Below, one piece after another: positions 1 through 64,000 of a stretch of 64,000 nt of DNA. The notes under the pieces are model-generated. The model was not told the DNA's origin, did no database searches, and saw only the letters and a list, made by a program, of their open reading frames with translations. The position numbers and the translations under genes were made by a program. Source of the stretch: Parahoeflea alexandrii (GTDB taxonomy: Bacteria > Pseudomonadota > Alphaproteobacteria > Rhizobiales > Rhizobiaceae); assembly GCF_024105735.1 (NCBI RefSeq), contig NZ_JAAAML010000002.1:310001-374000 (forward strand). The letters are read 5' to 3'. Within the stretch, counting starts at the first letter, position 1; the number at the start of each line of letters is the position of its first letter.

Positions 1-248
1 AACGTGCTGAAACGTATAAAAAGCACGGCGTCGACCTTTTAGAGGCAGCTCTTATTTTTGAAAATGACGTGTTGGAAAGAGAAGACACACGCAGGAATTA
101 TGGCGAGAAACGCATGATCGCTTTGGGTATGGCTGACGGCGAGGTTTACATCGTCGTTTATACCACGAGGGATGAAGTCTATCGCCTCATTACAGCGTGG
201 AAAGGAGGTCAGCGTGACCGGGAAGAATATGAAAAGAGCCGGCCTTAG
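1..248 (+). CDS. brnT: BrnT family toxin, 5' end cut by window edge
   Basis: Reading frame 3 is open from base 3 to a TAG at 246-248. The encoded fragment contains KHGVDLLEAALIFENDVLER, YGEKRMIALG and EVYIVVYTTRDEVYRLITAW, the usual core of BrnT, a RelE-fold ribonuclease toxin of type II toxin-antitoxin systems. The start codon and roughly the first 10-15 residues lie outside the window, so the promoter cannot be seen. The downstream antitoxin gene begins inside it, 35 bases before this stop, as is usual for brnTA operons. The assignment rests on family motifs recognised by eye; the catalytic residues Arg and His seen in BrnT are only partly covered by the fragment. Confidence 0.85.
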   Translation, partial: RAETYKKHGVDLLEAALIFENDVLEREDTRRNYGEKRMIALGMADGEVYIVVYTTRDEVYRLITAWKGGQRDREEYEKSRP

Positions 249-501
249 CGACCTGCGGAAGATGAAGGAACGGGGTGAAACGCACTCGTCCGTCAACGCA
301 GAACCCGCACCGGACCTGCCAAGGGGGTTTTGGGATGATGCCGAACTGGTCAATCATACTGTAACCAAGGAGCCGATCAGCTTGCGTGTGGATGCCGATG
401 TGCTTGAGTTTTTCAAGGCCCAGGGAAAAGGACACCTGACGCGGATGAATGCGGTCCTGCGGTCTTATGTCGAGGCACAGCGATCGAAGACCCATCGATA
501 A
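214..501 (+). CDS. brnA: BrnA family antitoxin
   Basis: A 95-residue protein with a basic N-terminus (KRAGLSDLRKMKERGE) and a C-terminal ribbon-helix-helix-like segment (KEPISLRVDADVLEFFKAQGKGHLTRMNAVLRSYVEAQ, given here only as a range near residues 52-90) typical of BrnA antitoxins. BrnA binds and neutralises BrnT and represses the operon promoter in characterised systems. I chose the GTG at 214 because AAAGGAGG at 201-208 sits five bases upstream; an ATG at 229 is a possible alternative, and an upstream in-frame ATG at 172 lacks such a site. The gene overlaps brnT by 35 bases, indicating coupled translation. Confidence 0.82.
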   Translation: MTGKNMKRAGLSDLRKMKERGETHSSVNAEPAPDLPRGFWDDAELVNHTVTKEPISLRVDADVLEFFKAQGKGHLTRMNAVLRSYVEAQRSKTHR

Positions 502-610
502 GACAGATCGATCGTTCATACGCATGAGACCCGGAATCGAAACCGCGGCGCGGTTGATCTCTCAATGACACGGCATCCGTGATAAGATCGTTCCTTTGCG
601 GGAGAGGCTC

Positions 611-1021
611 ATGAATTTTGCAGGCATGAACTATCTGGCAATCCTTGTCGCGGCCATTGTCGCCTTTGTCATTGGCGCGGTCTATTACGGGTCGCTGAGC
701 AAGCCGTGGATGAAGGCCGCGAGGCTTGACCCGGAAGGGCCAAAGCCGGCCATGGCGCCGCTGATGATTACGACCTTCATCCTCGAGCTGGGCCTGGCCT
801 TCGTGACCGCCGGCATGATCGGCCACCTCGGAGCCGGCCAGGTGACACCGGTCAACGGTTTGATTTCAGGCCTGTTCATCTGGGCCGGCATCATCTTCAC
901 CACCATGACGATCAACAACCGATACCAGGGCTTTGGCTGGGACCTGACCCTGATTGATGGACTGCACTGGCTCTTGGTGATGATCGGGATCGGCCTGACC
1001 ATCGGCTGGTTCGGGGTCTGA
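611..1021 (+). CDS. DUF1761 family membrane protein
   Basis: A 136-residue protein with four hydrophobic segments (about residues 4-24, 46-68, 75-98 and 112-134) and the early motif VYYGSLSKPWMKA that I associate with DUF1761 proteins, small inner-membrane proteins of unknown function. The ATG at 611 follows GGGAGAGGC at 600-608; an in-frame ATG at 596 would put the ribosome binding site inside the gene. It stands alone between brnA and a gene on the other strand. No function is assigned. Confidence 0.75.
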   Translation: MNFAGMNYLAILVAAIVAFVIGAVYYGSLSKPWMKAARLDPEGPKPAMAPLMITTFILELGLAFVTAGMIGHLGAGQVTPVNGLISGLFIWAGIIFTTMTINNRYQGFGWDLTLIDGLHWLLVMIGIGLTIGWFGV

Positions 1022-1044
1022 CCGCAAGCCGCGCGTTCGCCGTT

Positions 1045-1602
1045 CTACTGAACCCGGATGATCGTGCCACGCCTGAGCAATGGCATGATGCGCAGCATGT
1101 CGCGTCGTGAGAGTGCGATGCAGCCCTGTGTCGGCGGAAATCCGGGCTTCGCCACATGCAGGAAGATCGCGCTGCCGATGCCGCGCCGCCGCGAACGGAT
1201 GTTCCAGTCGAGCACGAATCCGAAATCGTAGAGAACATCGTTTCGGACAAGTGTCTCGTGGCTGGCCGGAAACGGCAGCCGCACCGGCCTGTTGTAAGCC
1301 CCATGCCCTGGCGCGTCGCACCATCCATCCCGGCAGCTCACCCGCTGCAAGGCCAGACCCGCACCGTCTGGCGTAAGCATGCCGCCGCGTCGAAACCCCG
1401 ACAGAACGGCCATGGTCGCGCGCGGCGTTCCGCCATCGCCCTCCCGTTTGAACGCGGTCACGCCACCCCGCCCGAGCGCCGCCGGAACCGTCACCGGCCC
1501 GATCCTGACCAGCCCCTTGAGCCGGTTCATCGGCGACGTCCGCACCGCGATCACCCGTGGTCCAGTCCGTTTTGCCGGCGGTTTGTGTAACATCGATCTC
1601 AC
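1045..1602 (-). CDS. L,D-transpeptidase (YkuD domain) family protein
   Basis: The C-terminal third carries HVAKPGFPPTQGCIALSRRD, the histidine/cysteine signature (HX..S/TxGCIxLS) of YkuD L,D-transpeptidases, with the nucleophile Cys in TQGCIAL. The N-terminal part (RVIAVRTSPMNRLKGLVRIG) resembles the YkuD fold start, and LGRGGVTAFKREGDGGTP is typical of the short YbiS/ErfK-like forms that form peptidoglycan 3-3 crosslinks or anchor proteins. No signal peptide is obvious, which is common in this short subgroup. The GTG at 1602 has AGGAG nine bases upstream (1612-1616 on the minus strand); the ATG at 1593 is the alternative. It is divergent from the response regulator gene. Confidence 0.8.
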   Translation of the reverse strand: MRSMLHKPPAKRTGPRVIAVRTSPMNRLKGLVRIGPVTVPAALGRGGVTAFKREGDGGTPRATMAVLSGFRRGGMLTPDGAGLALQRVSCRDGWCDAPGHGAYNRPVRLPFPASHETLVRNDVLYDFGFVLDWNIRSRRRGIGSAIFLHVAKPGFPPTQGCIALSRRDMLRIMPLLRRGTIIRVQ

Positions 1603-1636
1603 GATCAAGTGCTCCTGCTGTGAGCCTGGACGACTA

Positions 1637-1671
1637 TTTAGCACTTTGCCCTCGCGCCGAAAGTGCCTAAA
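1637..1671. repeat. Inverted repeat in divergent intergenic region
   Basis: TTTAGCACTTT at 1637-1647 is matched by AAAGTGCCTAAA at 1660-1671 (one extra base in the second arm), separated by a GC-rich 12-base spacer. It lies 35 bases upstream of the L,D-transpeptidase start and 81 bases upstream of the response regulator start, so it could be an operator for either gene or a hairpin in a leader. Confidence 0.4.
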
Positions 1672-1751
1672 CAGGAACACAATGCCATATGACACCATCT
1701 GTGGCGCCGGATTGCTCCCGCGCCGATGCCTGTACGAAGAAGGAAGCCGCA

Positions 1752-2435
1752 ATGACCGCTCGCTCGATCCTGCTGGTAGATGATGACGATGACCTGAGAG
1801 AGACCCTCGTCGAACAGCTGTCGCTCTACGAGGAATTTGCCATTTCCCAGGAATCCTCGGCCACCAAGGGTGTGCAGGCTGCCAGGAGCGAACATGTCGA
1901 CCTGCTGATCATGGATGTCGGCCTGCCCGACATGGACGGGCGCGAAGCGGTGAAACTGCTGCGCAAGGGCGGTTTCAAGGCGCCGATCATCATGCTCACC
2001 GGCCACGATACCGATTCCGACACGATCCTGGGGCTTGAAGCCGGCGCCAACGACTATGTCACCAAGCCCTTCCGCTTTGCCGTGCTGCTGGCGCGTATCC
2101 GCGCGCAGTTGCGCCAGCACGAGCAGAGCGAGGACGCCACCTTCACCGTCGGCCCCTACACCTTCAAGCCGAGCCAGAAACTGCTGCTAGACGACAAGGG
2201 CGGCAAGATCCGGTTGACCGAGAAGGAAGCCGCGATCATCCGCTATCTCTACCGCGCCGACCAGAAGGTCGTCACCCGCGATGTGCTACTCGAAGAGGTC
2301 TGGGGTTACAATTCGGGTGTCACCACCCACACGCTCGAGACCCATGTCTACCGGCTTCGCCAGAAGATCGAGGCCGATCCGTCGAACGCCGAGATCCTGG
2401 TAACCGAAAGCGGCGGCTACAAGATCATCCCGTGA
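1752..2435 (+). CDS. OmpR/PhoB-type response regulator transcription factor
   Basis: A 227-residue two-domain regulator. The receiver domain (about 1-120) has the acidic pocket in LLVDDDDDLRE (D10-D14), the phospho-acceptor Asp55 in LLIMDVGLPDMDG, the switch Thr in MLTGHD and Lys in YVTKPF. The C-terminal winged helix (about 130-227) ends VYRLRQKIEADPSNAEILVTESGGYKI, the standard OmpR recognition helix and wing. No histidine kinase is adjacent, so it is an orphan. The ATG at 1752 follows AAGGAAG at 1740-1746. A free cyclic-nucleotide-binding protein gene follows 60 bases downstream and may be co-transcribed. The target genes cannot be inferred from the sequence. Confidence 0.9.
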   Translation: MTARSILLVDDDDDLRETLVEQLSLYEEFAISQESSATKGVQAARSEHVDLLIMDVGLPDMDGREAVKLLRKGGFKAPIIMLTGHDTDSDTILGLEAGANDYVTKPFRFAVLLARIRAQLRQHEQSEDATFTVGPYTFKPSQKLLLDDKGGKIRLTEKEAAIIRYLYRADQKVVTRDVLLEEVWGYNSGVTTHTLETHVYRLRQKIEADPSNAEILVTESGGYKIIP

Positions 2436-2495
2436 CCGGTTTCACCCGGTCTCCGATGAGACTCTACGCGACACAGGCTTTCAAGGAGTGCATCC

Positions 2496-2954
2496 GTGGC
2501 TCTGAATGATGATATCGCCCTGCTTTCCATTGTCCCGCTGTTTTGCGACATCAGCGAAGACAAGCTCCGGCTGATCGCGTTCGGCGCCGAACGGCGAAAG
2601 CTGCAGGCCGGCCAGATGCTGTTTCGCGAGGGCAGTCCTGCCGATTGCGCGTTCGTGGTCGCGAGCGGCCGTTTCGAGCTGTCCCGCACCGGCAAGGGCG
2701 GACAGAGCGTCCCGCTCGGCTTCGCCGAACGCGGCACCCTGCTCGGTGAACTGGCGATGGTGACCTCGGTCAACCGCTCGATGACCGCCATTGCTCCTGA
2801 CACGGCCGAGGTCATCCGTATCAACCGGCCGCTGTTCCGCCGCATGCTTGAGGAGTATCCGGACATCGCCGGCATCATCCGTCAGCGGATCGATGAGAAT
2901 CTTGCAGCACTCAATGCCGATCTGGGCAGGATTTCCGGTCGCTTTGGCGGCTGA
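2496..2954 (+). CDS. Stand-alone cyclic nucleotide-binding domain protein
   Basis: A 152-residue protein consisting of one Crp-like beta-roll: LLSIVPLFCDISEDKLRLIA at the start, the FREGSPADCAFVVASGRFEL turn, and LGFAERGTLLGELAMVTSVNRSMTAIA where a phosphate-binding cassette (GELA) would sit. A C-terminal helix follows but there is no DNA-binding helix-turn-helix, so it is a ligand sensor rather than a transcription factor by itself. The GTG start at 2496 has AAGGAG at 2484-2489. Same strand as the preceding orphan response regulator, 60 bases away. It may act on a partner protein; that is inference. Confidence 0.82.
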   Translation: MALNDDIALLSIVPLFCDISEDKLRLIAFGAERRKLQAGQMLFREGSPADCAFVVASGRFELSRTGKGGQSVPLGFAERGTLLGELAMVTSVNRSMTAIAPDTAEVIRINRPLFRRMLEEYPDIAGIIRQRIDENLAALNADLGRISGRFGG

Positions 2955-3013
2955 CGCCAGGGCAGGCTGCAGCCCGGTCACACAAACCGACAGGCCTCAA
3001 GAACCGTTCGTCG

Positions 3014-3826
3014 TTAGAAATCAAAATGCGCCGTCACCGGAACATGGTCGGAGGGCCGTTCCCAGCCGCGGGCTTCGCGCAGCACGTCTATGCGCTTGAG
3101 CGCCGGCGCCAGGTCCGCCGATGACCAGACGTGATCGAGCCGCCGCCCGCGGTCGGCCGCGTCCCAGTCCTTGGCCCGGTAGCTCCACCAGGTGAAGATC
3201 TTCTCTTCCGGCGGAATGTGGGTCCGGATCAGGTCGACCCAGCCGCCCGCCTTCTGCATCGCCATGAAGTTCTCGGTCTCGATCGGCGTGTGGCTGACCA
3301 CTTTCAGAAGCTGCTTGTGCGACCAGACATCGGTTTCAAGCGGTGCGATGTTGAGATCCCCGACCAGGATCGAGGATACCCCATCAGCGAGCTCGGCCTC
3401 GGCGTGAAGCCGCTTCATTTCCTCGACAAAATCCAGCTTGTGCGCGAATTTCGGGTTGATCTCGCGATCGGGTTCGTCACCGCCGGCCGGAACGTAGAAA
3501 TTGTGGATGCGGATGCGCCTTGAACCGGGTGCCTCGACAACGGCCGAGACGTTCCGGGTGTCATCGATCGCGCAGTAGGTCTGCCGCCGGTCATCGCTCA
3601 GCGGCCGCCGCGAGATGATCGCCACCCCGTGATAGCCCTTCTGGCCATGGATCGCGAGATGCTCATATCCAAGCTTGCGGAAGGCGGCGCTCGGAAATGC
3701 GTCATTGGGACATTTGGTCTCCTGCAGACACAGGACATCGGGCCGTTCGGTCTCGAGAAAATGCTGAACCAGCGGAAGCCTGAGCCGGACGGAATTGATA
3801 TTCCAGGTCGTAACGGAGAACGCCAA
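3014..3826 (-). CDS. xthA: Exodeoxyribonuclease III
   Basis: A 270-residue AP endonuclease/3'-5' exonuclease of the EEP fold, for base-excision repair. Motifs in order: TTWNINSVRLRL (N7 region), VLCLQETKCPND (metal-binding Glu), GYHGVAII, NFYVPAGGDEP, ILVGDLNIAP (Asp and Asn), RLDHVWSS and the C-terminal RPSDHVPVTAHF (catalytic Asp-His). The reading frame stays open for 72 codons upstream, into the end of lolA, but that extension looks non-coding. The TTG at 3824-3826 gives the expected LAFSVTTWNIN N-terminus and is preceded on its strand by GAAGGCGA, so I used this rare start. Convergent with the cyclic-nucleotide-binding gene. Confidence 0.92.
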   Translation of the reverse strand: MAFSVTTWNINSVRLRLPLVQHFLETERPDVLCLQETKCPNDAFPSAAFRKLGYEHLAIHGQKGYHGVAIISRRPLSDDRRQTYCAIDDTRNVSAVVEAPGSRRIRIHNFYVPAGGDEPDREINPKFAHKLDFVEEMKRLHAEAELADGVSSILVGDLNIAPLETDVWSHKQLLKVVSHTPIETENFMAMQKAGGWVDLIRTHIPPEEKIFTWWSYRAKDWDAADRGRRLDHVWSSADLAPALKRIDVLREARGWERPSDHVPVTAHFDF

Positions 3827-3962
3827 ATCGAAATCGCCTTCTAGAGGAAAACCAGCCTGTATTTGGCCGATTAGCCACCCAAGGGCAAGCTGATCCTGTC
3901 GGCCGGCCGAAGTTCGCCCGTCATCCACAATCAAATGAAGGCTTGGATCAGAATGATCTGCT

Positions 3963-4649
3963 TTAGCGCTCGCTCGGGCGTTTTTCGGACGGAACCTGCG
4001 CGTAAGGCACCTCGAACACGTCCTCGGCGAACCGAACGCCACTCTGGACGTTGAAGATCATCACAGAAGTGTCCTTGCCTTGTGCGTCGCGGATGGTCCA
4101 TTGCCGCAACTCGAAAGTCTTCGGGTCGAACATCATGGAAATGGTCGAATCACCGAAAATCGACTTGTTGCCCATAACGATCGTGGTCAGATCAGGGTCT
4201 TCCTTGACCGAACGCACGGTCTCGCCCGACAGGTCGATCCGTTCTGACAGGAGCAGTTTCAGAGGCGTTTTGCCGAGTGGGTAGAGATCCCAGGTCCTCA
4301 GCTTGCGGTTGCCGATCACCACATTCTTGCCGTCGGCGATCACCCGCACAGCCGAGGGCGCCTCATAGTTGAAGCGCAACTTGCCGGGACGCTCGATGAA
4401 GAACTTGCCGCCGGTCTGCTCGCCATTGGGTCCGAACTGGATGAATTCGCCTGTCATGGTTTTGACCGAGGCAAAGTGGTCAGCCACCCTCTGGGCCGTC
4501 TGCGCCGACTGCGCGGTACCCGGGAAAGCTACAAGCCCGGCGGCGGCGGCCATCAGCGACAGGCCCAGTCCCAGACCGCCGCCCAGCAGGGCGCGGCGGG
4601 CCGGGTCATGGCGGTCGGTCATCGTGGTTGAAATGCTCTGCTTCGACAT
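3963..4649 (-). CDS. lolA: Outer-membrane lipoprotein carrier protein LolA
   Basis: A 228-residue periplasmic protein that shuttles lipoproteins from LolCDE to the outer membrane. It has a long export signal (RRALLGG followed by a hydrophobic stretch and SAQT cleavage region, residues about 17-50; the RR pair is Tat-like but not a full Tat motif). The mature part shows VADHFASVKTMTGEFIQFGPNG, GKFFIERPGKLRFNYEAP and GNRKLRTWDLYPLGKTPLKLLL, the typical LolA beta-sheet segments. ATG at 4649; longer in-frame starts lack recognisable sequence. It is directly downstream of ftsK on the same strand, the usual rhizobial order. Confidence 0.93.
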   Translation of the reverse strand: MSKQSISTTMTDRHDPARRALLGGGLGLGLSLMAAAAGLVAFPGTAQSAQTAQRVADHFASVKTMTGEFIQFGPNGEQTGGKFFIERPGKLRFNYEAPSAVRVIADGKNVVIGNRKLRTWDLYPLGKTPLKLLLSERIDLSGETVRSVKEDPDLTTIVMGNKSIFGDSTISMMFDPKTFELRQWTIRDAQGKDTSVMIFNVQSGVRFAEDVFEVPYAQVPSEKRPSER

Positions 4650-4731
4650 CTCAGTCTCCGTTTGTTCTCGGCCTCTGTCTCGCCCAAGACTGCGGCGCCA
4701 GTGTGACGTGCGGCACACGTCGCCGCACCAG

Positions 4732-7353
4732 TTAGCGCGGATCGATTTCGTCTTCGGTCGGCACCAGGATTTCACGCTTGCCCGCATGGTTGGCGGGACT
4801 GATGACACCTTCGTTCTCCATCCGCTCAATCAGCGAGGCAGCACGGTTGTATCCGATCCCCAGCCGGCGCTGGATATAGGACGTCGATGCCTTGCCATCA
4901 CGCAGCACGATGGCCACCGCCTGGTCATACGGATCGTCCGAATCGGCAAGATTGGAGGTTCCTGCCGGACCGCCACCGCCCCCCTCGGTTTCATCATCAT
5001 CCTCGGTAATCGCATCGAGATATTCCGGCACGCCCTGTGTTTTCAGGAAGGAAACGATGTCTTCGACTTCCTTGTCCGAGACAAACGGACCGTGGACACG
5101 CTGGATGCGGCCACCACCGGCCATGTAGAGCATGTCGCCCATGCCCAGGAGCTGTTCTGCACCCTGCTCACCCAGAATGGTCCGCGAATCGATCTTCGAG
5201 GTGACCTGGAACGAGATCCGGGTCGGGAAGTTGGCCTTGATCGTGCCGGTGATCACATCGACCGACGGACGCTGTGTCGCCATGATCACATGGATGCCCG
5301 CGGCACGGGCCATCTGCGCCAGCCGCTGCACCGCACCTTCGATATCCTTGCCGGCGACCATCATCAGGTCAGCCATTTCGTCGATCAGAACGATGATGTA
5401 AGGCAGCGGCGTGAGATCGAATTCCTCGGTCTCGTAGACGGCCTCGCCGGTCTCGCGGTCAAAGCCGGTCTGCACCGTGCGGGTGATCGGCTCGCCGGCA
5501 TTGCGCGCCTGCTCGACCCGCTGGTTGAAGCCGTCGATGTTGCGCACGCCGATCTTCGACATCTTCTTGTAGCGCTCTTCCATCTCCCGGACGGTCCATT
5601 TGAGCGCCACCACGGCCTTTTTCGGATCGGTCACCACCGGTGTGAGCAGGTGCGGGATCCCGTCATAGACCGAAAGTTCGAGCATCTTCGGATCGATCAT
5701 GATCAACCGGCACTTTGACGGATCCATCCGGTACAGGATCGACAGGATCATCGTGTTGATCGCCACGGATTTGCCCGAGCCGGTGGTACCTGCCACCAGC
5801 ACATGCGGCATCTTGGCCAGATCGGCGATCACCGGTTCACCGCCGATGGTCTTGCCAAGTGCCAGCCCCAGCTTGGCCTTGGAGGTCTCGAAATCGCGGC
5901 TGGCGATCAGCTCGCGCAGATAGACGGTTTCCCGCTTCTGGTTCGGCAGTTCGATACCGATCGCATTGCGGCCGGGAACCACGGCGACACGCACGGCGAT
6001 CGCACTCATCGAACGCGCAATGTCATCGGCAAGCCCGATCACCCGGGAAGACTTGATGCCCGGTGCAGGTTCAAGTTCATACAGGGTGACGACCGGGCCG
6101 GGCCGGACATGAATGATCTCGCCCTTGACCCCGAAGTCCTGCAGCACGCCTTCGAGCATGCGGGCATTCTGTTCAAGCGCCTCCGGCGACAGCGAGGAAT
6201 CCTTGGCCACATTGCGGGCTTCGGCGAGAAGATGGACCGATGGCAGCGAGAACCCGTGATCGTCGAGCATCGAACCCTGCGCATCGCGATGCAACCGCGC
6301 ACCCGGCTTGGGTCGTTCGGCGGGTGCAGCGATCCGTGGCGAAGTCGCCTGACGAACCGGAGCCGGCTGCGGACGCCAGTCCGCCGCAGGATCGTCTTCC
6401 TGGTCGAAATCATCGGACAGGATGCCTTCGGGCAGCGGCTCATCATCGATATCGAAAGGTGGAGCATCATCGACATGTTGCGGACGGCCCTGGGTCGAAG
6501 CTGCGAAGCCCGGTTCGATTCTTTCCCCAACAGGGCGACGGGCCCCGTCCTGAAAGACATCATCGGCGGGATCGTACGCGCGGTTCAGATCGAGCGGGGA
6601 ATCGGGCATCGGGCGCAGTCTTCGCAGGTCTGCCAGGCCGACCATCCGCCGCAGCCGTGCCCGCGTGGTGTACCATGCATGGGTGACAGCACCCAGGATC
6701 AGCGAACCGCTCGACGCTTCATCGAGTTCGTCGTCATCTTCGACAACCGGTTCGTCGATGTCTTCAACGATCACGGGACGTCCGGTCAGGCCGGCGCCGA
6801 AGACCAGCAGCCAGCATGCCACCGGCGCTATCAAAACCCCGAGAATGACCGCTACCAGGCCGGAGGGAAACCCGCCAGTGAACACCGAGGGGAGCTTCAG
6901 CGCCATGTCGCCGAGAACGCCACCGAGGCCGTTGGGCAGGGGCCAGGCTTCCGAGCGCGGCATCAGCCCGAACAGCGCAGCTGTCAGCCAGGCGCCGCCG
7001 AACCAGGCCGCGGCACGGCGTGAGCCACGGTCGACCGGCCTGTTGCGCATGAGGCCGATGGCCCAGAACAGCGCCGGCAGAAGACCAATAAGCCCCGCCA
7101 GGCCAAAGAACTGCATGACCAGATCGGCAAACGCCGCGCCGCTGAAACCCAGGGCGTTCTGCGGAACAGCGCCATTGGCGTTGGAGAAGCTCGGATCGGT
7201 GACATTCCAGGTTGCCAGCGCCGCAATCGCCAGCATCAGCCCGGCAAGGATTGCCAGCCCGATGACAAACCTGATCTGCCGTCGAACCAGCTCACCCAGC
7301 AGGGTGCTGTGCGAAGAAACGCCTGACGGTAGAGATGAAGAGCCTGACTGCAT
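4732..7353 (-). CDS. ftsK: DNA translocase FtsK
   Basis: An 873-residue septal DNA pump that clears and aligns the terminus during division. The N-terminus has four membrane segments (about residues 30-190), then an acidic/proline linker, then the alpha-beta motor with Walker [13 protein letters not shown] (about 518-529), Walker [15 protein letters not shown] and [13 protein letters not shown], and a C-terminal winged-helix gamma domain ([20 protein letters not shown] to the end) that reads KOPS-type sequences. The ATG at 7353 is preferred: an in-frame ATG at 7443 would lie upstream of a perfect TTAA-N7-TTAA motif, placing the regulatory site within the gene. lolA follows on the same strand after 82 bases. 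Confidence 0.95.
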
Positions 7354-7423
7354 GGGTACACAACGTCCGAATCGGGTTTTGGGCCCTTGCGAACCCACAT
7401 TCGGCAAATCTAACCGGTACCGG

Positions 7424-7440
7424 GTTAATGCGGCATTAAC
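7424..7440. promoter_or_regulatory. CtrA-type binding motif upstream of ftsK
   Basis: GTTAATGCGGCATTAAC is a perfect inverted repeat containing TTAA at 7425-7428 and TTAA at 7436-7439 separated by exactly seven bases, the CtrA consensus of alphaproteobacteria. It is 71 bases upstream of the ATG chosen for ftsK, a cell-division gene, which fits cell-cycle control. Binding is inferred, not shown. Confidence 0.6.
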
Positions 7441-7483
7441 CATGCAAACCGCCCGACCGGTAAAACACTCAGGCTCAAACGCA

Positions 7484-7515
7484 AAGACGCGGCCCGGAAG
7501 GCCGGGCCGCGTCTT
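7484..7515 (-). terminator. Rho-independent terminator of the first amt gene
   Basis: A 14-base-pair perfect stem (AAGACGCGGCCCGG paired with CCGGGCCGCGTCTT) with loop AAGG. On the minus strand it follows the amt stop codon by 23 bases and is trailed by TTTGCGTTT. Confidence 0.8.
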
Positions 7516-7538
7516 CGGTCTTGTTGAATCAGGTCTGC

Positions 7539-8876
7539 TCAGCCGTGATAGGCGGCTTCGCCGTGGGAGGCCAGATCGAGACCCTGGCGTTCATCCTCGA
7601 CGCTGACGCGCAGACCGATGGCCATGTCGACGATCTTGAAGAGAATGAACGAAAGGATGCCGCACCAGAGGATGGTGATGCCGACCGCAGAGGCCTGAAT
7701 GACGAACTGCGAACCGACGGCATAGTCTTCGCCGCCCGCGCCGCCGAGACCGGGCATGTTGACGACCGCGGTTCCGAGTGCGCCGACGATGCCGCCAACG
7801 CCGTGGATGCCGAACACGTCCGCCGTGTCGTCATAGCCGAACTTGTTCTTCACCACCGCGACGAAATAGTAGCAGACCGCCGAGGAGACCGCGCCCAGCG
7901 CGATGGCGCCAACCGGGCCCGCGAAGCCCGCCGCGGGGGTGACAGCGACGAGACCGGCGATCATGCCGGAAACCGCGCCGAGCAGCGAGGCCTTGCCGCG
8001 ATGCAGGGTTTCGATCACCGTCCAGGCCAGAATGGCACCGGCGGTTGCGGTAAAGGTGTTGATCATGGCGAGCGCAGCGCCGGCATTGGCTTCCAGATTG
8101 GAGCCGGCATTGAAGCCGAACCAGCCGAACCACAGCAGTGCCGCGCCGACCATGGTCAGCGTCATCGAGTGAGGCGCCATCATGTCGCGACCGAAGCCGG
8201 TCCGCTTACCGACCATGATCGCACCGATCAGGCCGGCAATACCGGCATTGATATGCACCACAGTACCGCCGGCAAAATCGAGCGCGCCCATCTTGTAGAG
8301 AAGGCCGTTGGCATCCCACACCATGTGGGCGACCGGGAAATAGACAAAGGTGACCCACAGTGCGACGAACAGCATCACCGCCGAGAACCGGATGCGCTCG
8401 GCGAACGCACCGACGATCAGAGCCGGGGTGATGCAGGCAAAGGTCATCTGGAAGGCGATGAAGATGTATTCGGGGATCATCACGCCGTCGGAGAAGGTGG
8501 CCGCTTCACTGGCCGGGGTTACACCCGCCAGGAACATTTTCGCGGTTCCGCCCCAGAACGCGCTTTCCGACCCACCAAAGGCGAAGGAATAACCATAGAG
8601 CACCCAGATCACCATCACCATGGCGGTGATCAGCGTACACTGCAGCAGCACTGACAGCATGTTCTTGGTCCGCACCAGGCCGCCATAGAACAGCGCCAGG
8701 CCGGGCAGGATCATCAACAGCACCAGGATGGTCGAGACCAGCATGAAGGTGGTGTCGCCCTTGTCCATCGTCGTGGTTGCTTCCTGGGCGAAAGCTGGAA
8801 CAGCGAAAGCGGCGAGTGCGCCCGCTGCCAACAGCCCGATCCGAAGCGGGGATGTGTGTGACATCTGAAGTGTCAT
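7539..8876 (-). CDS. amtB: Ammonium transporter (AmtB type, twin-His intact)
   Basis: A 445-residue Amt/Mep/Rh channel. A cleavable signal peptide ending AVPAFAQ (about residue 30) is followed by eleven membrane segments. The first twin histidine is visible in [10 protein letters not shown] and the second in [13 protein letters not shown]; the external site includes [10 protein letters not shown]-like sequence ([13 protein letters not shown]) and [19 protein letters not shown]. It ends with a cytoplasmic tail ([23 protein letters not shown]). ATG at 8876 has AGGAG nine bases upstream. It is 20 bases downstream of glnK, so the two form an operon and GlnK probably gates the channel. Its signal-peptide region lies in a 536-base repeat shared with the second operon. 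Confidence 0.95.
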
Positions 8877-9310
8877 GGGTTAGGTCTCCTGTTGCCTTAC
8901 AACGCGTCGGCGTCGGTTTCGCCGGTGCGGATACGCATGGCCTGGTCAATCGAGTAAACGAAGATCTTGCCGTCGCCGATCTGGCCGGTCTTGGCTGACG
9001 TCGCGATCGCTTCGACCGCCTTGTCCACCGCATCCGACGCAATCGCGATCTCGATCTTCAGTTTCGGAAGAAAGCTCACCGCGTATTCCGTGCCGCGGTA
9101 GATCTCAGTGTGCCCCTTCTGTCTGCCGTAGCCTTTGACTTCGCTGACGGTCAGGCCCTGAATGCCGATAGCCGTCAATGCTTCACGCACCTCGTCCAGC
9201 TTGAACGGCTTGATGATGGCCATCACAATTTTCATCTGGTTTCCCATCCTTGTTGTCCGCGGCCATGCCGCCTCTCCTGACAGACAACCCGACACCCGTC
9301 GGATCGTCCG
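8775..9310. repeat. Copy 1 of a 536-base near-identical repeat (glnK plus amt signal peptide)
   Basis: Bases 8775-9310 align without gaps to 10838-11373 at a constant offset of 2063. Reading both copies, I see only one difference, A at 9107 versus C at 11170, which is a silent change in a Thr codon of glnK. The repeat covers the glnK 5' leader, all of glnK, the glnK-amt spacer and the amt signal peptide, and stops abruptly inside each amt gene. Confidence 0.95.
8897..9235 (-). CDS. glnK: P-II nitrogen regulatory protein GlnK (copy 1)
   Basis: A 112-residue P-II protein. It starts MKIVMAIIKPFKLDEVREAL, carries the T-loop with the uridylylation site Tyr51 in YRGTEYAVSFLPK, and ends IGDGKIFVYSIDQAMRIRTGETDADAL, including the ATP/2-oxoglutarate-binding segment. 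P-II proteins sense 2-oxoglutarate and ATP/ADP and, de-uridylylated, plug the Amt channel. The ATG at 9235 gives the normal P-II length; upstream in-frame starts add residues with no family match. The gene precedes amtB by 20 bases and has a sigma-54-like promoter at 9325-9340. The protein is identical to the second copy at 10960-11298. Confidence 0.96.
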   Translation of the reverse strand: MKIVMAIIKPFKLDEVREALTAIGIQGLTVSEVKGYGRQKGHTEIYRGTEYAVSFLPKLKIEIAIASDAVDKAVEAIATSAKTGQIGDGKIFVYSIDQAMRIRTGETDADAL

Positions 9311-9324
9311 TTTGGGAATTCCCA

Positions 9325-9340
9325 ATCAAGTGCCGTGCCA
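9325..9340 (-). promoter_or_regulatory. Sigma-54-type promoter for glnK-amt operon 1
   Basis: On the minus strand this reads TGGCACGGCACTTGAT, close to the RpoN consensus TGGCACG-N4-TTGC with only the last C changed to A. It is 90 bases upstream of the glnK ATG. The equivalent site of the second operon is at exactly the same distance, although the sequence around it has diverged. Confidence 0.65.
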
Positions 9341-9514
9341 AACGGCAATGTGCCGGAAACCAAGCCTTTCAGACGGGCAGACAGCCCTGCAGGGTGGCAA
9401 GATGTCGAATTATTGTGCACAAACATCGGGGTTTATGATGTTTTATTCAGCACTGCCGCTTTGCGCGCCAATGCCGCGCCTGGCCAGCCAGGCTTCTGAA
9501 CGGGGTCTGTCGAT

Positions 9515-9543
9515 ACAAAAAAGGGCCCGGAAAAACCGGGCCC
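9515..9543 (-). terminator. Rho-independent terminator of the second amt gene
   Basis: On the minus strand an 8-base-pair stem GGGCCCGG/CCGGGCCC with a five-base loop is followed by six T residues. It is 50 bases beyond the stop codon of the amt gene at 9593 and separates the two glnK-amt operons. Confidence 0.85.
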
Positions 9544-9592
9544 CAAAGGTGGGATGGAACTCCATCCCGACGGGATTTCATGACAAGGACAA

Positions 9593-10939
9593 TCAGCCCT
9601 TGGTGAATTCCGGATAGGCTTCGACACCGACTTCCGCCATGTCCATGCCCATCATTTCCTGCTCTTCCGTGGCGCGGATGCCGACGGTCGATTTCAGGAT
9701 CAGCCAGATCACGCCCGACACCACGAAGGTGAACACGCCGATCGAGACGATACCCAGGATCTGGGTGCCGTAGGACATGTCCGGGTTGGAGAACGGTACG
9801 ATGAAGGTGCCCCAGATACCGGCAAGAAGGTGAACCGGGATGGCGCCGACCACGTCGTCGATCTTGAACTTGTCGAGCATCGGCACGGCAAACACCACGA
9901 TCACACCACCGACGGCGCCGATGATGATCGCCGTCAGCGGCGAAGGCATCAGAGGCTCGGCGGTGATCGAGACCAGGCCGGCGAGAGCGCCGTTGAGCGC
10001 CATGGTGACGTCGACCTTCTTGTACATGATCTGGGTGAGGATCATCGCCGCGACCACGCCGCCACAGGCTGCGAGATTGGTGTTGGCAAAGATCCGGCTG
10101 ATGTCGGATGCGTCACCGTTCGACCCGAGGGCCAGCTGCGATGCGCCGTTGAAGCCGAACCAGCCGAGCCACAGGATGAAGGTTCCGAGCGTGGCAAGCG
10201 CCATCGACGAACCCGGCATCGGGGTGACCTTGCCGTCCGCTCCGTATTTGCCCTTGCGTGCGCCGAGGATGATGGCGCCGGCGAGAGCGGCCCAGCCACC
10301 GACCGAATGAACCAGCGTCGAACCGGCGAAGTCGGAGAAGCCTGCTTCGCTGAGCCAGCCTGCGCCCCACTGCCAGGAACCGGTGATCGGATAGAGCACG
10401 CCGGTCAGGATTGCAGTGAAGATCAGGAACGGCCACAGCTTGATGCGCTCGGCCAGAGTGCCCGAGACGATCGATGCTGTGGTGGCGCAGAACACCATCT
10501 GGAAGAACCAGTCGGAAGCAACCGAGTAGTCGCCTTCGTTGGCACTGCCGGCGTCAGGCCAGCTGTAAGGCATCGGCGTGCCGAAATAGCCACCGTTGAC
10601 GTTGGTGTACATCAGCGAATAGCCGATGATCCAGAACATCAGGCCGGCAATCGAATAGAGAGCAATGTTCTTGAGGCACTGCATCGAGACGTTCTTGGAA
10701 CGCACCAGACCTGCTTCCAGCATGGCAAAGCCGGCGGCCATCCACATGACGAGAAAACCGCCGATGAGGAACAGGAGCGTGTTGAAGATGAAGGCCGTTT
10801 CGGCGGCCGTGGCGAATTCCGGCGCCGCGGCGGCTTCGGTTGCTTCCTGGGCGAAAGCTGGAACAGCGAAAGCGGCGAGTGCGCCCGCTGCCAACAGCCC
10901 GATCCGAAGCGGGGATGTGTGTGACATCTGAAGTGTCAT
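9593..10939 (-). CDS. amt: Ammonium transporter paralogue lacking first twin His
   Basis: A 448-residue Amt family protein whose first ~33 residues (signal peptide) are identical to those of the amtB at 7539-8876, while the rest is a different subfamily: FAMLEAGLVRSKNV, TASIVSGTLAERIKLW, DFAGSTLVHSVGGWAAL, NTNLAACGGVVAAM and DDVVGAIPVHLLAGIWGT. In the pore, YPITGSWQWG places Ser where the first twin histidine normally sits (compare YPVVSHWFW in plant AMT1), while the second His is present in IPVHLLAG. Transport of ammonium is still likely, but selectivity or mechanism may differ. It is 20 bases downstream of a second glnK. AGGAG precedes the ATG. Confidence 0.93.
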   Translation of the reverse strand: MTLQMSHTSPLRIGLLAAGALAAFAVPAFAQEATEAAAAPEFATAAETAFIFNTLLFLIGGFLVMWMAAGFAMLEAGLVRSKNVSMQCLKNIALYSIAGLMFWIIGYSLMYTNVNGGYFGTPMPYSWPDAGSANEGDYSVASDWFFQMVFCATTASIVSGTLAERIKLWPFLIFTAILTGVLYPITGSWQWGAGWLSEAGFSDFAGSTLVHSVGGWAALAGAIILGARKGKYGADGKVTPMPGSSMALATLGTFILWLGWFGFNGASQLALGSNGDASDISRIFANTNLAACGGVVAAMILTQIMYKKVDVTMALNGALAGLVSITAEPLMPSPLTAIIIGAVGGVIVVFAVPMLDKFKIDDVVGAIPVHLLAGIWGTFIVPFSNPDMSYGTQILGIVSIGVFTFVVSGVIWLILKSTVGIRATEEQEMMGMDMAEVGVEAYPEFTKG

Positions 10940-11373
10940 GGGTTAGGTCTCCTGTTGCCTTACAACGCGTCGGCGTCGGTTTCGCCGGTGCGGATACGCA
11001 TGGCCTGGTCAATCGAGTAAACGAAGATCTTGCCGTCGCCGATCTGGCCGGTCTTGGCTGACGTCGCGATCGCTTCGACCGCCTTGTCCACCGCATCCGA
11101 CGCAATCGCGATCTCGATCTTCAGTTTCGGAAGAAAGCTCACCGCGTATTCCGTGCCGCGGTAGATCTCCGTGTGCCCCTTCTGTCTGCCGTAGCCTTTG
11201 ACTTCGCTGACGGTCAGGCCCTGAATGCCGATAGCCGTCAATGCTTCACGCACCTCGTCCAGCTTGAACGGCTTGATGATGGCCATCACAATTTTCATCT
11301 GGTTTCCCATCCTTGTTGTCCGCGGCCATGCCGCCTCTCCTGACAGACAACCCGACACCCGTCGGATCGTCCG
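10838..11373. repeat. Copy 2 of the 536-base glnK/amt repeat
   Basis: Direct-repeat partner of 8775-9310 at constant offset 2063, with one visible mismatch (C at 11170). It contains glnK copy 2 and the first part of the second amt gene. Confidence 0.95.
10960..11298 (-). CDS. glnK: P-II nitrogen regulatory protein GlnK (copy 2)
   Basis: The 112-residue product is identical to the GlnK at 8897-9235; the genes differ by a single silent base. Tyr51 of the T-loop and the C-terminal nucleotide-binding motif are present. It lies 20 bases upstream of the second amt gene and 90 bases downstream of its own sigma-54-like promoter, so it appears to be functional and nitrogen-regulated. Having two identical P-II proteins beside two different Amt channels suggests either GlnK can serve either channel and that copy identity is kept by gene conversion. 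Confidence 0.96.
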   Translation of the reverse strand: MKIVMAIIKPFKLDEVREALTAIGIQGLTVSEVKGYGRQKGHTEIYRGTEYAVSFLPKLKIEIAIASDAVDKAVEAIATSAKTGQIGDGKIFVYSIDQAMRIRTGETDADAL

Positions 11374-11387
11374 CCTGACCCCAAGGA

Positions 11388-11403
11388 ATCAAAAGCCGTG
11401 CCA
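11388..11403 (-). promoter_or_regulatory. Sigma-54-type promoter for glnK-amt operon 2
   Basis: The minus strand reads TGGCACGGCTTTTGAT, matching the -24/-12 RpoN pattern with the same final-base deviation as operon 1. It sits 90 bases upstream of glnK copy 2, just outside the repeated block. Confidence 0.65.
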
Positions 11404-11527
11404 GTTTCGAAAAAAACCGGCAACCTGTTGAAAAAATGATGGAATATTCAGCGGAATGATTCAGGCGTGCGCCGCGCCGCACAGTCGAAGATCACAAATT
11501 AGGCAAAAGTTAACAAATGCCTATATT

Positions 11528-12406
11528 TTAGGCTTTTGCCCGATCTCGAATCAATCCTTCCTGCGCGACCGAGGCAATCAGCCTGCCGTCGCGCTGGTAA
11601 AGACTGCCGCGTGTGAAGCCGCGGGCGCCATTGGTGTTGGGCGAATCCATGCTGTAGAGCAACCAGTCATCCAGTTTCGAGGGCCGGTGGAACCACATCG
11701 CGTGGTCCAGGCTGGCGACCTGCAGCTCGCGGTCAAACACCGAGCGGCCATGCGCAAACAGCGCCGTGTCGAGAAGCGTCATGTCCGACAGATAGGCGAG
11801 GATCGCCGCCTGGATGATGTGGTCATCCGGCACCGGACCTGTGGTCCTGACCCAGACCTTCTGCTGCGGCTCGAGTTTCTGGTCGGAAATATAGTGCTCC
11901 AGCGACAGCGGCCGCACCTCGATCGGACGCTCCCGCTCCCAGTAGCTGCGGATATGATCGGGCGCACCGGCAAGGAAGGCTTCGCGCATCTCCTCCTTGC
12001 CCGGCAGATCCTGCGGCTGCGCAACGGCGGGGATCGGGTCCTGGTACTCGAGCCCCTCCTCGGCCTTCTGGAACGAGGCCGAAAGCGAGAAGATCGCCTT
12101 TCCGTGCTGGATCGCCACCACCGAGCGGGTCGCGAAGCTCAGGCCGTCACGGATCCGGTCGACCTCGTAGATGATCGGAGCGGCGGGATCGCCGGGACGC
12201 ATGAAATAGGCATGCAGCGAGTGAACCGGCCTGTCAGCCGTAATGGTCCGCTGCGCCGCCACCAGCGCCTGGCCGATCACCTGGCCGCCAAAGACGCGCT
12301 GCCATCCGACCTGCGGACTTGTTCCGCGGAACAGGTCCTGCTCAAGCCGTTCAATGTCGAGACTTGAGAGCAATTGTTCCATGGCGGTGGGAGCTGTGCG
12401 CGACAT
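11528..12406 (-). CDS. tesB: Acyl-CoA thioesterase II
   Basis: A 292-residue double-hotdog thioesterase that hydrolyses acyl-CoA to free fatty acid and CoA. Recognisable blocks are VFGGQVIGQALVAAQRT, VHSLHAYFMRPGD, DGLSFATRSVVAIQHG, and in the C-terminal hotdog AYLSDMTLLDTAL, VASLDHAMWFHRP and GSLYQRDGRLIASVAQEGLIR, which hold the Asp, Ser/Thr and Gln positions of the TesB triad. Length equals the family norm. ATG at 12406. Divergent from the flavoprotein hydroxylase gene, with 152 bases between them. Confidence 0.93.
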   Translation of the reverse strand: MSRTAPTAMEQLLSSLDIERLEQDLFRGTSPQVGWQRVFGGQVIGQALVAAQRTITADRPVHSLHAYFMRPGDPAAPIIYEVDRIRDGLSFATRSVVAIQHGKAIFSLSASFQKAEEGLEYQDPIPAVAQPQDLPGKEEMREAFLAGAPDHIRSYWERERPIEVRPLSLEHYISDQKLEPQQKVWVRTTGPVPDDHIIQAAILAYLSDMTLLDTALFAHGRSVFDRELQVASLDHAMWFHRPSKLDDWLLYSMDSPNTNGARGFTRGSLYQRDGRLIASVAQEGLIRDRAKA

Positions 12407-12558
12407 TTTGGTTTTCTCGCAGAGGTGGGCTGTAAGATGACAATGCGGTATACGGTGTCATGAGGCTGCTGCAAAGACCGCGGCTTTCATATAGGGCACG
12501 AATGAAGGGCAGCGCGCGCTGTCTGCCGGCAGATGCGGACCTCGGGAAGGAACATGCG

Positions 12559-13785
12559 ATGACCACCACGACCCTCGATATTCTGGTATGCGGCGGCGGC
12601 TATGTCGGTCTTTCGGCTGCAGTGGCCCTGAAACTTGCGGCGCCGTCGCTGGATGTTGCCGTGATCGACGCCGCGCCGCCCGAGGTATGGCGCAAGGACC
12701 AGCGCGCCTCGGCGATCGCCGCCGGCGCAAGGCGCCTGCTGACAACGCTTGATGTCTGGAAGGACATCGAAGCCGAGACGCAAGCCATCAATGACATGAT
12801 CATCACCGATTCGCGCACCTCCGACCCTGTCCGTCCGGTGTTTCTGACCTTCGACGGCGCAATCGAGGATGGCGAGCCCTTCGCCCACATGGCGCCGAAC
12901 GTTGCCATGGTTGCTGCCCTTCGCGAAAGGGCGGCAGAGATCGGCGTGGCGATCCACCAGTCAGCCGCCGCATCGGCCCTCGACATCAGCGAGCGCGACG
13001 CCCGTGTCGAAACCGCTGATGGCCGGACATTCGCCGCAAAACTCGTGATCGCTGCCGACGGGGTCAAGTCCAGCCTGCGCGAGATGGCCGGCATCAAGAC
13101 CCAGCGCTGGGAATATGGCCAGTCGGGCATTGTCACAATGGTCGCCCATGAACGCCCGCACAATGGCCGCGCCGAGGAGCATTTCCTGCCCTCCGGTCCC
13201 TTTGCCATCCTGCCGCTCAGCGGAAACCGCTCGTCGCTGGTCTGGACCGAACGGACCGAGGATGCCAACCGGCTCGTTGCCGAAGACGATTTTGTCTTTG
13301 AGGCCGAGCTCGAGCGCCGCTTCGGCCATCATCTCGGAGCACTGACGGTCGAAGGTGGACGCCGGGCTTTCCCGCTCGGATTGACGCTCGCGCGGGAATT
13401 CGTCCGGCCGCGGCTGGCGCTCGCCGGCGATGCCGCGCACGGCATCCATCCGGTCGCGGGCCAGGGCCTCAATCTCGGCTTCCGCGATGTCGCGGCCCTG
13501 GCTGAAACGGTCGTCGAGGCAAACCGTCTCGGTCTGGATATCGGCTCGCTGACCGTACTGGAGCGCTACCAGACCTGGCGCCGCTTCGACACGGTGCGCA
13601 TGGGGGTCACCAGCGATATCCTGACGCGGATGTTCTCAAACGACATCACGCCGTTGCGGCTGATCAGGGATTTCGGCCTCGGGCTCGTCGACCGTATGCC
13701 GGCGATGAAACGCTATTTCATCAACCAGGCCGCAGGCATTCCCGATGCTTCGGGCCCGCGGCTGCTGCGCGGCGAGACAATCTGA
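12559..13785 (+). CDS. UbiH/UbiF/COQ6 family FAD-dependent hydroxylase
   Basis: A 408-residue flavin monooxygenase. It has the N-terminal Rossmann motif ILVCGGGYVGLSAAVALK, an FAD contact VIAADGVKSSLRE around residue 165, and the C-terminal signature LALAGDAAHGIHPVAGQGLN typical of UbiH/UbiF/VisC enzymes that hydroxylate ubiquinone precursors. Which ring position it acts on cannot be read from the sequence. The ATG at 12559 follows GGGAAGGA; an in-frame ATG at 12460 is too far upstream. Convergent with a TetR regulator gene. Confidence 0.9.
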   Translation: MTTTTLDILVCGGGYVGLSAAVALKLAAPSLDVAVIDAAPPEVWRKDQRASAIAAGARRLLTTLDVWKDIEAETQAINDMIITDSRTSDPVRPVFLTFDGAIEDGEPFAHMAPNVAMVAALRERAAEIGVAIHQSAAASALDISERDARVETADGRTFAAKLVIAADGVKSSLREMAGIKTQRWEYGQSGIVTMVAHERPHNGRAEEHFLPSGPFAILPLSGNRSSLVWTERTEDANRLVAEDDFVFEAELERRFGHHLGALTVEGGRRAFPLGLTLAREFVRPRLALAGDAAHGIHPVAGQGLNLGFRDVAALAETVVEANRLGLDIGSLTVLERYQTWRRFDTVRMGVTSDILTRMFSNDITPLRLIRDFGLGLVDRMPAMKRYFINQAAGIPDASGPRLLRGETI

Positions 13786-13809
13786 CCGCCGCAGCGTCTC
13801 AAGTGATCT

Positions 13810-14394
13810 TCAAATCCCCGATTGCGGCGCGATCTGCAGGCTTTGTTCGGCGCGGCGCAGGCTTTCCATCAGCACAGTCATGTCGTTGAAAGCGTGGGCC
13901 AAGGTGATTCCGCCTTGCCATTCGATGACAACGGCACGGGCACGGGCCATCGCAATAGATGGACGCGGGCCTGTTTTCTGCAGCTCCCGGGCAATGAAAC
14001 TCACAAGCAGTTCGAAGCTTTGACCGGCCCGCGCCGATGCATCCGGAGCCGACCGGCGAAAATCCCTGACCGCCGCGCTTATCGGGCATCCGTTTTCAAC
14101 CCGGCTGCGGTTGGACTGTCCAAGCCTGTGCAGCAGGAACCGGATACGCTCACGCGGATCCGGCGATGCGGTCTCTGCTTCGAGGGTCAGGGATTGGGTT
14201 TCACTGACAAAAACATCAGCCACCGCCAACGCCAGTTCCGCCTTGGAGCGAAAATAATAGAACATGTTGCCCTGCGGCACCCCGGCGGCGCGGGCAATGT
14301 CGGCAATGCTGGTTGCGGAAAAGCCGTTTACCCAGAACAGTCGCGCTGCCGCGGCCACGATCGCTTCCCGCCTTTGGTCGCCCTTTTTCGCCAC
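13810..14394 (-). CDS. TetR/AcrR family transcriptional regulator
   Basis: A 194-residue regulator. The first 60 residues form the TetR helix-turn-helix: REAIVAAAARLFWVNGFSATSIADIARAAGVPQGNMFYYFRSKAEL (described here as residues 9-54). The C-terminal domain (RFLLHRLGQSNRSRVENGCPISAAVRDF) resembles the NemR/AcuR-like ligand-binding group, with a Cys in GCPI that is also seen in those proteins. The target is unknown; no divergent partner gene lies next to it, since the upstream neighbour Trm112 is on the same strand. Confidence 0.88.
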   Translation of the reverse strand: MAKKGDQRREAIVAAAARLFWVNGFSATSIADIARAAGVPQGNMFYYFRSKAELALAVADVFVSETQSLTLEAETASPDPRERIRFLLHRLGQSNRSRVENGCPISAAVRDFRRSAPDASARAGQSFELLVSFIARELQKTGPRPSIAMARARAVVIEWQGGITLAHAFNDMTVLMESLRRAEQSLQIAPQSGI

Positions 14395-14489
14395 AAGCCC
14401 GCCTTTCTGATTTGGTCGGCTGACTTATAATCGAGCGATCAAATGGTCCCGTCAAGCGCCGCCCGCCGCCGGGAAGACGTCGTGGGGTC

Positions 14490-14711
14490 TCATTCCTCGT
14501 CGGGAAGTTGCCGAGCTTCGGAAACCAGCATGATCGGGATGCCGTCGCGCACCGGGTAGGCCAGCCTTGCGCGGGCGGAGACCAGCTCTTCCCGTTCGGC
14601 GTCGAATTCCAGCGGCCCGTAGGTCAGCGGACACACCAGAAGCTCGAGCATCTTGATGTCGACAGCGCCCCTTGCTCGGGGATTCTTTTCCGGCTGAACC
14701 TGGTCGGTCAT
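14490..14711 (-). CDS. Trm112 family protein
   Basis: A 73-residue small protein containing [18 protein letters not shown] and [20 protein letters not shown], the signature of bacterial Trm112/YcaR proteins, which act as partner subunits of methyltransferases or in cell-envelope-linked roles. Only the first of the zinc-type Cys positions (VCP) is present, normal for this bacterial subgroup. ATG at 14711; a GTG six bases upstream is possible. It lies just downstream of the LON-domain gene on the same strand (15-base gap), and the trio thioredoxin/LON/Trm112 looks like one operon. Confidence 0.88.
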
Positions 14712-14726
14712 TGGCACGCAGCACGC

Positions 14727-15404
14727 CTATTGCAGAACGCGTCCATAATCCTCTGAATCGCGCGCAAGGGCAATCTCGGTAATCGCAATCAGCGTTTCCG
14801 CCCGAACCCTGAGATTGTCCGCTTCCAGCAGCGCCTGCTTTTCCGCCGGCCCGTAGGGCGACATCATCGACAGCGAATTGACCAGCGTCTGTGTGCTGGC
14901 CCGCTCGACGGAGTTCCAGTCGGCCTCGAGGTCATTGGCGTCCAGATAGGCCTTGAAGCTTTCGAGCAGCGCCTTCCTGTCGACTTCCGCGCCTTCATCG
15001 CCGGCTTCAAGATCACCCAGGAAGGGCGAAATCCGGCAGGTCCGGTAAGGCTTGCGGCCCTTCTCCACTTCGCCGCCCACCCGGAACCGGCAGACACCGC
15101 CCAGGGTGATGACGTAGCGGCCGTCTCCGGTCTCCGCAAACGAGGTAATCCGCCCCAGGCAACCGACACGGCACAGGTCCTCGACAGGACCCTTGCAGGA
15201 CTCCGCCTCGGCCATCGCCGGTTGAATCACCCCGATCAGCCGGTGCGAACTCATCGCGTCATCAAACATCGAAAGATAGCGCGGTTCGAAGATATTCAGT
15301 GGTAACTGCGACCCCGGCAGCAACAGCGCACCGGACAGCGGAAAAACCGGAACTTGTTCCGGAATATCCGCTTCGAGCCGATAGGATTTGTTCCCGACCT
15401 GCAT
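14727..15404 (-). CDS. LON peptidase substrate-binding domain protein
   Basis: A 225-residue protein with only the N-terminal domain of Lon: QVPVFPLSGALLLPGSQLPLNIFEPRYLSMFDDAM near the start (residues about 16-50), LIGVIQP, VGCLGRITSFAETGDGRYVITLGGVCRFRV, and no AAA+ or protease domain. Such proteins are common in alphaproteobacteria; their biochemical role is not established. The ATG at 15404 has GAGG nine bases upstream; the TTG at 15419 is less likely because it overlaps that site. Between the thioredoxin-like gene and Trm112 on one strand. Confidence 0.88.
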   Translation of the reverse strand: MQVGNKSYRLEADIPEQVPVFPLSGALLLPGSQLPLNIFEPRYLSMFDDAMSSHRLIGVIQPAMAEAESCKGPVEDLCRVGCLGRITSFAETGDGRYVITLGGVCRFRVGGEVEKGRKPYRTCRISPFLGDLEAGDEGAEVDRKALLESFKAYLDANDLEADWNSVERASTQTLVNSLSMMSPYGPAEKQALLEADNLRVRAETLIAITEIALARDSEDYGRVLQ

Positions 15405-15487
15405 GCCATTAAGCCTCAACGTTCATTACACACCGGAATGTGGGGCAAACCTTTAAAATCTCAAGGGTCTGCCGCGAAATCAGACGC

Positions 15488-16486
15488 TCAGGAAAACAGC
15501 AGCGAGGAAAGCTGCCGCCGGGCCGAAAGCGTTGCCGGATCGACGGGACCCCAGGCTTCAAAAAACTCCAGCAGCGTCTTGCGCGCCGCTTCGTCTTCCC
15601 AGGCCCGGTCCTTGCGCATGATCGCGAACAGCTCGTCAGCCGCTGCTTCCCGGTAGCCCTGGGCATTGAGGATCTTGGCAAACTTCAGCCGTGCCTCGTG
15701 ATCGTCGGGATTGGACGCAAGGCGCGATTCCAGCTCGACCGGATCACCCAGTTCGGCGACTTCGCGCGCCATTTCCACCCGCTTGAACACGGCAGCAACT
15801 TCCGGATCCTTGCGGTCTTCGGCAGGAATGGCATTGAGCAGTTTTTCGGCCCGGTCAAACTCGCCCGCCGCCAGCATGCAGCCGGCCATCCCGGCAATCG
15901 CGCCGACATGGCCCTGGTCCACTTGCAGGATGGCGCCAAACCCGCGTGCAGCGGTTTCCACATCGCCCGAGGTGAACGCCTCTCGCGACTGTGCCAGAAT
16001 CTGTTCAACCTGCTCTTCGGCCGAGGATTTCGCCGGCGGGCCGGCCACCTTGTCGATGAACTCGCGAATCTGGCTTTCCGGCAGCGCGCCCATGAAGCCA
16101 TCCACCGGCTTGCCGCCCGAAAAGGCGACCACGGCGGGGATCGACTGAATGCCCATCTGTCCCGGAATTGCCGGGTGATCATCGATGTTGAGCTTGACCA
16201 GCCTGACCCGGCCGTTTGCTTCCCGCACCACCTTTTCGATGATCGGGGTGAGCTGCTTGCAGGGTCCGCACCATGGTGCCCAGAAATCAACCAGAACCGT
16301 AACATCCTGCGACGCCTTGATCACGTCGGCGGTGAAGTCAGCGGTGGTGGTGTCAGAGATCAGATCCGCGGCTCCAGCCACACCACCGGCGGGTGCACCG
16401 GCCGGTTTCGCGGAATCGCCGAACGTCACCGTGCCGCTCATCTGGCCGCCGGATGCCGGCGCATAGGGATTGTCGAAGTCACTCAT
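15488..16486 (-). CDS. Thioredoxin-TPR protein (CnoX/YbbN-like)
   Basis: A 332-residue protein. A Gly/Ala-rich N-terminal tail leads into a thioredoxin domain (about 45-150) with the redox motif FWAPWCGPCKQLTPII and the cis-Pro region GIQSIPAVVAFSGG. The C-terminal half (about 175-332) is helical with tetratricopeptide-like repeats (GHVGAIAGMAGCMLAAGEFDRAEKLL, DDHEARLKFAKILNAQGYREAA region). This architecture matches YbbN/CnoX holdase-thioredoxins, although the active-site Cys pair CGPC is intact here, unlike E. coli CnoX. First gene of the likely thioredoxin-LON-Trm112 operon. Confidence 0.92.
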   Translation of the reverse strand: MSDFDNPYAPASGGQMSGTVTFGDSAKPAGAPAGGVAGAADLISDTTTADFTADVIKASQDVTVLVDFWAPWCGPCKQLTPIIEKVVREANGRVRLVKLNIDDHPAIPGQMGIQSIPAVVAFSGGKPVDGFMGALPESQIREFIDKVAGPPAKSSAEEQVEQILAQSREAFTSGDVETAARGFGAILQVDQGHVGAIAGMAGCMLAAGEFDRAEKLLNAIPAEDRKDPEVAAVFKRVEMAREVAELGDPVELESRLASNPDDHEARLKFAKILNAQGYREAAADELFAIMRKDRAWEDEAARKTLLEFFEAWGPVDPATLSARRQLSSLLFS

Positions 16487-16535
16487 GGGTCTGATTCCGT
16501 GCCTGCTGTAAGATATCTGTGTTCAAAATCGTGAT

Positions 16536-17033
16536 TTAGACCGAAACTTTCAAGATCATCGGTTCGTGGCCGGTATGGGCCAGAAAGCGCTTGAGGTCAT
16601 CCCGCCCGATCGATGTGGTCGCATCGTTGCTCAGGGGATGAGCATTGATAACCTCGTTGTCGAGCAGCGGCGCGTCAATGACGATTGTCACTTCGTGGTC
16701 GGGATCATTGATCGCGCAGAAGATTGTGACCGAGCCAGGCGCCACACCAAGCTTCTCCATCAGTGCTTCCGGTTTGCCGAACGACACCCGCCCGCTGGCC
16801 CCGATCAGCGTGTGGATCGTCTTCAGGTTCACTTCGGCATTTTCTTCGAGTGTGACCAGGAAGTAGGCGCCTTTCTTGTCCTTGAGAAAGAGGTTTTTCG
16901 TGTGCCCACCCGGGATCTCGTCGCGCAGAGACTGTGATTCGGCGACCGTGAACACAGGTGCATGATCAACTGTCGAATACGCGATCTCAAGAGCATCGAG
17001 GCAATCGAGGAGATCTTGGCGGGTCTTGGGCAT
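16536..17033 (-). CDS. Prolyl-tRNA deacylase / YbaK-ProX domain protein
   Basis: A 165-residue single-domain protein of the YbaK/EbsC/ProX family that hydrolyses mischarged Ala-tRNA(Pro). Blocks include VDHAPVFTVAESQSLRDEIPGGHTKNLFLKDKKGAYFLV, with the catalytic Lys in HTKNLFLKD, then GRVSFGKPEALMEKLGVAPGSVTIF and HPLSNDATTSIGRDDLKRF. The ATG at 17033 has GAGAG eight bases upstream; the GTG at 17042 would be too close to that site. It is transcribed away from tRNA-Gly. Confidence 0.9.
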   Translation of the reverse strand: MPKTRQDLLDCLDALEIAYSTVDHAPVFTVAESQSLRDEIPGGHTKNLFLKDKKGAYFLVTLEENAEVNLKTIHTLIGASGRVSFGKPEALMEKLGVAPGSVTIFCAINDPDHEVTIVIDAPLLDNEVINAHPLSNDATTSIGRDDLKRFLAHTGHEPMILKVSV

Positions 17034-17360
17034 GGAATACACTCTCGCTGAAAAATGTAGTCAGATGGGCGACGTTGAATCCGCGGCCAGGTTTCATTTC
17101 GCAGGATTCCGGCCCGATTTCGCCCCCTTGATAGGCAACCCGGCAAATCGGCGCAATGCCCGCCCTATTCCGGGCTTGTCGGCGGGGTGACGGTCGGGCT
17201 CAGGACGGGCGCACGACACGCCAATGCAGGCAAGTTGCGATATAGTGCATTTGACTGAAAATTCCCTGTTGCATTTGAAAGCAGGTTGCGCCATATAGCG
17301 CCGGTCCGGGCCGGAAGCGTCTGGACAACCGGTCCGGGTTCCCCACGGACATGGTGATGA
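17034..17360. other. Intergenic region between the ProX-like gene and tRNA-Gly
   Basis: This 327-base stretch holds the upstream sequences of two divergent genes. I see no supported protein gene. A minus-strand reading frame across 17094-17459 is an artefact of the tRNA (see rejected items). Confidence 0.6.
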
Positions 17361-17435
17361 GCGGGCGTAGCTCAGGGGTAGAGCACAACCTTGCCAAGGT
17401 TGGGGTCGGGCGTTCGAATCGCCTCGCCCGCTCCA
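17361..17435 (+). tRNA. tRNA-Gly (anticodon GCC)
   Basis: Acceptor arms GCGGGCG (17361-17367) and CGCCCGC (17425-17431) pair perfectly, followed by T and an encoded CCA. The D arm is GCTC...GAGC, the anticodon stem CAACC/GGTTG encloses loop TTGCCAA with anticodon GCC at 17393-17395, and the T arm is GGGCG/CGCCT with TTCGAATC. No integrase or truncated tRNA copy lies next to it. Confidence 0.97.
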
Positions 17436-17768
17436 GTTTCTCCAAATCTCAAAGGTCATGAAGCTGGTCCATCAGAGTTCGGTCAGGTGCCGTTTGGGTA
17501 TCCCTTGGCTGCAGATCGGCTTGCCTGATATTCGCAAGACTTTCTTTCGGCCGCGCATGCCGAGACACCAAAGTCCCAGGCCTGAAAAATCTCAAAACGG
17601 AAGTGCGTCGCGTTTGATCCGCATCAACGTGGCAACCCTATCATGAGTGGATAATGAAATCGGACCAACCTGATGGACATCTTGGCCTCAGGCATCCCTG
17701 TTCCTGTGGAACAGGTGGTTCCTTGCCCGCCGCCGCATCCGATTTCCCCGTCACCGAGCAGAAAATCC
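17436..17768. other. Intergenic region between tRNA-Gly and the ion channel gene
   Basis: A 333-base stretch with no gene that I can support. A GGAAC-AGGTG-GTTCC inverted repeat occurs at 17708-17722. An ATG at 17673 is in frame with the channel gene but the extra 32 residues are proline-rich and unsupported. Confidence 0.5.
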
Positions 17769-18203
17769 ATGATCTCCGAGCTTATCATCGGCACCCTCAC
17801 CATCCTGGCGTCCACCGCCGTCATGATCGCGTTTGTCCTTGTAACCATCCGGCTGGTCCGCAGGGCGGAAGCCAATTATACGGATCGCCGTCCCGGGATC
17901 TGGCAGTTTTTCAGGCTGCTATCGAGCGCCGTCATCCTCGTGCTTCTTGCCAACACCGTATGCGTCTGGCTCTGGGCGATCCTGTTCCATTTCCTCGGCG
18001 TCTTCCCGACGCTCGAGGAAGCGGTTTATTTCTCGATGGTCTCCTTCACCACGGTCGGTTACGGCGATGTCGTTGTCGAACACAGCTGGCGCATTCTGTC
18101 GGGCTTCGTCTCGGTCAACGGCCTGCTCGCCTTCGGCGTCTTCACCGCTGTTCTGATCGAGATCATCCGCGGCCTTTCAGACCGCTACATCCCGAGGCGA
18201 TGA
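17769..18203 (+). CDS. Two-TM potassium channel-like protein
   Basis: A 144-residue protein with a first membrane segment (about 4-27), a second (about 48-73), the pore loop FSMVSFTTVGYGDVVV containing the K+ selectivity filter TVGYGD, and a last membrane helix (about 108-130). This is the minimal pore-forming unit of K+ channels (Ion_trans_2), lacking any visible regulatory RCK or voltage sensor. I used the ATG at 17769 at the start of the hydrophobic domain; the longer frame from 17673 is possible. It stands alone. Confidence 0.85.
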   Translation: MISELIIGTLTILASTAVMIAFVLVTIRLVRRAEANYTDRRPGIWQFFRLLSSAVILVLLANTVCVWLWAILFHFLGVFPTLEEAVYFSMVSFTTVGYGDVVVEHSWRILSGFVSVNGLLAFGVFTAVLIEIIRGLSDRYIPRR

Positions 18204-18310
18204 ATTCTGCTTGTGAACTGCTGCTCTCGAAAAAGCAGTGCTTTTCACTTATATGCACAATACTGGCCTGGTGAGGCCCTGAAAGCGGCTAGTCGGGCAA
18301 AGGAAGTTTC

Positions 18311-18733
18311 ATGGCGAGGGTTGATCAAACGGGCGATTGGCGGGACAGGCATGCACCGTCACTTGCCGAGTTCGAATCCCTGGCGATAGATGCCTATGCC
18401 AAGCTGCCCGACGGGTTCCGGGCCCACACGGGCAACGTGGCTATCATCGTCGCGGATTTCCCCGATGACGACATCTTCGAGGACATGGGGCTGGAAACGC
18501 CATTCGATCTGCTCGGCCTGTTCGAGGGTCGCGGCCTGACCGAACGGTTCACCATCGAGACCGGCGAACTGGCCAACCGGGTTCTGCTCTACCGTCGGCC
18601 GATCCTTGATTACTGGGCCGAGAATGATGAAACCCTGGGCGACATCATAACCCACGTCCTCATTCACGAGATCGGCCATCACTTCGGCCTGTCCGATGAA
18701 GACATGGAACGCATCGAGGCCGGCGTTCCCTGA
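18311..18733 (+). CDS. Zincin-like metallopeptidase family protein
   Basis: A 140-residue protein with a C-terminal HEIGHHFGLSDEDMERIE motif, the HExxH zinc-binding helix plus a following Asp-rich segment characteristic of the MMSYL1-like/DUF1025 minimal metallopeptidases (possibleACP-type proteins of about 130 residues, family PF06262). The N-terminal half (FESLAIDAYAKLPDGFR, NVAIIVADFPDD) also fits. Actual peptidase activity is not established for the family. AAGGAAG at 18300-18306 precedes the ATG. Confidence 0.85.
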   Translation: MARVDQTGDWRDRHAPSLAEFESLAIDAYAKLPDGFRAHTGNVAIIVADFPDDDIFEDMGLETPFDLLGLFEGRGLTERFTIETGELANRVLLYRRPILDYWAENDETLGDIITHVLIHEIGHHFGLSDEDMERIEAGVP

Positions 18734-18810
18734 GACCGGGTCCGGCCTCACTTAACACTCTCACTTGTTTTGTGACGGATTTCACGCGCTGGCGACGGGC
18801 TCCGGGGAGC

Positions 18811-19977
18811 CTATGACCGCGCTCCGCCGCAAAGATCACGGGCAATCTGCTCGAACAGCCTTGTTCCAATCGGAATCAGGGCGTCCGGGAAATCGAAATC
18901 GGGATTGTGCAGCCTTGGGTGATCTTCTCCCGAGCCGAGCACGAACAGGCCGGTCTTGGCGACACTGCCAAAACGTCCGAAATCTTCCGACCAGCGAAAC
19001 GGATCGCCAACCTCGACACGGGCGGTCCCCAGCAGCTCTGCCGCAGATTCGATATGAGCCACCGCTGCCGCGTCATTGTGACCGGCGGCAAAATTCTCGT
19101 GGCGGGAGAATTCGACGCCCAGGCCGCCGGCTTCCGCCAGCCGTCGAGCCAGCTCCTCCGCCAGATTGATAAGGTCAGCCTGCAACTCGTCATCAATGGC
19201 CCGGATCGTGACCCAGACATCGGCTTCACCGGGCGAGATCCCGAAGGCCGCCTCGCCAACCCGCGCATGCGAAAGGGTGACCAGCGAATGGCCGGCGGAG
19301 TGACCCAGTGTCTCCGGCAGCGCCGGCAGGGTCTCGACCAGCCTTGCCATCACCGCCGCCGGGCTGACCCCGGCCTCGGGCTGGGCCGCATGTGACGTCC
19401 GGCCGGTCAACCGGATGGCCAACCCCTCGGAGGCAAATGTGAACGGACCGGACCGGACCCCGACCGATCCCAGCGGCAACCCGGGCAGGTTATGAAGCGC
19501 GAAGGCATAATCCGGGCGGATCAGTTCGAAGCGCGGATCTGCGATCACGTCCGCGGCACCCGCCCCGGTTTCCTCCGCCGGCTGGAAGAGCAGCACCACG
19601 CGGCCGCGTACCGGCCGGTTGGCAGCCAGTTGCACGGCCAGGCCGCACATGATCGCCATGTGGCCGTCATGTCCGCACAGATGCCCCTTGCCGTCGATCT
19701 CCGAGCGCCAGGCGAAGCGCGAGATCTCGGTGATCGGCAACCCGTCCAACTCACACCGGAACAGCACGGTCGGACCCGCAGCGCCACTGTTATAAACCGC
19801 CGCGACTCCGTGCGTGCCCAGATCCGTCAGGATCTCGTCAGGGCCATGGCGTTCGAGTTCGGCAACAATCCGGGCAGCTGTCTGCCCCTCTTCGCCGGAA
19901 AGTTCCGGTCTGCGATGAAGATCGTGGCGCAGAACGGTCAATTCCGCCACGGCGGCAGGTGTCAGGAGGTCGGTCAA
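18811..19977 (-). CDS. M20 family amidohydrolase
   Basis: A 388-residue metal-dependent amidohydrolase of the hippurate hydrolase / N-acyl-amino-acid deacylase group. Metal ligands are seen in GHLCGHDGHMAIMCG, LFQPAEETGAGAADV and ALHNLPG, with the dimerisation domain starting RLTGRTSHAAQPEAGVSP and the last ligand in HNPDFDFPD. The start is a TTG at 19977 with GGAGA nine bases upstream; no ATG is near. Two bases separate it from the DUF1737 gene, so DUF1737, the CoA ester lyase and this gene form one unit. The natural substrate is unknown. Confidence 0.9.
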   Translation of the reverse strand: MTDLLTPAAVAELTVLRHDLHRRPELSGEEGQTAARIVAELERHGPDEILTDLGTHGVAAVYNSGAAGPTVLFRCELDGLPITEISRFAWRSEIDGKGHLCGHDGHMAIMCGLAVQLAANRPVRGRVVLLFQPAEETGAGAADVIADPRFELIRPDYAFALHNLPGLPLGSVGVRSGPFTFASEGLAIRLTGRTSHAAQPEAGVSPAAVMARLVETLPALPETLGHSAGHSLVTLSHARVGEAAFGISPGEADVWVTIRAIDDELQADLINLAEELARRLAEAGGLGVEFSRHENFAAGHNDAAAVAHIESAAELLGTARVEVGDPFRWSEDFGRFGSVAKTGLFVLGSGEDHPRLHNPDFDFPDALIPIGTRLFEQIARDLCGGARS

Positions 19978-19979
19978 GC

Positions 19980-20186
19980 TTACTGGTCTCCAAGTTTCAT
20001 GTCAGGATCATAGGCCTTTCCCTCGACCTCCTTTGTCACCGCCTGGCCGCAATGCATCAGGCCGGTTGCCGCGTTGAAGGACAGCGAGGGCGAGCCATGC
20101 AATTGCCAGCCCTTCGAGAGGGCGAGGCTGACCTTGTGGCAGAAGGCACTGTCGTCTGGTCCGGTGAGAAAACGATAGAGTTTCAT
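19980..20186 (-). CDS. DUF1737 domain protein
   Basis: A 68-residue protein, MKLYRFLTGPDDSAFCHKV then LSKGWQLHGSPSLSFN and GLMHCGQAVTKEV, the DUF1737 pattern. Function unknown. Its ATG overlaps the stop of the upstream CoA ester lyase gene by four bases (ATGA, 20183-20186), indicating translational coupling, and the M20 amidohydrolase gene follows two bases later. Confidence 0.85.
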   Translation of the reverse strand: MKLYRFLTGPDDSAFCHKVSLALSKGWQLHGSPSLSFNAATGLMHCGQAVTKEVEGKAYDPDMKLGDQ

Positions 20187-21112
20187 GTCGTGTGGTCTCC
20201 GTCATGGCGCGCGGCAATCCGCGCCGCCTTTTCAATCAGCCGTTCGGCCATCTCCAGATGCAGCCGTTCGACCATCTTGCCGTCGAGGCTGATAACGCCC
20301 CGATCCTGGTTTTCAGGCAGACTGAAAGCCTCTGCGATCGCCTTTGCCTCGGCAAGCTGCCCGGCCGGGATGCCGAAGGCCTGGTTGGCCGGTCCGATCT
20401 GCGCCGGATGGATCAGCGTCTTGCCGTCAAACCCCATGGCCCGACCCTCGTCGCATTCGCGCTTGAGCCCGGCCTCGTCCCGGAAATCATTGTAAACGCC
20501 GTCAAGAACGTCGAGGCCATAGGCCCGCGCCGCAAGCACGATCTGCATCAGCCACGATGACAGCCATGGCCGCCCCGGCAACGAGGCGACGCCGGTTTCC
20601 TTCATGAGGTCATTGGTTCCGGTAATCAAACAATCCAGCCGCGCGCCGTCGGACCGTGCCGTGCGCGCGATGTGGCCCGCGTTCATGACCCCGCGCGGGG
20701 TTTCGATCATTGCCCACAGCCGCAATGACAAAGCCGCATCGGTCTGCTCAAGCGCGTCTTCCACCGCGATGATGTCTTCAGGCGTTTCCACTTTCGGGAT
20801 CAGAATCGCGCCCGGCTTGCAGCCACGCGCCGCAAGCAGATCCTCCGCACCCCATGGTGATGACAGGGAATTGATCCGGATCACCGTCTCCACGCCATCA
20901 GGCAACGCCGCAGCCCGTCCGTCCCTGAAAAATCGCCGCAGGCTCTCGCGGGCTTCGTCCTTGGCGCCGGGCGCGACCGAATCTTCAAGGTCAATGACGG
21001 CGCTGTCACAGGCCAGCTGTGGCAGTTTTTCAAGGGCGCGGGCATTGTTTGCCGGCAGATACAGCGCCGAACGGCGAGGCCGCACGGGCCGGAAGGGTGA
21101 TGTCTGGGTCAT
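20183..21112 (-). CDS. CitE-like CoA ester lyase (HpcH/HpaI aldolase family)
   Basis: A 309-residue TIM-barrel lyase. Motifs are RRSALYLPANNARALEKL, DSAVIDLEDSVAPGAKDEAR (metal-ligand acidic pair region), ILIPKVETPEDI, LWAMIETPRGVMNA, CLITGTNDLMKETG and GKTLIHPAQIGPANQAF. This is the pattern of CitE-like proteins that act on malyl-CoA, citramalyl-CoA or methylmalyl-CoA; no citrate lyase CitD/CitF partners are present, so it is a stand-alone CoA ester lyase. ATG at 21112, with a GTG directly before it. First gene of a three-gene unit with DUF1737 and M20. Confidence 0.9.
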   Translation of the reverse strand: MTQTSPFRPVRPRRSALYLPANNARALEKLPQLACDSAVIDLEDSVAPGAKDEARESLRRFFRDGRAAALPDGVETVIRINSLSSPWGAEDLLAARGCKPGAILIPKVETPEDIIAVEDALEQTDAALSLRLWAMIETPRGVMNAGHIARTARSDGARLDCLITGTNDLMKETGVASLPGRPWLSSWLMQIVLAARAYGLDVLDGVYNDFRDEAGLKRECDEGRAMGFDGKTLIHPAQIGPANQAFGIPAGQLAEAKAIAEAFSLPENQDRGVISLDGKMVERLHLEMAERLIEKAARIAARHDGDHTT

Positions 21113-21275
21113 CACGCCTTATTGCCTTTGACGCGACCGCCATGCAAGGGCCCCGGTTTCTTCCGCAAGCTTGATGCGGGCTCCAGGCATCCATGAATAC
21201 CGGCAGACTGCAGCGCACTATTGAACGCCGCGCTACCGATCCCCACATGATCGATAACAACAAAGGAACATGGTT

Positions 21276-21509
21276 ATGAGAAACATTCTCGCAGTCTTGA
21301 CCGGATTGGGCCTGGTGGTCGCTGCCTTTGCAGGCGTTGCCTTGGCGCTTGTTATTGGTACCCTCGCAGCAGGCACGATCGTCCTTGCACGTCTGACCGG
21401 ACGGCTCCAGCCTGCCATGGCAAAGGCAAGCACTTCCGGCAACCGCGACAGGGCCAGAACCGACTACAGGGTCTGGAATGACGGCCGCGGCACCATTATC
21501 GACATGTAG
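21276..21509 (+). CDS. Small membrane protein, unknown function
   Basis: A 77-residue protein with one long hydrophobic segment (about residues 3-36, LAVLTGLGLVVAAFAGVALA...) followed by a polar tail ending YRVWNDGRGTIIDM. I do not recognise a family. AAAGGA at 21262-21267 is eight bases before the ATG at 21276, the better of two neighbouring starts. It is transcribed towards leuD. A short GC hairpin (AACCGCC/GGCGGTT, 21533-21550) follows but has no T-tract. Confidence 0.65.
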   Translation: MRNILAVLTGLGLVVAAFAGVALALVIGTLAAGTIVLARLTGRLQPAMAKASTSGNRDRARTDYRVWNDGRGTIIDM

Positions 21510-21627
21510 TTCGCAACGCTGCCGCCGCTTGCAACCGCCTTCTGGCGGTTAAGTGTCGGCAAGCCTCTTCTTTTTCGGGTCTTTGTTTGTTAAATGCTCC
21601 GGCACAGACAGACAGGATCAGCAAGCC

Positions 21628-22233
21628 ATGGAAAAATTCTCCCGCCTCACCGGCGTTGCCGCACCTCTTCCGGTTGTCAACATCGACACCGACATGATCA
21701 TCCCCAAGGATTATCTCAAGACGATCAAGCGTACCGGTCTTGGAAAGGGTCTGTTCGCGGAAGCGCGCTACAATGAGGACGGCTCGGAAAACCCGGATTT
21801 CGTACTCAATCAGCCCGCATGGCGTAATGCATCCATCCTCATCGCCGGCGACAATTTCGGCTGCGGCTCGTCGCGCGAGCATGCCCCTTGGGCGCTGCTC
21901 GATTTCGGCATCCGCTGCGTGATCTCCACCAGTTTCGCCGACATCTTCTACAACAATTGTTTCAAGAACGGCATTCTGCCGATCGTCGTCAGCCAGGAAG
22001 ACCTCGACAAGCTGATGGATGACGCCCGTCGCGGCGCCAACGCCACGGTCTCCATCGGTCTCGAAGAACAGGAAATCCGCGGCCCGGATGGCGGCGTCAT
22101 CAAGTTTGATATCGATGCCTTCAAGAAGCATTGCCTGCTTAACGGCCTGGACGACATCGGATTGACTCTCGAGAAGGCAAGCGCCATCGATAGCTATGAA
22201 ACCAGGGCATCGGACAATCATCCTTGGCTCTAG
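21628..22233 (+). CDS. leuD: 3-isopropylmalate dehydratase small subunit
   Basis: A 201-residue subunit of isopropylmalate isomerase (leucine synthesis, 2- to 3-isopropylmalate), working with LeuC, which is not in the window. Family blocks: [62 protein letters not shown], and the C-terminal [19 protein letters not shown] at 21628, the expected N-terminus [15 protein letters not shown]. An ACP gene follows 65 bases later, and leuB lies 2.6 kb downstream. Confidence 0.96.
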
Positions 22234-22298
22234 TCCGTCTGTTGACACCCAGCTGTCGGGCGCAGTGGTTTGTGGTGCGTTTGCGCGCATAGAAGGGA

Positions 22299-22559
22299 AT
22301 GTCCATGTCCAGTGATGTTGAAGCATCCATCATCGCCATTATCGCCCCGGCGGCAGAGACCGAAGCAGGCGAGATCACCCGTGAAACGGAATTGGCCGAG
22401 CTGGAGATCGACTCGCTCGTACTCACCGAGGTCGTCATGGACATCGAAGACAAGTACGACATCGAGATTGACATGAACACGGCCGAAGCCTGGGAGTCAC
22501 TCAAGACCGTCGGCGACATCGCCGATGTCGTCAAAGCCCTTGTCGCGGCCAAGACCTGA
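22299..22559 (+). CDS. NodF-like acyl carrier protein
   Basis: An 86-residue acyl carrier protein. The phosphopantetheine site is Ser in LEIDSLVLTEVVMDIEDKY. Unlike FabD-type ACPs, the third helix region reads IEIDMNTAEAWESLKTVGDI, which is the pattern I know from rhizobial NodF (IEMNTAEAW...VGDI). It sits next to a NodE-like ketosynthase, as nodF sits next to nodE in symbiotic rhizobia. No nod box or nodABC gene is visible, so a role in Nod factor is not supported; a specialised fatty acid or lipid is more likely. Two nearby ATGs (22299, 22305) are possible starts. Confidence 0.85.
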   Translation: MSMSSDVEASIIAIIAPAAETEAGEITRETELAELEIDSLVLTEVVMDIEDKYDIEIDMNTAEAWESLKTVGDIADVVKALVAAKT

Positions 22560-22561
22560 CC

Positions 22562-23773
22562 ATGGACAGGCGGCGCGTTGTCATAACGGGACTGGGCGGT
22601 ATCTGCGCCCTGGGCGGCAATGCCGAGACGATCTGGGAAGGCATGAAGCAGGGACGGGACGGAGCCCGGCCGCTGGATTTCGATGTCCGTGATCTCAAGG
22701 TCAATGTCGGATGCAGCATCGTCGACTACCCGGAAGACGATGGAATTGACAAGCGCCAGAGCGTCACCATGGGCGCCAACAGCCGGATCGCGGTGATTGC
22801 GGCCCGCCAGGCCATGCAGCATTCGGGTCTGGAAGCAGGTGGTTTCGATTCCCACCGTGCCGGCTGCATTGTCGGCGTCGGTGTGTACGGGGCCGATGCG
22901 GTCGACCAGAGTTATGTCGACATTTTCCTCGAAGGAAAAAGACGCACCAACATATTCACCGTTCCCCGCGCCATGCCCAGCGCGCCGTCCGGCCAGGTGT
23001 CCATCGCCATGGGACTGCAGGGTCCGGTCTTCGGTGTGAGTTCAGCCTGCGCATCTGGAAATCATGCTTTCGCGTCAGCCGTGGACCAGATCCGGCTGGG
23101 GAGAGCAGACGTGATGCTCGCCGGCGGAACGGAAACGGCCCTGGTCTACGGGCCGCTCAAGGCCTGGGAAGCGCTGCGTGTGCTTGCACGCTCGGTTTGC
23201 CGGCCTTTCTCCGCCGATCGCGACGGATTGCTGCTTGGCGATGGCGCCGCAATCGCGGTGCTGGAGTCCTACGAGCACGCCAGGGCCCGCGGCGCCAACA
23301 TCCTGGCTGAAGTCATCGGTGTCGGCATGTCCGGAGACGCCTCCGACATCGTCAACCCGACAGTCGAGGGCCCGGCCACCGCAATCCGAAACTGCCTCGC
23401 CGACGCCGGCATATCCGCCGATCAGGTCGACTACATCAATGCCCATGGAACCGCCACCCAGGCCAATGACCAGACTGAAGCCAGGGTTATCCATGATGTC
23501 TTTGGCCCGACCGCGAAAACCGTATCAGTGTCCTCGACCAAGTCGATGCACGGCCATTGCCTTGGCGCATCGAGCGCGATCGAGATGATTGCCTGCGTCA
23601 ACGCGATCCGCGAGGGCGTGATTCCGCCGACCATCAACTACGCGACCCCCGACCCGGTTTGCGATCTTGACGTCACGCCGAATGTGGCGCGCGAGAAGAA
23701 GGTCGACATCACCCTTTCGAACGCGTTCGCCTTTGGCGGCACCAATGCGGTGATCGCGCTGGGCAAGATCTGA
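22562..23773 (+). CDS. NodE-like beta-ketoacyl-ACP synthase
   Basis: A 403-residue KAS II-type condensing enzyme. It begins MDRRRVVITGLGGICALGGN, has the nucleophile Cys in FGVSSACASGNHAFASAVDQI, first His in NAHGTATQANDQTEA and the Lys/His pair in STKSMHGHCLGASSAIEM. Beyond general KAS features, VDQIRLGRADVMLAGG, PLKAWEALRVLA and CDLDVTPNVAREKKV follow the NodE pattern. It starts two bases after the NodF-like ACP, so the two form a pair producing an acyl chain of unknown type. The fate of the product is unknown; no transferase (NodA-like) is nearby. Confidence 0.88.
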   Translation: MDRRRVVITGLGGICALGGNAETIWEGMKQGRDGARPLDFDVRDLKVNVGCSIVDYPEDDGIDKRQSVTMGANSRIAVIAARQAMQHSGLEAGGFDSHRAGCIVGVGVYGADAVDQSYVDIFLEGKRRTNIFTVPRAMPSAPSGQVSIAMGLQGPVFGVSSACASGNHAFASAVDQIRLGRADVMLAGGTETALVYGPLKAWEALRVLARSVCRPFSADRDGLLLGDGAAIAVLESYEHARARGANILAEVIGVGMSGDASDIVNPTVEGPATAIRNCLADAGISADQVDYINAHGTATQANDQTEARVIHDVFGPTAKTVSVSSTKSMHGHCLGASSAIEMIACVNAIREGVIPPTINYATPDPVCDLDVTPNVAREKKVDITLSNAFAFGGTNAVIALGKI

Positions 23774-23786
23774 AACGCGCGGCCTG

Positions 23787-24788
23787 CTACCTGAACTGCA
23801 ACTCGGCATTTCTGACGAGGATGGTTTCTCCCTGCCGGACAACACCGGCCTCAAGCCGGTAGCGCCCGGGCGCCGGAGCACCCTTCTTGCCCGCATAGGC
23901 CACGTAGACCGCCTTGGAACGATCCAGCGGTTCAGTCGTCTGTCGGGCGAAAATCTCGCCGTCCCTCTCGATGCGCAATGACACCCTGTCACCCTTCCGA
24001 AGATTGATGACCCAGATGTAGCCCACAAGCGCCTGAGCACTTCTGTCGGGTGGTGCCGGAACACCTGTCCGCACGAGTTGCCCGTCATCAACCGGCCCGT
24101 CGAAGAATCCGGCCGCCAGCACCGTGGGCAGCCCGGGTTCGCCGAGCACGGATGCCGCTTCCGCATCCAGCCAGCCACCTGCGGCCGAACCCGCAGCCTC
24201 GGCGGAACAGGCATCGCCGATACCAAGACCGGTAAACGGGTCGATTACCTTGCCATTGCGGCGCAGCGTGACGTGGACATGGGGGAAGGCCGCCATTCCG
24301 GAGGCGCCCACGAGACCGAGTACCTGGCCCTTGGCCACCTTCGCTCCGGACGCGGGCTTCAGTGAACCCTGCCGCAAATGACAATACTGGGTTTCAAGGC
24401 CGTTGCCATGATCAAGGACAAGGCCATTGCCGCACTCGCGGGAGCTGATCGCCTCCCGGTCCTCGGCGCTCGACACCAGCCGGTCGGCCATGCCGTCCCG
24501 CCTGGCCTTGACCACGCCATCGGCCATGGCCACGACTTCGACACCCGTCTTGACCTCCTGCATCGACAACACCCGGAAATCGGTTCCCTTGTGCCCGTCA
24601 TAGGTCTGTGTCCCGCACCAGGGGTCCCGTGCATCGGAACCGGCATCGACATCGACAAATTGCTGAATCGGACAGATCGAGTCCGACGGGCAGTTGAGCG
24701 GCAGCCCGAACTGCGGCTCCGCTACAGCCGGCAGCACCAATCCCAACATGGCAATAACAACCTGAACCGGCCGGCGTAGCCGGTTCAA
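23787..24788 (-). CDS. M23 family metallopeptidase (LytM domain), secreted
   Basis: A 333-residue protein with an N-terminal signal peptide (hydrophobic residues about 8-22, cleavage after AVAEP). The peptidase core shows GHKGTDFRVLS (zinc His and Asp), GNGLVLDHGNGLETQYCHLRQGSL, and FPHVHVTLRRNGKVIDPF (HxH), all metal ligands of active M23 endopeptidases. A C-terminal beta-rich domain (about 225-333) is of unknown function. It is convergent with the NodE-like gene and divergent from leuB. Confidence 0.9.
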   Translation of the reverse strand: MNRLRRPVQVVIAMLGLVLPAVAEPQFGLPLNCPSDSICPIQQFVDVDAGSDARDPWCGTQTYDGHKGTDFRVLSMQEVKTGVEVVAMADGVVKARRDGMADRLVSSAEDREAISSRECGNGLVLDHGNGLETQYCHLRQGSLKPASGAKVAKGQVLGLVGASGMAAFPHVHVTLRRNGKVIDPFTGLGIGDACSAEAAGSAAGGWLDAEAASVLGEPGLPTVLAAGFFDGPVDDGQLVRTGVPAPPDRSAQALVGYIWVINLRKGDRVSLRIERDGEIFARQTTEPLDRSKAVYVAYAGKKGAPAPGRYRLEAGVVRQGETILVRNAELQFR

Positions 24789-24878
24789 AAGGCGGCTTGA
24801 AAGGCGAGGCAGTTGAAAACCCTCCGAAGGGTGTTTAAGGACGCTTCATCTTTTCGATTTTGGTGCGGGGACTTCAAA

Positions 24879-25982
24879 ATGGCAACACGCTCTCTCTTTC
24901 TTCTCCCAGGTGACGGCATCGGCCCGGAGGCCATGGCCGAAGTCCGCAAGATCATCGCTTTCATGAACGACAAGGAGGCCGCAGGCTTCTCGACTGATGA
25001 AGGTCTGGTCGGCGGTTCGGCCTATGATGCGCATGGTCAGGCAATCTCGGATGGCGACATGGACAAGGCCATGGCTGCCGACGCAGTACTGTTCGGCGCC
25101 GTTGGCGGGCCGAAGTGGGATGCCGTTCCTTATGAAATGCGCCCGGAAGCAGGCCTGCTGCGCCTGCGCAAGGACATGGAACTGTTCGCCAATCTGCGCC
25201 CGGCGATCTGCTATCCGGCGCTGGCGAATTCGTCATCCCTGAAGCAGGACGTCATCGAAGGGCTCGACATTCTCATCGTTCGTGAACTGACCGGCGGCGT
25301 CTATTTCGGCGAGCCCAAGGAAATCATCGATCTTGGCAACGGCCAGAAGCGCGGCATCGACACCCAGGTCTATGACACCTACGAGATCGACCGGATCTCG
25401 GCCGTCGCCTTCGAACTTGCGCGCACCCGCCGCAACGAAGTCTGCTCAATGGAAAAGCGCAACGTCATGAAATCCGGCGTGTTGTGGAACGAGGTGGTCA
25501 CCGCCACCCACAAGGCCCGCTTCTCAGACGTCAAGCTGAGCCACATGCTGGCCGATGCCGGCGGCATGCAGCTGGTGCGCTGGCCCAAGCAGTTCGATGT
25601 CATCGTCACCGACAACCTGTTCGGCGACATGCTCTCTGACATCGCCGCCATGCTCACCGGATCGCTCGGCATGCTGCCATCGGCTTCGCTCGGCGCACCC
25701 GATGCCAAGACCGGCAAGCGCAAGGCACTTTACGAGCCGGTTCATGGTTCGGCTCCCGACATCGCCGGTCAGGGCATCGCCAACCCGATCGCCATGATCG
25801 CGTCATTCGCCATGTGCCTGCGCTATTCCTTCAACATGGTGGCCGAAGCCGATCGCCTCGAAGCCGCAATCGCCGCCGTGCTCGACAAGGGCCTGCGCAC
25901 CGGCGACATCATGTCCGATGGCTGCCAGAAGATCACGACCGCTGAAATGGGCGACGCGATCCTTGCCGCCTACGCCGGCTGA
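24879..25982 (+). CDS. leuB: 3-isopropylmalate dehydrogenase
   Basis: A 367-residue NAD-dependent decarboxylating dehydrogenase of leucine synthesis. Blocks: [68 protein letters not shown] (metal/substrate Asp residues) and [23 protein letters not shown] at 24879 gives the normal N-terminus; an in-frame ATG at 24813 would add an unrelated leader. Separated from leuD by the NodFE-like pair and the M23 gene; a strong terminator follows at 26013. Confidence 0.96.
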
Positions 25983-26012
25983 TAGATCCGGCCGCAAGGT
26001 CTGCTCGATTCA

Positions 26013-26045
26013 ACCCGGTCCGGCATCACGCCGGACCGGGTTTTT
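26013..26045 (+). terminator. Rho-independent terminator of leuB
   Basis: A 13-base-pair perfect stem (AACCCGGTCCGGC/GCCGGACCGGGTT) with a five-base loop, followed by TTTTT. It is 30 bases after leuB and also precedes the end of the convergent Lrp-type gene, so it may serve both. Confidence 0.9.
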
Positions 26046-26055
26046 CATGGGCTCG

Positions 26056-26493
26056 TCAGACCGGGATGCGGCCGCGCAGCGGTGACGACTTGATGATGGC
26101 GGTATTGGTCTCGGCCCGGTCATGAAACGGCAGCAGCACCGGATCCAGATCCGCAATCGAGCGCAACACCAGCCGGGTGACGAAACAATCATCGCCCGTC
26201 ACCTTGTCGCAATCGACAAAACCCGGCTCGTTCATGATCATGTCCTCGACGACATGCATGTTTCCCGGCCTTGGCTTGATCCTGACAATCGCCTGCAGCG
26301 GGTAGCCCAGCGCCTCGAGATCGAGATCCACGGTAAAGCGCGATATGATGCCGTTCGCCTCCAGCCGACGCATCCGGTCGCCCGTCGATGGGCCGGATAA
26401 CCCGACCCTCTTCGACAATTCACTGACTGGCATGCGGGCATCTTCACGCAGCAGCCTGACAATCAGCCGGTCTTTCTCATCCATTTTCATCAT
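26056..26493 (-). CDS. Lrp/AsnC family transcriptional regulator
   Basis: A 145-residue feast/famine regulator. The N-terminal helix-turn-helix is MDEKDRLIVRLLREDARMPV to LEANGIISRFTVDL, and the C-terminal RAM/effector domain runs ALGYPLQAIVRIKPRPGNMHVVEDMIMNEPGFVDCDKVTGDDCFVTRL. It is divergent from the PhzF-like gene, with a palindrome in the 136-base gap, so it probably regulates that gene and itself. GGAGA precedes the ATG pair at 26490-26493. Confidence 0.9.
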   Translation of the reverse strand: MMKMDEKDRLIVRLLREDARMPVSELSKRVGLSGPSTGDRMRRLEANGIISRFTVDLDLEALGYPLQAIVRIKPRPGNMHVVEDMIMNEPGFVDCDKVTGDDCFVTRLVLRSIADLDPVLLPFHDRAETNTAIIKSSPLRGRIPV

Positions 26494-26544
26494 GAAGGCT
26501 ATCTCCAGGTGCAACCAAATTCCTGAAGGCAATTCGATCACTTT

Positions 26545-26563
26545 GCCTTGTCACGTGCAAGGC
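26545..26563. promoter_or_regulatory. Palindrome in Lrp/PhzF divergent region
   Basis: GCCTTG and CAAGGC (6-base arms) flank TCACGTG, in the region between the divergent Lrp-type and PhzF-like genes. This is the kind of dyad Lrp proteins bind, so I propose an operator. Confidence 0.45.
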
Positions 26564-26629
26564 CAGAACAAGATCCACACGCTATTCTGCCGGAAATCGA
26601 GCGCACACTTGAACGCAAAGGAAGACACC

Positions 26630-27472
26630 ATGACCGTGCAACGAATTGCCGCCTTCTCCGATGCCGGCGAGGGTGGAAACCCCGCCGGGATAGTGATTTC
26701 GGATCAATTCCCTTCAGAATCCGAAATGCGCCGCATTGCAGCCGAAGTGGGTTACTCGGAGACTGCCTTCGCCATTCCAAACGGGGCAGCGGGCGCCTGG
26801 CGGGTGCGCTATTTCTCCCCGGAATCGGAGGTGCCGTTCTGCGGGCACGCGACAATTGCGCTGGGAGCAGCGCTCGCAAGACACGCCGGCGACGGCCGCT
26901 ACGGCCTCAGCCTCAATGACGCCGAGATTGCCGTAGAAGCCAGGGCCACGGGATCGGGATACAGCGCCGCACTGCAGTCGCCGTCGACACGCAGTACGCC
27001 GGCCGATCCCGCGCTTGTCGACAAGGCCCTCTCGCTTTTCGCCTACCAGGCCGGCCAGCTCGACCCCGCGCTTCCGCCAGCCCAAATCCATGCCGGCGCC
27101 GATCACCTTGTCCTCGCACTCAAGAGTCGTGCCGATCTCGCCGCCATGAGCTACAACCTCGATGCCGGTCGCGCGCTGATGCGCGAACACGGGCTCGTCA
27201 CCATCATGCTTGTCCATGTCCGCGCTAGCACCGCCTTCGACGTCCGCAACGCCTTTGCCTCGGGCGGGGTTCTCGAGGATCCGGCAACCGGCGCCGCTGC
27301 CGCAGCATTTGCTGGCTATCTGCGCGATCTCGGCTGGCCGCACCAAAACCGCATCCGGATTACCCAAGGAGAGGACATGGGTGCACGATCAGTGATCGAA
27401 GCGGAATTCAGCGATGAACCGGGCAGCTCGATCCGGGTCTCGGGCGACACCCGCGATATGACATACCCCTGA
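26630..27472 (+). CDS. PhzF family isomerase/epimerase-like protein
   Basis: A 280-residue protein of the DapF-fold PhzF family. It contains VQRIAAFSDAGEGGNPAGIVI at the N-terminus, the catalytic Glu in VGYSETAFAI, the PFCGHATIALGAAL loop and, in the second half, GVLEDPATGAAAAAFAGYL. PhzF proteins isomerise small metabolites; most members, including this one without phenazine neighbours, have no defined substrate. AAAGGAAG at 26617-26624 precedes the ATG. Its divergent Lrp regulator suggests amino-acid-linked metabolism. Confidence 0.88.
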   Translation: MTVQRIAAFSDAGEGGNPAGIVISDQFPSESEMRRIAAEVGYSETAFAIPNGAAGAWRVRYFSPESEVPFCGHATIALGAALARHAGDGRYGLSLNDAEIAVEARATGSGYSAALQSPSTRSTPADPALVDKALSLFAYQAGQLDPALPPAQIHAGADHLVLALKSRADLAAMSYNLDAGRALMREHGLVTIMLVHVRASTAFDVRNAFASGGVLEDPATGAAAAAFAGYLRDLGWPHQNRIRITQGEDMGARSVIEAEFSDEPGSSIRVSGDTRDMTYP

Positions 27473-27749
27473 TTTAGACCTCGGTTGCTCTATTCTGCGA
27501 CTGGCCACAACGGTCCGATTGTGCCTGCGGCGTTCAAGGGCCGGAGCTGCAAGGAGGCCGTTCCTGGCGGTACGAAACTCCCGACTGCGATGGAATTGAC
27601 ATTTCACCGCACTTGCATCAAAACACCGCCACCATGCGCACCACGATCAAAACCAAAACCACGATCTGACCCGTTCCGCCCCTCACTCTCCCCGGGGCGG
27701 GAAGAGTGGCGCTTGACCGCTAACAAGGGGAGAGAGGAGCACGGGAACC

Positions 27750-28781
27750 ATGGGTTTCAAAATCGCAATCGCCGGGGCGACGGGCAATGTCGGCCGCGAA
27801 ATGCTCAACATTCTTGCAGAGCGCGCCTTCCCTGTCAGCGAAGTCGTAGCCCTTGCCTCGAGCCGTTCGGTCGGCACCGAGGTCTCGTTTGGCGACAAGA
27901 CCCTGAAGGTCAAGAATCTCGAGACCTATGACTTCTCCGACACCGATCTCTGCCTGATGTCGGCTGGCGGCACCGTCAGCAAGAAATGGTCGCCGAAGAT
28001 CGGTGCGCAGGGCTGCGTCGTCATCGACAACTCCTCGGCCTGGCGCTACGACGCCGATGTGCCGCTGATCGTGCCCGAAGTGAACCCGGACGCAATTTCC
28101 GGCTACACCAAGCGCAACATCATCGCCAATCCGAACTGCTCGACCGCGCAGCTTGTCGTCGCACTGAAGCCGCTGCATGACCATGCGAAGATCAAGCGCC
28201 TGGTGGTGTCGACCTACCAATCGGTCTCCGGCGCCGGCAAGGATGGCATGGACGAGCTGTTCAACCAGACCCGCGCTGTCTTCGTCGCCGACCCGATCAC
28301 CAGCCAGAAGTTCACCAAGCGCATCGCCTTCAACGTGATCCCGCACATCGACGACTTCATGGAAGACGGCTACACCAAGGAAGAGTGGAAGGTGCTGGCC
28401 GAAACCAAGAAGATGCTTGATCCGAAGATCAAGGTTACCTGCACCGCCGTGCGGGTCCCGGTCTTCATCGGTCATTCGGAATCGGTCAATATCGAGTTCG
28501 AGAACGAGATCAGCGCCGAAGAAGCCCGCAACATCCTTCGCGATGCGCCCGGCTGCCAGGTCATCGACAAGCACGAGGACGGCGGCTACATCACACCTTA
28601 CGAATGCGCCGGTGAAGATGCGACCTTCATCTCCCGCATCCGCGAGGACGCGACCGTGGAGAACGGCCTGAACATGTGGGTGGTGTCGGACAACCTGCGA
28701 AAGGGCGCCGCACTCAATACCATCCAGATCGCCGAGTTGCTGATCAATCGCCGCCTGATCAATCCGCGCGCAGCAGCCTGA
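27750..28781 (+). CDS. asd: Aspartate-semialdehyde dehydrogenase
   Basis: A 343-residue NADPH enzyme making aspartate semialdehyde for lysine, methionine, threonine and diaminopimelate. Motifs: FKIAIAGATGNVGREML (NADP site), VIDNSSAWRYDADVPLIVPEVN, the nucleophile Cys in NPNCSTAQLVVALKPL, VSTYQSVSGAGKDGMDEL and the catalytic His in VPVFIGHSESVNIEF. The ATG follows GGAGAGAGGAGCACGGG. A GC-rich dyad (CCGCCCC/GGGGCGG) about 60 bases upstream could be a leader hairpin. A strong terminator follows. Confidence 0.97.
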   Translation: MGFKIAIAGATGNVGREMLNILAERAFPVSEVVALASSRSVGTEVSFGDKTLKVKNLETYDFSDTDLCLMSAGGTVSKKWSPKIGAQGCVVIDNSSAWRYDADVPLIVPEVNPDAISGYTKRNIIANPNCSTAQLVVALKPLHDHAKIKRLVVSTYQSVSGAGKDGMDELFNQTRAVFVADPITSQKFTKRIAFNVIPHIDDFMEDGYTKEEWKVLAETKKMLDPKIKVTCTAVRVPVFIGHSESVNIEFENEISAEEARNILRDAPGCQVIDKHEDGGYITPYECAGEDATFISRIREDATVENGLNMWVVSDNLRKGAALNTIQIAELLINRRLINPRAAA

Positions 28782-28805
28782 TCCACAGCACCGCATCAGA
28801 CCCCG

Positions 28806-28839
28806 AACCCCGCGATTGCGCAACAATCGCGGGGTTTTT
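28806..28839 (+). terminator. Rho-independent terminator of asd
   Basis: AACCCCGCGATTG pairs with CAATCGCGGGGTT (13 base pairs) around a five-base loop and runs into TTTTT, 25 bases after asd. Confidence 0.9.
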
Positions 28840-28924
28840 GGTTGGTCGACAGCCCGTGACTTTTCCCCGAATCGCTGGCAAAGTCCGCACCAGACCGGTT
28901 TCACGTGGGCAGGGGTTACAACGC

Positions 28925-29746
28925 ATGGACGACAAGTTTCACAAAATGAAGGCCTGGGGTATCGCGTTCATCATCACGGCCGGCCTCAGCGGGCCCGCGC
29001 AAGCTGCAACATGCGGCAACACCTCCGCCGGGTTCCCTGCCTGGATCGAACAGTTCAAGAAGGAAGCCGCCAGGGCCGGAATTTCCGATCGAACTCTCAA
29101 CAGCGCCTTCAAGAATGTCCGCTACGCCACCAAGACGATTTCGCTCGACCGCAACCAGCGAAGCTTCAAGCTGTCATTCGAGCAGTTCATGCAAAAACGC
29201 GGCGCGCCCACCATCGTTTCCAGGGGCAAGAAACTCAAGCAGCAGTATTCGAGGCTGTTCTCCGCGATCGAGAGGAAATACGGCGTTCCTGCAGGGCCGT
29301 TGATCGCGATCTGGGGCATGGAATCCGGGTTTGGCCGCTTCACCGGCAATCAGCACACCATGTCGGCCGTCGCCACCCTGGCCTATGACTGCCGCCGCTC
29401 GGCCTTTTTCACCGAGCAGCTCTATGCCCAATTGCAACTGATCCAGAAAGGCTGGATTTCGCCTGATTTCAAGGGCGCCGCTCATGGCGAAATCGGCCAG
29501 ACCCAGTTTCTGCCGGCCAACGTCATCCGTTTTGGCGTCAATGGCGACGGCAGCGGCGGCATCAATCTGGGAACTCCTGCGGACGCCCTTGCCTCGACCG
29601 CAAATTTTCTGCGCGGCCATGGCTGGCGCGCAGGCGCAGGCTACCAGCCGGGGGAACCGAATTTCCGCGCCATCCAGGGCTGGAATGCGGCGGGTGTGTA
29701 CCAGAAAGCCATCGCGAGCATCGGCGCTGAAATCGATGGTGGCTGA
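28925..29746 (+). CDS. Lytic murein transglycosylase (MltB family)
   Basis: A 273-residue exported transglycosylase. After a signal peptide (KAWGIAFIITAGLSGPAQA, residues 9-27) comes FPAWIEQFKKEAARAGISDRTL, the substrate region SLDRNQRSFKLSFEQFM, the catalytic Glu in LIAIWGMESGFGRFTG, and AHGEIGQTQFLPANVIRFG. It lacks the C-terminal peptidoglycan-binding domain seen in longer relatives, and has no lipobox, so it is likely soluble in the periplasm. Cleaves glycan strands to 1,6-anhydromuropeptides. Confidence 0.92.
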   Translation: MDDKFHKMKAWGIAFIITAGLSGPAQAATCGNTSAGFPAWIEQFKKEAARAGISDRTLNSAFKNVRYATKTISLDRNQRSFKLSFEQFMQKRGAPTIVSRGKKLKQQYSRLFSAIERKYGVPAGPLIAIWGMESGFGRFTGNQHTMSAVATLAYDCRRSAFFTEQLYAQLQLIQKGWISPDFKGAAHGEIGQTQFLPANVIRFGVNGDGSGGINLGTPADALASTANFLRGHGWRAGAGYQPGEPNFRAIQGWNAAGVYQKAIASIGAEIDGG

Positions 29747-29749
29747 AAC

Positions 29750-30172
29750 CTAGAAGTTTTCACAGCTTTCGCCGACCGTGGTCTGCACGCTGCTGACAAT
29801 CTTGGTGCCGCGAAACCCGAAGACTTCACGGATCATCATCTCGTTCTCGGGAAACTGGTAGCACACCAGCACCGAGGCCGTGGTGGCGCTGGCCTCCGCG
29901 CCCTCTTCGAGCTGCCAGGCCAGATTTGCGTTCTCCACCGCCTCTTCCCACTCATCAAGCGCCTCGATGAATTCGGCTTTCGTCTGGGTCACGCCGAGGT
30001 CTTCAAGCGAGATGACAGCGTCATCGGCCAGAAGATCGGCAATGGCGAGGCGGTTGACGTCGAACAACGCCGTATACCAGCGATCAAGCAGAGAGTTTTG
30101 CGCCACCGCCGAAGAAACCGGCAGCAGCAGTCCGAGCACCAGCAATAATATCAAAGATCGTGCCGCAATCAT
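29750..30172 (-). CDS. Exported NTF2-like small protein
   Basis: A 140-residue protein with a clear signal peptide (hydrophobic LILLLVLGLLLPVSSAVAQ) and a mature part starting LLDRWYTALFDVNRLAIADLLADDAVI, which resembles the helix-rich start of NTF2/SnoaL-like proteins. Two Cys (VCYQF and GESCENF) could form a disulfide. I do not assign a function. GGGAG six bases upstream supports the ATG at 30172. Convergent with the transglycosylase gene. Confidence 0.7.
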   Translation of the reverse strand: MIAARSLILLLVLGLLLPVSSAVAQNSLLDRWYTALFDVNRLAIADLLADDAVISLEDLGVTQTKAEFIEALDEWEEAVENANLAWQLEEGAEASATTASVLVCYQFPENEMMIREVFGFRGTKIVSSVQTTVGESCENF

Positions 30173-30244
30173 CGCAGGCTCCCAAAGTCCGGGCGCGTTG
30201 TTCAACGCTCAAGAGCTTATGGAACCGGACTGAGGCCCTCAATG

Positions 30245-30895
30245 TCAAGCCAAGGCGGGTTCAGGCCTGAAGAAATCGCCGGTCCTGGGATCCATAACCC
30301 AGAGTTCGCCGCTTGAAATATCGAACCAGGCACCGTTGATCGCCATCTTGCCCCGGTCTTCGAGAATCTTCACGCAGGGGAAGGAGCGCAGGTTCGCGAT
30401 CGAATTGCGGATGGAGATCCGCTCCAGCGCCACCTGTCGTTCGCCGCTCGTCAGCAACTGGCTGTCCTGGATCTGCTGGGCTGCCGGCTTGAGCAGCCCC
30501 ATCCATTGTCCGATGAAGTCCCCGGGCGAGAGCGGTGCCGCATTGGGATCGAGTGCGGCCTTGATGCCGCCGCAACGGCCATGTCCCATCACCACGATCT
30601 GGCGGATCTTGAGTGACTGTACGGCAAATTCGAGCGCCGCGGAGGTGGCGTGATAATTGCTGTCCGGTGCGTAGGGCGGCACCAGATTGGCCACATTGCG
30701 CACCACGAACAGTTCGCCGGGACCGCAGTCGAAGATGGTTTCAGGCGCCGCGCGGGAATCGCAACAGGCGATTACCAGCGTGTGCGGCTCCTGACCGGTC
30801 TCGGCAAGATCGCGATAGCGCTGGCGCTCGGCCGAATAGCGACCGCTCATGAATGTCTGATAGCCTTCAAGCAGGCGGACCGGAAATGACGACAT
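30245..30895 (-). CDS. Beta-class carbonic anhydrase
   Basis: A 216-residue zinc enzyme interconverting CO2 and bicarbonate. The zinc ligands and catalytic dyad are in VIACCDSRAAPETIFDCGPGELFVVRNVANLVPPY (Cys, Asp-Arg pair) and IVVMGHGRCGGIKAAL (His, Cys). C-terminal blocks include ISSGELWVMDPRTGDF. The ATG at 30895 is preferred; GAAGG lies one base upstream, so the ATG at 30907 is an alternative. Confidence 0.93.
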   Translation of the reverse strand: MSSFPVRLLEGYQTFMSGRYSAERQRYRDLAETGQEPHTLVIACCDSRAAPETIFDCGPGELFVVRNVANLVPPYAPDSNYHATSAALEFAVQSLKIRQIVVMGHGRCGGIKAALDPNAAPLSPGDFIGQWMGLLKPAAQQIQDSQLLTSGERQVALERISIRNSIANLRSFPCVKILEDRGKMAINGAWFDISSGELWVMDPRTGDFFRPEPALA

Positions 30896-31039
30896 GCCTT
30901 CGCACATAAACGGGCGGACGGCGAAGATCAATCAACCATTTGAGCAACCAGCAACTGATCGGTACCGCAATCCAGCTCTGTCGATCGGGTTCAGGCTGGC
31001 GATTTGGGTTGGGAGACAACCGGCAGACCGGCTTGCGGA

Positions 31040-31786
31040 TCAGCCGTGAATTGCGATCAGGATTCCGTACCGGTCCCGTTTCGGGTCGGCGGGAAACCGG
31101 CTCGTGAGCCCCATGGCATGTCTGCCGGCCATCACGAGATTGACGCTCGCATCGACGAGATCATCCATGGCGGCACCACGCGGCGGACCCGCCGCAAAGA
31201 TACCGCGGTCAATGCCGTGGGATGCGAGCAGGTCGACCCGTTCGGCAATCCCGTCAGGATTGACCGAGCCACGGATCTTTTTCGGCGTCGTCATCGGTGC
31301 CATGTTGTTGAGCCGGCAAAAGGCAAACTCCGGATGGCATTCGATGACCCGATCGCGCAAGCCGGAATCCGCCTGCAGCAGCCGGTCGATCTCCCTGATC
31401 TTGCCGAAGAGATAGAATGCCTGCTTGGAGACCTTCTTCGCCGGATCGGAGCACTGCATCGCCAGCGCGCAAGCGTCACCATAGGTTTTTGCCTCCACCG
31501 CCGGACGCGCCGGAATCGAGAACACGCTCGATTGGCGCGCCCCCAGAAAAGGCCGGATTGCCTGTTCCGGACCGCGGCCTGGACCTTGGATCCTGTCGGG
31601 CAGGCCGATAGGCATGTCCACAGCGATTATGGCCGACGGCCCTGCTTCACTGACGAGGTCGGAAAAGCGCTCATGGATATGCACCTGCGGCCGTGTTTCG
31701 CCGGGCCTCAGGATCACGGCAATCCAGCCGGCCTTGCATCCATCAACGCCGACAAGCACGGTTTCGGACTGCGAATTTACGCTCAC
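31040..31786 (-). CDS. DUF429 domain protein
   Basis: A 248-residue protein. It begins VLVGVDGCKAGWIAVIL and has IAVDMPIGLPDR, RPFLGARQSSVFSIPAR and VIECHPEFAFCRLNNM, the DUF429 pattern, an RNase H-like fold with acidic residues at the would-be active site. No function is established. Its ATG overlaps the stop of the upstream pdxY gene by four bases, showing coupled translation. Confidence 0.85.
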   Translation of the reverse strand: MSVNSQSETVLVGVDGCKAGWIAVILRPGETRPQVHIHERFSDLVSEAGPSAIIAVDMPIGLPDRIQGPGRGPEQAIRPFLGARQSSVFSIPARPAVEAKTYGDACALAMQCSDPAKKVSKQAFYLFGKIREIDRLLQADSGLRDRVIECHPEFAFCRLNNMAPMTTPKKIRGSVNPDGIAERVDLLASHGIDRGIFAAGPPRGAAMDDLVDASVNLVMAGRHAMGLTSRFPADPKRDRYGILIAIHG

Positions 31787-32676
31787 GGCTTCTTGCGGCC
31801 CGCCATCGAAATAACCCTGCGCATGTTGACCATGGCCATCGGGGTCCTGAGGCTCTGGGCATCTGTTTCCAACGTCAGCTCGTCGGCGCCACGCCGCGCG
31901 GTCCTGGCGAGAATTTCAAACACCGATCCGGTCGCCATCTGCAGGGCTTTCTCCTCCGCCACCCCTTCCAGGAGCCGCGCCAGGAATGTTGCCGACATCA
32001 AATCTCCCAGCCCGTTGGGCGCGTTGGGGATGAGGCGGTGCTCGGCCATCACAGATTGGCCACCGCTGACCAAGAGGTTGCCCGTGCTGCCCGCCATCAT
32101 TGCCAGCGCAGAGGTGACCAGCACCCGGGCAGGCCCCAATGTTTCCGCCGCCGCCGTCATAGATGCGGAATCACCGATCGGCGCGCCGGACAACCAGGCA
32201 AGCTCATGCACGTTCGGCGTGGCGATATCGGCGATCGGAACAAGCTCCGATGCAATCGCCGTGGCAACCGCTTCGGGCACGTAGAGACCGCCGGTATCGC
32301 CGATGACCGGATCACACATGTAGAGTGCATCGGGATTTGCCCGACGCACGGCACCGACCAGGCGCGCCACGTCCGCCGCCTGCCCCGCATCTCCAAGATA
32401 CCCGCTGAGCACGCCCCCGACCTCGCCGAGCCAGGGTGAGCCGCACAGATCATCGATAAGGGCGGAAAAATCTGCACCCGGCGGAACGATCCTTGTCGCC
32501 CGGGAATGACCCGGATGCCACGGCAGAACGATAGTAGGGAGCGCCCAGACCGGAAAGCCCAACGTCTCCAGCGCGAAAACCGCGGCACGGTTGCCGACCG
32601 AGCCACGCACCACGTGGCTCGAAATCACGATGACTGAAGGATGAATATCGGGATTGCGCTGGCTGTCCGCACTCAT
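31783..32676 (-). CDS. pdxY: Pyridoxal kinase
   Basis: A 297-residue ribokinase-fold enzyme that phosphorylates pyridoxal in B6 salvage. Motifs: VIVISSHVVRGSVGNRAAVFALETLG, LPWHPGHSRATRIVPPG, YMCDPVIGDTGGLYVPEAVA, IATPNVHELAWLSG and the anion-hole/catalytic Asp in PNGLGDLMSATFLARLL. ATG at 32676. It overlaps the upstream small-protein gene by four bases and the downstream DUF429 gene by four bases. Confidence 0.9.
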   Translation of the reverse strand: MSADSQRNPDIHPSVIVISSHVVRGSVGNRAAVFALETLGFPVWALPTIVLPWHPGHSRATRIVPPGADFSALIDDLCGSPWLGEVGGVLSGYLGDAGQAADVARLVGAVRRANPDALYMCDPVIGDTGGLYVPEAVATAIASELVPIADIATPNVHELAWLSGAPIGDSASMTAAAETLGPARVLVTSALAMMAGSTGNLLVSGGQSVMAEHRLIPNAPNGLGDLMSATFLARLLEGVAEEKALQMATGSVFEILARTARRGADELTLETDAQSLRTPMAMVNMRRVISMAGRKKP

Positions 32677-32915
32677 GAAGTCACCTGGCCAACCATCCAC
32701 AACACCAGCCCGACAAACGCGAAAAGCGCCAGCCCGCGGGCGATCCGTGTTCCCCAGACCTCGACCTTGTCGCCTCCGTCGGCGTCCTTGGCTGTGAAAT
32801 GGTCTCGCACGTTGTTGGCCGCAGATTTCATCACCGGGGTCGCCGACAAACCGCCCTCTTCGCCAATCCGGTCCAGCGTGCGTTTTGCCTGGCGGACTGT
32901 TTCATCGTCTTTCAT
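32673..32915 (-). CDS. Small single-TM protein, unknown function
   Basis: An 80-residue protein with a charged N-terminal half (KDDETVRQAKRTLDRIGEEG) and a C-terminal membrane segment (GLALFAFVGLVLWMVGQVTS). No family is recognised, though similar small proteins occur in rhizobia. It overlaps pdxY by four bases, which supports it as a real first gene of the cluster. A GGGAG site precedes its ATG. Confidence 0.7.
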   Translation of the reverse strand: MKDDETVRQAKRTLDRIGEEGGLSATPVMKSAANNVRDHFTAKDADGGDKVEVWGTRIARGLALFAFVGLVLWMVGQVTS

Positions 32916-33031
32916 TTCATGATCTCCCGGCTGTTTGGCTCACTTGAACTCTGCCGCTCAGCCTCGTTGTGACGGTTTGTCCGTCCAGAACCACAAACCC
33001 GATCCGACGTCTCGGTACCGGCTTCGCCGGT

Positions 33032-33607
33032 TCAGCGGGCGAGTCCATGATACTCCGGATTTGGCCGCATGTCGGTAGCCGACGCCATCCGGTTGGTCAT
33101 GTTGAAGAATGACGCCACAGCCGAAATATCCCAGATGTCGCGGTCGGTAAAACCGGCATCGCGAAGCTTCTGCCTGTCCGCCTCGACGATCCGCGCCGGA
33201 TCCTCGGTGATCAGGGTGGCGAAATCAAGCATCGCACGCTGCTTCGGTTCAAGATCCGCCACCCGGTAATTCATCACCATCTGCTCGCCCAGAACCGGAT
33301 CTCCGGAAAGTTGCCGCACCGCGGCCCCGTGCGCCGTCAGGCAGTAGTAGCACTTGTTGACCGAGGAGACTGCGACGGCGATCAGTTCGCGCTCGAGCTT
33401 GCTCAGGCTGGATCCGGCGAGCATCAGGTCATTGTAGAAGGTGACGAACGCCTCGAGCTTCTCATTGTTGAACGCATAGGCCTTCAGCACGTTTGGCACC
33501 ATGCCGAGCTTGTCCTGGCATTTGGCGAAATATGCGGTCATGTCCGCGCTCAATGGTGTTTCCTGTTGCAGATCCAGAGCGGTCGCGGCTTCCTGCGGTG
33601 TTTTCAT
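33032..33607 (-). CDS. AhpD-like peroxidase-related protein
   Basis: A 191-residue alkylhydroperoxidase-like protein (AhpD/CMD fold). Its active-site motif is VSSVNKCYYCLTAHGAAVRQL, with the CxxC and downstream His that relay electrons to peroxide. Flanking blocks are LSKLERELIAVAV and RAMLDFATLITEDPARI. Divergent from the glutamate dehydrogenase gene across 100 bases with inverted repeats. Confidence 0.88.
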   Translation of the reverse strand: MKTPQEAATALDLQQETPLSADMTAYFAKCQDKLGMVPNVLKAYAFNNEKLEAFVTFYNDLMLAGSSLSKLERELIAVAVSSVNKCYYCLTAHGAAVRQLSGDPVLGEQMVMNYRVADLEPKQRAMLDFATLITEDPARIVEADRQKLRDAGFTDRDIWDISAVASFFNMTNRMASATDMRPNPEYHGLAR

Positions 33608-33628
33608 CCTAATTCCTCCAATATCTGT

Positions 33629-33685
33629 CTTTGGTCACGAAATCGTGTCGCTTTGACACACACTTCTGCTAGGATTCGACCAAAG
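33629..33685. repeat. Nested inverted repeats in AhpD-like/GDH divergent promoter region
   Basis: Outer arms CTTTGGTC (33629-33636) and GACCAAAG (33678-33685), an inner GTGTC-GCTTT-GACAC dyad (33645-33659), and CACGA-AA-TCGTG at 33637-33648 (overlapping the inner dyad). They lie between two divergent genes, so they are candidate operator sites. Confidence 0.4.
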
Positions 33686-33707
33686 ATCAAGTCTTGGAGG
33701 GAATGGA

Positions 33708-36700
33708 ATGGGGGTCAGGAACACCCGCAAGTCGGAAACACTTCTTGCGGAAACGGCGGCAATCGCCTCCAAAGCCAAGAAACCGCACATCAATCCCGAC
33801 GTGCTCTTTTCCAGCGTCAGCATGGACGATCTGGACCTTTTCCCGCCCAAAAGCCTTGCTGCGGCGGCGATCCTGGCGGAATCGGAGGTCCGTGCGTGGA
33901 ATGGCAAGACCTCCCGGCTGAGCCTCGTCAATGCCGATGGCGCCACCAGGGACGACCGTGATGTCTCGATCCTGGCGATCACCACCCTGAACAAGCCTTT
34001 CCTCTATGATTCGGTCATGGGCGAGGTTACCTCGGACATCCGCGACATCCTTATGGCGCTGCATCCGATTCTCGTTGTTGACGGCAAGAAACCGGCGACG
34101 CTGTTCTCCCATGGCGATGGCAGTGATGCTTCCCAGAGGGTCAGCCACATCCAGATCCACTTGCCAAGGCTCAGCGAAGCGGCGGCGGAAGACCTGACCG
34201 CCCGCGTTCGCCATGTGCTTGATCAGGTTCAGGCTGCGGTAGGCGACTGGAAATCCATGCTGGCGATGATCGACCACAGCGCCGCCGATCTCGTTGCACT
34301 TGACGTCGACAAGAAAACCGAGCCGGCCCGCCAGGAGGCTCTGGCCTTCATCACCTGGCTGCGCGACAACAATTTTACCTTTCTGGGCATGCGTGAGTAT
34401 GTCTATGAAGGCGAGGGAAAATCGGCCGAACTGAGCCGCGCCTCAAGCGAGGGGCTCGGTATCCTGTCGGACCCGGATGTTCTGGTCTTACGGCTCGGCA
34501 AGGATCAGGTCACCACCACGCCGGAAATCCTCGATTTCCTGCAGGGACCGGATTTCCTGATCGTCACCAAGGCCAATGTCCGCTCTGTGATCCACCGTCG
34601 CGCCTATATGGATTACATCGGCATCAAGCGCTTCAATTCGAAGGGCAAGGTGATCGGCGAACTGCGGATCGTCGGACTTTTCACGTCCACGGCCTATACG
34701 AGGTCGGTCACCAAGATCCCGATGCTGCGCTCGAAGGTGCAATCGGTCGTTTCCGAATTCGGCTTCGATCCGGAAAGCCACTCCGGCAAACTTCTGCTCA
34801 ACACCCTGGAAGCCTATCCGCGCGATGACCTGTTCCAGATCGATGCCCATCTGTTGGCCCGGTTCTGCATGCAGATCAACGAATTGTCCGATCGCCCGCG
34901 CGTCAGGGTCCTGCCGCGGATCGACCGTTTCGACCGCTTTGTCTCGCTCATCGTCTATGTTCCCCGCGACCAGTATGATTCGATCGCGCGCGAACGCATC
35001 GGCGACTATTTCAAGACGGTCTACAATGGTCGTGTGTCGGCTTACTACCCGGCCTTTCCCGAAGGCGGCGTGGCCCGGGTGCATTTCATCATCGGCCGCT
35101 CCGAGGGAAAGACACCGCAAATCCCGCAGGATCAGCTCGAGCGCGATGTCCGGTCGATCGTCACCCGCTGGGAGGACCAGTTCCGTGCCATCGGCGGCGC
35201 CCTTTCCGAACGCATCAATGTCAGCCAGTCCTACAAGGAACGGTTCCGGCCCGAAGAGGCGCTCGAGGACCTCGACAACATCATCGCCTGCAAGGACACC
35301 GGCGCTCTTCAGATTTCCTTCTACCGCGGCCAGGGCATGTCGGATGACCATCTGGCACTGAAGATCTTTCATGCCGGTGAGCCGGTGGCCCTTTCGCGCC
35401 GGGTACCGCTCCTTGAAAATCTCGGATTCAAGGTGATCAGCGAGCAGACCCACGAGATCTTTCTTGACGAGCGGGCCGGTGTGTCGAGCACGGTGGTTCT
35501 GCATGACATGGAAATCATCCACGAGGACAAGCGCGGCATCGATCTCGATCTCGACGGCGCAAGGCTGGAGGAAGCCTTCCTGTCGGTCTGGCGCGGAGAG
35601 ACCGACAATGACAGCTACAACCGGCTGGTCACAAATGCCGGTCTGAGTGTTCGCGAGGCAACGGTGCTGCGCGCTTTTGCCCGGTATCTGCGCCAAGCAG
35701 GCATCGCCTATTCGCAGGAATACATCGCGCTGAGCCTCAACCGCCATTCCGACATCGCCGCGAAATTGTTCGAATTGTTCCGGATCCGGTTCGATACCGG
35801 CTTGAAGGAGGCAAAGCGTACTGAACAGAGTTCCAGCGTGACGGAAGCCATCGAGGCCGCCCTTGCCGAAGTGCCGAGCCTCGACGATGACCGCATCCTT
35901 CGGCGCTACGTCAACGCCATCGAATCCTCGCTCAGAACCAATTACTTCCAGACCGGTGCCGACGGTGCGCCGCGTCCGGCGCTGGCCTTCAAGCTCGATC
36001 CGAAGAAGCTCGAGGGGCTTCCCGAGCCGCGTCCGTTCCGGGAGATCTTCGTCTATGGTTCGGAAGTCGAGGGCGTTCACCTGCGCTTCGGCCCCGTTGC
36101 CCGCGGCGGGCTGCGCTGGTCGGACAGAGCCCAGGACTACCGCACCGAAGTGCTCGGCCTGGTAAAGGCGCAGCAGGTCAAGAACGCCGTCATCGTGCCG
36201 GTTGGTGCCAAGGGCGGCTTCTATCCCAAGAAACTGCCCGCCGAAGGCGGCCGCGACGCAATTTTCGAAGCCGGGCGCGACGCCTACAAGCTCTTCATCC
36301 GTACCCTGCTGTCGGTGACCGACAACATCGTCGGCGACGCCATTGTGCCGCCGGCCGATACCGTTCGTCATGACGCCGACGACCCCTATTTCGTGGTCGC
36401 CGCCGACAAGGGCACCGCGACCTTCTCAGACACCGCCAATGCGCTCAGCCAGGAACAGGATTTCTGGCTCGATGACGCCTTCGCGTCCGGTGGATCGGCC
36501 GGCTATGACCACAAGAAGATGGGCATTACCGCCCGCGGCGCATGGGAAGCGGTCAAACGGCATTTCCGCGAAATGAACATCGACATCCAGACCACGCCGT
36601 TCACCGCCGCCGGCGTCGGCGACATGTCCGGCGACGTGTTCGGCAACGGCATGCTGCTGTCGACCCAGATCAGGCTCCTGGCTGCCTTCGATCACCGCGA

Positions 36701-38498
36701 CATCTTCATCGATCCTGAGCCGGATTGCGCCATAGGCTTTGCCGAGCGAAGCCGGCTGTTCGATCTTGGCCGGTCGAGCTGGCAGGACTACGACAAGTCC
36801 AAGCTCTCCAAGGGTGGCATGATCATCCCGCGCTCGCTCAAATCGGTCGAGCTGACACCGGAGGCCGCCGCCGTCATCGGGCTCGCGCCCGGCAAGGCAA
36901 CGCCGCAGGACATCATGACCGCGATCCTGTCGATGGAGACCGATCTCCTGTGGTTCGGCGGCATCGGCACCTACATCAAGGACGCCGGCGAGAACGATGC
37001 CGATGTCGGTGACCGCGCCAACGACGCCATCCGCATCCACGCCCGCCAGGTCCGCGCCAAGGTGATCGGCGAGGGCGCCAATCTCGGCGTCACCCAGAAG
37101 GGCCGGATTGCCTATGCGCTCAATGGCGGCCGCTGCAATTCGGATGCGATCGACAATTCCGCGGGAGTCAATTCCTCCGACGTCGAGGTCAACATCAAGA
37201 TCGCCCTGGCCAATGCCATGCGCGAGAACCGCCTGACCCGGCCCAAGCGCAACACGCTTCTGGCGGCCATGACCGATGAAGTCGCCGAGCTGGTGCTGCG
37301 CAACAACTATCTGCAGACCCTTGCGATCTCCGTCGCAGAGGCCGAAGGCGTGTCCGGTGTCGGCGAACTCAACCGGGTGATGGGCAATCTCGAGGCCCGA
37401 GGGTTGCTCAATCGCAAGGTGGAGTACCTGCCCGACGATGTGGCCGTGGCCGAGCGCGTGGCGGCCGGTCGTGCCCTGACCCGGCCCGAAATCGGGGTCC
37501 TGCTCTCCTACGCCAAGCTGGTGCTGTTCGACGAGATCGTCGCCAGCGGCCTGCCGGACGACCCCTATTTCGATTCGGCACTGCGATCTTATTTCCCCAG
37601 GAAGATGCAGAAGCCGCATTCAGCCGATATTGCCAGCCACCGGCTCAGGCGCGAGATCATCTCGACCCTGCTGGGCAATGATGCGATCAACCGCGGCGGG
37701 CCAGCCTTCGTCATCGGCATGGGCGACAAGTCCGGCGCCACGGCCGGTGAAATCGTCAAGGCCTTTGTGCTGGCGCGTGACGGGCTTTCGCTCAACCGGC
37801 TCTATGCCGAGGTCGATGATCTCGACACCAGGGTACCGGGCGCGGTGCAAAACCAGCTCTACGCCCGCATCAGTGACACGCTCAAGAGCGTCACCGGCTG
37901 GGCGCTCAAGACCGGTGCGGCGCAAGGCGATCTTGCCATCGCCGTCAAGTCTATGCAGGAAAGCCTGGCCAAACTTGACGGGAAGCTTGCCTCTGCCATG
38001 CCCGATTTCATGCGCCAGGAAGCCGAGGAAGCCCGTGATGAACTGATCGCACAGGCGGTTCCCGCCGATCTGGCGACACATATTGCGGGCCTCGGTGGTT
38101 TGACTCTGGCGCCTGATATCTGCCACGTCGCGGCCCATTCAAAGACCGATCTGGGCCGGGCGACGCAGGCCTTCTTTGCCGTCACCGAAGCCTTCCGCCT
38201 GGGAAGGATCGTCGCTGCCGTCGACCGGATCCCGGTCACCGACCACTTCGAGGGACTGGCGCTGGCGCGCAGCCTCGACGAGATCTCGGAGGCCCGCCGG
38301 ATCATCGCCGGCGCGGCGCTCGACAGCAACACGAAGGCTGCGAGCCCCGCCGAGGAGTGGCTCAAGACCAACAAGGATCGAATTGCGCATGTCCGCGGAC
38401 AGATCCTGTCGCTGACCGACAGCGGCGAGTTGTCCGTTGCAAAACTCACCGTCGCCGCCGGCATGCTGAGCGATCTGGCTCGATCCTTGCGGACATGA
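33708..38498 (+). CDS. gdhB: Large NAD-dependent glutamate dehydrogenase
   Basis: A 1596-residue enzyme of the 180-kDa GDH class, which oxidises glutamate to 2-oxoglutarate and ammonia for growth on amino acids. N-terminal regulatory ACT-like regions precede the catalytic core: VHLRFGPVARGGLRWSDRAQDYRTEVLGLVKAQQVKNAVIVPVGAKGGFYPKK (about residues 785-840), GVGDMSGDVFGNGMLLS and FGGIGTYIK. Length matches the family. The TTGGAGGGAATGGA leader supports the ATG at 33708. Release of ammonia links it to the GlnK/Amt systems in this window. The symbol is used loosely for this class. Confidence 0.95.
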   Translation: MGVRNTRKSETLLAETAAIASKAKKPHINPDVLFSSVSMDDLDLFPPKSLAAAAILAESEVRAWNGKTSRLSLVNADGATRDDRDVSILAITTLNKPFLYDSVMGEVTSDIRDILMALHPILVVDGKKPATLFSHGDGSDASQRVSHIQIHLPRLSEAAAEDLTARVRHVLDQVQAAVGDWKSMLAMIDHSAADLVALDVDKKTEPARQEALAFITWLRDNNFTFLGMREYVYEGEGKSAELSRASSEGLGILSDPDVLVLRLGKDQVTTTPEILDFLQGPDFLIVTKANVRSVIHRRAYMDYIGIKRFNSKGKVIGELRIVGLFTSTAYTRSVTKIPMLRSKVQSVVSEFGFDPESHSGKLLLNTLEAYPRDDLFQIDAHLLARFCMQINELSDRPRVRVLPRIDRFDRFVSLIVYVPRDQYDSIARERIGDYFKTVYNGRVSAYYPAFPEGGVARVHFIIGRSEGKTPQIPQDQLERDVRSIVTRWEDQFRAIGGALSERINVSQSYKERFRPEEALEDLDNIIACKDTGALQISFYRGQGMSDDHLALKIFHAGEPVALSRRVPLLENLGFKVISEQTHEIFLDERAGVSSTVVLHDMEIIHEDKRGIDLDLDGARLEEAFLSVWRGETDNDSYNRLVTNAGLSVREATVLRAFARYLRQAGIAYSQEYIALSLNRHSDIAAKLFELFRIRFDTGLKEAKRTEQSSSVTEAIEAALAEVPSLDDDRILRRYVNAIESSLRTNYFQTGADGAPRPALAFKLDPKKLEGLPEPRPFREIFVYGSEVEGVHLRFGPVARGGLRWSDRAQDYRTEVLGLVKAQQVKNAVIVPVGAKGGFYPKKLPAEGGRDAIFEAGRDAYKLFIRTLLSVTDNIVGDAIVPPADTVRHDADDPYFVVAADKGTATFSDTANALSQEQDFWLDDAFASGGSAGYDHKKMGITARGAWEAVKRHFREMNIDIQTTPFTAAGVGDMSGDVFGNGMLLSTQIRLLAAFDHRDIFIDPEPDCAIGFAERSRLFDLGRSSWQDYDKSKLSKGGMIIPRSLKSVELTPEAAAVIGLAPGKATPQDIMTAILSMETDLLWFGGIGTYIKDAGENDADVGDRANDAIRIHARQVRAKVIGEGANLGVTQKGRIAYALNGGRCNSDAIDNSAGVNSSDVEVNIKIALANAMRENRLTRPKRNTLLAAMTDEVAELVLRNNYLQTLAISVAEAEGVSGVGELNRVMGNLEARGLLNRKVEYLPDDVAVAERVAAGRALTRPEIGVLLSYAKLVLFDEIVASGLPDDPYFDSALRSYFPRKMQKPHSADIASHRLRREIISTLLGNDAINRGGPAFVIGMGDKSGATAGEIVKAFVLARDGLSLNRLYAEVDDLDTRVPGAVQNQLYARISDTLKSVTGWALKTGAAQGDLAIAVKSMQESLAKLDGKLASAMPDFMRQEAEEARDELIAQAVPADLATHIAGLGGLTLAPDICHVAAHSKTDLGRATQAFFAVTEAFRLGRIVAAVDRIPVTDHFEGLALARSLDEISEARRIIAGAALDSNTKAASPAEEWLKTNKDRIAHVRGQILSLTDSGELSVAKLTVAAGMLSDLARSLRT

Positions 38499-38530
38499 CC
38501 GAACAACCGCACCTCTAGAGGGCAGCAGAC

Positions 38531-39925
38531 ATGACTGACGTAACCGGATTGCCATCTGCGCCTGTCGTCCAGCGCCGCAGCGTATGGGGCTGGATGCTGT
38601 TTGACTGGGCGGCGCAGCCGTTCTTCACCGTCGTCACCACCTTCATCTTCGGCCCCTACTTCATCAGCCGCATGGCGAGTGACCCGGCAACCGGCCAGGC
38701 CGCCTGGGGCTACGGCATTGCTGCCGGCGGTCTGCTGATCGCCCTGTTTTCGCCTATCCTCGGTTCCATTGCCGATCAGACCGGACCGCGCAAACCCTGG
38801 ATAGCATCCTTTGCGATCCTCAAGATCCTAGCCCTCTGCAGCCTCTGGTTTGCCGCACCGGGTTCGAGCGTCGTCGCCGTTGTGGTTGCCTTCACGCTGG
38901 CCGCGGTGGCAGCCGAGTTTTCAATCGTGTTCAACGATTCGATGCTGTTGCGCCTGGTTCCCAAAGCACAGATCGGACGCGTATCCAATCTCGCCTGGGG
39001 CCTGGGGTATCTTGGCGGCATGATCGTGCTGATCTTCATCATCGCCTTCCTGGCCGCATCGCCTGAAACCGGCAAGACCCTGATCGGCATCGATCCGCTG
39101 TTTGGCCTCGATCCGGTCCAGGGCGAGGATGCCCGTGCCTCGGGCCCGATCTCCGCACTCTGGTACGCCGTCTTCATCCTGCCGATGTTCCTGTTCACGC
39201 CGGATGCCGGTGGCCGCCGGGCTCTCAAGGGTGCGGTCCGTGACGGCCTGGCCGAATTGCGTTCGACGCTTGGCGAAGTCCGGCAGCGCGCCGGCATCTT
39301 CCGCTTTCTGATCGCCCGCATGATCTACCAGGACGGCGTCAATGCGTTGCTTTCCCTGGGAGGCGGTTTTGCCGCCGCGATGTTCGGCTGGTCGATCACC
39401 GAAATCGGCGTCTACGGCATCATGCTCAACGTGGTGGCGATTTTCTCTTGCCTCTATGCGAGCCGCCTCGACACGCAGCTTGGCTCCAAGCTGGTTGTTC
39501 TGATAGCCATACTGCTGTTGCTGATCGCCACGGTCGGCATCGTTTCTACCGGACCGGGCTTCACCCTGTTCGGAGGACTGCCCCTCGGCGATGCCGACAC
39601 TGGCGGATTGTTCGGAACGGCTGCCGAAAAAGCCTACATCATGTTTGGTTTGCTGATCGGCATAGCCTTCGGCCCGGTTCAGGCCTCCTCGCGCGCCTAC
39701 ATGGCGCGGAGTGTCACCGAAGACGAGGCTGGACGTTACTTTGGTATCTATGCACTGGCCGGGCGCGCCACCAGTTTCCTGGCACCTTTCCTGGTTGCCA
39801 CGGTCACGGCTCTGAGCGGATCGGCGCGTCTGGGCATGGCCACCATCACTCTCTTCTTCGCAGTTGGACTGGTCATTCTCTGGACCACGCCCTATCCAGC
39901 CGACCAGCCGGATCGCAAAGCCTGA
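38531..39925 (+). CDS. UMF1 (Atg22-like) family MFS transporter
   Basis: A 464-residue protein with about twelve membrane segments. It begins with RRSVWGWMLFDWAAQPFFTVVTTFIFGPYF, the UMF1 signature, and includes SPILGSIADQTGPRKPWI (MFS loop 2-3 motif). UMF1 transporters are thought to export amino acids or other small molecules; the substrate here is unknown. It starts 32 bases after the GDH gene on the same strand and may be co-transcribed, which would fit amino-acid traffic. Confidence 0.85.
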   Translation: MTDVTGLPSAPVVQRRSVWGWMLFDWAAQPFFTVVTTFIFGPYFISRMASDPATGQAAWGYGIAAGGLLIALFSPILGSIADQTGPRKPWIASFAILKILALCSLWFAAPGSSVVAVVVAFTLAAVAAEFSIVFNDSMLLRLVPKAQIGRVSNLAWGLGYLGGMIVLIFIIAFLAASPETGKTLIGIDPLFGLDPVQGEDARASGPISALWYAVFILPMFLFTPDAGGRRALKGAVRDGLAELRSTLGEVRQRAGIFRFLIARMIYQDGVNALLSLGGGFAAAMFGWSITEIGVYGIMLNVVAIFSCLYASRLDTQLGSKLVVLIAILLLLIATVGIVSTGPGFTLFGGLPLGDADTGGLFGTAAEKAYIMFGLLIGIAFGPVQASSRAYMARSVTEDEAGRYFGIYALAGRATSFLAPFLVATVTALSGSARLGMATITLFFAVGLVILWTTPYPADQPDRKA

Positions 39926-39982
39926 AGAAATACAGACACTTGGCGCCCCCGAGCATTCTCCGTACCTGGGATATGGAGTTCG

Positions 39983-39997
39983 CATACTCCGAGTATG
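39983..39997. repeat. 15-base perfect palindrome between convergent genes
   Basis: CATACTC-C-GAGTATG lies between the 3' ends of the UMF1 transporter and purH. A weaker hairpin (CCCGC at 40007-40011 with GCGGG at 40030-40034, then CTTTTT) follows and may terminate the transporter transcript. Confidence 0.4.
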
Positions 39998-40152
39998 GAA
40001 AGACAACCCGCATGGATCACGCACTGGCGGCGGGCTTTTTCTGTCACTGTCAGCCAGGCGCGGCTTGCTGGTAGACCCCTAGATCATACCAGGCCCTTAA
40101 CGGCTTGCGGATTCATTGCATCATGGCTCAAAAAACATGCAGGCATCCGCCC

Positions 40153-41766
40153 TCAATGACGGAAATGACGCATGCCGGTAAACACCATGGCGATTCCGGC
40201 CTCGTCCGCCGCATCGATCACGTCCTGGTCCCGCATCGAGCCACCCGGCTGCACCACCGCCGTGGCGCCCGCCTCGATCGCCGACAGCAGCCCGTCGGCA
40301 AACGGGAAGAAGGCATCGGAGGCAACGACGCTGCCCTTGGTCAGCGGCGCTTCCAGGCCGAGCACTTCCGCCGCATCGACGGCCTTGCGCGCCGCGATCC
40401 GCGCAGAATCGACGCGGCTCATTTGTCCGGCGCCGATACCGACGGTGGCACCGTTGAGCGCGTAGACGATGGCGTTGGACTTGACGTGCTTGGCAACCCG
40501 GAAGGCAAAGCCCAGATCGGCGAGTTCCCGCGCATCCGGCGCCCGCCTGGTTACCACCTTGAAATCTTCCGGCAGCACGATGCCGTTGTCGCGCCCCTGC
40601 ACCAGCAGACCGCCGGCGACCGTCTTGACCGTCAGCCCGGGCTGGCGCGGGTCCGCCAGTTCCCCGGTGACCATCAGGCGCAGGTTCTTCTTCGCCGACA
40701 GGATGTCCTTTGCTTCCTCGCTGGCGTCCGGAGCAATGATCACCTCGGTGAACAGCTTGACGATCTCCGTCGCTGTCTCGGCGTCGAGCGTGCGGTTGAG
40801 CGCGATGATGCCGCCGAACGCCGAGGTCTGGTCGCATTCCAGCGCCCGGCGATAGGCTTCGACCAGGCTGTCGCCCACGGCCACGCCGCACGGATTTGCA
40901 TGCTTGATGATGGCGCAGGCGGCGCGGTCACGGTCAAACTCGCTGACCAGTTCGAACGCGGCATCGGTATCATTGATATTGTTGTAGGACAGCTGCTTGC
41001 CCTGCAGAAGTGTCGCGGTCGCAACCCCGGGGCGCTGCTCACCATTGGAATAGAACGCAGCCGCCTGGTGCGGGTTCTCACCGTAGCGCATGACGTCAAG
41101 CAGCCGGCCGCCAAAGGCGCGGTGGCGCGGCGCCTCGAGCGCGAGTTCGGTGGCAAACCATCCCGAAACCGCCGCGTCGTAGGCCGCTGTCCGGGCAAAG
41201 GCCAGCGCCGCGAGCTCGCGCCGGAGCGCCAAAGGAACCGATCCGTCATTGCTGCGCAGCGCTTCGAGCACGCGCCCGTAATCGCCCGGATCGGTGACTG
41301 CCGTCACATAGGCATGGTTCTTGGCCGAAGCACGGATCATCGCCGGGCCGCCGATGTCGATGTTCTCGACGATCGTGGCCGAATCGGCGCCACCGGCCAC
41401 CGTCTGCTCGAACGGATAGAGATTGACCACCGCGAGGTCGATCTCCGCAATCTTGTGCGCCTGCATCGCCGAACGGTGCTCCTCGTCGGCACGGATGGAG
41501 AGCAGGCCGCCGTGAACGCCGGGATGCAGCGTCTTGACCCGCCCATCCATGATCTCGGGAAATCCGGTCAGGTCGGACACATCACGGACCACAAGCCCGG
41601 CCGCTTCGAGCGCTGCCCGGGTACCTCCGGTGGAAACCAGCTCGACACCGAGAGCCACAAGATCACGGGCAAACTCCACCAGGCCGGTCTTGTCGGAAAC
41701 CGACAGCAGCGCGCGGCGGACCGGCACCAGATCCGGCACAGGATGGTTCTTGGATACGACAGCCAT
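40153..41766 (-). CDS. purH: Bifunctional AICAR transformylase / IMP cyclohydrolase
   Basis: A 537-residue enzyme for the last two steps of purine synthesis. The N-terminal MGS/cyclohydrolase domain shows [34 protein letters not shown] and HPGVHGGLL; the C-terminal transformylase shows [12 protein letters not shown] (here MRYGENPHQ), [14 protein letters not shown] and the C-terminal [32 protein letters not shown]. Standard length. Convergent with the UMF1 gene. A GC hairpin lies between it and the heparinase-like gene upstream. Confidence 0.97.
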
Positions 41767-41871
41767 ATGGAAATCCCTCGAAAACAGCCGCGTCAGCCCG
41801 GCGGCGAGGATGCGTTAACACAGGCCGAAGGCCGATAAAACACGCAATTGGGCTTATCTGTGGAGCAATCC

Positions 41872-41895
41872 CGGCCCGGCGAGGTGACCGGGCCG
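41872..41895 (-). terminator. Hairpin downstream of the heparinase-like gene
   Basis: CGGCCCGG pairs with CCGGGCCG around an eight-base loop, four bases past the heparinase stop on the minus strand. There is no clear T-tract, so it may be an attenuated terminator or 3' stabiliser. Confidence 0.5.
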
Positions 41896-41899
41896 CCGG

Positions 41900-43675
41900 C
41901 TATGCGCGCGGCAGATTGGTGCGGATCAGCTTCCAGTCGATCTGGGAGCGTTCGCCAACCACGAATTCAAGCGTGATCTGTTTGCTGGTTCGGGCCCCGG
42001 CCAGGTCGGCAAAATGGACGTCTTCCTCGATCTTCGGGACCAGATCCCGCGCGACGAAAGCCCAGGATTCACCATCACCGGCAGTGAGATGAACCACGCC
42101 ATCCTCGTCCTGGGACACCGATATCGTCGGATGGACATGAAACCGCGCCACCGCCGGGGTCCGGTCATCCGGTCGTGGCTCGCTTTCATCGGGCCGGATC
42201 ACCTGGTCGCGGCCCTGCACCTCGTGACCTGACGACAGCATGCGGATCTTGCGGCGATGTAAAAGCTTCAACGAACCTGCATAGCCGTCGTGGACCGCAT
42301 CGAAGCCCTGATGGATACCCTCCTCGTCGAGCGAACGGACGGTGACCCCGCGCACGCCGCCGGTGACGATCGGTCCGAGGAAGGAGGAATGCGAGAACTT
42401 GAGCGACGACCTGTCATCCAGCGTCACCGTGGAGTGGGCAGCGGTCATCCGGGCAAAATCGGCATATTGCGTATGCGGCACCACCGGGGCACCGGCATTG
42501 ACGATGAAACAGTTCGCCCCCGAAGACAGTTCGAACGAGAGGCATCCCGCATGGGTCTGGTTCGACAAAATCCCCTTTGGCGGTGGTCCGGTATCGGCAA
42601 TCAGCACGGCATTCCCGGCTGACAGCCTCTGATACTGCGAATGCGGCATTTCGCGGAATGCAGAACCCGAGGTTTCATCGTAACGCAGCACACCGAGAAG
42701 CCGGTCCGCGGAAACCGCCGAAGAGCCATTGAACAGCACCAGTTCACCGTTGGAATGACGGAAGAAACGCAGGGCAGAAAACATCCGGTCCATGCCCGCC
42801 GCCATGTTGCGCGGTGGCTTCTGGCCGAGATTGATGTAGGTCTGCTTGAGCGGCAGCAGATGCGTCAGCAGCTCGATCAGCACCATCGGATTGCGCGACA
42901 CGTGTCCGCCATCGGGCAGGATCTGCGCATTGATTTCGCTGTCGAGGTTGCGGGATGCAGCCCGAACCGCGCCGGAACTCGAGGGCAGGCAAAGGCTTGC
43001 CATCGCCAGTGCGATCCGCGCCTTGAACCGGGTCGCATCTCCCGGCATTGCCCTGGCCACATGCTTCAGATACCGGGCCTGCAACGCGATGCTCTTGAGA
43101 AAGCGCCGGTAGAAACCGTGATCGGCGCCACGCAGCACGATCGGCGAGTGCGAAAACCAGGCGATCAGCCGGTTCGAAAGCACTTCCGGCTCATAGGCAT
43201 GCCCGCCAAGCGCACGCCCTTCCACCGCGATCCAGTCATCGACCAGCGCCCGTGCATTGGCGCAGGCCAGATCGTGATCGGCTGCACGCATATGCCTGAG
43301 CCAGCCGAAACCGTGCAGGCTGCGCATGAAGGCCTCGCTCGCCCCCTCCACCTGGAACGGGCTGCCACCATCGGTGTCGATCAGGTTGCCGCCCATGGCA
43401 AAGCGGCCCGAATAGATTTCTTCGGCAATATGGGGATCGGCGATGCGCAAGTCGATCGGCGCCACCACCAGCCGGTCCGGGGTGCCACCGGTAAAGCGCA
43501 ACGCATTTACCCGGCCGAGCGCAATGCGCCGCGCAAACCGTCGCCAGATTTCGGTCCCGTACAGTCGCCCTGAGCGTTGCGAATCGAGAATAGAAAATGC
43601 CAATCGGGAATTCCTGAAACCGGGTCCCGGCCCTCCACCGGACCAGAATCGTAACACAGTCGCTTGATTGTTCAA
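41900..43675 (-). CDS. Heparinase II/III family protein
   Basis: A 591-residue protein. The N-terminal alpha-helical toroid (about 90-310) contains FGWLRHMRAADHDLACANARALVDDWI and NPMVLIELLTHLLPLKQTYI; the C-terminal half is a beta-sandwich (FELSSGANCFIVNAGAPVV, TVTLDDRSSLKFSHSS, RFHVHPTISVSQDEDGVVHL). This is the heparinase II/III-like lyase architecture. The rhizobial versions sit beside purH and rsmB and their substrate is not known. No signal peptide is evident. A complex palindrome lies 70 bases upstream. Confidence 0.9.
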   Translation of the reverse strand: MNNQATVLRFWSGGGPGPGFRNSRLAFSILDSQRSGRLYGTEIWRRFARRIALGRVNALRFTGGTPDRLVVAPIDLRIADPHIAEEIYSGRFAMGGNLIDTDGGSPFQVEGASEAFMRSLHGFGWLRHMRAADHDLACANARALVDDWIAVEGRALGGHAYEPEVLSNRLIAWFSHSPIVLRGADHGFYRRFLKSIALQARYLKHVARAMPGDATRFKARIALAMASLCLPSSSGAVRAASRNLDSEINAQILPDGGHVSRNPMVLIELLTHLLPLKQTYINLGQKPPRNMAAGMDRMFSALRFFRHSNGELVLFNGSSAVSADRLLGVLRYDETSGSAFREMPHSQYQRLSAGNAVLIADTGPPPKGILSNQTHAGCLSFELSSGANCFIVNAGAPVVPHTQYADFARMTAAHSTVTLDDRSSLKFSHSSFLGPIVTGGVRGVTVRSLDEEGIHQGFDAVHDGYAGSLKLLHRRKIRMLSSGHEVQGRDQVIRPDESEPRPDDRTPAVARFHVHPTISVSQDEDGVVHLTAGDGESWAFVARDLVPKIEEDVHFADLAGARTSKQITLEFVVGERSQIDWKLIRTNLPRA

Positions 43676-43745
43676 CTGTCGCTAATGCATGTCGCGCTCA
43701 TTTGGATTCCATTGAGCGATAACGTCTATGCACTACTTCAAAGGG

Positions 43746-43785
43746 TTACAGCGCCGCCCATCCAATTGGATGTACGACGCTGTAA
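43746..43785. promoter_or_regulatory. Nested palindrome upstream of the heparinase-like gene
   Basis: Outer arms TTACAGCG (43746-43753) and CGCTGTAA (43778-43785) flank, with equal six-base spacers, a perfect 12-base palindrome ATCCAATTGGAT (43760-43771). The symmetrical 40-base element is 70 bases upstream of the heparinase-like ATG and is a candidate operator; it could also form a hairpin at the end of the rsmB transcript. Confidence 0.5.
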
Positions 43786-43845
43786 TGTGAACTTGTGAGG
43801 CAGTTGTCAATGTTTTCAAGCGGCAACCGGTCCATTCCTGAAGGG

Positions 43846-45237
43846 TCAGGACCTCACCAGCACCACGGCATAGAAGCCATCCAACCCTGCAAGCCTCGGG
43901 TCGTCATTGCCCAGCATCGCCGGATGTGTCCTGATTTCGCCTTTGGCGGTGATCGCAGTTTCGAGCCCCGGCCAGCGGGCCGCATCGACCGGGCGGATGC
44001 TCCATGCCGGATGGTCGGTCAGAAAACCCGCCACCATCTCTTCGCCTTCTTCCGGATCGAGCGAGCAGTTGGAGAACACCAGCTCCCCTCCGGGACGCAC
44101 CAGCCCGGACGCATGGTCGAGCAGGTCACGCTGCACCCGGGCCAGGCGCATGATGTCTTCCGCACCCTTGGTGTAGGGAATGTCCGGATGCCGCCGCACT
44201 GTTCCCGTCGATGAGCAGGGCGCATCGAGCAAAACACCGTCAAACCCTTCGGGTGCAACCAGATCCTGGGCCCGGGTCAGTTGAGTGGTGACGTCAAACC
44301 CGAGCCGGGCCAGGTTGCCCCGCAACCGCTCGAGCCGGGTTTGCGACTGGTCGCACGCCGTCACCCGTGCTCCTGCGAGCGCCAGCTGGGCGGTCTTGCC
44401 ACCGGGTGCTGCGCACAGATCCACGATATCGAGGCCCTCAAGCCTGGAAAACAGCTGGGCCGGAATGCTGGCCGCGGCATCCTGCACCCACCAGGCACCA
44501 TCCTCGAACCCCTCGAGACCCGAAACCGGTCCCTCCTGACGGCCGATTCGCACCGAACCGGTGGGCAGCACCACGCCGCCAAGCCGGGCTGCCCAGCCGT
44601 CAGCATCGGATTTCACCGTCAGGTCGATCGCCGGTGGTTCCGAGAGGATTGCGAGAATTGCATCGGCATGATCCGCGTAGGCAGAGCGAAGCCGGCTTTC
44701 GAACCAGTCCGGGAAGTCCGGTGTCGACGCGGTAATCTCCGGCAGCAACACGTCCTTTTCCCGCGCCATCCGGCGCAACAATGCATTGACCAGGCCGGCA
44801 AAGCGGCGATTGCGCGGATCCGAATCGGCCTGGGTGACCGCTAGGTCGACGGCGGCTCGATCAGGCACATCAAGATAGAGAATTTGCGCTGCACCAACCC
44901 GCAGCACCTGCCGGAGTGCCTTTGCACCCTCAGGCAGGGGATTGTCGACCAGCCTGTCGACGAACGCATCGATGACCTGCAGATGCCGCAGGGCCGACAG
45001 AAGAATGGCCCGCACCAGCAGCCGGTCCTGATCGCCAAGCCCGGTGAAGGCCGGATTGCCGCCCGCTGGATCCAGAAGGCCGTCCAGCGAAGCGCGGCTT
45101 TCCGTCACCGCAGACAGCAGCCGGGATGCCGCCTGACGGGCGGCAAGGCCGGGCTTCAGATTGGACGGATCAGGCCGGCCCCGGCTCTTGTGAGGTCTCT
45201 TGCGCTGTCCCTCCGGCCGGGCGCCGGTCAAGACCAC
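43846..45237 (-). CDS. rsmB: RsmB-type 16S rRNA (cytosine-5) methyltransferase
   Basis: A 463-residue SAM-dependent methyltransferase for 16S rRNA C967-type modification. A NusB-like RNA-binding N-terminus (about 30-170) precedes the catalytic domain with [37 protein letters not shown] (one of the two catalytic Cys) and [16 protein letters not shown] (the other Cys). Start is a GTG at 45237 that overlaps the end of htpX by ten bases, with AAGGGG in front. Confidence 0.92.
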
Positions 45238-46187
45238 GGCCCCTTGCGGGACGAGCCGTCACGGCCCCATGGTCCGGTCTTAGGCACCGACGTGGTCGCT
45301 GGCCGCTCGGTCTGGTTCCGGGAGCGACGCGCAGGCGGCGGCGCCATCTCCCCGGCCATCGCTTCCAGCGCGGCGATGCGGTTTTCCGTTGCCGGGTGGG
45401 TGGAGAAGAGACTGTCCATGCGTTGACCATTGAGCGGGTTGATAATGAACATGTGCGCGGTCGCCGGGTTGCGTTCGGCGTCCTCGTTGACAACGCGGCC
45501 GGCGCCGAGCGCGATCTTGCGCAGCGCCGAAGCAAGCCACAGCGGATTGCCGCAGATTTCCGCGCCGCGCCGGTCGGCGGCATATTCGCGGGTGCGGCTG
45601 ATCATCATCTGCACCAGCATTGCGGCAAAGGGTGCAACGATCATGGCCACCAGAATGCCGATGAATCCGAGCGGATTGTTGTTGTTGCGGTTGCCACCGA
45701 AAAAGAGCGCGAAATTGCCCAGCATCGAAATCGCACCGGCCAGTGTCGCGGTGATTGTCATGATCAGCGTATCACGGTGTTCCACATGCGCGAGCTCATG
45801 CGCCATAACCGCGGCAACTTCCTCGTCGCTCAGGCTTTCGAGCAAGCCGACGGAGGCCGCGACTGCTGCATTTTCAGGATTGCGGCCGGTGGCGAAGGCA
45901 TTGGGCTGCTGGTTGTGGATCACGTAAACCTTGGGCATCGGCAGCCCGGCATTCTGCGCCAGATCGGCGACGATCCGGTAGAATTCGGGCGCTGTGCTTG
46001 CATCCACCTCCACGGCATGATGCATGCGCAGCACCATCTTGTCCGAATTCCAGTAGGAAAACAGGTTCATCACGGCGGCAACAAGGAAAGCAATCATCAT
46101 GCCGCCGGTGCCGCCGATGAGATAGCCTACGCCCATGAACAGCGCGGTCATCAAGGCAATCAGCATGGCTGTGCGAACAAGGTTCAT
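45228..46187 (-). CDS. htpX: Zinc metalloprotease HtpX
   Basis: A 319-residue membrane M48 peptidase that degrades misfolded membrane proteins. It has two N-terminal membrane segments (about 5-50), the zinc motif [14 protein letters not shown], two further hydrophobic segments, and the third ligand in [14 protein letters not shown]. The ATG at 46187 has AAAGGA eight bases upstream. A sigma-32-like promoter lies 92 bases upstream, matching the heat-shock control of htpX known in other bacteria. rsmB overlaps its 3' end. Confidence 0.95.
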
Positions 46188-46278
46188 CGGCATTTTCCTT
46201 TCCGGCGACCTGCCATCCTTTGCCGGTGCCGGCACGGGTGTTCGGCACAGGGGTTTTGATTTCGTCGCTTGTGAGGCT

Positions 46279-46309
46279 AGATATGGGATCTTGCAAGATG
46301 TTCTTCAAT
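46279..46309 (-). promoter_or_regulatory. Sigma-32-like promoter of htpX
   Basis: On the minus strand ATTGAAG (46303-46309) and CCCATATCT (46279-46287) are separated by 15 bases, close to the RpoH consensus CTTGAAA-N(11-16)-CCCATnT. Located 92 bases upstream of the htpX ATG. Confidence 0.5.
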
Positions 46310-46335
46310 AAACTGCCAGACCGGGTGACCCGACC

Positions 46336-46596
46336 ATGAACAATGACCAGCACGACGGCAACACACCGCAACCCGCGGGAACACGGGAAGACGGAGACGT
46401 GCAGGAAACTTCAGGACCGGCAGAAAAGCGGCCACTCAGCCCGGCAGCCCGGCGCGCCCTGGCCGAAGCAGAAGCCCGTCGCAAGGCGCTCGACAGCCAG
46501 AAGGCCGAAACCGAAAGGGAAATCGGTGGGCGCGGCGGGGCTGACCCGGCACGGTTCGGCGATTGGGAGATCAACGGCCGCGCCATCGATTTCTGA
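46336..46596 (+). CDS. DUF1674 protein, SDHAF4 homologue
   Basis: An 86-residue protein with a charged N-terminus and the conserved C-terminus EREIGGRGGADPARFGDWEINGRAIDF, the DUF1674/SDHAF4 signature. Mitochondrial SDHAF4 assists flavination and assembly of succinate dehydrogenase; the bacterial form is presumed to do the same. Divergent from htpX across 148 bases. Confidence 0.88.
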   Translation: MNNDQHDGNTPQPAGTREDGDVQETSGPAEKRPLSPAARRALAEAEARRKALDSQKAETEREIGGRGGADPARFGDWEINGRAIDF

Positions 46597-46643
46597 CCCC
46601 GCGCCGTTGATCCCGTCGCGATACAGGAATATATTCCTGTATC

Positions 46644-47114
46644 ATGAAACCCGATTCGCCCTTCAGATGTCTGCTTGCGCTGGTCACAGCTTTGCTGTGC
46701 AACCCGGTCACGCTGACCAGTGCCGCCGATGGCCAATGGCGCAGCGTTGCCGGACCGGTTGCCGCAAGGATCGTCAGAATCATCGATGGTGACACGCTCG
46801 AGGTCGAAGCCCATCCCTGGCCAGGTCACTCGGTGCGCGTCTCGGTGCGCTTGCGTGGCATCGACACCCCCGAACGCCGTTCACAATGCGCTGACCAGCG
46901 TGCCGCCGCCCGATTGGCACGCAATGAGCTCGAACGCCTGGTGAGAGACTTTCCGACAGTTGAGCTGATCAATGTTTCCGGCGGCAAATATTACGGCAGG
47001 GTGCTGGCCGACATGAAGGCGGGAACCCGCGACGTCGCGGCGGCCATGCTGGCAAGCGGGCTCGCCCGCCCCTACGACGGTGGCAAACGCCACAAGCCGC
47101 AATGTGCCGGATAG
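46644..47114 (+). CDS. Exported thermonuclease (SNase-like) protein
   Basis: A 156-residue nuclease-fold protein. A signal peptide (about 1-28) precedes the SNase domain with AARIVRIIDGDTLEVE, the catalytic Arg/Asp region VSVRLRGIDTPERRSQC and GGKYYGRVLADMKAG holding the later catalytic Arg. A C-terminal GLARPYDGGKRHKPQC follows. Staphylococcal nuclease-type enzymes degrade DNA and RNA with calcium. It is on the same strand as the SDHAF4-like gene 48 bases away. Confidence 0.88.
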   Translation: MKPDSPFRCLLALVTALLCNPVTLTSAADGQWRSVAGPVAARIVRIIDGDTLEVEAHPWPGHSVRVSVRLRGIDTPERRSQCADQRAAARLARNELERLVRDFPTVELINVSGGKYYGRVLADMKAGTRDVAAAMLASGLARPYDGGKRHKPQCAG

Positions 47115-47151
47115 GTCTGAACCCGCCTGACCAGGCCAAATCCCGCACATA

Positions 47152-47181
47152 TCAAAAAGGCCACCCGCAAGGGGTGGCCTT
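47152..47181 (-). terminator. Rho-independent terminator of the small-ORF transcript
   Basis: On the minus strand AAGGCCACCC and GGGTGGCCTT pair around a five-base loop and run into TTTTTGAT. It is 78 bases after the small ORF stop. It could also end the nuclease transcript from the other side, though the T-run is only on the minus side. Confidence 0.75.
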
Positions 47182-47258
47182 CGTGAATTCCAGCGCCGGT
47201 CGGACGCCTGCCCGATCACATCACCGATGGATCAGGACTTGCCAGTATCACCGGCTCT

Positions 47259-47324
47259 TCAGAGGCTGCTCCGAAGTCCGGCAATCCGAATCGTACGAAC
47301 CGGCTTTTGGGAATCACTCGACAT
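47259..47324 (-). CDS. 21-residue small ORF with extended Shine-Dalgarno
   Basis: On the minus strand ATG at 47324 opens a 21-codon frame ending TGA at 47259, product MSSDSQKPVRTIRIAGLRSSL written here in parts: MSSDSQKPVR then TIRIAGLRSSL. It is basic (five Arg/Lys) with no membrane segment. Directly upstream is AAAGGAGGTGATCC (47326-47339), the full complement of the 16S rRNA 3' tail, one base before the ATG. A terminator follows. It could be a small protein, a leader peptide or part of a dual-function sRNA. I recognise no family. Confidence 0.45.
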   Translation of the reverse strand: MSSDSQKPVRTIRIAGLRSSL

Positions 47325-47474
47325 CGGATCACCTCCTTTCAATTGTTAAAGACACTGACAATGTGGGGCAAACAACGCTGCTTGCCAAGGACCCCGGTCA
47401 AATTAATTGCACCCGGCAAGAGCGCGCCCATTCCGGATCGGGACAGCCTTGAGGCATTGAGAAAGCAACAAAGA

Positions 47475-47501
47475 ACCCGCCCCGGAACATCCGGAGCGGG
47501 T
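47475..47501 (-). terminator. Probable terminator of acs
   Basis: On the minus strand ACCCGCTCCGG pairs with CCGGGGCGGGT (one G-T) around a five-base loop, followed by TCTTTGTT. It is 48 bases past the acs stop and separates acs from the small-ORF unit. Confidence 0.65.
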
Positions 47502-47549
47502 CTGGTTGATCAGCACGTCAGCCCGGACACAAGCCGTCCGGGATTGTGA

Positions 47550-49502
<1,953 letters not shown>

Positions 49503-49743
49503 GGGACCCTCCTCACTTACGGATACGCGCCTGTTACCAAAATAAGCGCAACCCGACTTCCATGGCGACCATTAATAACAGCGCAAATCATTGCCGCAAT
49601 TAGACAATGGGCCGGTTTGCGAAACCCGACGGCAACAATTGCAATTCGACGGGCTTGCGGTTATAAGAACGCCGATTTCCCGGAAATGGTGGTTTCATCC
49701 ACGGCCCGCGCCCCCGGAGCGGACGGACAGGAGGATTGTATTC

Positions 49744-50439
49744 ATGGCACAGCAGCTTCTCATGCCTAAGGCGACCGCCGTCTGGCTTGTTGACAACACC
49801 GCATTGAGCTTCGATCAGATCGCGCAGTTCTGCAAACTGCACCCGCTTGAGGTAAAGGCCATCGCCGATGGCGAATCCTCGCAGGGCATCAAGGGTCTCG
49901 ACCCTGTCGCAACCGGACAGCTTTCCCGCGAAGAGATCTCGGCCGCCGAGGCCAATCCCGAGCTGAAGCTGAAACTCTCGGAGCCGAAGGTTCGGGTGCC
50001 TGAATCCAAGCGCAAGGGACCGCGTTACACTCCGGTGTCCAAGCGACAGGACCGGCCCAATGCGATTCTCTGGCTGGTCCGCAATCATCCCGAACTCAAG
50101 GATGCCCAGATCTCGCGTCTGGTCGGCACCACCAAGTCGACCATCGAGCAGATCCGCGGCCGCACCCACTGGAACGCAGCCAACCTGACGCCGATGGATC
50201 CGGTCACCCTCGGCCTTTGCACCCAGATCGACCTTGACCTGGAAGTCGAGCGCGCCTCCAAGAACCGCGGCGCACTTGCCGATTCGGAACACGGAAGCGT
50301 GCTTCTGTCTGCCCGCGAGACCGAATCCGAGATGCCGGTCGAGGACGAGGGCGAAAAGGAAATCGACGCGGATGCCGTCTTTGCCAAGCTGTCCTCGATG
50401 AAGCGCGTCGAGCCGGAAGAAGACGAAGACAACAACTGA
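49744..50439 (+). CDS. trcR: DUF1013 family cell cycle regulator (TrcR-like)
   Basis: A 231-residue protein conserved in alphaproteobacteria. It has AQQLLMPKATAVWLVDNTALSFDQIAQFC at the N-terminus, DRPNAILWLVRNHPELKDAQISRLVGTTKSTIEQIRGRTHWN in the middle (a helix-turn-helix-like region near residues 100-145), and a very acidic C-terminal tail ending in a run of Glu and Asp. This family is known as the cell cycle transcriptional regulator TrcR. AGGAGG precedes the ATG at 49744. Confidence 0.9.
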   Translation: MAQQLLMPKATAVWLVDNTALSFDQIAQFCKLHPLEVKAIADGESSQGIKGLDPVATGQLSREEISAAEANPELKLKLSEPKVRVPESKRKGPRYTPVSKRQDRPNAILWLVRNHPELKDAQISRLVGTTKSTIEQIRGRTHWNAANLTPMDPVTLGLCTQIDLDLEVERASKNRGALADSEHGSVLLSARETESEMPVEDEGEKEIDADAVFAKLSSMKRVEPEEDEDNN

Positions 50440-50463
50440 GGCTTCAGGTCCATGTCAAATGCA

Positions 50464-50490
50464 GAAGGCCCGGCATTGCCGGGCCTTCGT
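50464..50490 (+). terminator. Rho-independent terminator of trcR
   Basis: An 11-base-pair stem (GAAGGCCCGGC/GCCGGGCCTTC) with a three-base loop, followed by GTCGTTT. It is 24 bases after the stop codon and just before the convergent SDR gene. Confidence 0.75.
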
Positions 50491-50532
50491 CGTTTCTGCC
50501 GTTCAGGTGCCGGCAGTTTTGTGCAGTTCCGG

Positions 50533-51318
50533 CTAGTCTTTCACCGGAACCGTGTAATTGAGCGGCATCCGTCCGCCATCGGCATAAATCGTCTGCCCGG
50601 TGACATAGCTTGCATCCGGCGAGAGCAGGAAGGCCGTGACGGCGGCAATCTCCGACGGATCTCCGATCCGGCCAAGCGGCGTACGCGACAGGATGCGGTT
50701 CCTGGCTTCCGCATTGTCGACAACCGTCGCAAGCAGATCGGTCATGATGGAACCCGGGCCAACCGCGTTGACGCGGATGCCATGCGGTGCCAGCGACAAC
50801 GCCATCACCTTGGTCAACTGGCTGATGCCACCCTTGGAGACCGAGTAGGGTACCTGGTTGGCGATCGCGAACGTGTCATTGATCGACGACATGTTGACGA
50901 TCGAGCCGGGTTCCTCGCCGTTTCCGATCTGCTCGACCATGTGGCGCGCGACGGCCTGTCCGCACAGGAAGGCACTCTTGAGGTTGACGCCCATCACCCG
51001 GTCGAAATCGGCTTCTTCCAGATCCAGAAAATCAGCGGCGTGAACGATGCCGGCATTGTTGACCAGGGCATTGATGGAACCGAAGGCATCGATGGTCTTT
51101 GCAACCAGATTGTGCACATCCAGCCGCTCGGATACATCGGTGGCCGTAAATCGAACCTCGCCATCTCCTGAAACAGCGTCAACCGCAGCCGAGCCCGCGG
51201 CCTCATCGATATCGGCGATCATTACCTTCGCGCCCTCGGACGCCAGGCGGCGTACGATGGCAAGCCCGATACCCTTGGCGCCACCGGTCACGATGGCTGT
51301 TCGTCCGTCCAGTCTCAT
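50533..51318 (-). CDS. Short-chain dehydrogenase/reductase
   Basis: A 261-residue classical SDR. Cofactor motif TGGAKGIGLAIVRRLASEGA, structural motif NNAGIVHAADFLD, catalytic Ser in SIVNMSSINDTFAIA, and YSVSKGGISQLTKVMALSLAPHGIRVNAVGPGSI for the Tyr-x3-Lys. It resembles 3-oxoacyl-ACP reductase-type proteins but its substrate is not set by sequence. It is 151 bases downstream of prpE on the same strand, so a role near propionate or acyl-CoA metabolism is possible. Confidence 0.9.
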   Translation of the reverse strand: MRLDGRTAIVTGGAKGIGLAIVRRLASEGAKVMIADIDEAAGSAAVDAVSGDGEVRFTATDVSERLDVHNLVAKTIDAFGSINALVNNAGIVHAADFLDLEEADFDRVMGVNLKSAFLCGQAVARHMVEQIGNGEEPGSIVNMSSINDTFAIANQVPYSVSKGGISQLTKVMALSLAPHGIRVNAVGPGSIMTDLLATVVDNAEARNRILSRTPLGRIGDPSEIAAVTAFLLSPDASYVTGQTIYADGGRMPLNYTVPVKD

Positions 51319-51469
51319 GGTTTTTCCTTTCCCGGGGCGCCGTGTCTTCCATTGGAAGACTCAGAAGCCCAAATCCGTCTTGTGCAGCCTCCGGCCCGAA
51401 AACCTGGCGGTTTTCAAGGGCCGGGGCTTTGGCGAAACGGCGGGACATTGACTTGGACGGTGAGCAAGG

Positions 51470-53380
51470 TCAATCGCTCTTGCCGGTGATCCCGCGTTTT
51501 GCGAGCACCTCGCTGATTTCATCAAGGATGGCGGGATCATCGATCGTGGCCGGCATTTTCCATGCCTCGCCATCGGCGATTTTCTGCATGGTCGCCCGCA
51601 GGATCTTGCCCGAACGGGTCTTGGGCAGCCGCTTGACCACCATCACGTTCTTGAATGCCGCAACCGGACCGATCTGGTCACGGACAAGCTTGACCACTTC
51701 CTTCTCGACGTCTTCCTCGCTCCGCCCGTTGGAATTGTTGATGACGATGAAACCGGCCGGAATCTGGCCTTTCATGCTGTCCGCAATACCGATCACCGCG
51801 CATTCCACAACATCGGGGTGGCCCGAGACCGCTTCCTCCATGCCGCCGGTCGACAGCCGGTGACCGGCGACATTGATGATGTCATCCGTGCGCGCCATGA
51901 TGAACAGGTAGTCATCCTCGTCGATGAAGCCGGCGTCGGCGGTCTTGTAGTAGCCGGGAAACTCCGCGAGATAGGCATCGCGGAACCGGTTCTCGGCGTT
52001 CCAGAGCGTCGGCAGGCAGCCAGGCGGCAGCGGCAATTTGACGACGATATTTCCGAGCGTCCCAGCAGCGACCGGATGGCCGGCATCATCGACAACCTGC
52101 ACGTCGTAACCCGGCATGGGTACCGCCGGAGAACCATACTTGACCGGCAGCAGGCCAAGCCCCATCGGGTTGCCGGCAATGGTCCAGCCGGTCTCGGTCT
52201 GCCACCAATGGTCGATCACCGGCACCTTGAGCATCCGCTCTGCCCAATGGATGGTGTCAGGGTCCGCCCGTTCGCCCGCCAGGAACAGCGCCCGGTAGCC
52301 GGACAGATCGTATTTGCCGATGAAGCTGCCTTCGGGGTCTTCCTTTCGGATGGCGCGGAAAGCGGTCGGCGCGGTGAACAGCACGGCAACCTTGTGTTCA
52401 GAGATCACCCGCCAGAAGGTGCCCGCATCGGGCGTACCGACCGGCTTGCCTTCGAACACGATGGTGGTGTTGCCGTGCAACAGCGGCGCATAGACGATGT
52501 AGGAATGTCCGACGACCCAGCCGATATCGGATGCCGCCCAGAACACTTCACCCGGCTTGACGCCGTACATCGCGTGCATCGACCAGTGAAGCGCCGCCAT
52601 GTGGCCGCCATTGTCGCGCACCACGCCTTTCGGCTGCCCCGTCGTGCCGGATGTGTAAAGGACATAGAGCGGATCGGTTGCAGCGACCGGTGTACAGGCG
52701 ACCTTCCGCCCGGCATTGGCGGCAACCAGCTCCGCATAATCGAAATCCCGGCCCTCGATCAGGTCGCAGCGATGTTGCTCCCGCTGCAGAACGATCGTCG
52801 CATCCGGCTTGTGCCGCGAATGCTCGATCGCCGCATCAAGCAAGGGCTTGTAGGCAACAATCCGGCCCGGCTCGATACCGCAGGACGCGCTGACGATCAG
52901 CTTTGCCTGGCTGTCCTCGATCCTTGTGGCAAGCTCCGAGGCCGCAAAACCGCCAAACACCACCGAATGCACGGCGCCAAGCCGCGCGCAGGCCAGCATC
53001 GCCACGATGGCTTCCGGTACCATCGGCATGTAGATGACCACCCGGTCGCCCTTGCCTACGCCCTTGTCCGACAGCGCGCCGGCAAATGCCTCGACCTCCG
53101 CCAGCATGTCCCGATAGCTGATGGTCCGCTTCGAACCGGTGATCGGGCTGTCGTAGATCAGCGCCGCCTGATCAGCCCGTCCACCGGACACATGGCGGTC
53201 CAGGCAGTTGTGGCAGGTGTTTGTGACCCCGTCCGGATACCAGCCGCCATAGACACCCAGATCGGGATCGAACGCTGTCTCCGGCTTTGTAAACCAGTCG
53301 ATAGCGGCAGCCTGATCCATCCAGAAACCTTCCGGATTGCTGCGCCAGCTCTCGTAGACCTCGGCATAACGGCTTGTCAT
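51470..53380 (-). CDS. prpE: Propionyl-CoA synthetase
   Basis: A 636-residue AMP-forming ligase closely related to Acs but of the PrpE type: YGGWYPDGVTNTCHNCLDRHVSGG, VLYTSGTTGQPKGVVRDNGGH (VRDNGGH in place of the Acs TTGGY), AGERADPDTIHWAERML, DHWWQTETGWTIAGNPMGLGLLP and RSGKILRATMQKIADGE with the acetylatable Lys. GGGAGGAG six bases upstream supports the ATG at 53380. It probably activates propionate or a similar short acid. Confidence 0.93.
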   Translation of the reverse strand: MTSRYAEVYESWRSNPEGFWMDQAAAIDWFTKPETAFDPDLGVYGGWYPDGVTNTCHNCLDRHVSGGRADQAALIYDSPITGSKRTISYRDMLAEVEAFAGALSDKGVGKGDRVVIYMPMVPEAIVAMLACARLGAVHSVVFGGFAASELATRIEDSQAKLIVSASCGIEPGRIVAYKPLLDAAIEHSRHKPDATIVLQREQHRCDLIEGRDFDYAELVAANAGRKVACTPVAATDPLYVLYTSGTTGQPKGVVRDNGGHMAALHWSMHAMYGVKPGEVFWAASDIGWVVGHSYIVYAPLLHGNTTIVFEGKPVGTPDAGTFWRVISEHKVAVLFTAPTAFRAIRKEDPEGSFIGKYDLSGYRALFLAGERADPDTIHWAERMLKVPVIDHWWQTETGWTIAGNPMGLGLLPVKYGSPAVPMPGYDVQVVDDAGHPVAAGTLGNIVVKLPLPPGCLPTLWNAENRFRDAYLAEFPGYYKTADAGFIDEDDYLFIMARTDDIINVAGHRLSTGGMEEAVSGHPDVVECAVIGIADSMKGQIPAGFIVINNSNGRSEEDVEKEVVKLVRDQIGPVAAFKNVMVVKRLPKTRSGKILRATMQKIADGEAWKMPATIDDPAILDEISEVLAKRGITGKSD

Positions 53381-53519
53381 GATATTCTCCTCCCGGAACA
53401 CGCCAGCGCAACACGGAAAGATGCGCAGGCACTGTCAAAAGCCCCAATTCGCCGGCACCCTATGCCTGTCGGCAGACGGCGAAAACTAGACGATGGGCTA
53501 GGTCATGCCGTCAAATCGA

Positions 53520-54191
53520 TTAGCGGGCTCCAAAAATCGCCGACCCGACCCTCACCTCCGTCGCACCGAGGCCAATTGCGGTCTCGAAATCGTCCGACAT
53601 GCCCATCGACAGGGTCTTGATGCCGTTCTTACCGGCAATCTTGCCGAGCAGTGCAAAGTGCGGGCCGGGATTTTCATCCACCGGCGGAATGCACATCAGG
53701 CCGGTGATCTTGAGATCCAGATCATCCCGGCACATCGCGATGAAGGCATCCGCTTCCTCCGGCTCGATCCCGGCCTTCTGCGGTTCGGACCCTGTATTGA
53801 CCTGCACGTAAAGACCCGGGTGCCTGTCCTGCTTCTTGATTTCCCGCGCGATTTCCCTGGCAATCTTTTCACGGTCAACGCTCTGGATGACATCGAACAG
53901 TGCCACTGCATCCGCCGTCTTGTTGGATTGAAGTGGCCCGATGAGATGCAACTCGATCCCCTGAGCTTCAGCTTTGAGGCCGGGCCATTTTGATTGCGCC
54001 TCCTGAACCCGGTTCTCGCCAAAAACGCGCTGTCCGGCCTCGATGACCGGTCTGATCTCGTCGGCTGACTTTGTCTTGGACACCGCCACCAGCCGGACCG
54101 CGCCACTCTCCCGGCCCGCTTCGGCTTCGGCGGCAGCGATAGCCGCGCGCACTCTCTCCAAGTTTTCCCGTGCGTTCACGCTGTGCTCCAT
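53520..54191 (-). CDS. YggS family PLP-binding protein
   Basis: A 223-residue alanine-racemase-fold protein that holds pyridoxal phosphate and takes part in B6 homeostasis. The PLP-Lys is in VRLVAVSKTKSADEI; other blocks are FGENRVQEAQSKWP, LHLIGPLQSNKTADAV, VQVNTGSEPQKAGIEPEE and LSMGMSDDFETAIGLGATEVRVGSAIFG. Divergent from leuS. A pyridoxal kinase gene also occurs in the window. Confidence 0.95.
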   Translation of the reverse strand: MEHSVNARENLERVRAAIAAAEAEAGRESGAVRLVAVSKTKSADEIRPVIEAGQRVFGENRVQEAQSKWPGLKAEAQGIELHLIGPLQSNKTADAVALFDVIQSVDREKIAREIAREIKKQDRHPGLYVQVNTGSEPQKAGIEPEEADAFIAMCRDDLDLKITGLMCIPPVDENPGPHFALLGKIAGKNGIKTLSMGMSDDFETAIGLGATEVRVGSAIFGAR

Positions 54192-54400
54192 ATGCTTGCT
54201 TTCAAAACCTTCAGAAGGTGTTAGCGCAGCCCGGCCGGCTTGCCAATCAGGCCATGGTTTCGACCGGTGCGCCCGATGCGTCGGCCTGGACCAGCCAAAC
54301 CGTCCCGAACTTGGGCGCCAAAGCCGCTCAATGGTTGACGCTTGGCGGGTTTCATGGTGAAGGTCGCGACAAAATCTGACAGGTTTTCTGGTGACCCTTT

Positions 54401-57031
54401 ATGGCAATTGAACGATACAATCCCAAACAGGCGGAAACCCGCTGGCAGCGCATGTGGGAAGAAGCGCGGATTTTCGAGACCGACAACGACAGTCCGGACC
54501 CGAAATACTACGTACTCGAGATGTTTCCCTATCCGTCCGGCCGGATCCACATGGGGCATGTCCGCAATTACGCCATGGGAGATGTCGTCGCCCGCTACAA
54601 GCGCGCCAAGGGCTTCAACGTGCTCCACCCGATGGGCTGGGACGCCTTCGGCATGCCGGCCGAGAACGCCGCGATCCAGAACAAGGTCCACCCGCGCGAC
54701 TGGACCTATGCCAATATTGACGCCATGCGCAAGCAGCTCAAGTCGATGGGCCTGTCGCTCGACTGGAGCCGCGAATTTGCCACCTGCGACGTCGACTACT
54801 ACAAGCAGCAGCAGGCGCTGTTTCTCGATTTCCTCAAGGCCGGCCTGATCTACCGCCGCAATTCCAAGGTCAACTGGGATCCGGTCGACATGACGGTGCT
54901 TGCCAACGAGCAGGTCATCGACGGTCGCGGCTGGCGCTCGGGTGCACTGGTCGAACAGCGCGAGCTGACCCAATGGTTCTTCAGGATTTCGGATTTCGCC
55001 GACGATCTTCTGACCTCGCTTGATGAACTCGATCAGTGGCCCGAAAAGGTCCGGCTGATGCAGAAGAACTGGATCGGCAAGTCCGAAGGCCTCTCGCTGC
55101 GCTGGGAAATCGCCGACCCGGCGCTGGCCGGCGGAGCCAACGACATCGAGGTCTACACCACCCGTCCCGACACCCTGTATGGCGCATCGTTCCTGGCGAT
55201 TGCCGCCGATCATCCGCTCGCCAGGGAACTGGCCGCCAAGGATCCGGCGATCGCCGAGTTCTGCGATCAGTGCCGTCGTGCCGGCACATCGCTGGCAGCA
55301 CTCGAGACCGCCGAGAAAACCGGTCTGAAGACCGCGGTCAGCGTGGTCCACCCGCTCGACCCGGACTGGACGGTTCCGGTCTACATCGCCAATTTCGTTT
55401 TGATGGATTACGGCACCGGCGCCATTTTTGGCTGCCCCTCGGGAGACCAGCGCGACCTCGATTTTGCCCGCAAGTACAATCTGCCGGTTACGCCCGTGGT
55501 GATGCCGGCGGATGCCGACGCGGCAAGCTTTGTCATCACCGACACTGCCTATGTGGGCGATGGCGTGATGATCAATTCCCGTGATCTCGATGGCATGACA
55601 CCGGACCAGGCATTCGATGCGGTCGCCAACCTCCTCGAAGCCCGGACACTGGGCAACGCTCCGCAGGCTGCGCGAAAGACCAATTTCCGGCTGCGCGACT
55701 GGGGACTGTCCCGCCAACGCTACTGGGGCGCGCCGATCCCGGTGATCCACTGCGATGATTGCGGTGTTGTTCCTGTGCCGACTAAGGATCTGCCGGTCAA
55801 GTTGCCTGACGACGTCACGCTCGACAAACCGGGCAATCCGCTCGATCACCATCCAACCTGGAAACATGTCGACTGCCCGGCCTGTGGCAAGGCAGCCCGG
55901 CGCGAAACCGATACGATGGACACCTTTGTTGACTCGTCCTGGTATTTTGCCCGTTTCACGGCACCGCGTCACGACACCCCGACCGATCCCTCGGTTGCCA
56001 GCGCCTGGCTGCCGGTTGACCAGTACATCGGCGGTATCGAGCATGCGATCCTGCACCTTCTCTATTCACGCTTCTTCACCCGCGCCATGCGCCAGACCGG
56101 CCATGTCGACCTCAAGGAGCCGTTCCGCGGTCTCTTCACCCAGGGCATGGTGGTCCATGAAACCTACCGCACCGGAGGCGAAGGCAAGCCGGACTGGGTA
56201 CCGCCCGCCGAGGTGGTGATCGAGGAACTCGACGGCACCCGCCGGGCCCGCCATGCCAAAACGGGCGAGCCTCTGACCATTGGGTCTATCGAGAAGATGT
56301 CCAAGTCCAAGAAGAACGTTGTCGATCCGGATGACATCATCGATAGCTATGGTGCTGATACTGCACGCTTTTTCATGCTTTCCGATTCACCACCGGACCG
56401 CGATGTGATCTGGACCGAAGCCGGCGTCGAAGGCGCTCACCGCTTCGTTCAGCGGATCTGGCGATTGCTGGGCGAAGCTGCCCCGGAACTTAAAGCAACC
56501 GAAGCTGCAACCGGAACAGATGGTACGGCGCTCGCTGTTTCACGCGCAGCACACAAGACCGTCAAGGCCATCGGTGAAGACATCGAGAAGCTCGCCTTCA
56601 ACAAGGCCGTTGCCCGGCTTTATGAACTGGTCAACACGATGGCTGCCCCCCTCTCGGATGTCGCTGCGGGCAAGGCCGAAACCAAACTGAAGGCAGCCTG
56701 CAAGCAGGCCTCCGACATGATCGTGCTGCTGATAGCACCGATGATGCCCCATTTGGCCGAAGAATGCTGGAAATTGCTCGGCAATGACGGCATGGTGGCA
56801 ACCACACCGTGGCCGGACTACGATGCCAGCCTTGTGATGGATGATCAGGTCACCCTGCCGGTTCAGATCAATGGCAAGAAGCGCGGAGAATTGACAATTG
56901 ATCGCAATGCCGATCAAGCTGCCGTGGAACAAGCCGTGTTGGCGCTTGAGTTTGTCCAGAACGCGACTGGAGGCAATCCACCGCGCAAACTTATCGTCGT
57001 ACCCCAAAGGATCGTCAATGTTGTCGTTTGA
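54401..57031 (+). CDS. leuS: Leucyl-tRNA synthetase
   Basis: An 876-residue class I synthetase. HIGH motif in [17 protein letters not shown], the editing domain with [21 protein letters not shown] (Thr/Asp editing residues), KMSKS in [18 protein letters not shown], and the C-terminal anticodon/tRNA-binding region. Length is normal. The ATG at 54401 gives [15 protein letters not shown]. First gene of leuS-lptE-holA; lptE starts before its stop. Confidence 0.97.
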
Positions 57032-57521
57032 AGCTGCCGGATCAGGATGGAAAGCCAGGGGTCTCGCGGCCGCTCTCGGCCTTGGACTGCTGGCCGGCTG
57101 CCAGGCACAGCCGCTGTACGGGTCGATGAGCGGCGCCAGCCAGTCGATCACTGTCTCCGAGGCAGATTCGCGTGTCGAGCAGGTCGTTCGCAACGAACTG
57201 GTGCTCGGCTTTGGCGGCGAACAGCAGAACGGTGCTTACCAGCTCAATCTGAGCGTCAGCGCCGGCCTCTCCGGCCTTCTGCCCGGCGGCCTGGACAATG
57301 AATTTTCAGCTGCTCGAACCACGGTGACCGTCACCTACGTGCTCAAGTCGACCAGCACCGGGGAAACCGTCAAGTCAGGCTCCCGTTTTGCCGATGCACA
57401 GCTTGATCTTCCATCGCAGAATTTCGCGCAGGAAAGAGCCAAGCTTGAAGCCGAAGATCGGGCAGCGCGCCAGGTGGCAGCCCTCGTCCGCGCCGATATT
57501 GCGGCAGCGCTTGCCCGATAG
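57018..57521 (+). CDS. lptE: LPS assembly lipoprotein LptE
   Basis: A 167-residue lipoprotein. The signal peptide ends in [11 protein letters not shown], a lipobox with the lipidated Cys, and the mature part carries PLYGS and helical/beta regions ([35 protein letters not shown]) of the LptE/RlpB family, the plug partner of LptD. The ATG at 57018 overlaps leuS by 14 bases. Position between leuS and holA is the typical proteobacterial order. Confidence 0.92.
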
Positions 57522-57547
57522 ATCTGCAACCGGTTTGAACGGGCGGC

Positions 57548-58576
57548 ATGGCACAACTCAAGTCTCATGAATTTTCAGGTTTTCTGCGACGGGAAGGCAC
57601 ACCCTATCGCATCATACTGATCTATGGACCGGATCGGGGCCTGGTTTCCGAACGGGCAAGCGAAATCGCCGCAAAGACCGGCGTGGATCTCAAGGACGAT
57701 TTCGCTGTTCTGAAACTGGAAGCATCGGACCTTTCGGGCGACCCGGGCAGATTGGCCGATGAATTCGGAGCAATCAGCCTGTTTGGCGGCGACCGGTTGG
57801 TCTGGGTAAAAAATGCCGGCAATGATCGCGGGCTGATACAGGCGCTGACAGCGCTCGTGGAAACCGAGCCCGGTTCATCCCATCTCCTGGTCGAGGCCGG
57901 AGATCTGAAAAAGGGCAGTGCTCTGCGCAAGCTGATTGAGAACGCCCGCACAGCTCTCGCCATACCCTGTTATGCAGATGATGCCCGCGGTATTCAGACG
58001 CTGATGGACGAGGAGTTGGGTGCAGCCGGTCTCACCATCCAGCCAGATGCACGTCAACGCCTTGCGCAGCTTCTCGGAGGTGATCGGCTCGCCAGTCGCA
58101 ACGAATTGAAAAAGCTAGCACTTTACTGCCATGATTCGGGCAAGGTGACCGACGAGGATGTGATCGAGGCGATGGGCGATGTTGCCGCCCTGTCGGTTGA
58201 TGATGCTGTTGATGCGGTCTTTTCGGGAGATCCGGTGCGGCTTGAGGCAGCACTCGAACGGATTCTGGCCTCCAAGACCTCCGTGTTCCTGGTCATGCGA
58301 AGCTGCATCCTGCAGTTCGAACAGCTCGACGCCATGCGGTCGCTGGTCGAAAACCACGGACGCCAACCCGCCCAGGCGATGACCGAAAAAGGCCGTGGCA
58401 TTCACTTCAAGCGCAAGCCTGTGGTTGAAAAGGCACTTCGTCACTGGCGGCTTCCGGCAATAAACCGGGAAATGCGCCGGTTGGCCGACGCCGTGCTCGA
58501 AACCCGGCGCAGGCCGCAGCTTGAGGCCTCCATAGCCCGGCAAGCGCTGCTGCGCACGTGCCTGCTCAGCCGCTGA
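57548..58576 (+). CDS. holA: DNA polymerase III subunit delta
   Basis: A 342-residue clamp-loader delta subunit. It has IILIYGPDRGLVSERASEIAAKTG at the start, DLSGDPGRLADEFGAISLFGGDRLVWV, LLVEAGDLKKGSALRKLIE, and a C-terminal domain with LASRNELKKLALYCHDSGKVTDEDV. The AAA-like fold opens the beta clamp. It starts 26 bases after lptE and is convergent with parB. Confidence 0.94.
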   Translation: MAQLKSHEFSGFLRREGTPYRIILIYGPDRGLVSERASEIAAKTGVDLKDDFAVLKLEASDLSGDPGRLADEFGAISLFGGDRLVWVKNAGNDRGLIQALTALVETEPGSSHLLVEAGDLKKGSALRKLIENARTALAIPCYADDARGIQTLMDEELGAAGLTIQPDARQRLAQLLGGDRLASRNELKKLALYCHDSGKVTDEDVIEAMGDVAALSVDDAVDAVFSGDPVRLEAALERILASKTSVFLVMRSCILQFEQLDAMRSLVENHGRQPAQAMTEKGRGIHFKRKPVVEKALRHWRLPAINREMRRLADAVLETRRRPQLEASIARQALLRTCLLSR

Positions 58577-58602
58577 CGGATCTTGATCTTCTGAAAATCA
58601 GG

Positions 58603-59496
58603 CTATTTCTCGCCCAGAAGCCGACACAACTCATCAAGTTGTTCGAGCGACTTGTACTCGATCCGCAACTGCCCGCCCTGCCCCTTGTGGGCCAGCTGGA
58701 CCTTCAGTCCGAGCACATCGGAAAGGCTGCGTTCAAGCGCCAACGTGTCCGCGTCCTTCTCTTCCGGACGGGTCGCCGACTTGGTTTCAATTCCTGCCGG
58801 ACTGGAACCCTGTTCTGCATCCCTCTGTGCCAGCTTTTCGGCGTCACGAACCGAGAGACCTTCCCCGGCGATCTTTCGCGCCAGGCCGACCGGATCGGAC
58901 GTGGACACGATGGCGCGCGCATGGCCGGCAGACAGCGCACCTTCGGCCAGCATCTGCCGCACTTCGTCCGGAAGCTTCAGCAGGCGCAGCGAATTGGCCA
59001 CGTGGCTGCGGCTTTTACCGATGACTTCGCCCAGATCATTCTGGGTATAGCCATACTGCGCAATCAGCTGCTCATAGCCCTGGGCTTCTTCAAGCGCATT
59101 GAGATCGGCGCGCTGGACGTTCTCGACAATGGCAATCTCAAGCGCTGTCCGGTCGTCAACGTCCCGCACGATGACCGGAATATCCACCAGGCCGGCCATC
59201 TGCGCTGCGCGCCACCGGCGTTCACCTGCGATGATTTCATACCGGCCTTCACCTGCGCTGCGCACCATCACCGGCTGCACGATGCCGTGTTGCCGGATCG
59301 ACCGCGACAGGTCTTCAAGATCGGCCGGATCGAAGCTGCGGCGCGGATTGCGCGGGTTGCGGCTGACATGCTCGATCGGTACCATCCGGTCAGCTGAAAC
59401 TGCCGGTTTCGACTGAGCCTGCACCGGCTGGTCAATCTCGCCGATCAGCGCAGCCAAGCCACGTCCCAGTCGCTTCTTTGTTACATCGTCTGACAT
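58603..59496 (-). CDS. parB: Chromosome partitioning protein ParB
   Basis: A 297-residue CTPase clamp that loads at parS. Start region KKRLGRGLAALIGE, CTP-binding GERRWRAAQMAGL and NPRNPRRSFDPADLEDLSRSIRQHG, helix-turn-helix NDLGEVIGKSRSHVANSLRLLKLPDEVR, and a C-terminal dimerisation domain ending LEQLDELCRLLGEK. ATG at 59496; a GTG at 59508 is possible. Downstream of parA; four parS-like sites lie within 4 kb upstream. Confidence 0.96.
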   Translation of the reverse strand: MSDDVTKKRLGRGLAALIGEIDQPVQAQSKPAVSADRMVPIEHVSRNPRNPRRSFDPADLEDLSRSIRQHGIVQPVMVRSAGEGRYEIIAGERRWRAAQMAGLVDIPVIVRDVDDRTALEIAIVENVQRADLNALEEAQGYEQLIAQYGYTQNDLGEVIGKSRSHVANSLRLLKLPDEVRQMLAEGALSAGHARAIVSTSDPVGLARKIAGEGLSVRDAEKLAQRDAEQGSSPAGIETKSATRPEEKDADTLALERSLSDVLGLKVQLAHKGQGGQLRIEYKSLEQLDELCRLLGEK

Positions 59497-59530
59497 CGTC
59501 TCATCCACTCTTGCCGTCGACCTGCAGGGG

Positions 59531-60325
59531 TCAGGCAGCCTTGCGATTGCGTTCGCGCTGAATTACCTCTGAAGCCAGCTGCAGATAGGCCTGGCTGCCT
59601 GCGCACTTCAGATCATAGAGAATTGCCGGTTTTCCATAGGACGGCGCTTCCGATACACGCACATTTCGGGGGATCAGGGTTCGGTAGACCTTGTCGCCCA
59701 GATGCGAGCGGACATCCTCGACCACCTGAAGCGCAAGATTGTTGCGCGCATCATACATGGTCATGACGATACCCTGGATATCCAGCGTCGGATTGAGCGA
59801 ATCCCGGACCTGACCGACCGTCTCCAGCAACTGGCTCAAGCCCTCCAGCGCGAAGAATTCGCACTGCAGCGGGACAAGAATCGAATGCGCGGCCGCCATG
59901 GCGTTCATCGTCAGCAGGTTGAGCGACGGCGGGCAATCGATCAGCACATAACTGTAGCGCATCGCCTCTTCGGTCTGAAGCGCCTTGCGCAGACGAAACA
60001 CCCGGTCCGGCGTGCCGGCAATTTCCATCTCGACGCCAAGCAGATCCATCGTCGAGGGAATGATGCTCAGATGCGGCACGGCGGTCTGCATCACGGTCTC
60101 GCCGATTGTGGCATTCTGCGTCAGGAGATCATAGGCCGAGACACCACGGTCCTTGCGATCTATACCCAGCCCGGTGCTGGCGTTGCCCTGCGGGTCGATA
60201 TCGACAATCAGGACTTCCTCGCCAATCGCCGCGAGCGCGGTCGCGAGATTGATGGCGGTGGTTGTCTTGCCCACGCCGCCTTTTTGGTTGGCAATGGTTA
60301 TGATCCGGTTCTTCGAAACTTGCAT
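59531..60325 (-). CDS. parA: Chromosome partitioning ATPase ParA
   Basis: A 264-residue deviant-Walker ATPase. Walker A' is ANQKGGVGKTTTAINLATAL, Walker B-like VLIVDIDPQGNASTGLGI, and the C-terminal block SEAPSYGKPAILYDLKCAG. It drives segregation of ParB-parS complexes. The ATG at 60325 is chosen (MQVSKNRIITIANQKGG); the longer frame to 60388 overlaps rsmG. Lies directly downstream of rsmG and upstream of parB. Confidence 0.97.
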   Translation of the reverse strand: MQVSKNRIITIANQKGGVGKTTTAINLATALAAIGEEVLIVDIDPQGNASTGLGIDRKDRGVSAYDLLTQNATIGETVMQTAVPHLSIIPSTMDLLGVEMEIAGTPDRVFRLRKALQTEEAMRYSYVLIDCPPSLNLLTMNAMAAAHSILVPLQCEFFALEGLSQLLETVGQVRDSLNPTLDIQGIVMTMYDARNNLALQVVEDVRSHLGDKVYRTLIPRNVRVSEAPSYGKPAILYDLKCAGSQAYLQLASEVIQRERNRKAA

Positions 60326-60341
60326 CGAGAGGGTCCGCGGC

Positions 60342-60986
60342 CTAGTTGCGCTTGGAAAGATTACTGATCTCCAGGATTGCCGATCCATCCTGTGCCAGAC
60401 TTTGATGTTCTACCAGATCAAAGCACCACAGGTCACGCGCTGATCCGACTTCTCCAAGATAATCCAACCCTTTGTGAAACCACATTTGCACCGAGGGATT
60501 GTCCTCCGCATAAGGAGCGGCGTAATCAAGCAAATCGGACAGAGAAGCCAGCGCACGTGCCGAAATCGCATCGATTTTTTCCAGCTTATGCCGCGCATCC
60601 TCGATTCGAATCGGATGAACACTGGCCCGAGCGCCAGTTTCAAGAATCACCTGACGCAGAAATGCAGCCTTCTTGTTGTTGCTTTCGACCAGATACACCC
60701 AACCTTGCTGATGCTCTGCAAGGCAAATGGCCGTGACCAGACCAGGAAAGCCGGCCCCACTGCCCATGTCGAGCCAACGCATCGATTGTGGCTTCAGCCA
60801 ATAGAGCTGAAGACTGTCAAGAACATGCCGCTGCCATAGTTCCGGCAGGGTATTCGGCGAAATGAGATTGATCGAAATCTGCCATTTTCGCACGAGGTCC
60901 GCATAAAGGCTCAGCTTGTCCCATGTTTCACGTGAAACAAAAGCGGAATCCGGGAAGAAGCCTTTGGAAACATCAAACTGGGTCAT
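60342..60986 (-). CDS. rsmG: 16S rRNA (guanine-527 N7) methyltransferase
   Basis: A 214-residue SAM methyltransferase (GidB) modifying 16S rRNA. The SAM-binding motif is RWLDMGSGAGFPGLVTAICLAE, preceded by LPELWQRHVLDSLQLYWL. Its ATG at 60986 is immediately adjacent to the mnmG stop (60987-60989), showing coupling. A perfect parS site lies inside its 5' coding region (60924-60939), encoding FVSRET. Confidence 0.95.
   Translation of the reverse strand: MTQFDVSKGFFPDSAFVSRETWDKLSLYADLVRKWQISINLISPNTLPELWQRHVLDSLQLYWLKPQSMRWLDMGSGAGFPGLVTAICLAEHQQGWVYLVESNNKKAAFLRQVILETGARASVHPIRIEDARHKLEKIDAISARALASLSDLLDYAAPYAEDNPSVQMWFHKGLDYLGEVGSARDLWCFDLVEHQSLAQDGSAILEISNLSKRN
60924..60939. promoter_or_regulatory. 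parS site, perfect consensus
   Basis: TGTTTCACGTGAAACA, the exact 16-base parS consensus bound by ParB, inside the start of rsmG and 600 bases upstream of parA. Confidence 0.9.
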
Positions 60987-62858
60987 TTATCCAATTGCCC
61001 TGTCCGTGACGCTACCGGAGTACTTCCGGAGATTCGCCAAAAGAAGTGCTACGGCAGCAGGTGTCATCCCCTCGATCCGTTCCGCATGGCCAACCGATGG
61101 TGGGCGAATGCGTTCGAGCTTGGTCTTCAGCTCCTGCGACAGACCGGGAAGATTATCATAGCGAAAATCATCAGGGATTCGTCTTCCCTCTTCGCGCCGG
61201 CGCTCTTCGATGTCCTGCGCCTGCCTATCAAGATACACAGCATAGACGGCATCAATGGCAGCAGACTCAAGAACCTTGCGTCCATGCGCGGACAGATCCG
61301 GCCAGATATGAAGAATCCGCTCAACGGAGATATCAGGGTAAGATAGCAGCTGAAATGCTGTGCGGCGAATACCGTCCTTGTTCAGGGAAAGTCCAAATTT
61401 TTCAGCTTCGCTGGGCGAAAGGCTCAACTGCTTCAGATCCGAAAGACATTTCGCCAACGAATCGAAGTAAGCCGTGAACCTTTCCTGACGATTCGTGGAC
61501 ACACACCCGAGCGCTATTGCCTTGGGTGTAAGACGCAGTTCCGCATTGTCGGCACGCAACGACAGCCGATACTCGGCCCGGGAGGTAAACATCCGATAGG
61601 GCTCACTTACACCCTTTGTCGTAAGATCATCAATCATGACCCCTATATAGGAATCCGTCCTGCTGAAAATACAGGAATCCCGCTTTTGAACTTTCAGCGC
61701 CGCATTGAGACCGGCAACCAGGCCCTGAGCCCCCGCTTCTTCGTAGCCGGTTGTGCCATTGATCTGCCCGGCCAGAAACAGACCACTGATGCGCCGTGTC
61801 TCCAGCGTGTGGCCGAGTTCTCTCGGATCGACATGATCATATTCTATCGCATAGCCCGCCTGAAGAATTCGGACATCCTCAAGCCCTGGAATTGTCCGGA
61901 GAAACGATTCCTGCACATCCTCAGGCAACGAAGTGGATATCCCGTTGGGATACACGGTTGAATCGTCTAGGCCTTCGGGTTCGAGGAAAATCTGGTGACC
62001 ATCTCTTTCACCGAACCTGACGATCTTGTCCTCGATCGACGGGCAATAGCGTGGGCCGACGCCTTCGATCTGACCCGAATACATGGCTGACCGATGTATG
62101 TTGTCCTGGATGATCCGGTGGGTTTCAGGCGTAGTCCGCGTGATACCGCACCTGATCTGGCGTACTTCGATCCGATCGGTAAGAAAAGAAAAGGGGATGG
62201 GCTCGGCATCGGCTTCCTGCCACTCGACACGATCCCAGTTTATGGTGTTACCGTCGAGCCGTGCCGGTGTGCCCGTCTTCAGCCTTCCGAGTTGAAACCC
62301 TGACCTTTCCAGTGTCCCCGACAAGCCTACAGACGGATCTTCGTTCATTCTGCCGGCAGGTATCTTCCGATCGCCAATGTGAATGAGGCCGCGGAGAAAG
62401 GTTCCGGTGGTCAGAACAACCGCACCGCAATCGATCAGCCGTCCGTCCTTGAGCAAAACACCTTCGATTCCGTCCTCGTTCATCTTGAGGTCTTCCGCCT
62501 CGCCCTCGATGATGTCGAGATTGGGTATAGCGTCCAGCAATCCCCGGATCGCTTCCCTGTAGAGCTTCCGGTCAGCCTGTGTTCTCGGACCCCATACGGC
62601 CGGTCCCTTGCGGCGGTTCAGCATGCGGAACTGAATACCTGATTGGTCAGCGGCAAGGCCCATGAGGCCATCCATGGCATCGATCTCTCGAACAAGATGA
62701 CCCTTCCCAAGACCACCGATGGCCGGATTGCAAGACATGGTGCCAATCGTGTCTCGCCGATGAGTCACCAGCGCGGTCTTCACTCCAAGACGTGCAGCGG
62801 CAGCGGCAGCCTCGCTGCCTGCATGGCCTCCGCCAATCACAACTACATCGTACTTCAT
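60987..62858 (-). CDS. mnmG: tRNA uridine-5 carboxymethylaminomethyl modification enzyme MnmG
   Basis: A 623-residue FAD protein (GidA) that with MnmE modifies the wobble uridine of several tRNAs. FAD site [21 protein letters not shown], then [41 protein letters not shown], and [29 protein letters not shown] at 62858 with GGAGG six bases upstream. A longer frame to 62936 runs through a parS site and is not supported. The mnmE gene lies upstream on the same strand. Confidence 0.97.
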
Positions 62859-62915
62859 AGAATGCCTCCAGGAGACGGTGTTCTTGGTCAGCCAAAGCCG
62901 AAAGTCAAGGCACAT

Positions 62916-62931
62916 CGTTTCACGTGAAACG
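62916..62931. promoter_or_regulatory. parS-like site between mnmG and mnmE (core perfect)
   Basis: CGTTTCACGTGAAACG, identical to parS in the central 14 bases and symmetrical but with C/G instead of T/A at the ends. In the 162-base gap between mnmE and mnmG. Confidence 0.75.
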
Positions 62932-62969
62932 TACACGATGCTCGCTGAGCTGGCTGTTGTTGGGGTCAG

Positions 62970-62985
62970 TGTTTCACGTGAATCA
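62970..62985. promoter_or_regulatory. parS-like site, one mismatch
   Basis: TGTTTCACGTGAATCA matches the parS consensus except for one base (T for A at position 14), in the same intergenic gap. Confidence 0.65.
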
Positions 62986-63007
62986 CAGGCATGGCCCAGT
63001 AATGCAC

Positions 63008-63023
63008 TGTTCCACGTGAATCA
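63008..63023. promoter_or_regulatory. Degenerate parS-like site, two mismatches
   Basis: TGTTCCACGTGAATCA differs from parS at two positions and ends in the mnmE stop codon (63021-63023). Binding is uncertain. Confidence 0.45.
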
Positions 63024-64000
63024 TTTGCCTACACAGAATTCCGAAAAAATAACGCCGAGCAGATCTTCAACATCGACCTTGCCGGTAATGCGGCCCAAGG
63101 CGGTTGCCGCGTTCCGCAGATACTCGGATCGGACTTCAATTGGCAGATTCCGACCTATTACTGCCTTTTCTGCCTCGGCGACGCAGGTCTTGAGATATTG
63201 AACATGCCTATCTCTCGTGGGCAGTGCTTCACCTGCCCCCGGATGGTTCTGGCCGATCCGGTTCTTTATTTCCTTCATCAGAAAATCAATGCCGGATCCC
63301 GTCTTGGCAGATATGGACAGGACTTCGGAGGCTGTTGTCCCAAATTCCAACTGGCGTAAATCCGACTTTGTCAACAGAAGCAGACTGTTTGGGCTTACAC
63401 CGGCTGTCGCGCCAACGGCAGTATCAACAGCTGTGGCATCTCTCAGCTCGAGCACCAAATCCGCCTCTTCCGCGGCCCTCAGACTTCGCCTTATGCCCTC
63501 GAGTTCAATCTGGTCCTCCGAAGACCGAATGCCAGCGGTATCCTGAACCAGGACAAGATGCCCGCCAATATCCAGGCGAACCTCGACAATATCCCGTGTG
63601 GTACCCGCAATATCGGATACTATGGCGACATCGCGTTGGGCCAGCGCGTTCAACAATGACGATTTGCCGGCGTTCGGCGGACCTATCAGGGCTATCCTGA
63701 ATCCATCCCTGACAATTTCCCCCACCCTTGCCCTGGACAAGTGCTGCTTCATCTCGTCAAGCAGAGCCTGCATCTCTGGCCATATCCGGTCTGAAACCGC
63801 GCCCGGAATGTCGTCTTCATCTGAAAAATCGAGTTCGGCTTCCACCATCGCCCGGGCATGTGTCATCTTGTGCGCCCAGCCGGAATAAAGTGAACCCAGA
63901 ACACCTTCTGCCTGGCCCATAGCCTGTTTCCGCTGTGCCTCGGTTTCTGCCCGGATGAGATCGGACAGTCCTTCGACTGCCGTCAGATCCATTCGGCCGT
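63021..64000 (-). CDS. mnmE: tRNA modification GTPase MnmE, 5' end outside window
   Basis: The visible 326 codons are the middle and C-terminal parts. They start NGR-MDLTAVEGLSDLIRAE-like sequence, giving MnmE helical domain, followed by the G domain with IALIGPPNAGKSSLLNAL (G1), IVSDIAGTTRDIVEV (G2), VLVQDTAGIRSS (G3) and LLTKSDLRQL (G4), and end in the FCVGK C-terminus with the catalytic Cys (C[ILV]GK). The N-terminal domain with the formyl-THF site is beyond base 64000. Partner of MnmG. Confidence 0.97.
   Translation of the reverse strand, partial: GRMDLTAVEGLSDLIRAETEAQRKQAMGQAEGVLGSLYSGWAHKMTHARAMVEAELDFSDEDDIPGAVSDRIWPEMQALLDEMKQHLSRARVGEIVRDGFRIALIGPPNAGKSSLLNALAQRDVAIVSDIAGTTRDIVEVRLDIGGHLVLVQDTAGIRSSEDQIELEGIRRSLRAAEEADLVLELRDATAVDTAVGATAGVSPNSLLLLTKSDLRQLEFGTTASEVLSISAKTGSGIDFLMKEIKNRIGQNHPGAGEALPTRDRHVQYLKTCVAEAEKAVIGRNLPIEVRSEYLRNAATALGRITGKVDVEDLLGVIFSEFCVGK

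Follow-up and report, generated by a model that had tools for sequence, protein, structure and literature searches.

A conserved structured small RNA gene of Alphaproteobacteria with a complement of the 16S rRNA 3′ tail before a short reading frame

Layout of the locus on the minus strand

The window, that is, the whole 64,000-nucleotide stretch of Parahoeflea alexandrii DNA that was analysed, carries a small element on its minus strand beyond the end of acs, which encodes an acetate-CoA ligase (NCBIfam match). Its parts, in window positions, are as follows.

47383..47388, minus: -35-like element TTGGCA of a predicted promoter, read by eye and predicted for the genus only
47360..47365, minus: -10-like element CACATT, read by eye, at a spacing of 17 nt from the -35-like one
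47153..47355, minus: predicted small RNA of ~200 nt, from the promoter-like element and the terminator (MH_s33, discussed below, has 215 nt)
47326..47340, minus: 5′ arm GAAAGGAGGTGATCC, complement of the 16S rRNA 3′ tail
47339-47326, minus: AAAGGAGGTGATCC, exact, with a G at 47325
47322..47324, minus: start codon ATG (ATG, GTG or TTG in relatives)
47259..47324, minus: 21-codon reading frame with its stop (47261-47259), peptide MSSDSQKPVRTIRIAGLRSSL
47310..47317, minus: 5′ strand of helix P1, GTGATTCC, codons 3-5, formed in the minimum free energy (MFE) fold of the window RNA
47280..47288, minus: CGGATTGCC, a possible partner of GGTGATCCG in the arm, with which it would form 9 pairs, two G-U among them
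47257..47276, minus: hairpin P2, CTTCGGAG-CAGC-CTCTGAAG, with the stop codon within its 3′ arm
47183..47191, minus: 3′ strand of P1, GGAATTCAC, with one bulged T, just before the terminator
47154..47181, minus: intrinsic terminator, AAGGCCACCC-loop-GGGTGGCCTT (stem 47181-47158), then a T run

A reading made from the sequence alone had proposed a complement of the 16S tail, one further base, and then an ATG opening a 21-codon frame; this arrangement was borne out at 47340-47259. The 21-residue peptide is basic, as had been noted, and 77-78 nt separate the stop from the terminator. The sequence-only reading also placed the element with no other gene nearby, which holds only in part: 225 nt separate the end of acs (47550) from the ATG, and on the other side a convergent frame stops at 47114, ∼40 nt past the T run of the terminator. 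This convergent frame (46644-47114, plus strand) has 156 codons and a possible signal peptide; NCBIfam gave nothing for it at E 1e-5. A terminator of 13 pairs (47502-47474, minus strand) follows acs and sets it apart from the small RNA gene. Transcription would start near 47354, judging from the position of the -10-like element. TTG[GC] was seen by eye at about -35 distance in all 17 genus loci listed, and a loose regular expression for a sigma-70-like promoter matched 30 of 139 class-wide loci; the sigma-70 promoter scan reported no such site on this strand. Taken with the terminator, the layout supports the earlier proposal of a small, independent transcription unit, which is predicted here.

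With its short frame, its hairpins and its terminator the element also resembles an attenuator, in which a leader peptide would control a downstream gene. In the window, however, the next gene downstream is convergent, so that the leader suggested earlier is not supported at this locus. Across loci the nearest downstream frames lie 75 times on the opposite strand and 50 times on the same strand and are mostly unrelated. We consider a leader highly improbable, and rejected the attenuator, since there is no conserved downstream gene. The flanking genes as a whole are likewise mostly unrelated from locus to locus, with 156 singletons and largest clusters of 15 and 14.

The 16S-complementary arm and its distribution

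The 16S tail was taken from a sister genome (L293), the window's own 16S gene having not been found in the assembly. The L293 gene, of the same genus, reads ...CGGCTGGATCACCTCCTTTCTAAGG and ends CGGCTGGATCACCTCCTTTCT. Against this tail the arm GAAAGGAGGTGATCC can be drawn with 15 Watson-Crick pairs, and pairing extends through a G-U at the following base (47325). The exact 14-mer AAAGGAGGTGATCC occurs once in the window, and allowing up to 2 mismatches gives 2 matches, against 0.43 expected in shuffled sequences. The string AAGGAGGTGATC is found three times in the whole genome; the other two copies have no comparable ATG after them and look gene-internal. A fragment or antisense copy of the 16S gene was rejected as an origin of the element: it has no similarity to 16S beyond the tail, its sequence diverging from the 16S antisense immediately past the arm (L227, below, serves as the comparison), and Rfam finds no rRNA in the window.

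BLAST with the locus gave matches in 31 of 61 related genomes, including all 18 of the genus. Conservation in close relatives, on which the sequence-only reading had hung its proposal, is thus established, and the complement of the 16S tail is the most strongly conserved part. No match was obtained when the locus was compared with plasmids by BLAST. Further out, within the order, a strict pattern found the element in 59 of 297 genomes. Scanning named genomes by pattern returned at least 118 stretches, most of the 80 titles listed being alphaproteobacterial. An exact pattern, applied across the phylum, matched 77 of 397 genomes, 74 of 161 inside the class and 3 of 236 outside it (hand count); those 3 matches are the start of an ordinary oxidoreductase-like gene. 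Several contigs titled Gammaproteobacteria, Betaproteobacteria, Deltaproteobacteria or Klebsiella carry the pattern (L092, L100, L117, L119, L132, L133, L163 and others), and several of them carry the whole element. Because the pattern gave no true copy in the 236 genomes outside the class, these may be mislabelled metagenome bins.

Two covariance models were then run on genomes within the class. The first, R1, matched 148 of 387 genomes at E 0.01, a count that takes in at least one 16S antisense (L227); many of its weak matches proved, once read, to be real relatives. The second, R2, which includes P1, matched 111 of 389 genomes at E 0.001; one locus was found in 108 of the 111 and two in 3, a copy count obtained by scoring a small number of candidates (8 or 10) in each genome. 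A terminator was found in 138 of 166 loci. A strong Shine-Dalgarno (SD) sequence could also have arisen by chance before a random frame, and short frames are indeed common, but presence in 18 of 18 genus genomes, wide occurrence in the class and covarying helices refute this explanation, to which we give next to no chance.

The arm itself is invariant or nearly so in two alignments described below (A2 and A3). The base that follows it is nearly always a purine in the 130 aligned sequences (A 54, G 37, C 3 and T 1 in the 95-row set), which fits pairing with the U before GGATC in 16S. Departures from the arm were met in 10 of the 70 loci L179-L248, 6 by GGUGGUCC, 2 by GGUGACCC and 2 by deletion. 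Six loci (L205, L206, L210, L219, L237 and L245) have GGAGGUGGUCC in place of GGAGGUGAUCC; pairing with the common 16S tail would survive this change through a G-U pair. The GGUGACCC variant was met in L190 and L191, and the deletion in L229 and L231. An extra A within the arm (GAAAGGAAGGTGATCC) was seen in L235, a relative from the same family, and an insertion of this kind may be why the strict patterns miss genus g45.

Covarying helices and the reading frame

For the structural analysis, 240 loci with frames restricted to 12-40 codons were assembled; 203 of them have a terminator, 138 are non-redundant and 130 have a terminator 95-165 nt from the start. All 130 eligible sequences were aligned in A3. 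Many loci had been retrieved with patterns that fix ATGTC, and the conservation of those letters there is by construction.

The first helix, P1, covaries; one of its strands lies in codons 3-5 and the other immediately ahead of the terminator. Its strands pair as GUGAG/CUCAC, GUGAU/AUCAC, GUAUUA/UAAUAC, CAUUGUC/GACAAUG, CACCAAA/UUUGGUG and others across loci. In the 130 sequences of A3, 73.8% of cells are paired, against 58.9% in shuffled alignments, and covariation is 0.470 against 0.215 (reached in 0 of 500 shuffles); controls slid along the alignment gave 0.08-0.15. Double changes occur in 8 of 8 pairs. All four core pairs are formed in 109 of 130 rows, and fewer than three in 6 rows, some of these through misalignment. 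At the outermost pair 112 of the 130 rows are unpaired; for the two innermost pairs the numbers are 51 and 55. In A2, a hand-picked set of 95 of the 130 rows from which several poor fits were left out, covariation was 0.497 against 0.229; model R2 was built on these 95 rows. In the window, P1 is formed by GTGATTCC and GGAATTCAC with one bulge and is present in the full-length MFE fold.

The second helix, P2, is a covarying hairpin near the stop codon with a CARY loop 52-61 nt past the start. In 49 sequences, alignment A1 having been drawn from loci that have the motif at this distance, 86.5% of cells are paired against 70.0% in shuffled alignments, and covariation is 0.597 against 0.283 (0 of 500 shuffles; slid controls 0.09-0.25). 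The loop is strongly conserved, and its motif was found in 109 of 139 loci, a few times at wrong places. P2 does not align in relatives whose frame begins VSH. The sequence-only reading had named conserved stems as what would speak for a small RNA, and on this point the outcome is positive, P1 and P2 both covarying. We conclude that it is near certain that the locus is a conserved structured RNA gene.

A further pairing, of CGGATTGCC with GGTGATCCG in the arm, forms when the first 150 nt are folded alone, where the window gives z -2.7, and is missing when the MFE fold is computed at full length. As a general feature, an internal anti-SD switch was not seen in 138 loci (mean z -0.28, with 16% below -1.5), and such a switch is at most a feature of some lineages.

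The frame was analysed in loci that had been gathered in different ways. In L179-L248, fetched by model matches that do not require a start codon, ATG, GTG or TTG follows the arm in 69 of 70 loci; the remaining one, L227, is the antisense of a 16S gene. In a set of 139 non-redundant loci for which length was no criterion, frame 0 always ends after 18-35 codons, against 22% and 6% for frames 1 and 2. The 138 of 138 obtained in the set restricted to 12-40 codons is partly by construction and is not relied on. The stop mostly lies shortly past the P2 loop; in L083, L115 and L124 it comes before the loop. In L209 and L225 the arm and start open a longer frame of at least 40 codons beginning MSHGA, and one of the two genomes concerned, G685, also has a second, short copy of VSHC type (compare L226).

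The NTG start and the narrow range of frame lengths are also what a small-protein gene would have, in which the 21-residue peptide is the product and the strong SD secures its synthesis. Within the genus, pN/pS is 0.33 for the whole frame and 0.47 for codons 6-16, computed on only 10 distinct sequences, and these values allow weak or some constraint on the peptide. However, the peptides differ widely between genera, and in the Mesorhizobium-type group pN/pS for codons 6-16 reaches 1.11, against 0.82 and 0.62 in off-frame controls. Variable sites in the middle of the frame are spread evenly over the three codon positions (5/4/5 in the genus and 7/7/6 in the Mesorhizobium-type group). Frames begin MSS or VSH because P1 pairing constrains the codons there, and the P2 motif falls in all three reading phases (92, 30 and 17 of 176 loci, with 37 lacking the motif). 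The phase changes and the free variation led us to reject a small protein as the main conserved product, an option that had been left open by the sequence-only reading; a gene kept for its peptide seems quite improbable. P2 in three phases, taken with the NTG start and the narrow frame length, suggests instead that the frame is likely translated and its peptide little or not conserved.

A proposed engagement of the 30S subunit and comparison with known RNAs

Of the options raised at the outset, a small protein, a leader or an RNA that would titrate ribosomes or 16S-binding factors, the data agree best with an RNA engaging 16S. It is probable that the RNA works by engaging ribosomes. The perfect partner of the arm is the 16S tail, and the arm and the start codon lie just outside P1; a 30S subunit on the start codon would cover the 5′ strand of P1, given the size of ribosome footprints. 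These features led us to propose that the locus encodes an independently transcribed, structured small RNA on whose arm 30S subunits dock, and in which ribosome occupancy and the fold exclude each other. We give this reading a probability of about one half. Initiation would need P1 to be opened, and the short passage of the ribosome to the stop would open P2; when initiation is scarce the RNA would refold. In this way free 30S subunits would be held, reported on or competed for by the RNA, and the peptide would arise mainly as a side product while ribosomes are counted through. The open or closed RNA might then act through titration, through its stability or by exposing a pairing site. An SD duplex this long might slow initiation instead of helping it, a point against the proposal. 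The sequence, the helices and their conservation come from comparison, and from them we infer transcription at this locus, translation and the exclusion of fold by ribosome. That the Alphaproteobacteria have inherited the element as a dedicated sensor of free 30S subunits, or as a decoy for them, which recognises them by its complete complement of the 16S tail, its fold and initiation excluding each other and its tiny frame serving as a ribosome counter and not as a protein gene, is put forward tentatively and is rather unlikely.

An alternative is a dual-function small RNA that pairs with mRNAs in trans through a loop or an unpaired stretch, such as the CARY loop or the variable region, the translated frame mainly protecting the RNA or giving a minor output. 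The standalone layout with a terminator and the strong conservation of the P2 loop agree with it, and translated small RNAs are known, Pos19 of Rhodobacter being one that is described in the available part of PMC5036791. However, the most conserved stretch of the element matches 16S, and beyond the arm and the two helices the sequence varies freely. We hold a role of this kind to be unlikely.

If docking of 30S subunits on the arm is correct, many Alphaproteobacteria would carry a small RNA that addresses the small ribosomal subunit directly. A poorly described Rfam family, known mainly as a Caulobacter small RNA, would be joined to a family that is found across the class, has two helices and whose partner is clear. 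The element would also offer a natural case for the effect of a 15-pair SD duplex in bacteria where an SD is often absent; in Caulobacter, about three quarters of genes lack one, according to the excerpted text of PMC4117421.

The Rfam family is RF01867 (CC2171), a Caulobacter small RNA of unassigned function. Its model matched the window RNA over positions 1-159 of 159 with 35.1 bits (E 5e-6, in 341 bases), below the gathering cut-off of 75 bits, and found the locus genome-wide at E 1.7e-5. Among 21 relatives it matched 15 at E 0.001, with none above the cut-off, and among 14 control genomes it gave a match in Caulobacter only. L222, a locus from the same order, scores 83.9 bits, above the cut-off. 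By the rule of Rfam the window RNA is thus no member of the family, and it is better described as a relative of CC2171. Both share the order CAAC leader, AAAGGAGGTGATCC arm, RTGTC, long-range helix and terminator. The structure line of RF01867 includes a helix that, like P1 of the window RNA, links the beginning of the frame with a site immediately ahead of the terminator; P1 was counted over 130 sequences of both types. They differ in that the window has ATG instead of GTG, and AGTGA instead of CATTGTC in P1; the CARY hairpin is found on the window side, whereas VSH-type sequences lack it in the alignment.

An RNA of Mesorhizobium huakuii 7653R, MH_s33, is annotated as RF01867 and was mapped at 215 nt by RNA-seq (PMC5596092); the part of that paper available to us names it once, in a table, and gives no function for it. 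MH_s33 and the window RNA are likened through this annotation. In the Mesorhizobium loci L063 and L130 the RF01867 match falls on the element described here. For RF01867 itself, one added covarying pair is reported in the portion of PMC11701678 consulted. Schrader 2014 reports that two previously predicted Caulobacter non-coding RNAs are translated, their names not being given in the partial text of PMC4117421. Among the papers listed by the literature searches, none was seen to describe this match to the 16S tail or this helix, and searches that combined the arm sequence with small RNAs listed only papers that appear unrelated by title.

Three other systems invite comparison, each through a source available in part. 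Pos19 of Rhodobacter sphaeroides resembles the window RNA as an alphaproteobacterial small RNA (~219 nt) that ends in a terminator and has a small frame, translated in Pos19 and probably so in the window RNA; Pos19 differs in having a 50-codon frame and an SD that is not essential, and in being reported, in the text at hand, only in R. sphaeroides strains (PMC5036791). SisA-D of Caulobacter (PMC12559287) and BbsR14 of Bartonella (PMC7717549) are small RNAs that are also discussed in SD terms, but as far as these excerpts go they carry anti-SD motifs that pair with mRNAs, whereas the window RNA has an SD that would pair with 16S. In Staphylococcus aureus, extended SD sequences and STAR-linked small frames show SD pairing past the usual core and, as proposed for the window, conserved ribosome-recruiting sites before small frames; these sites belong to a Firmicute, and the excerpt of PMC13009471 describes no covarying closing helix such as P1.
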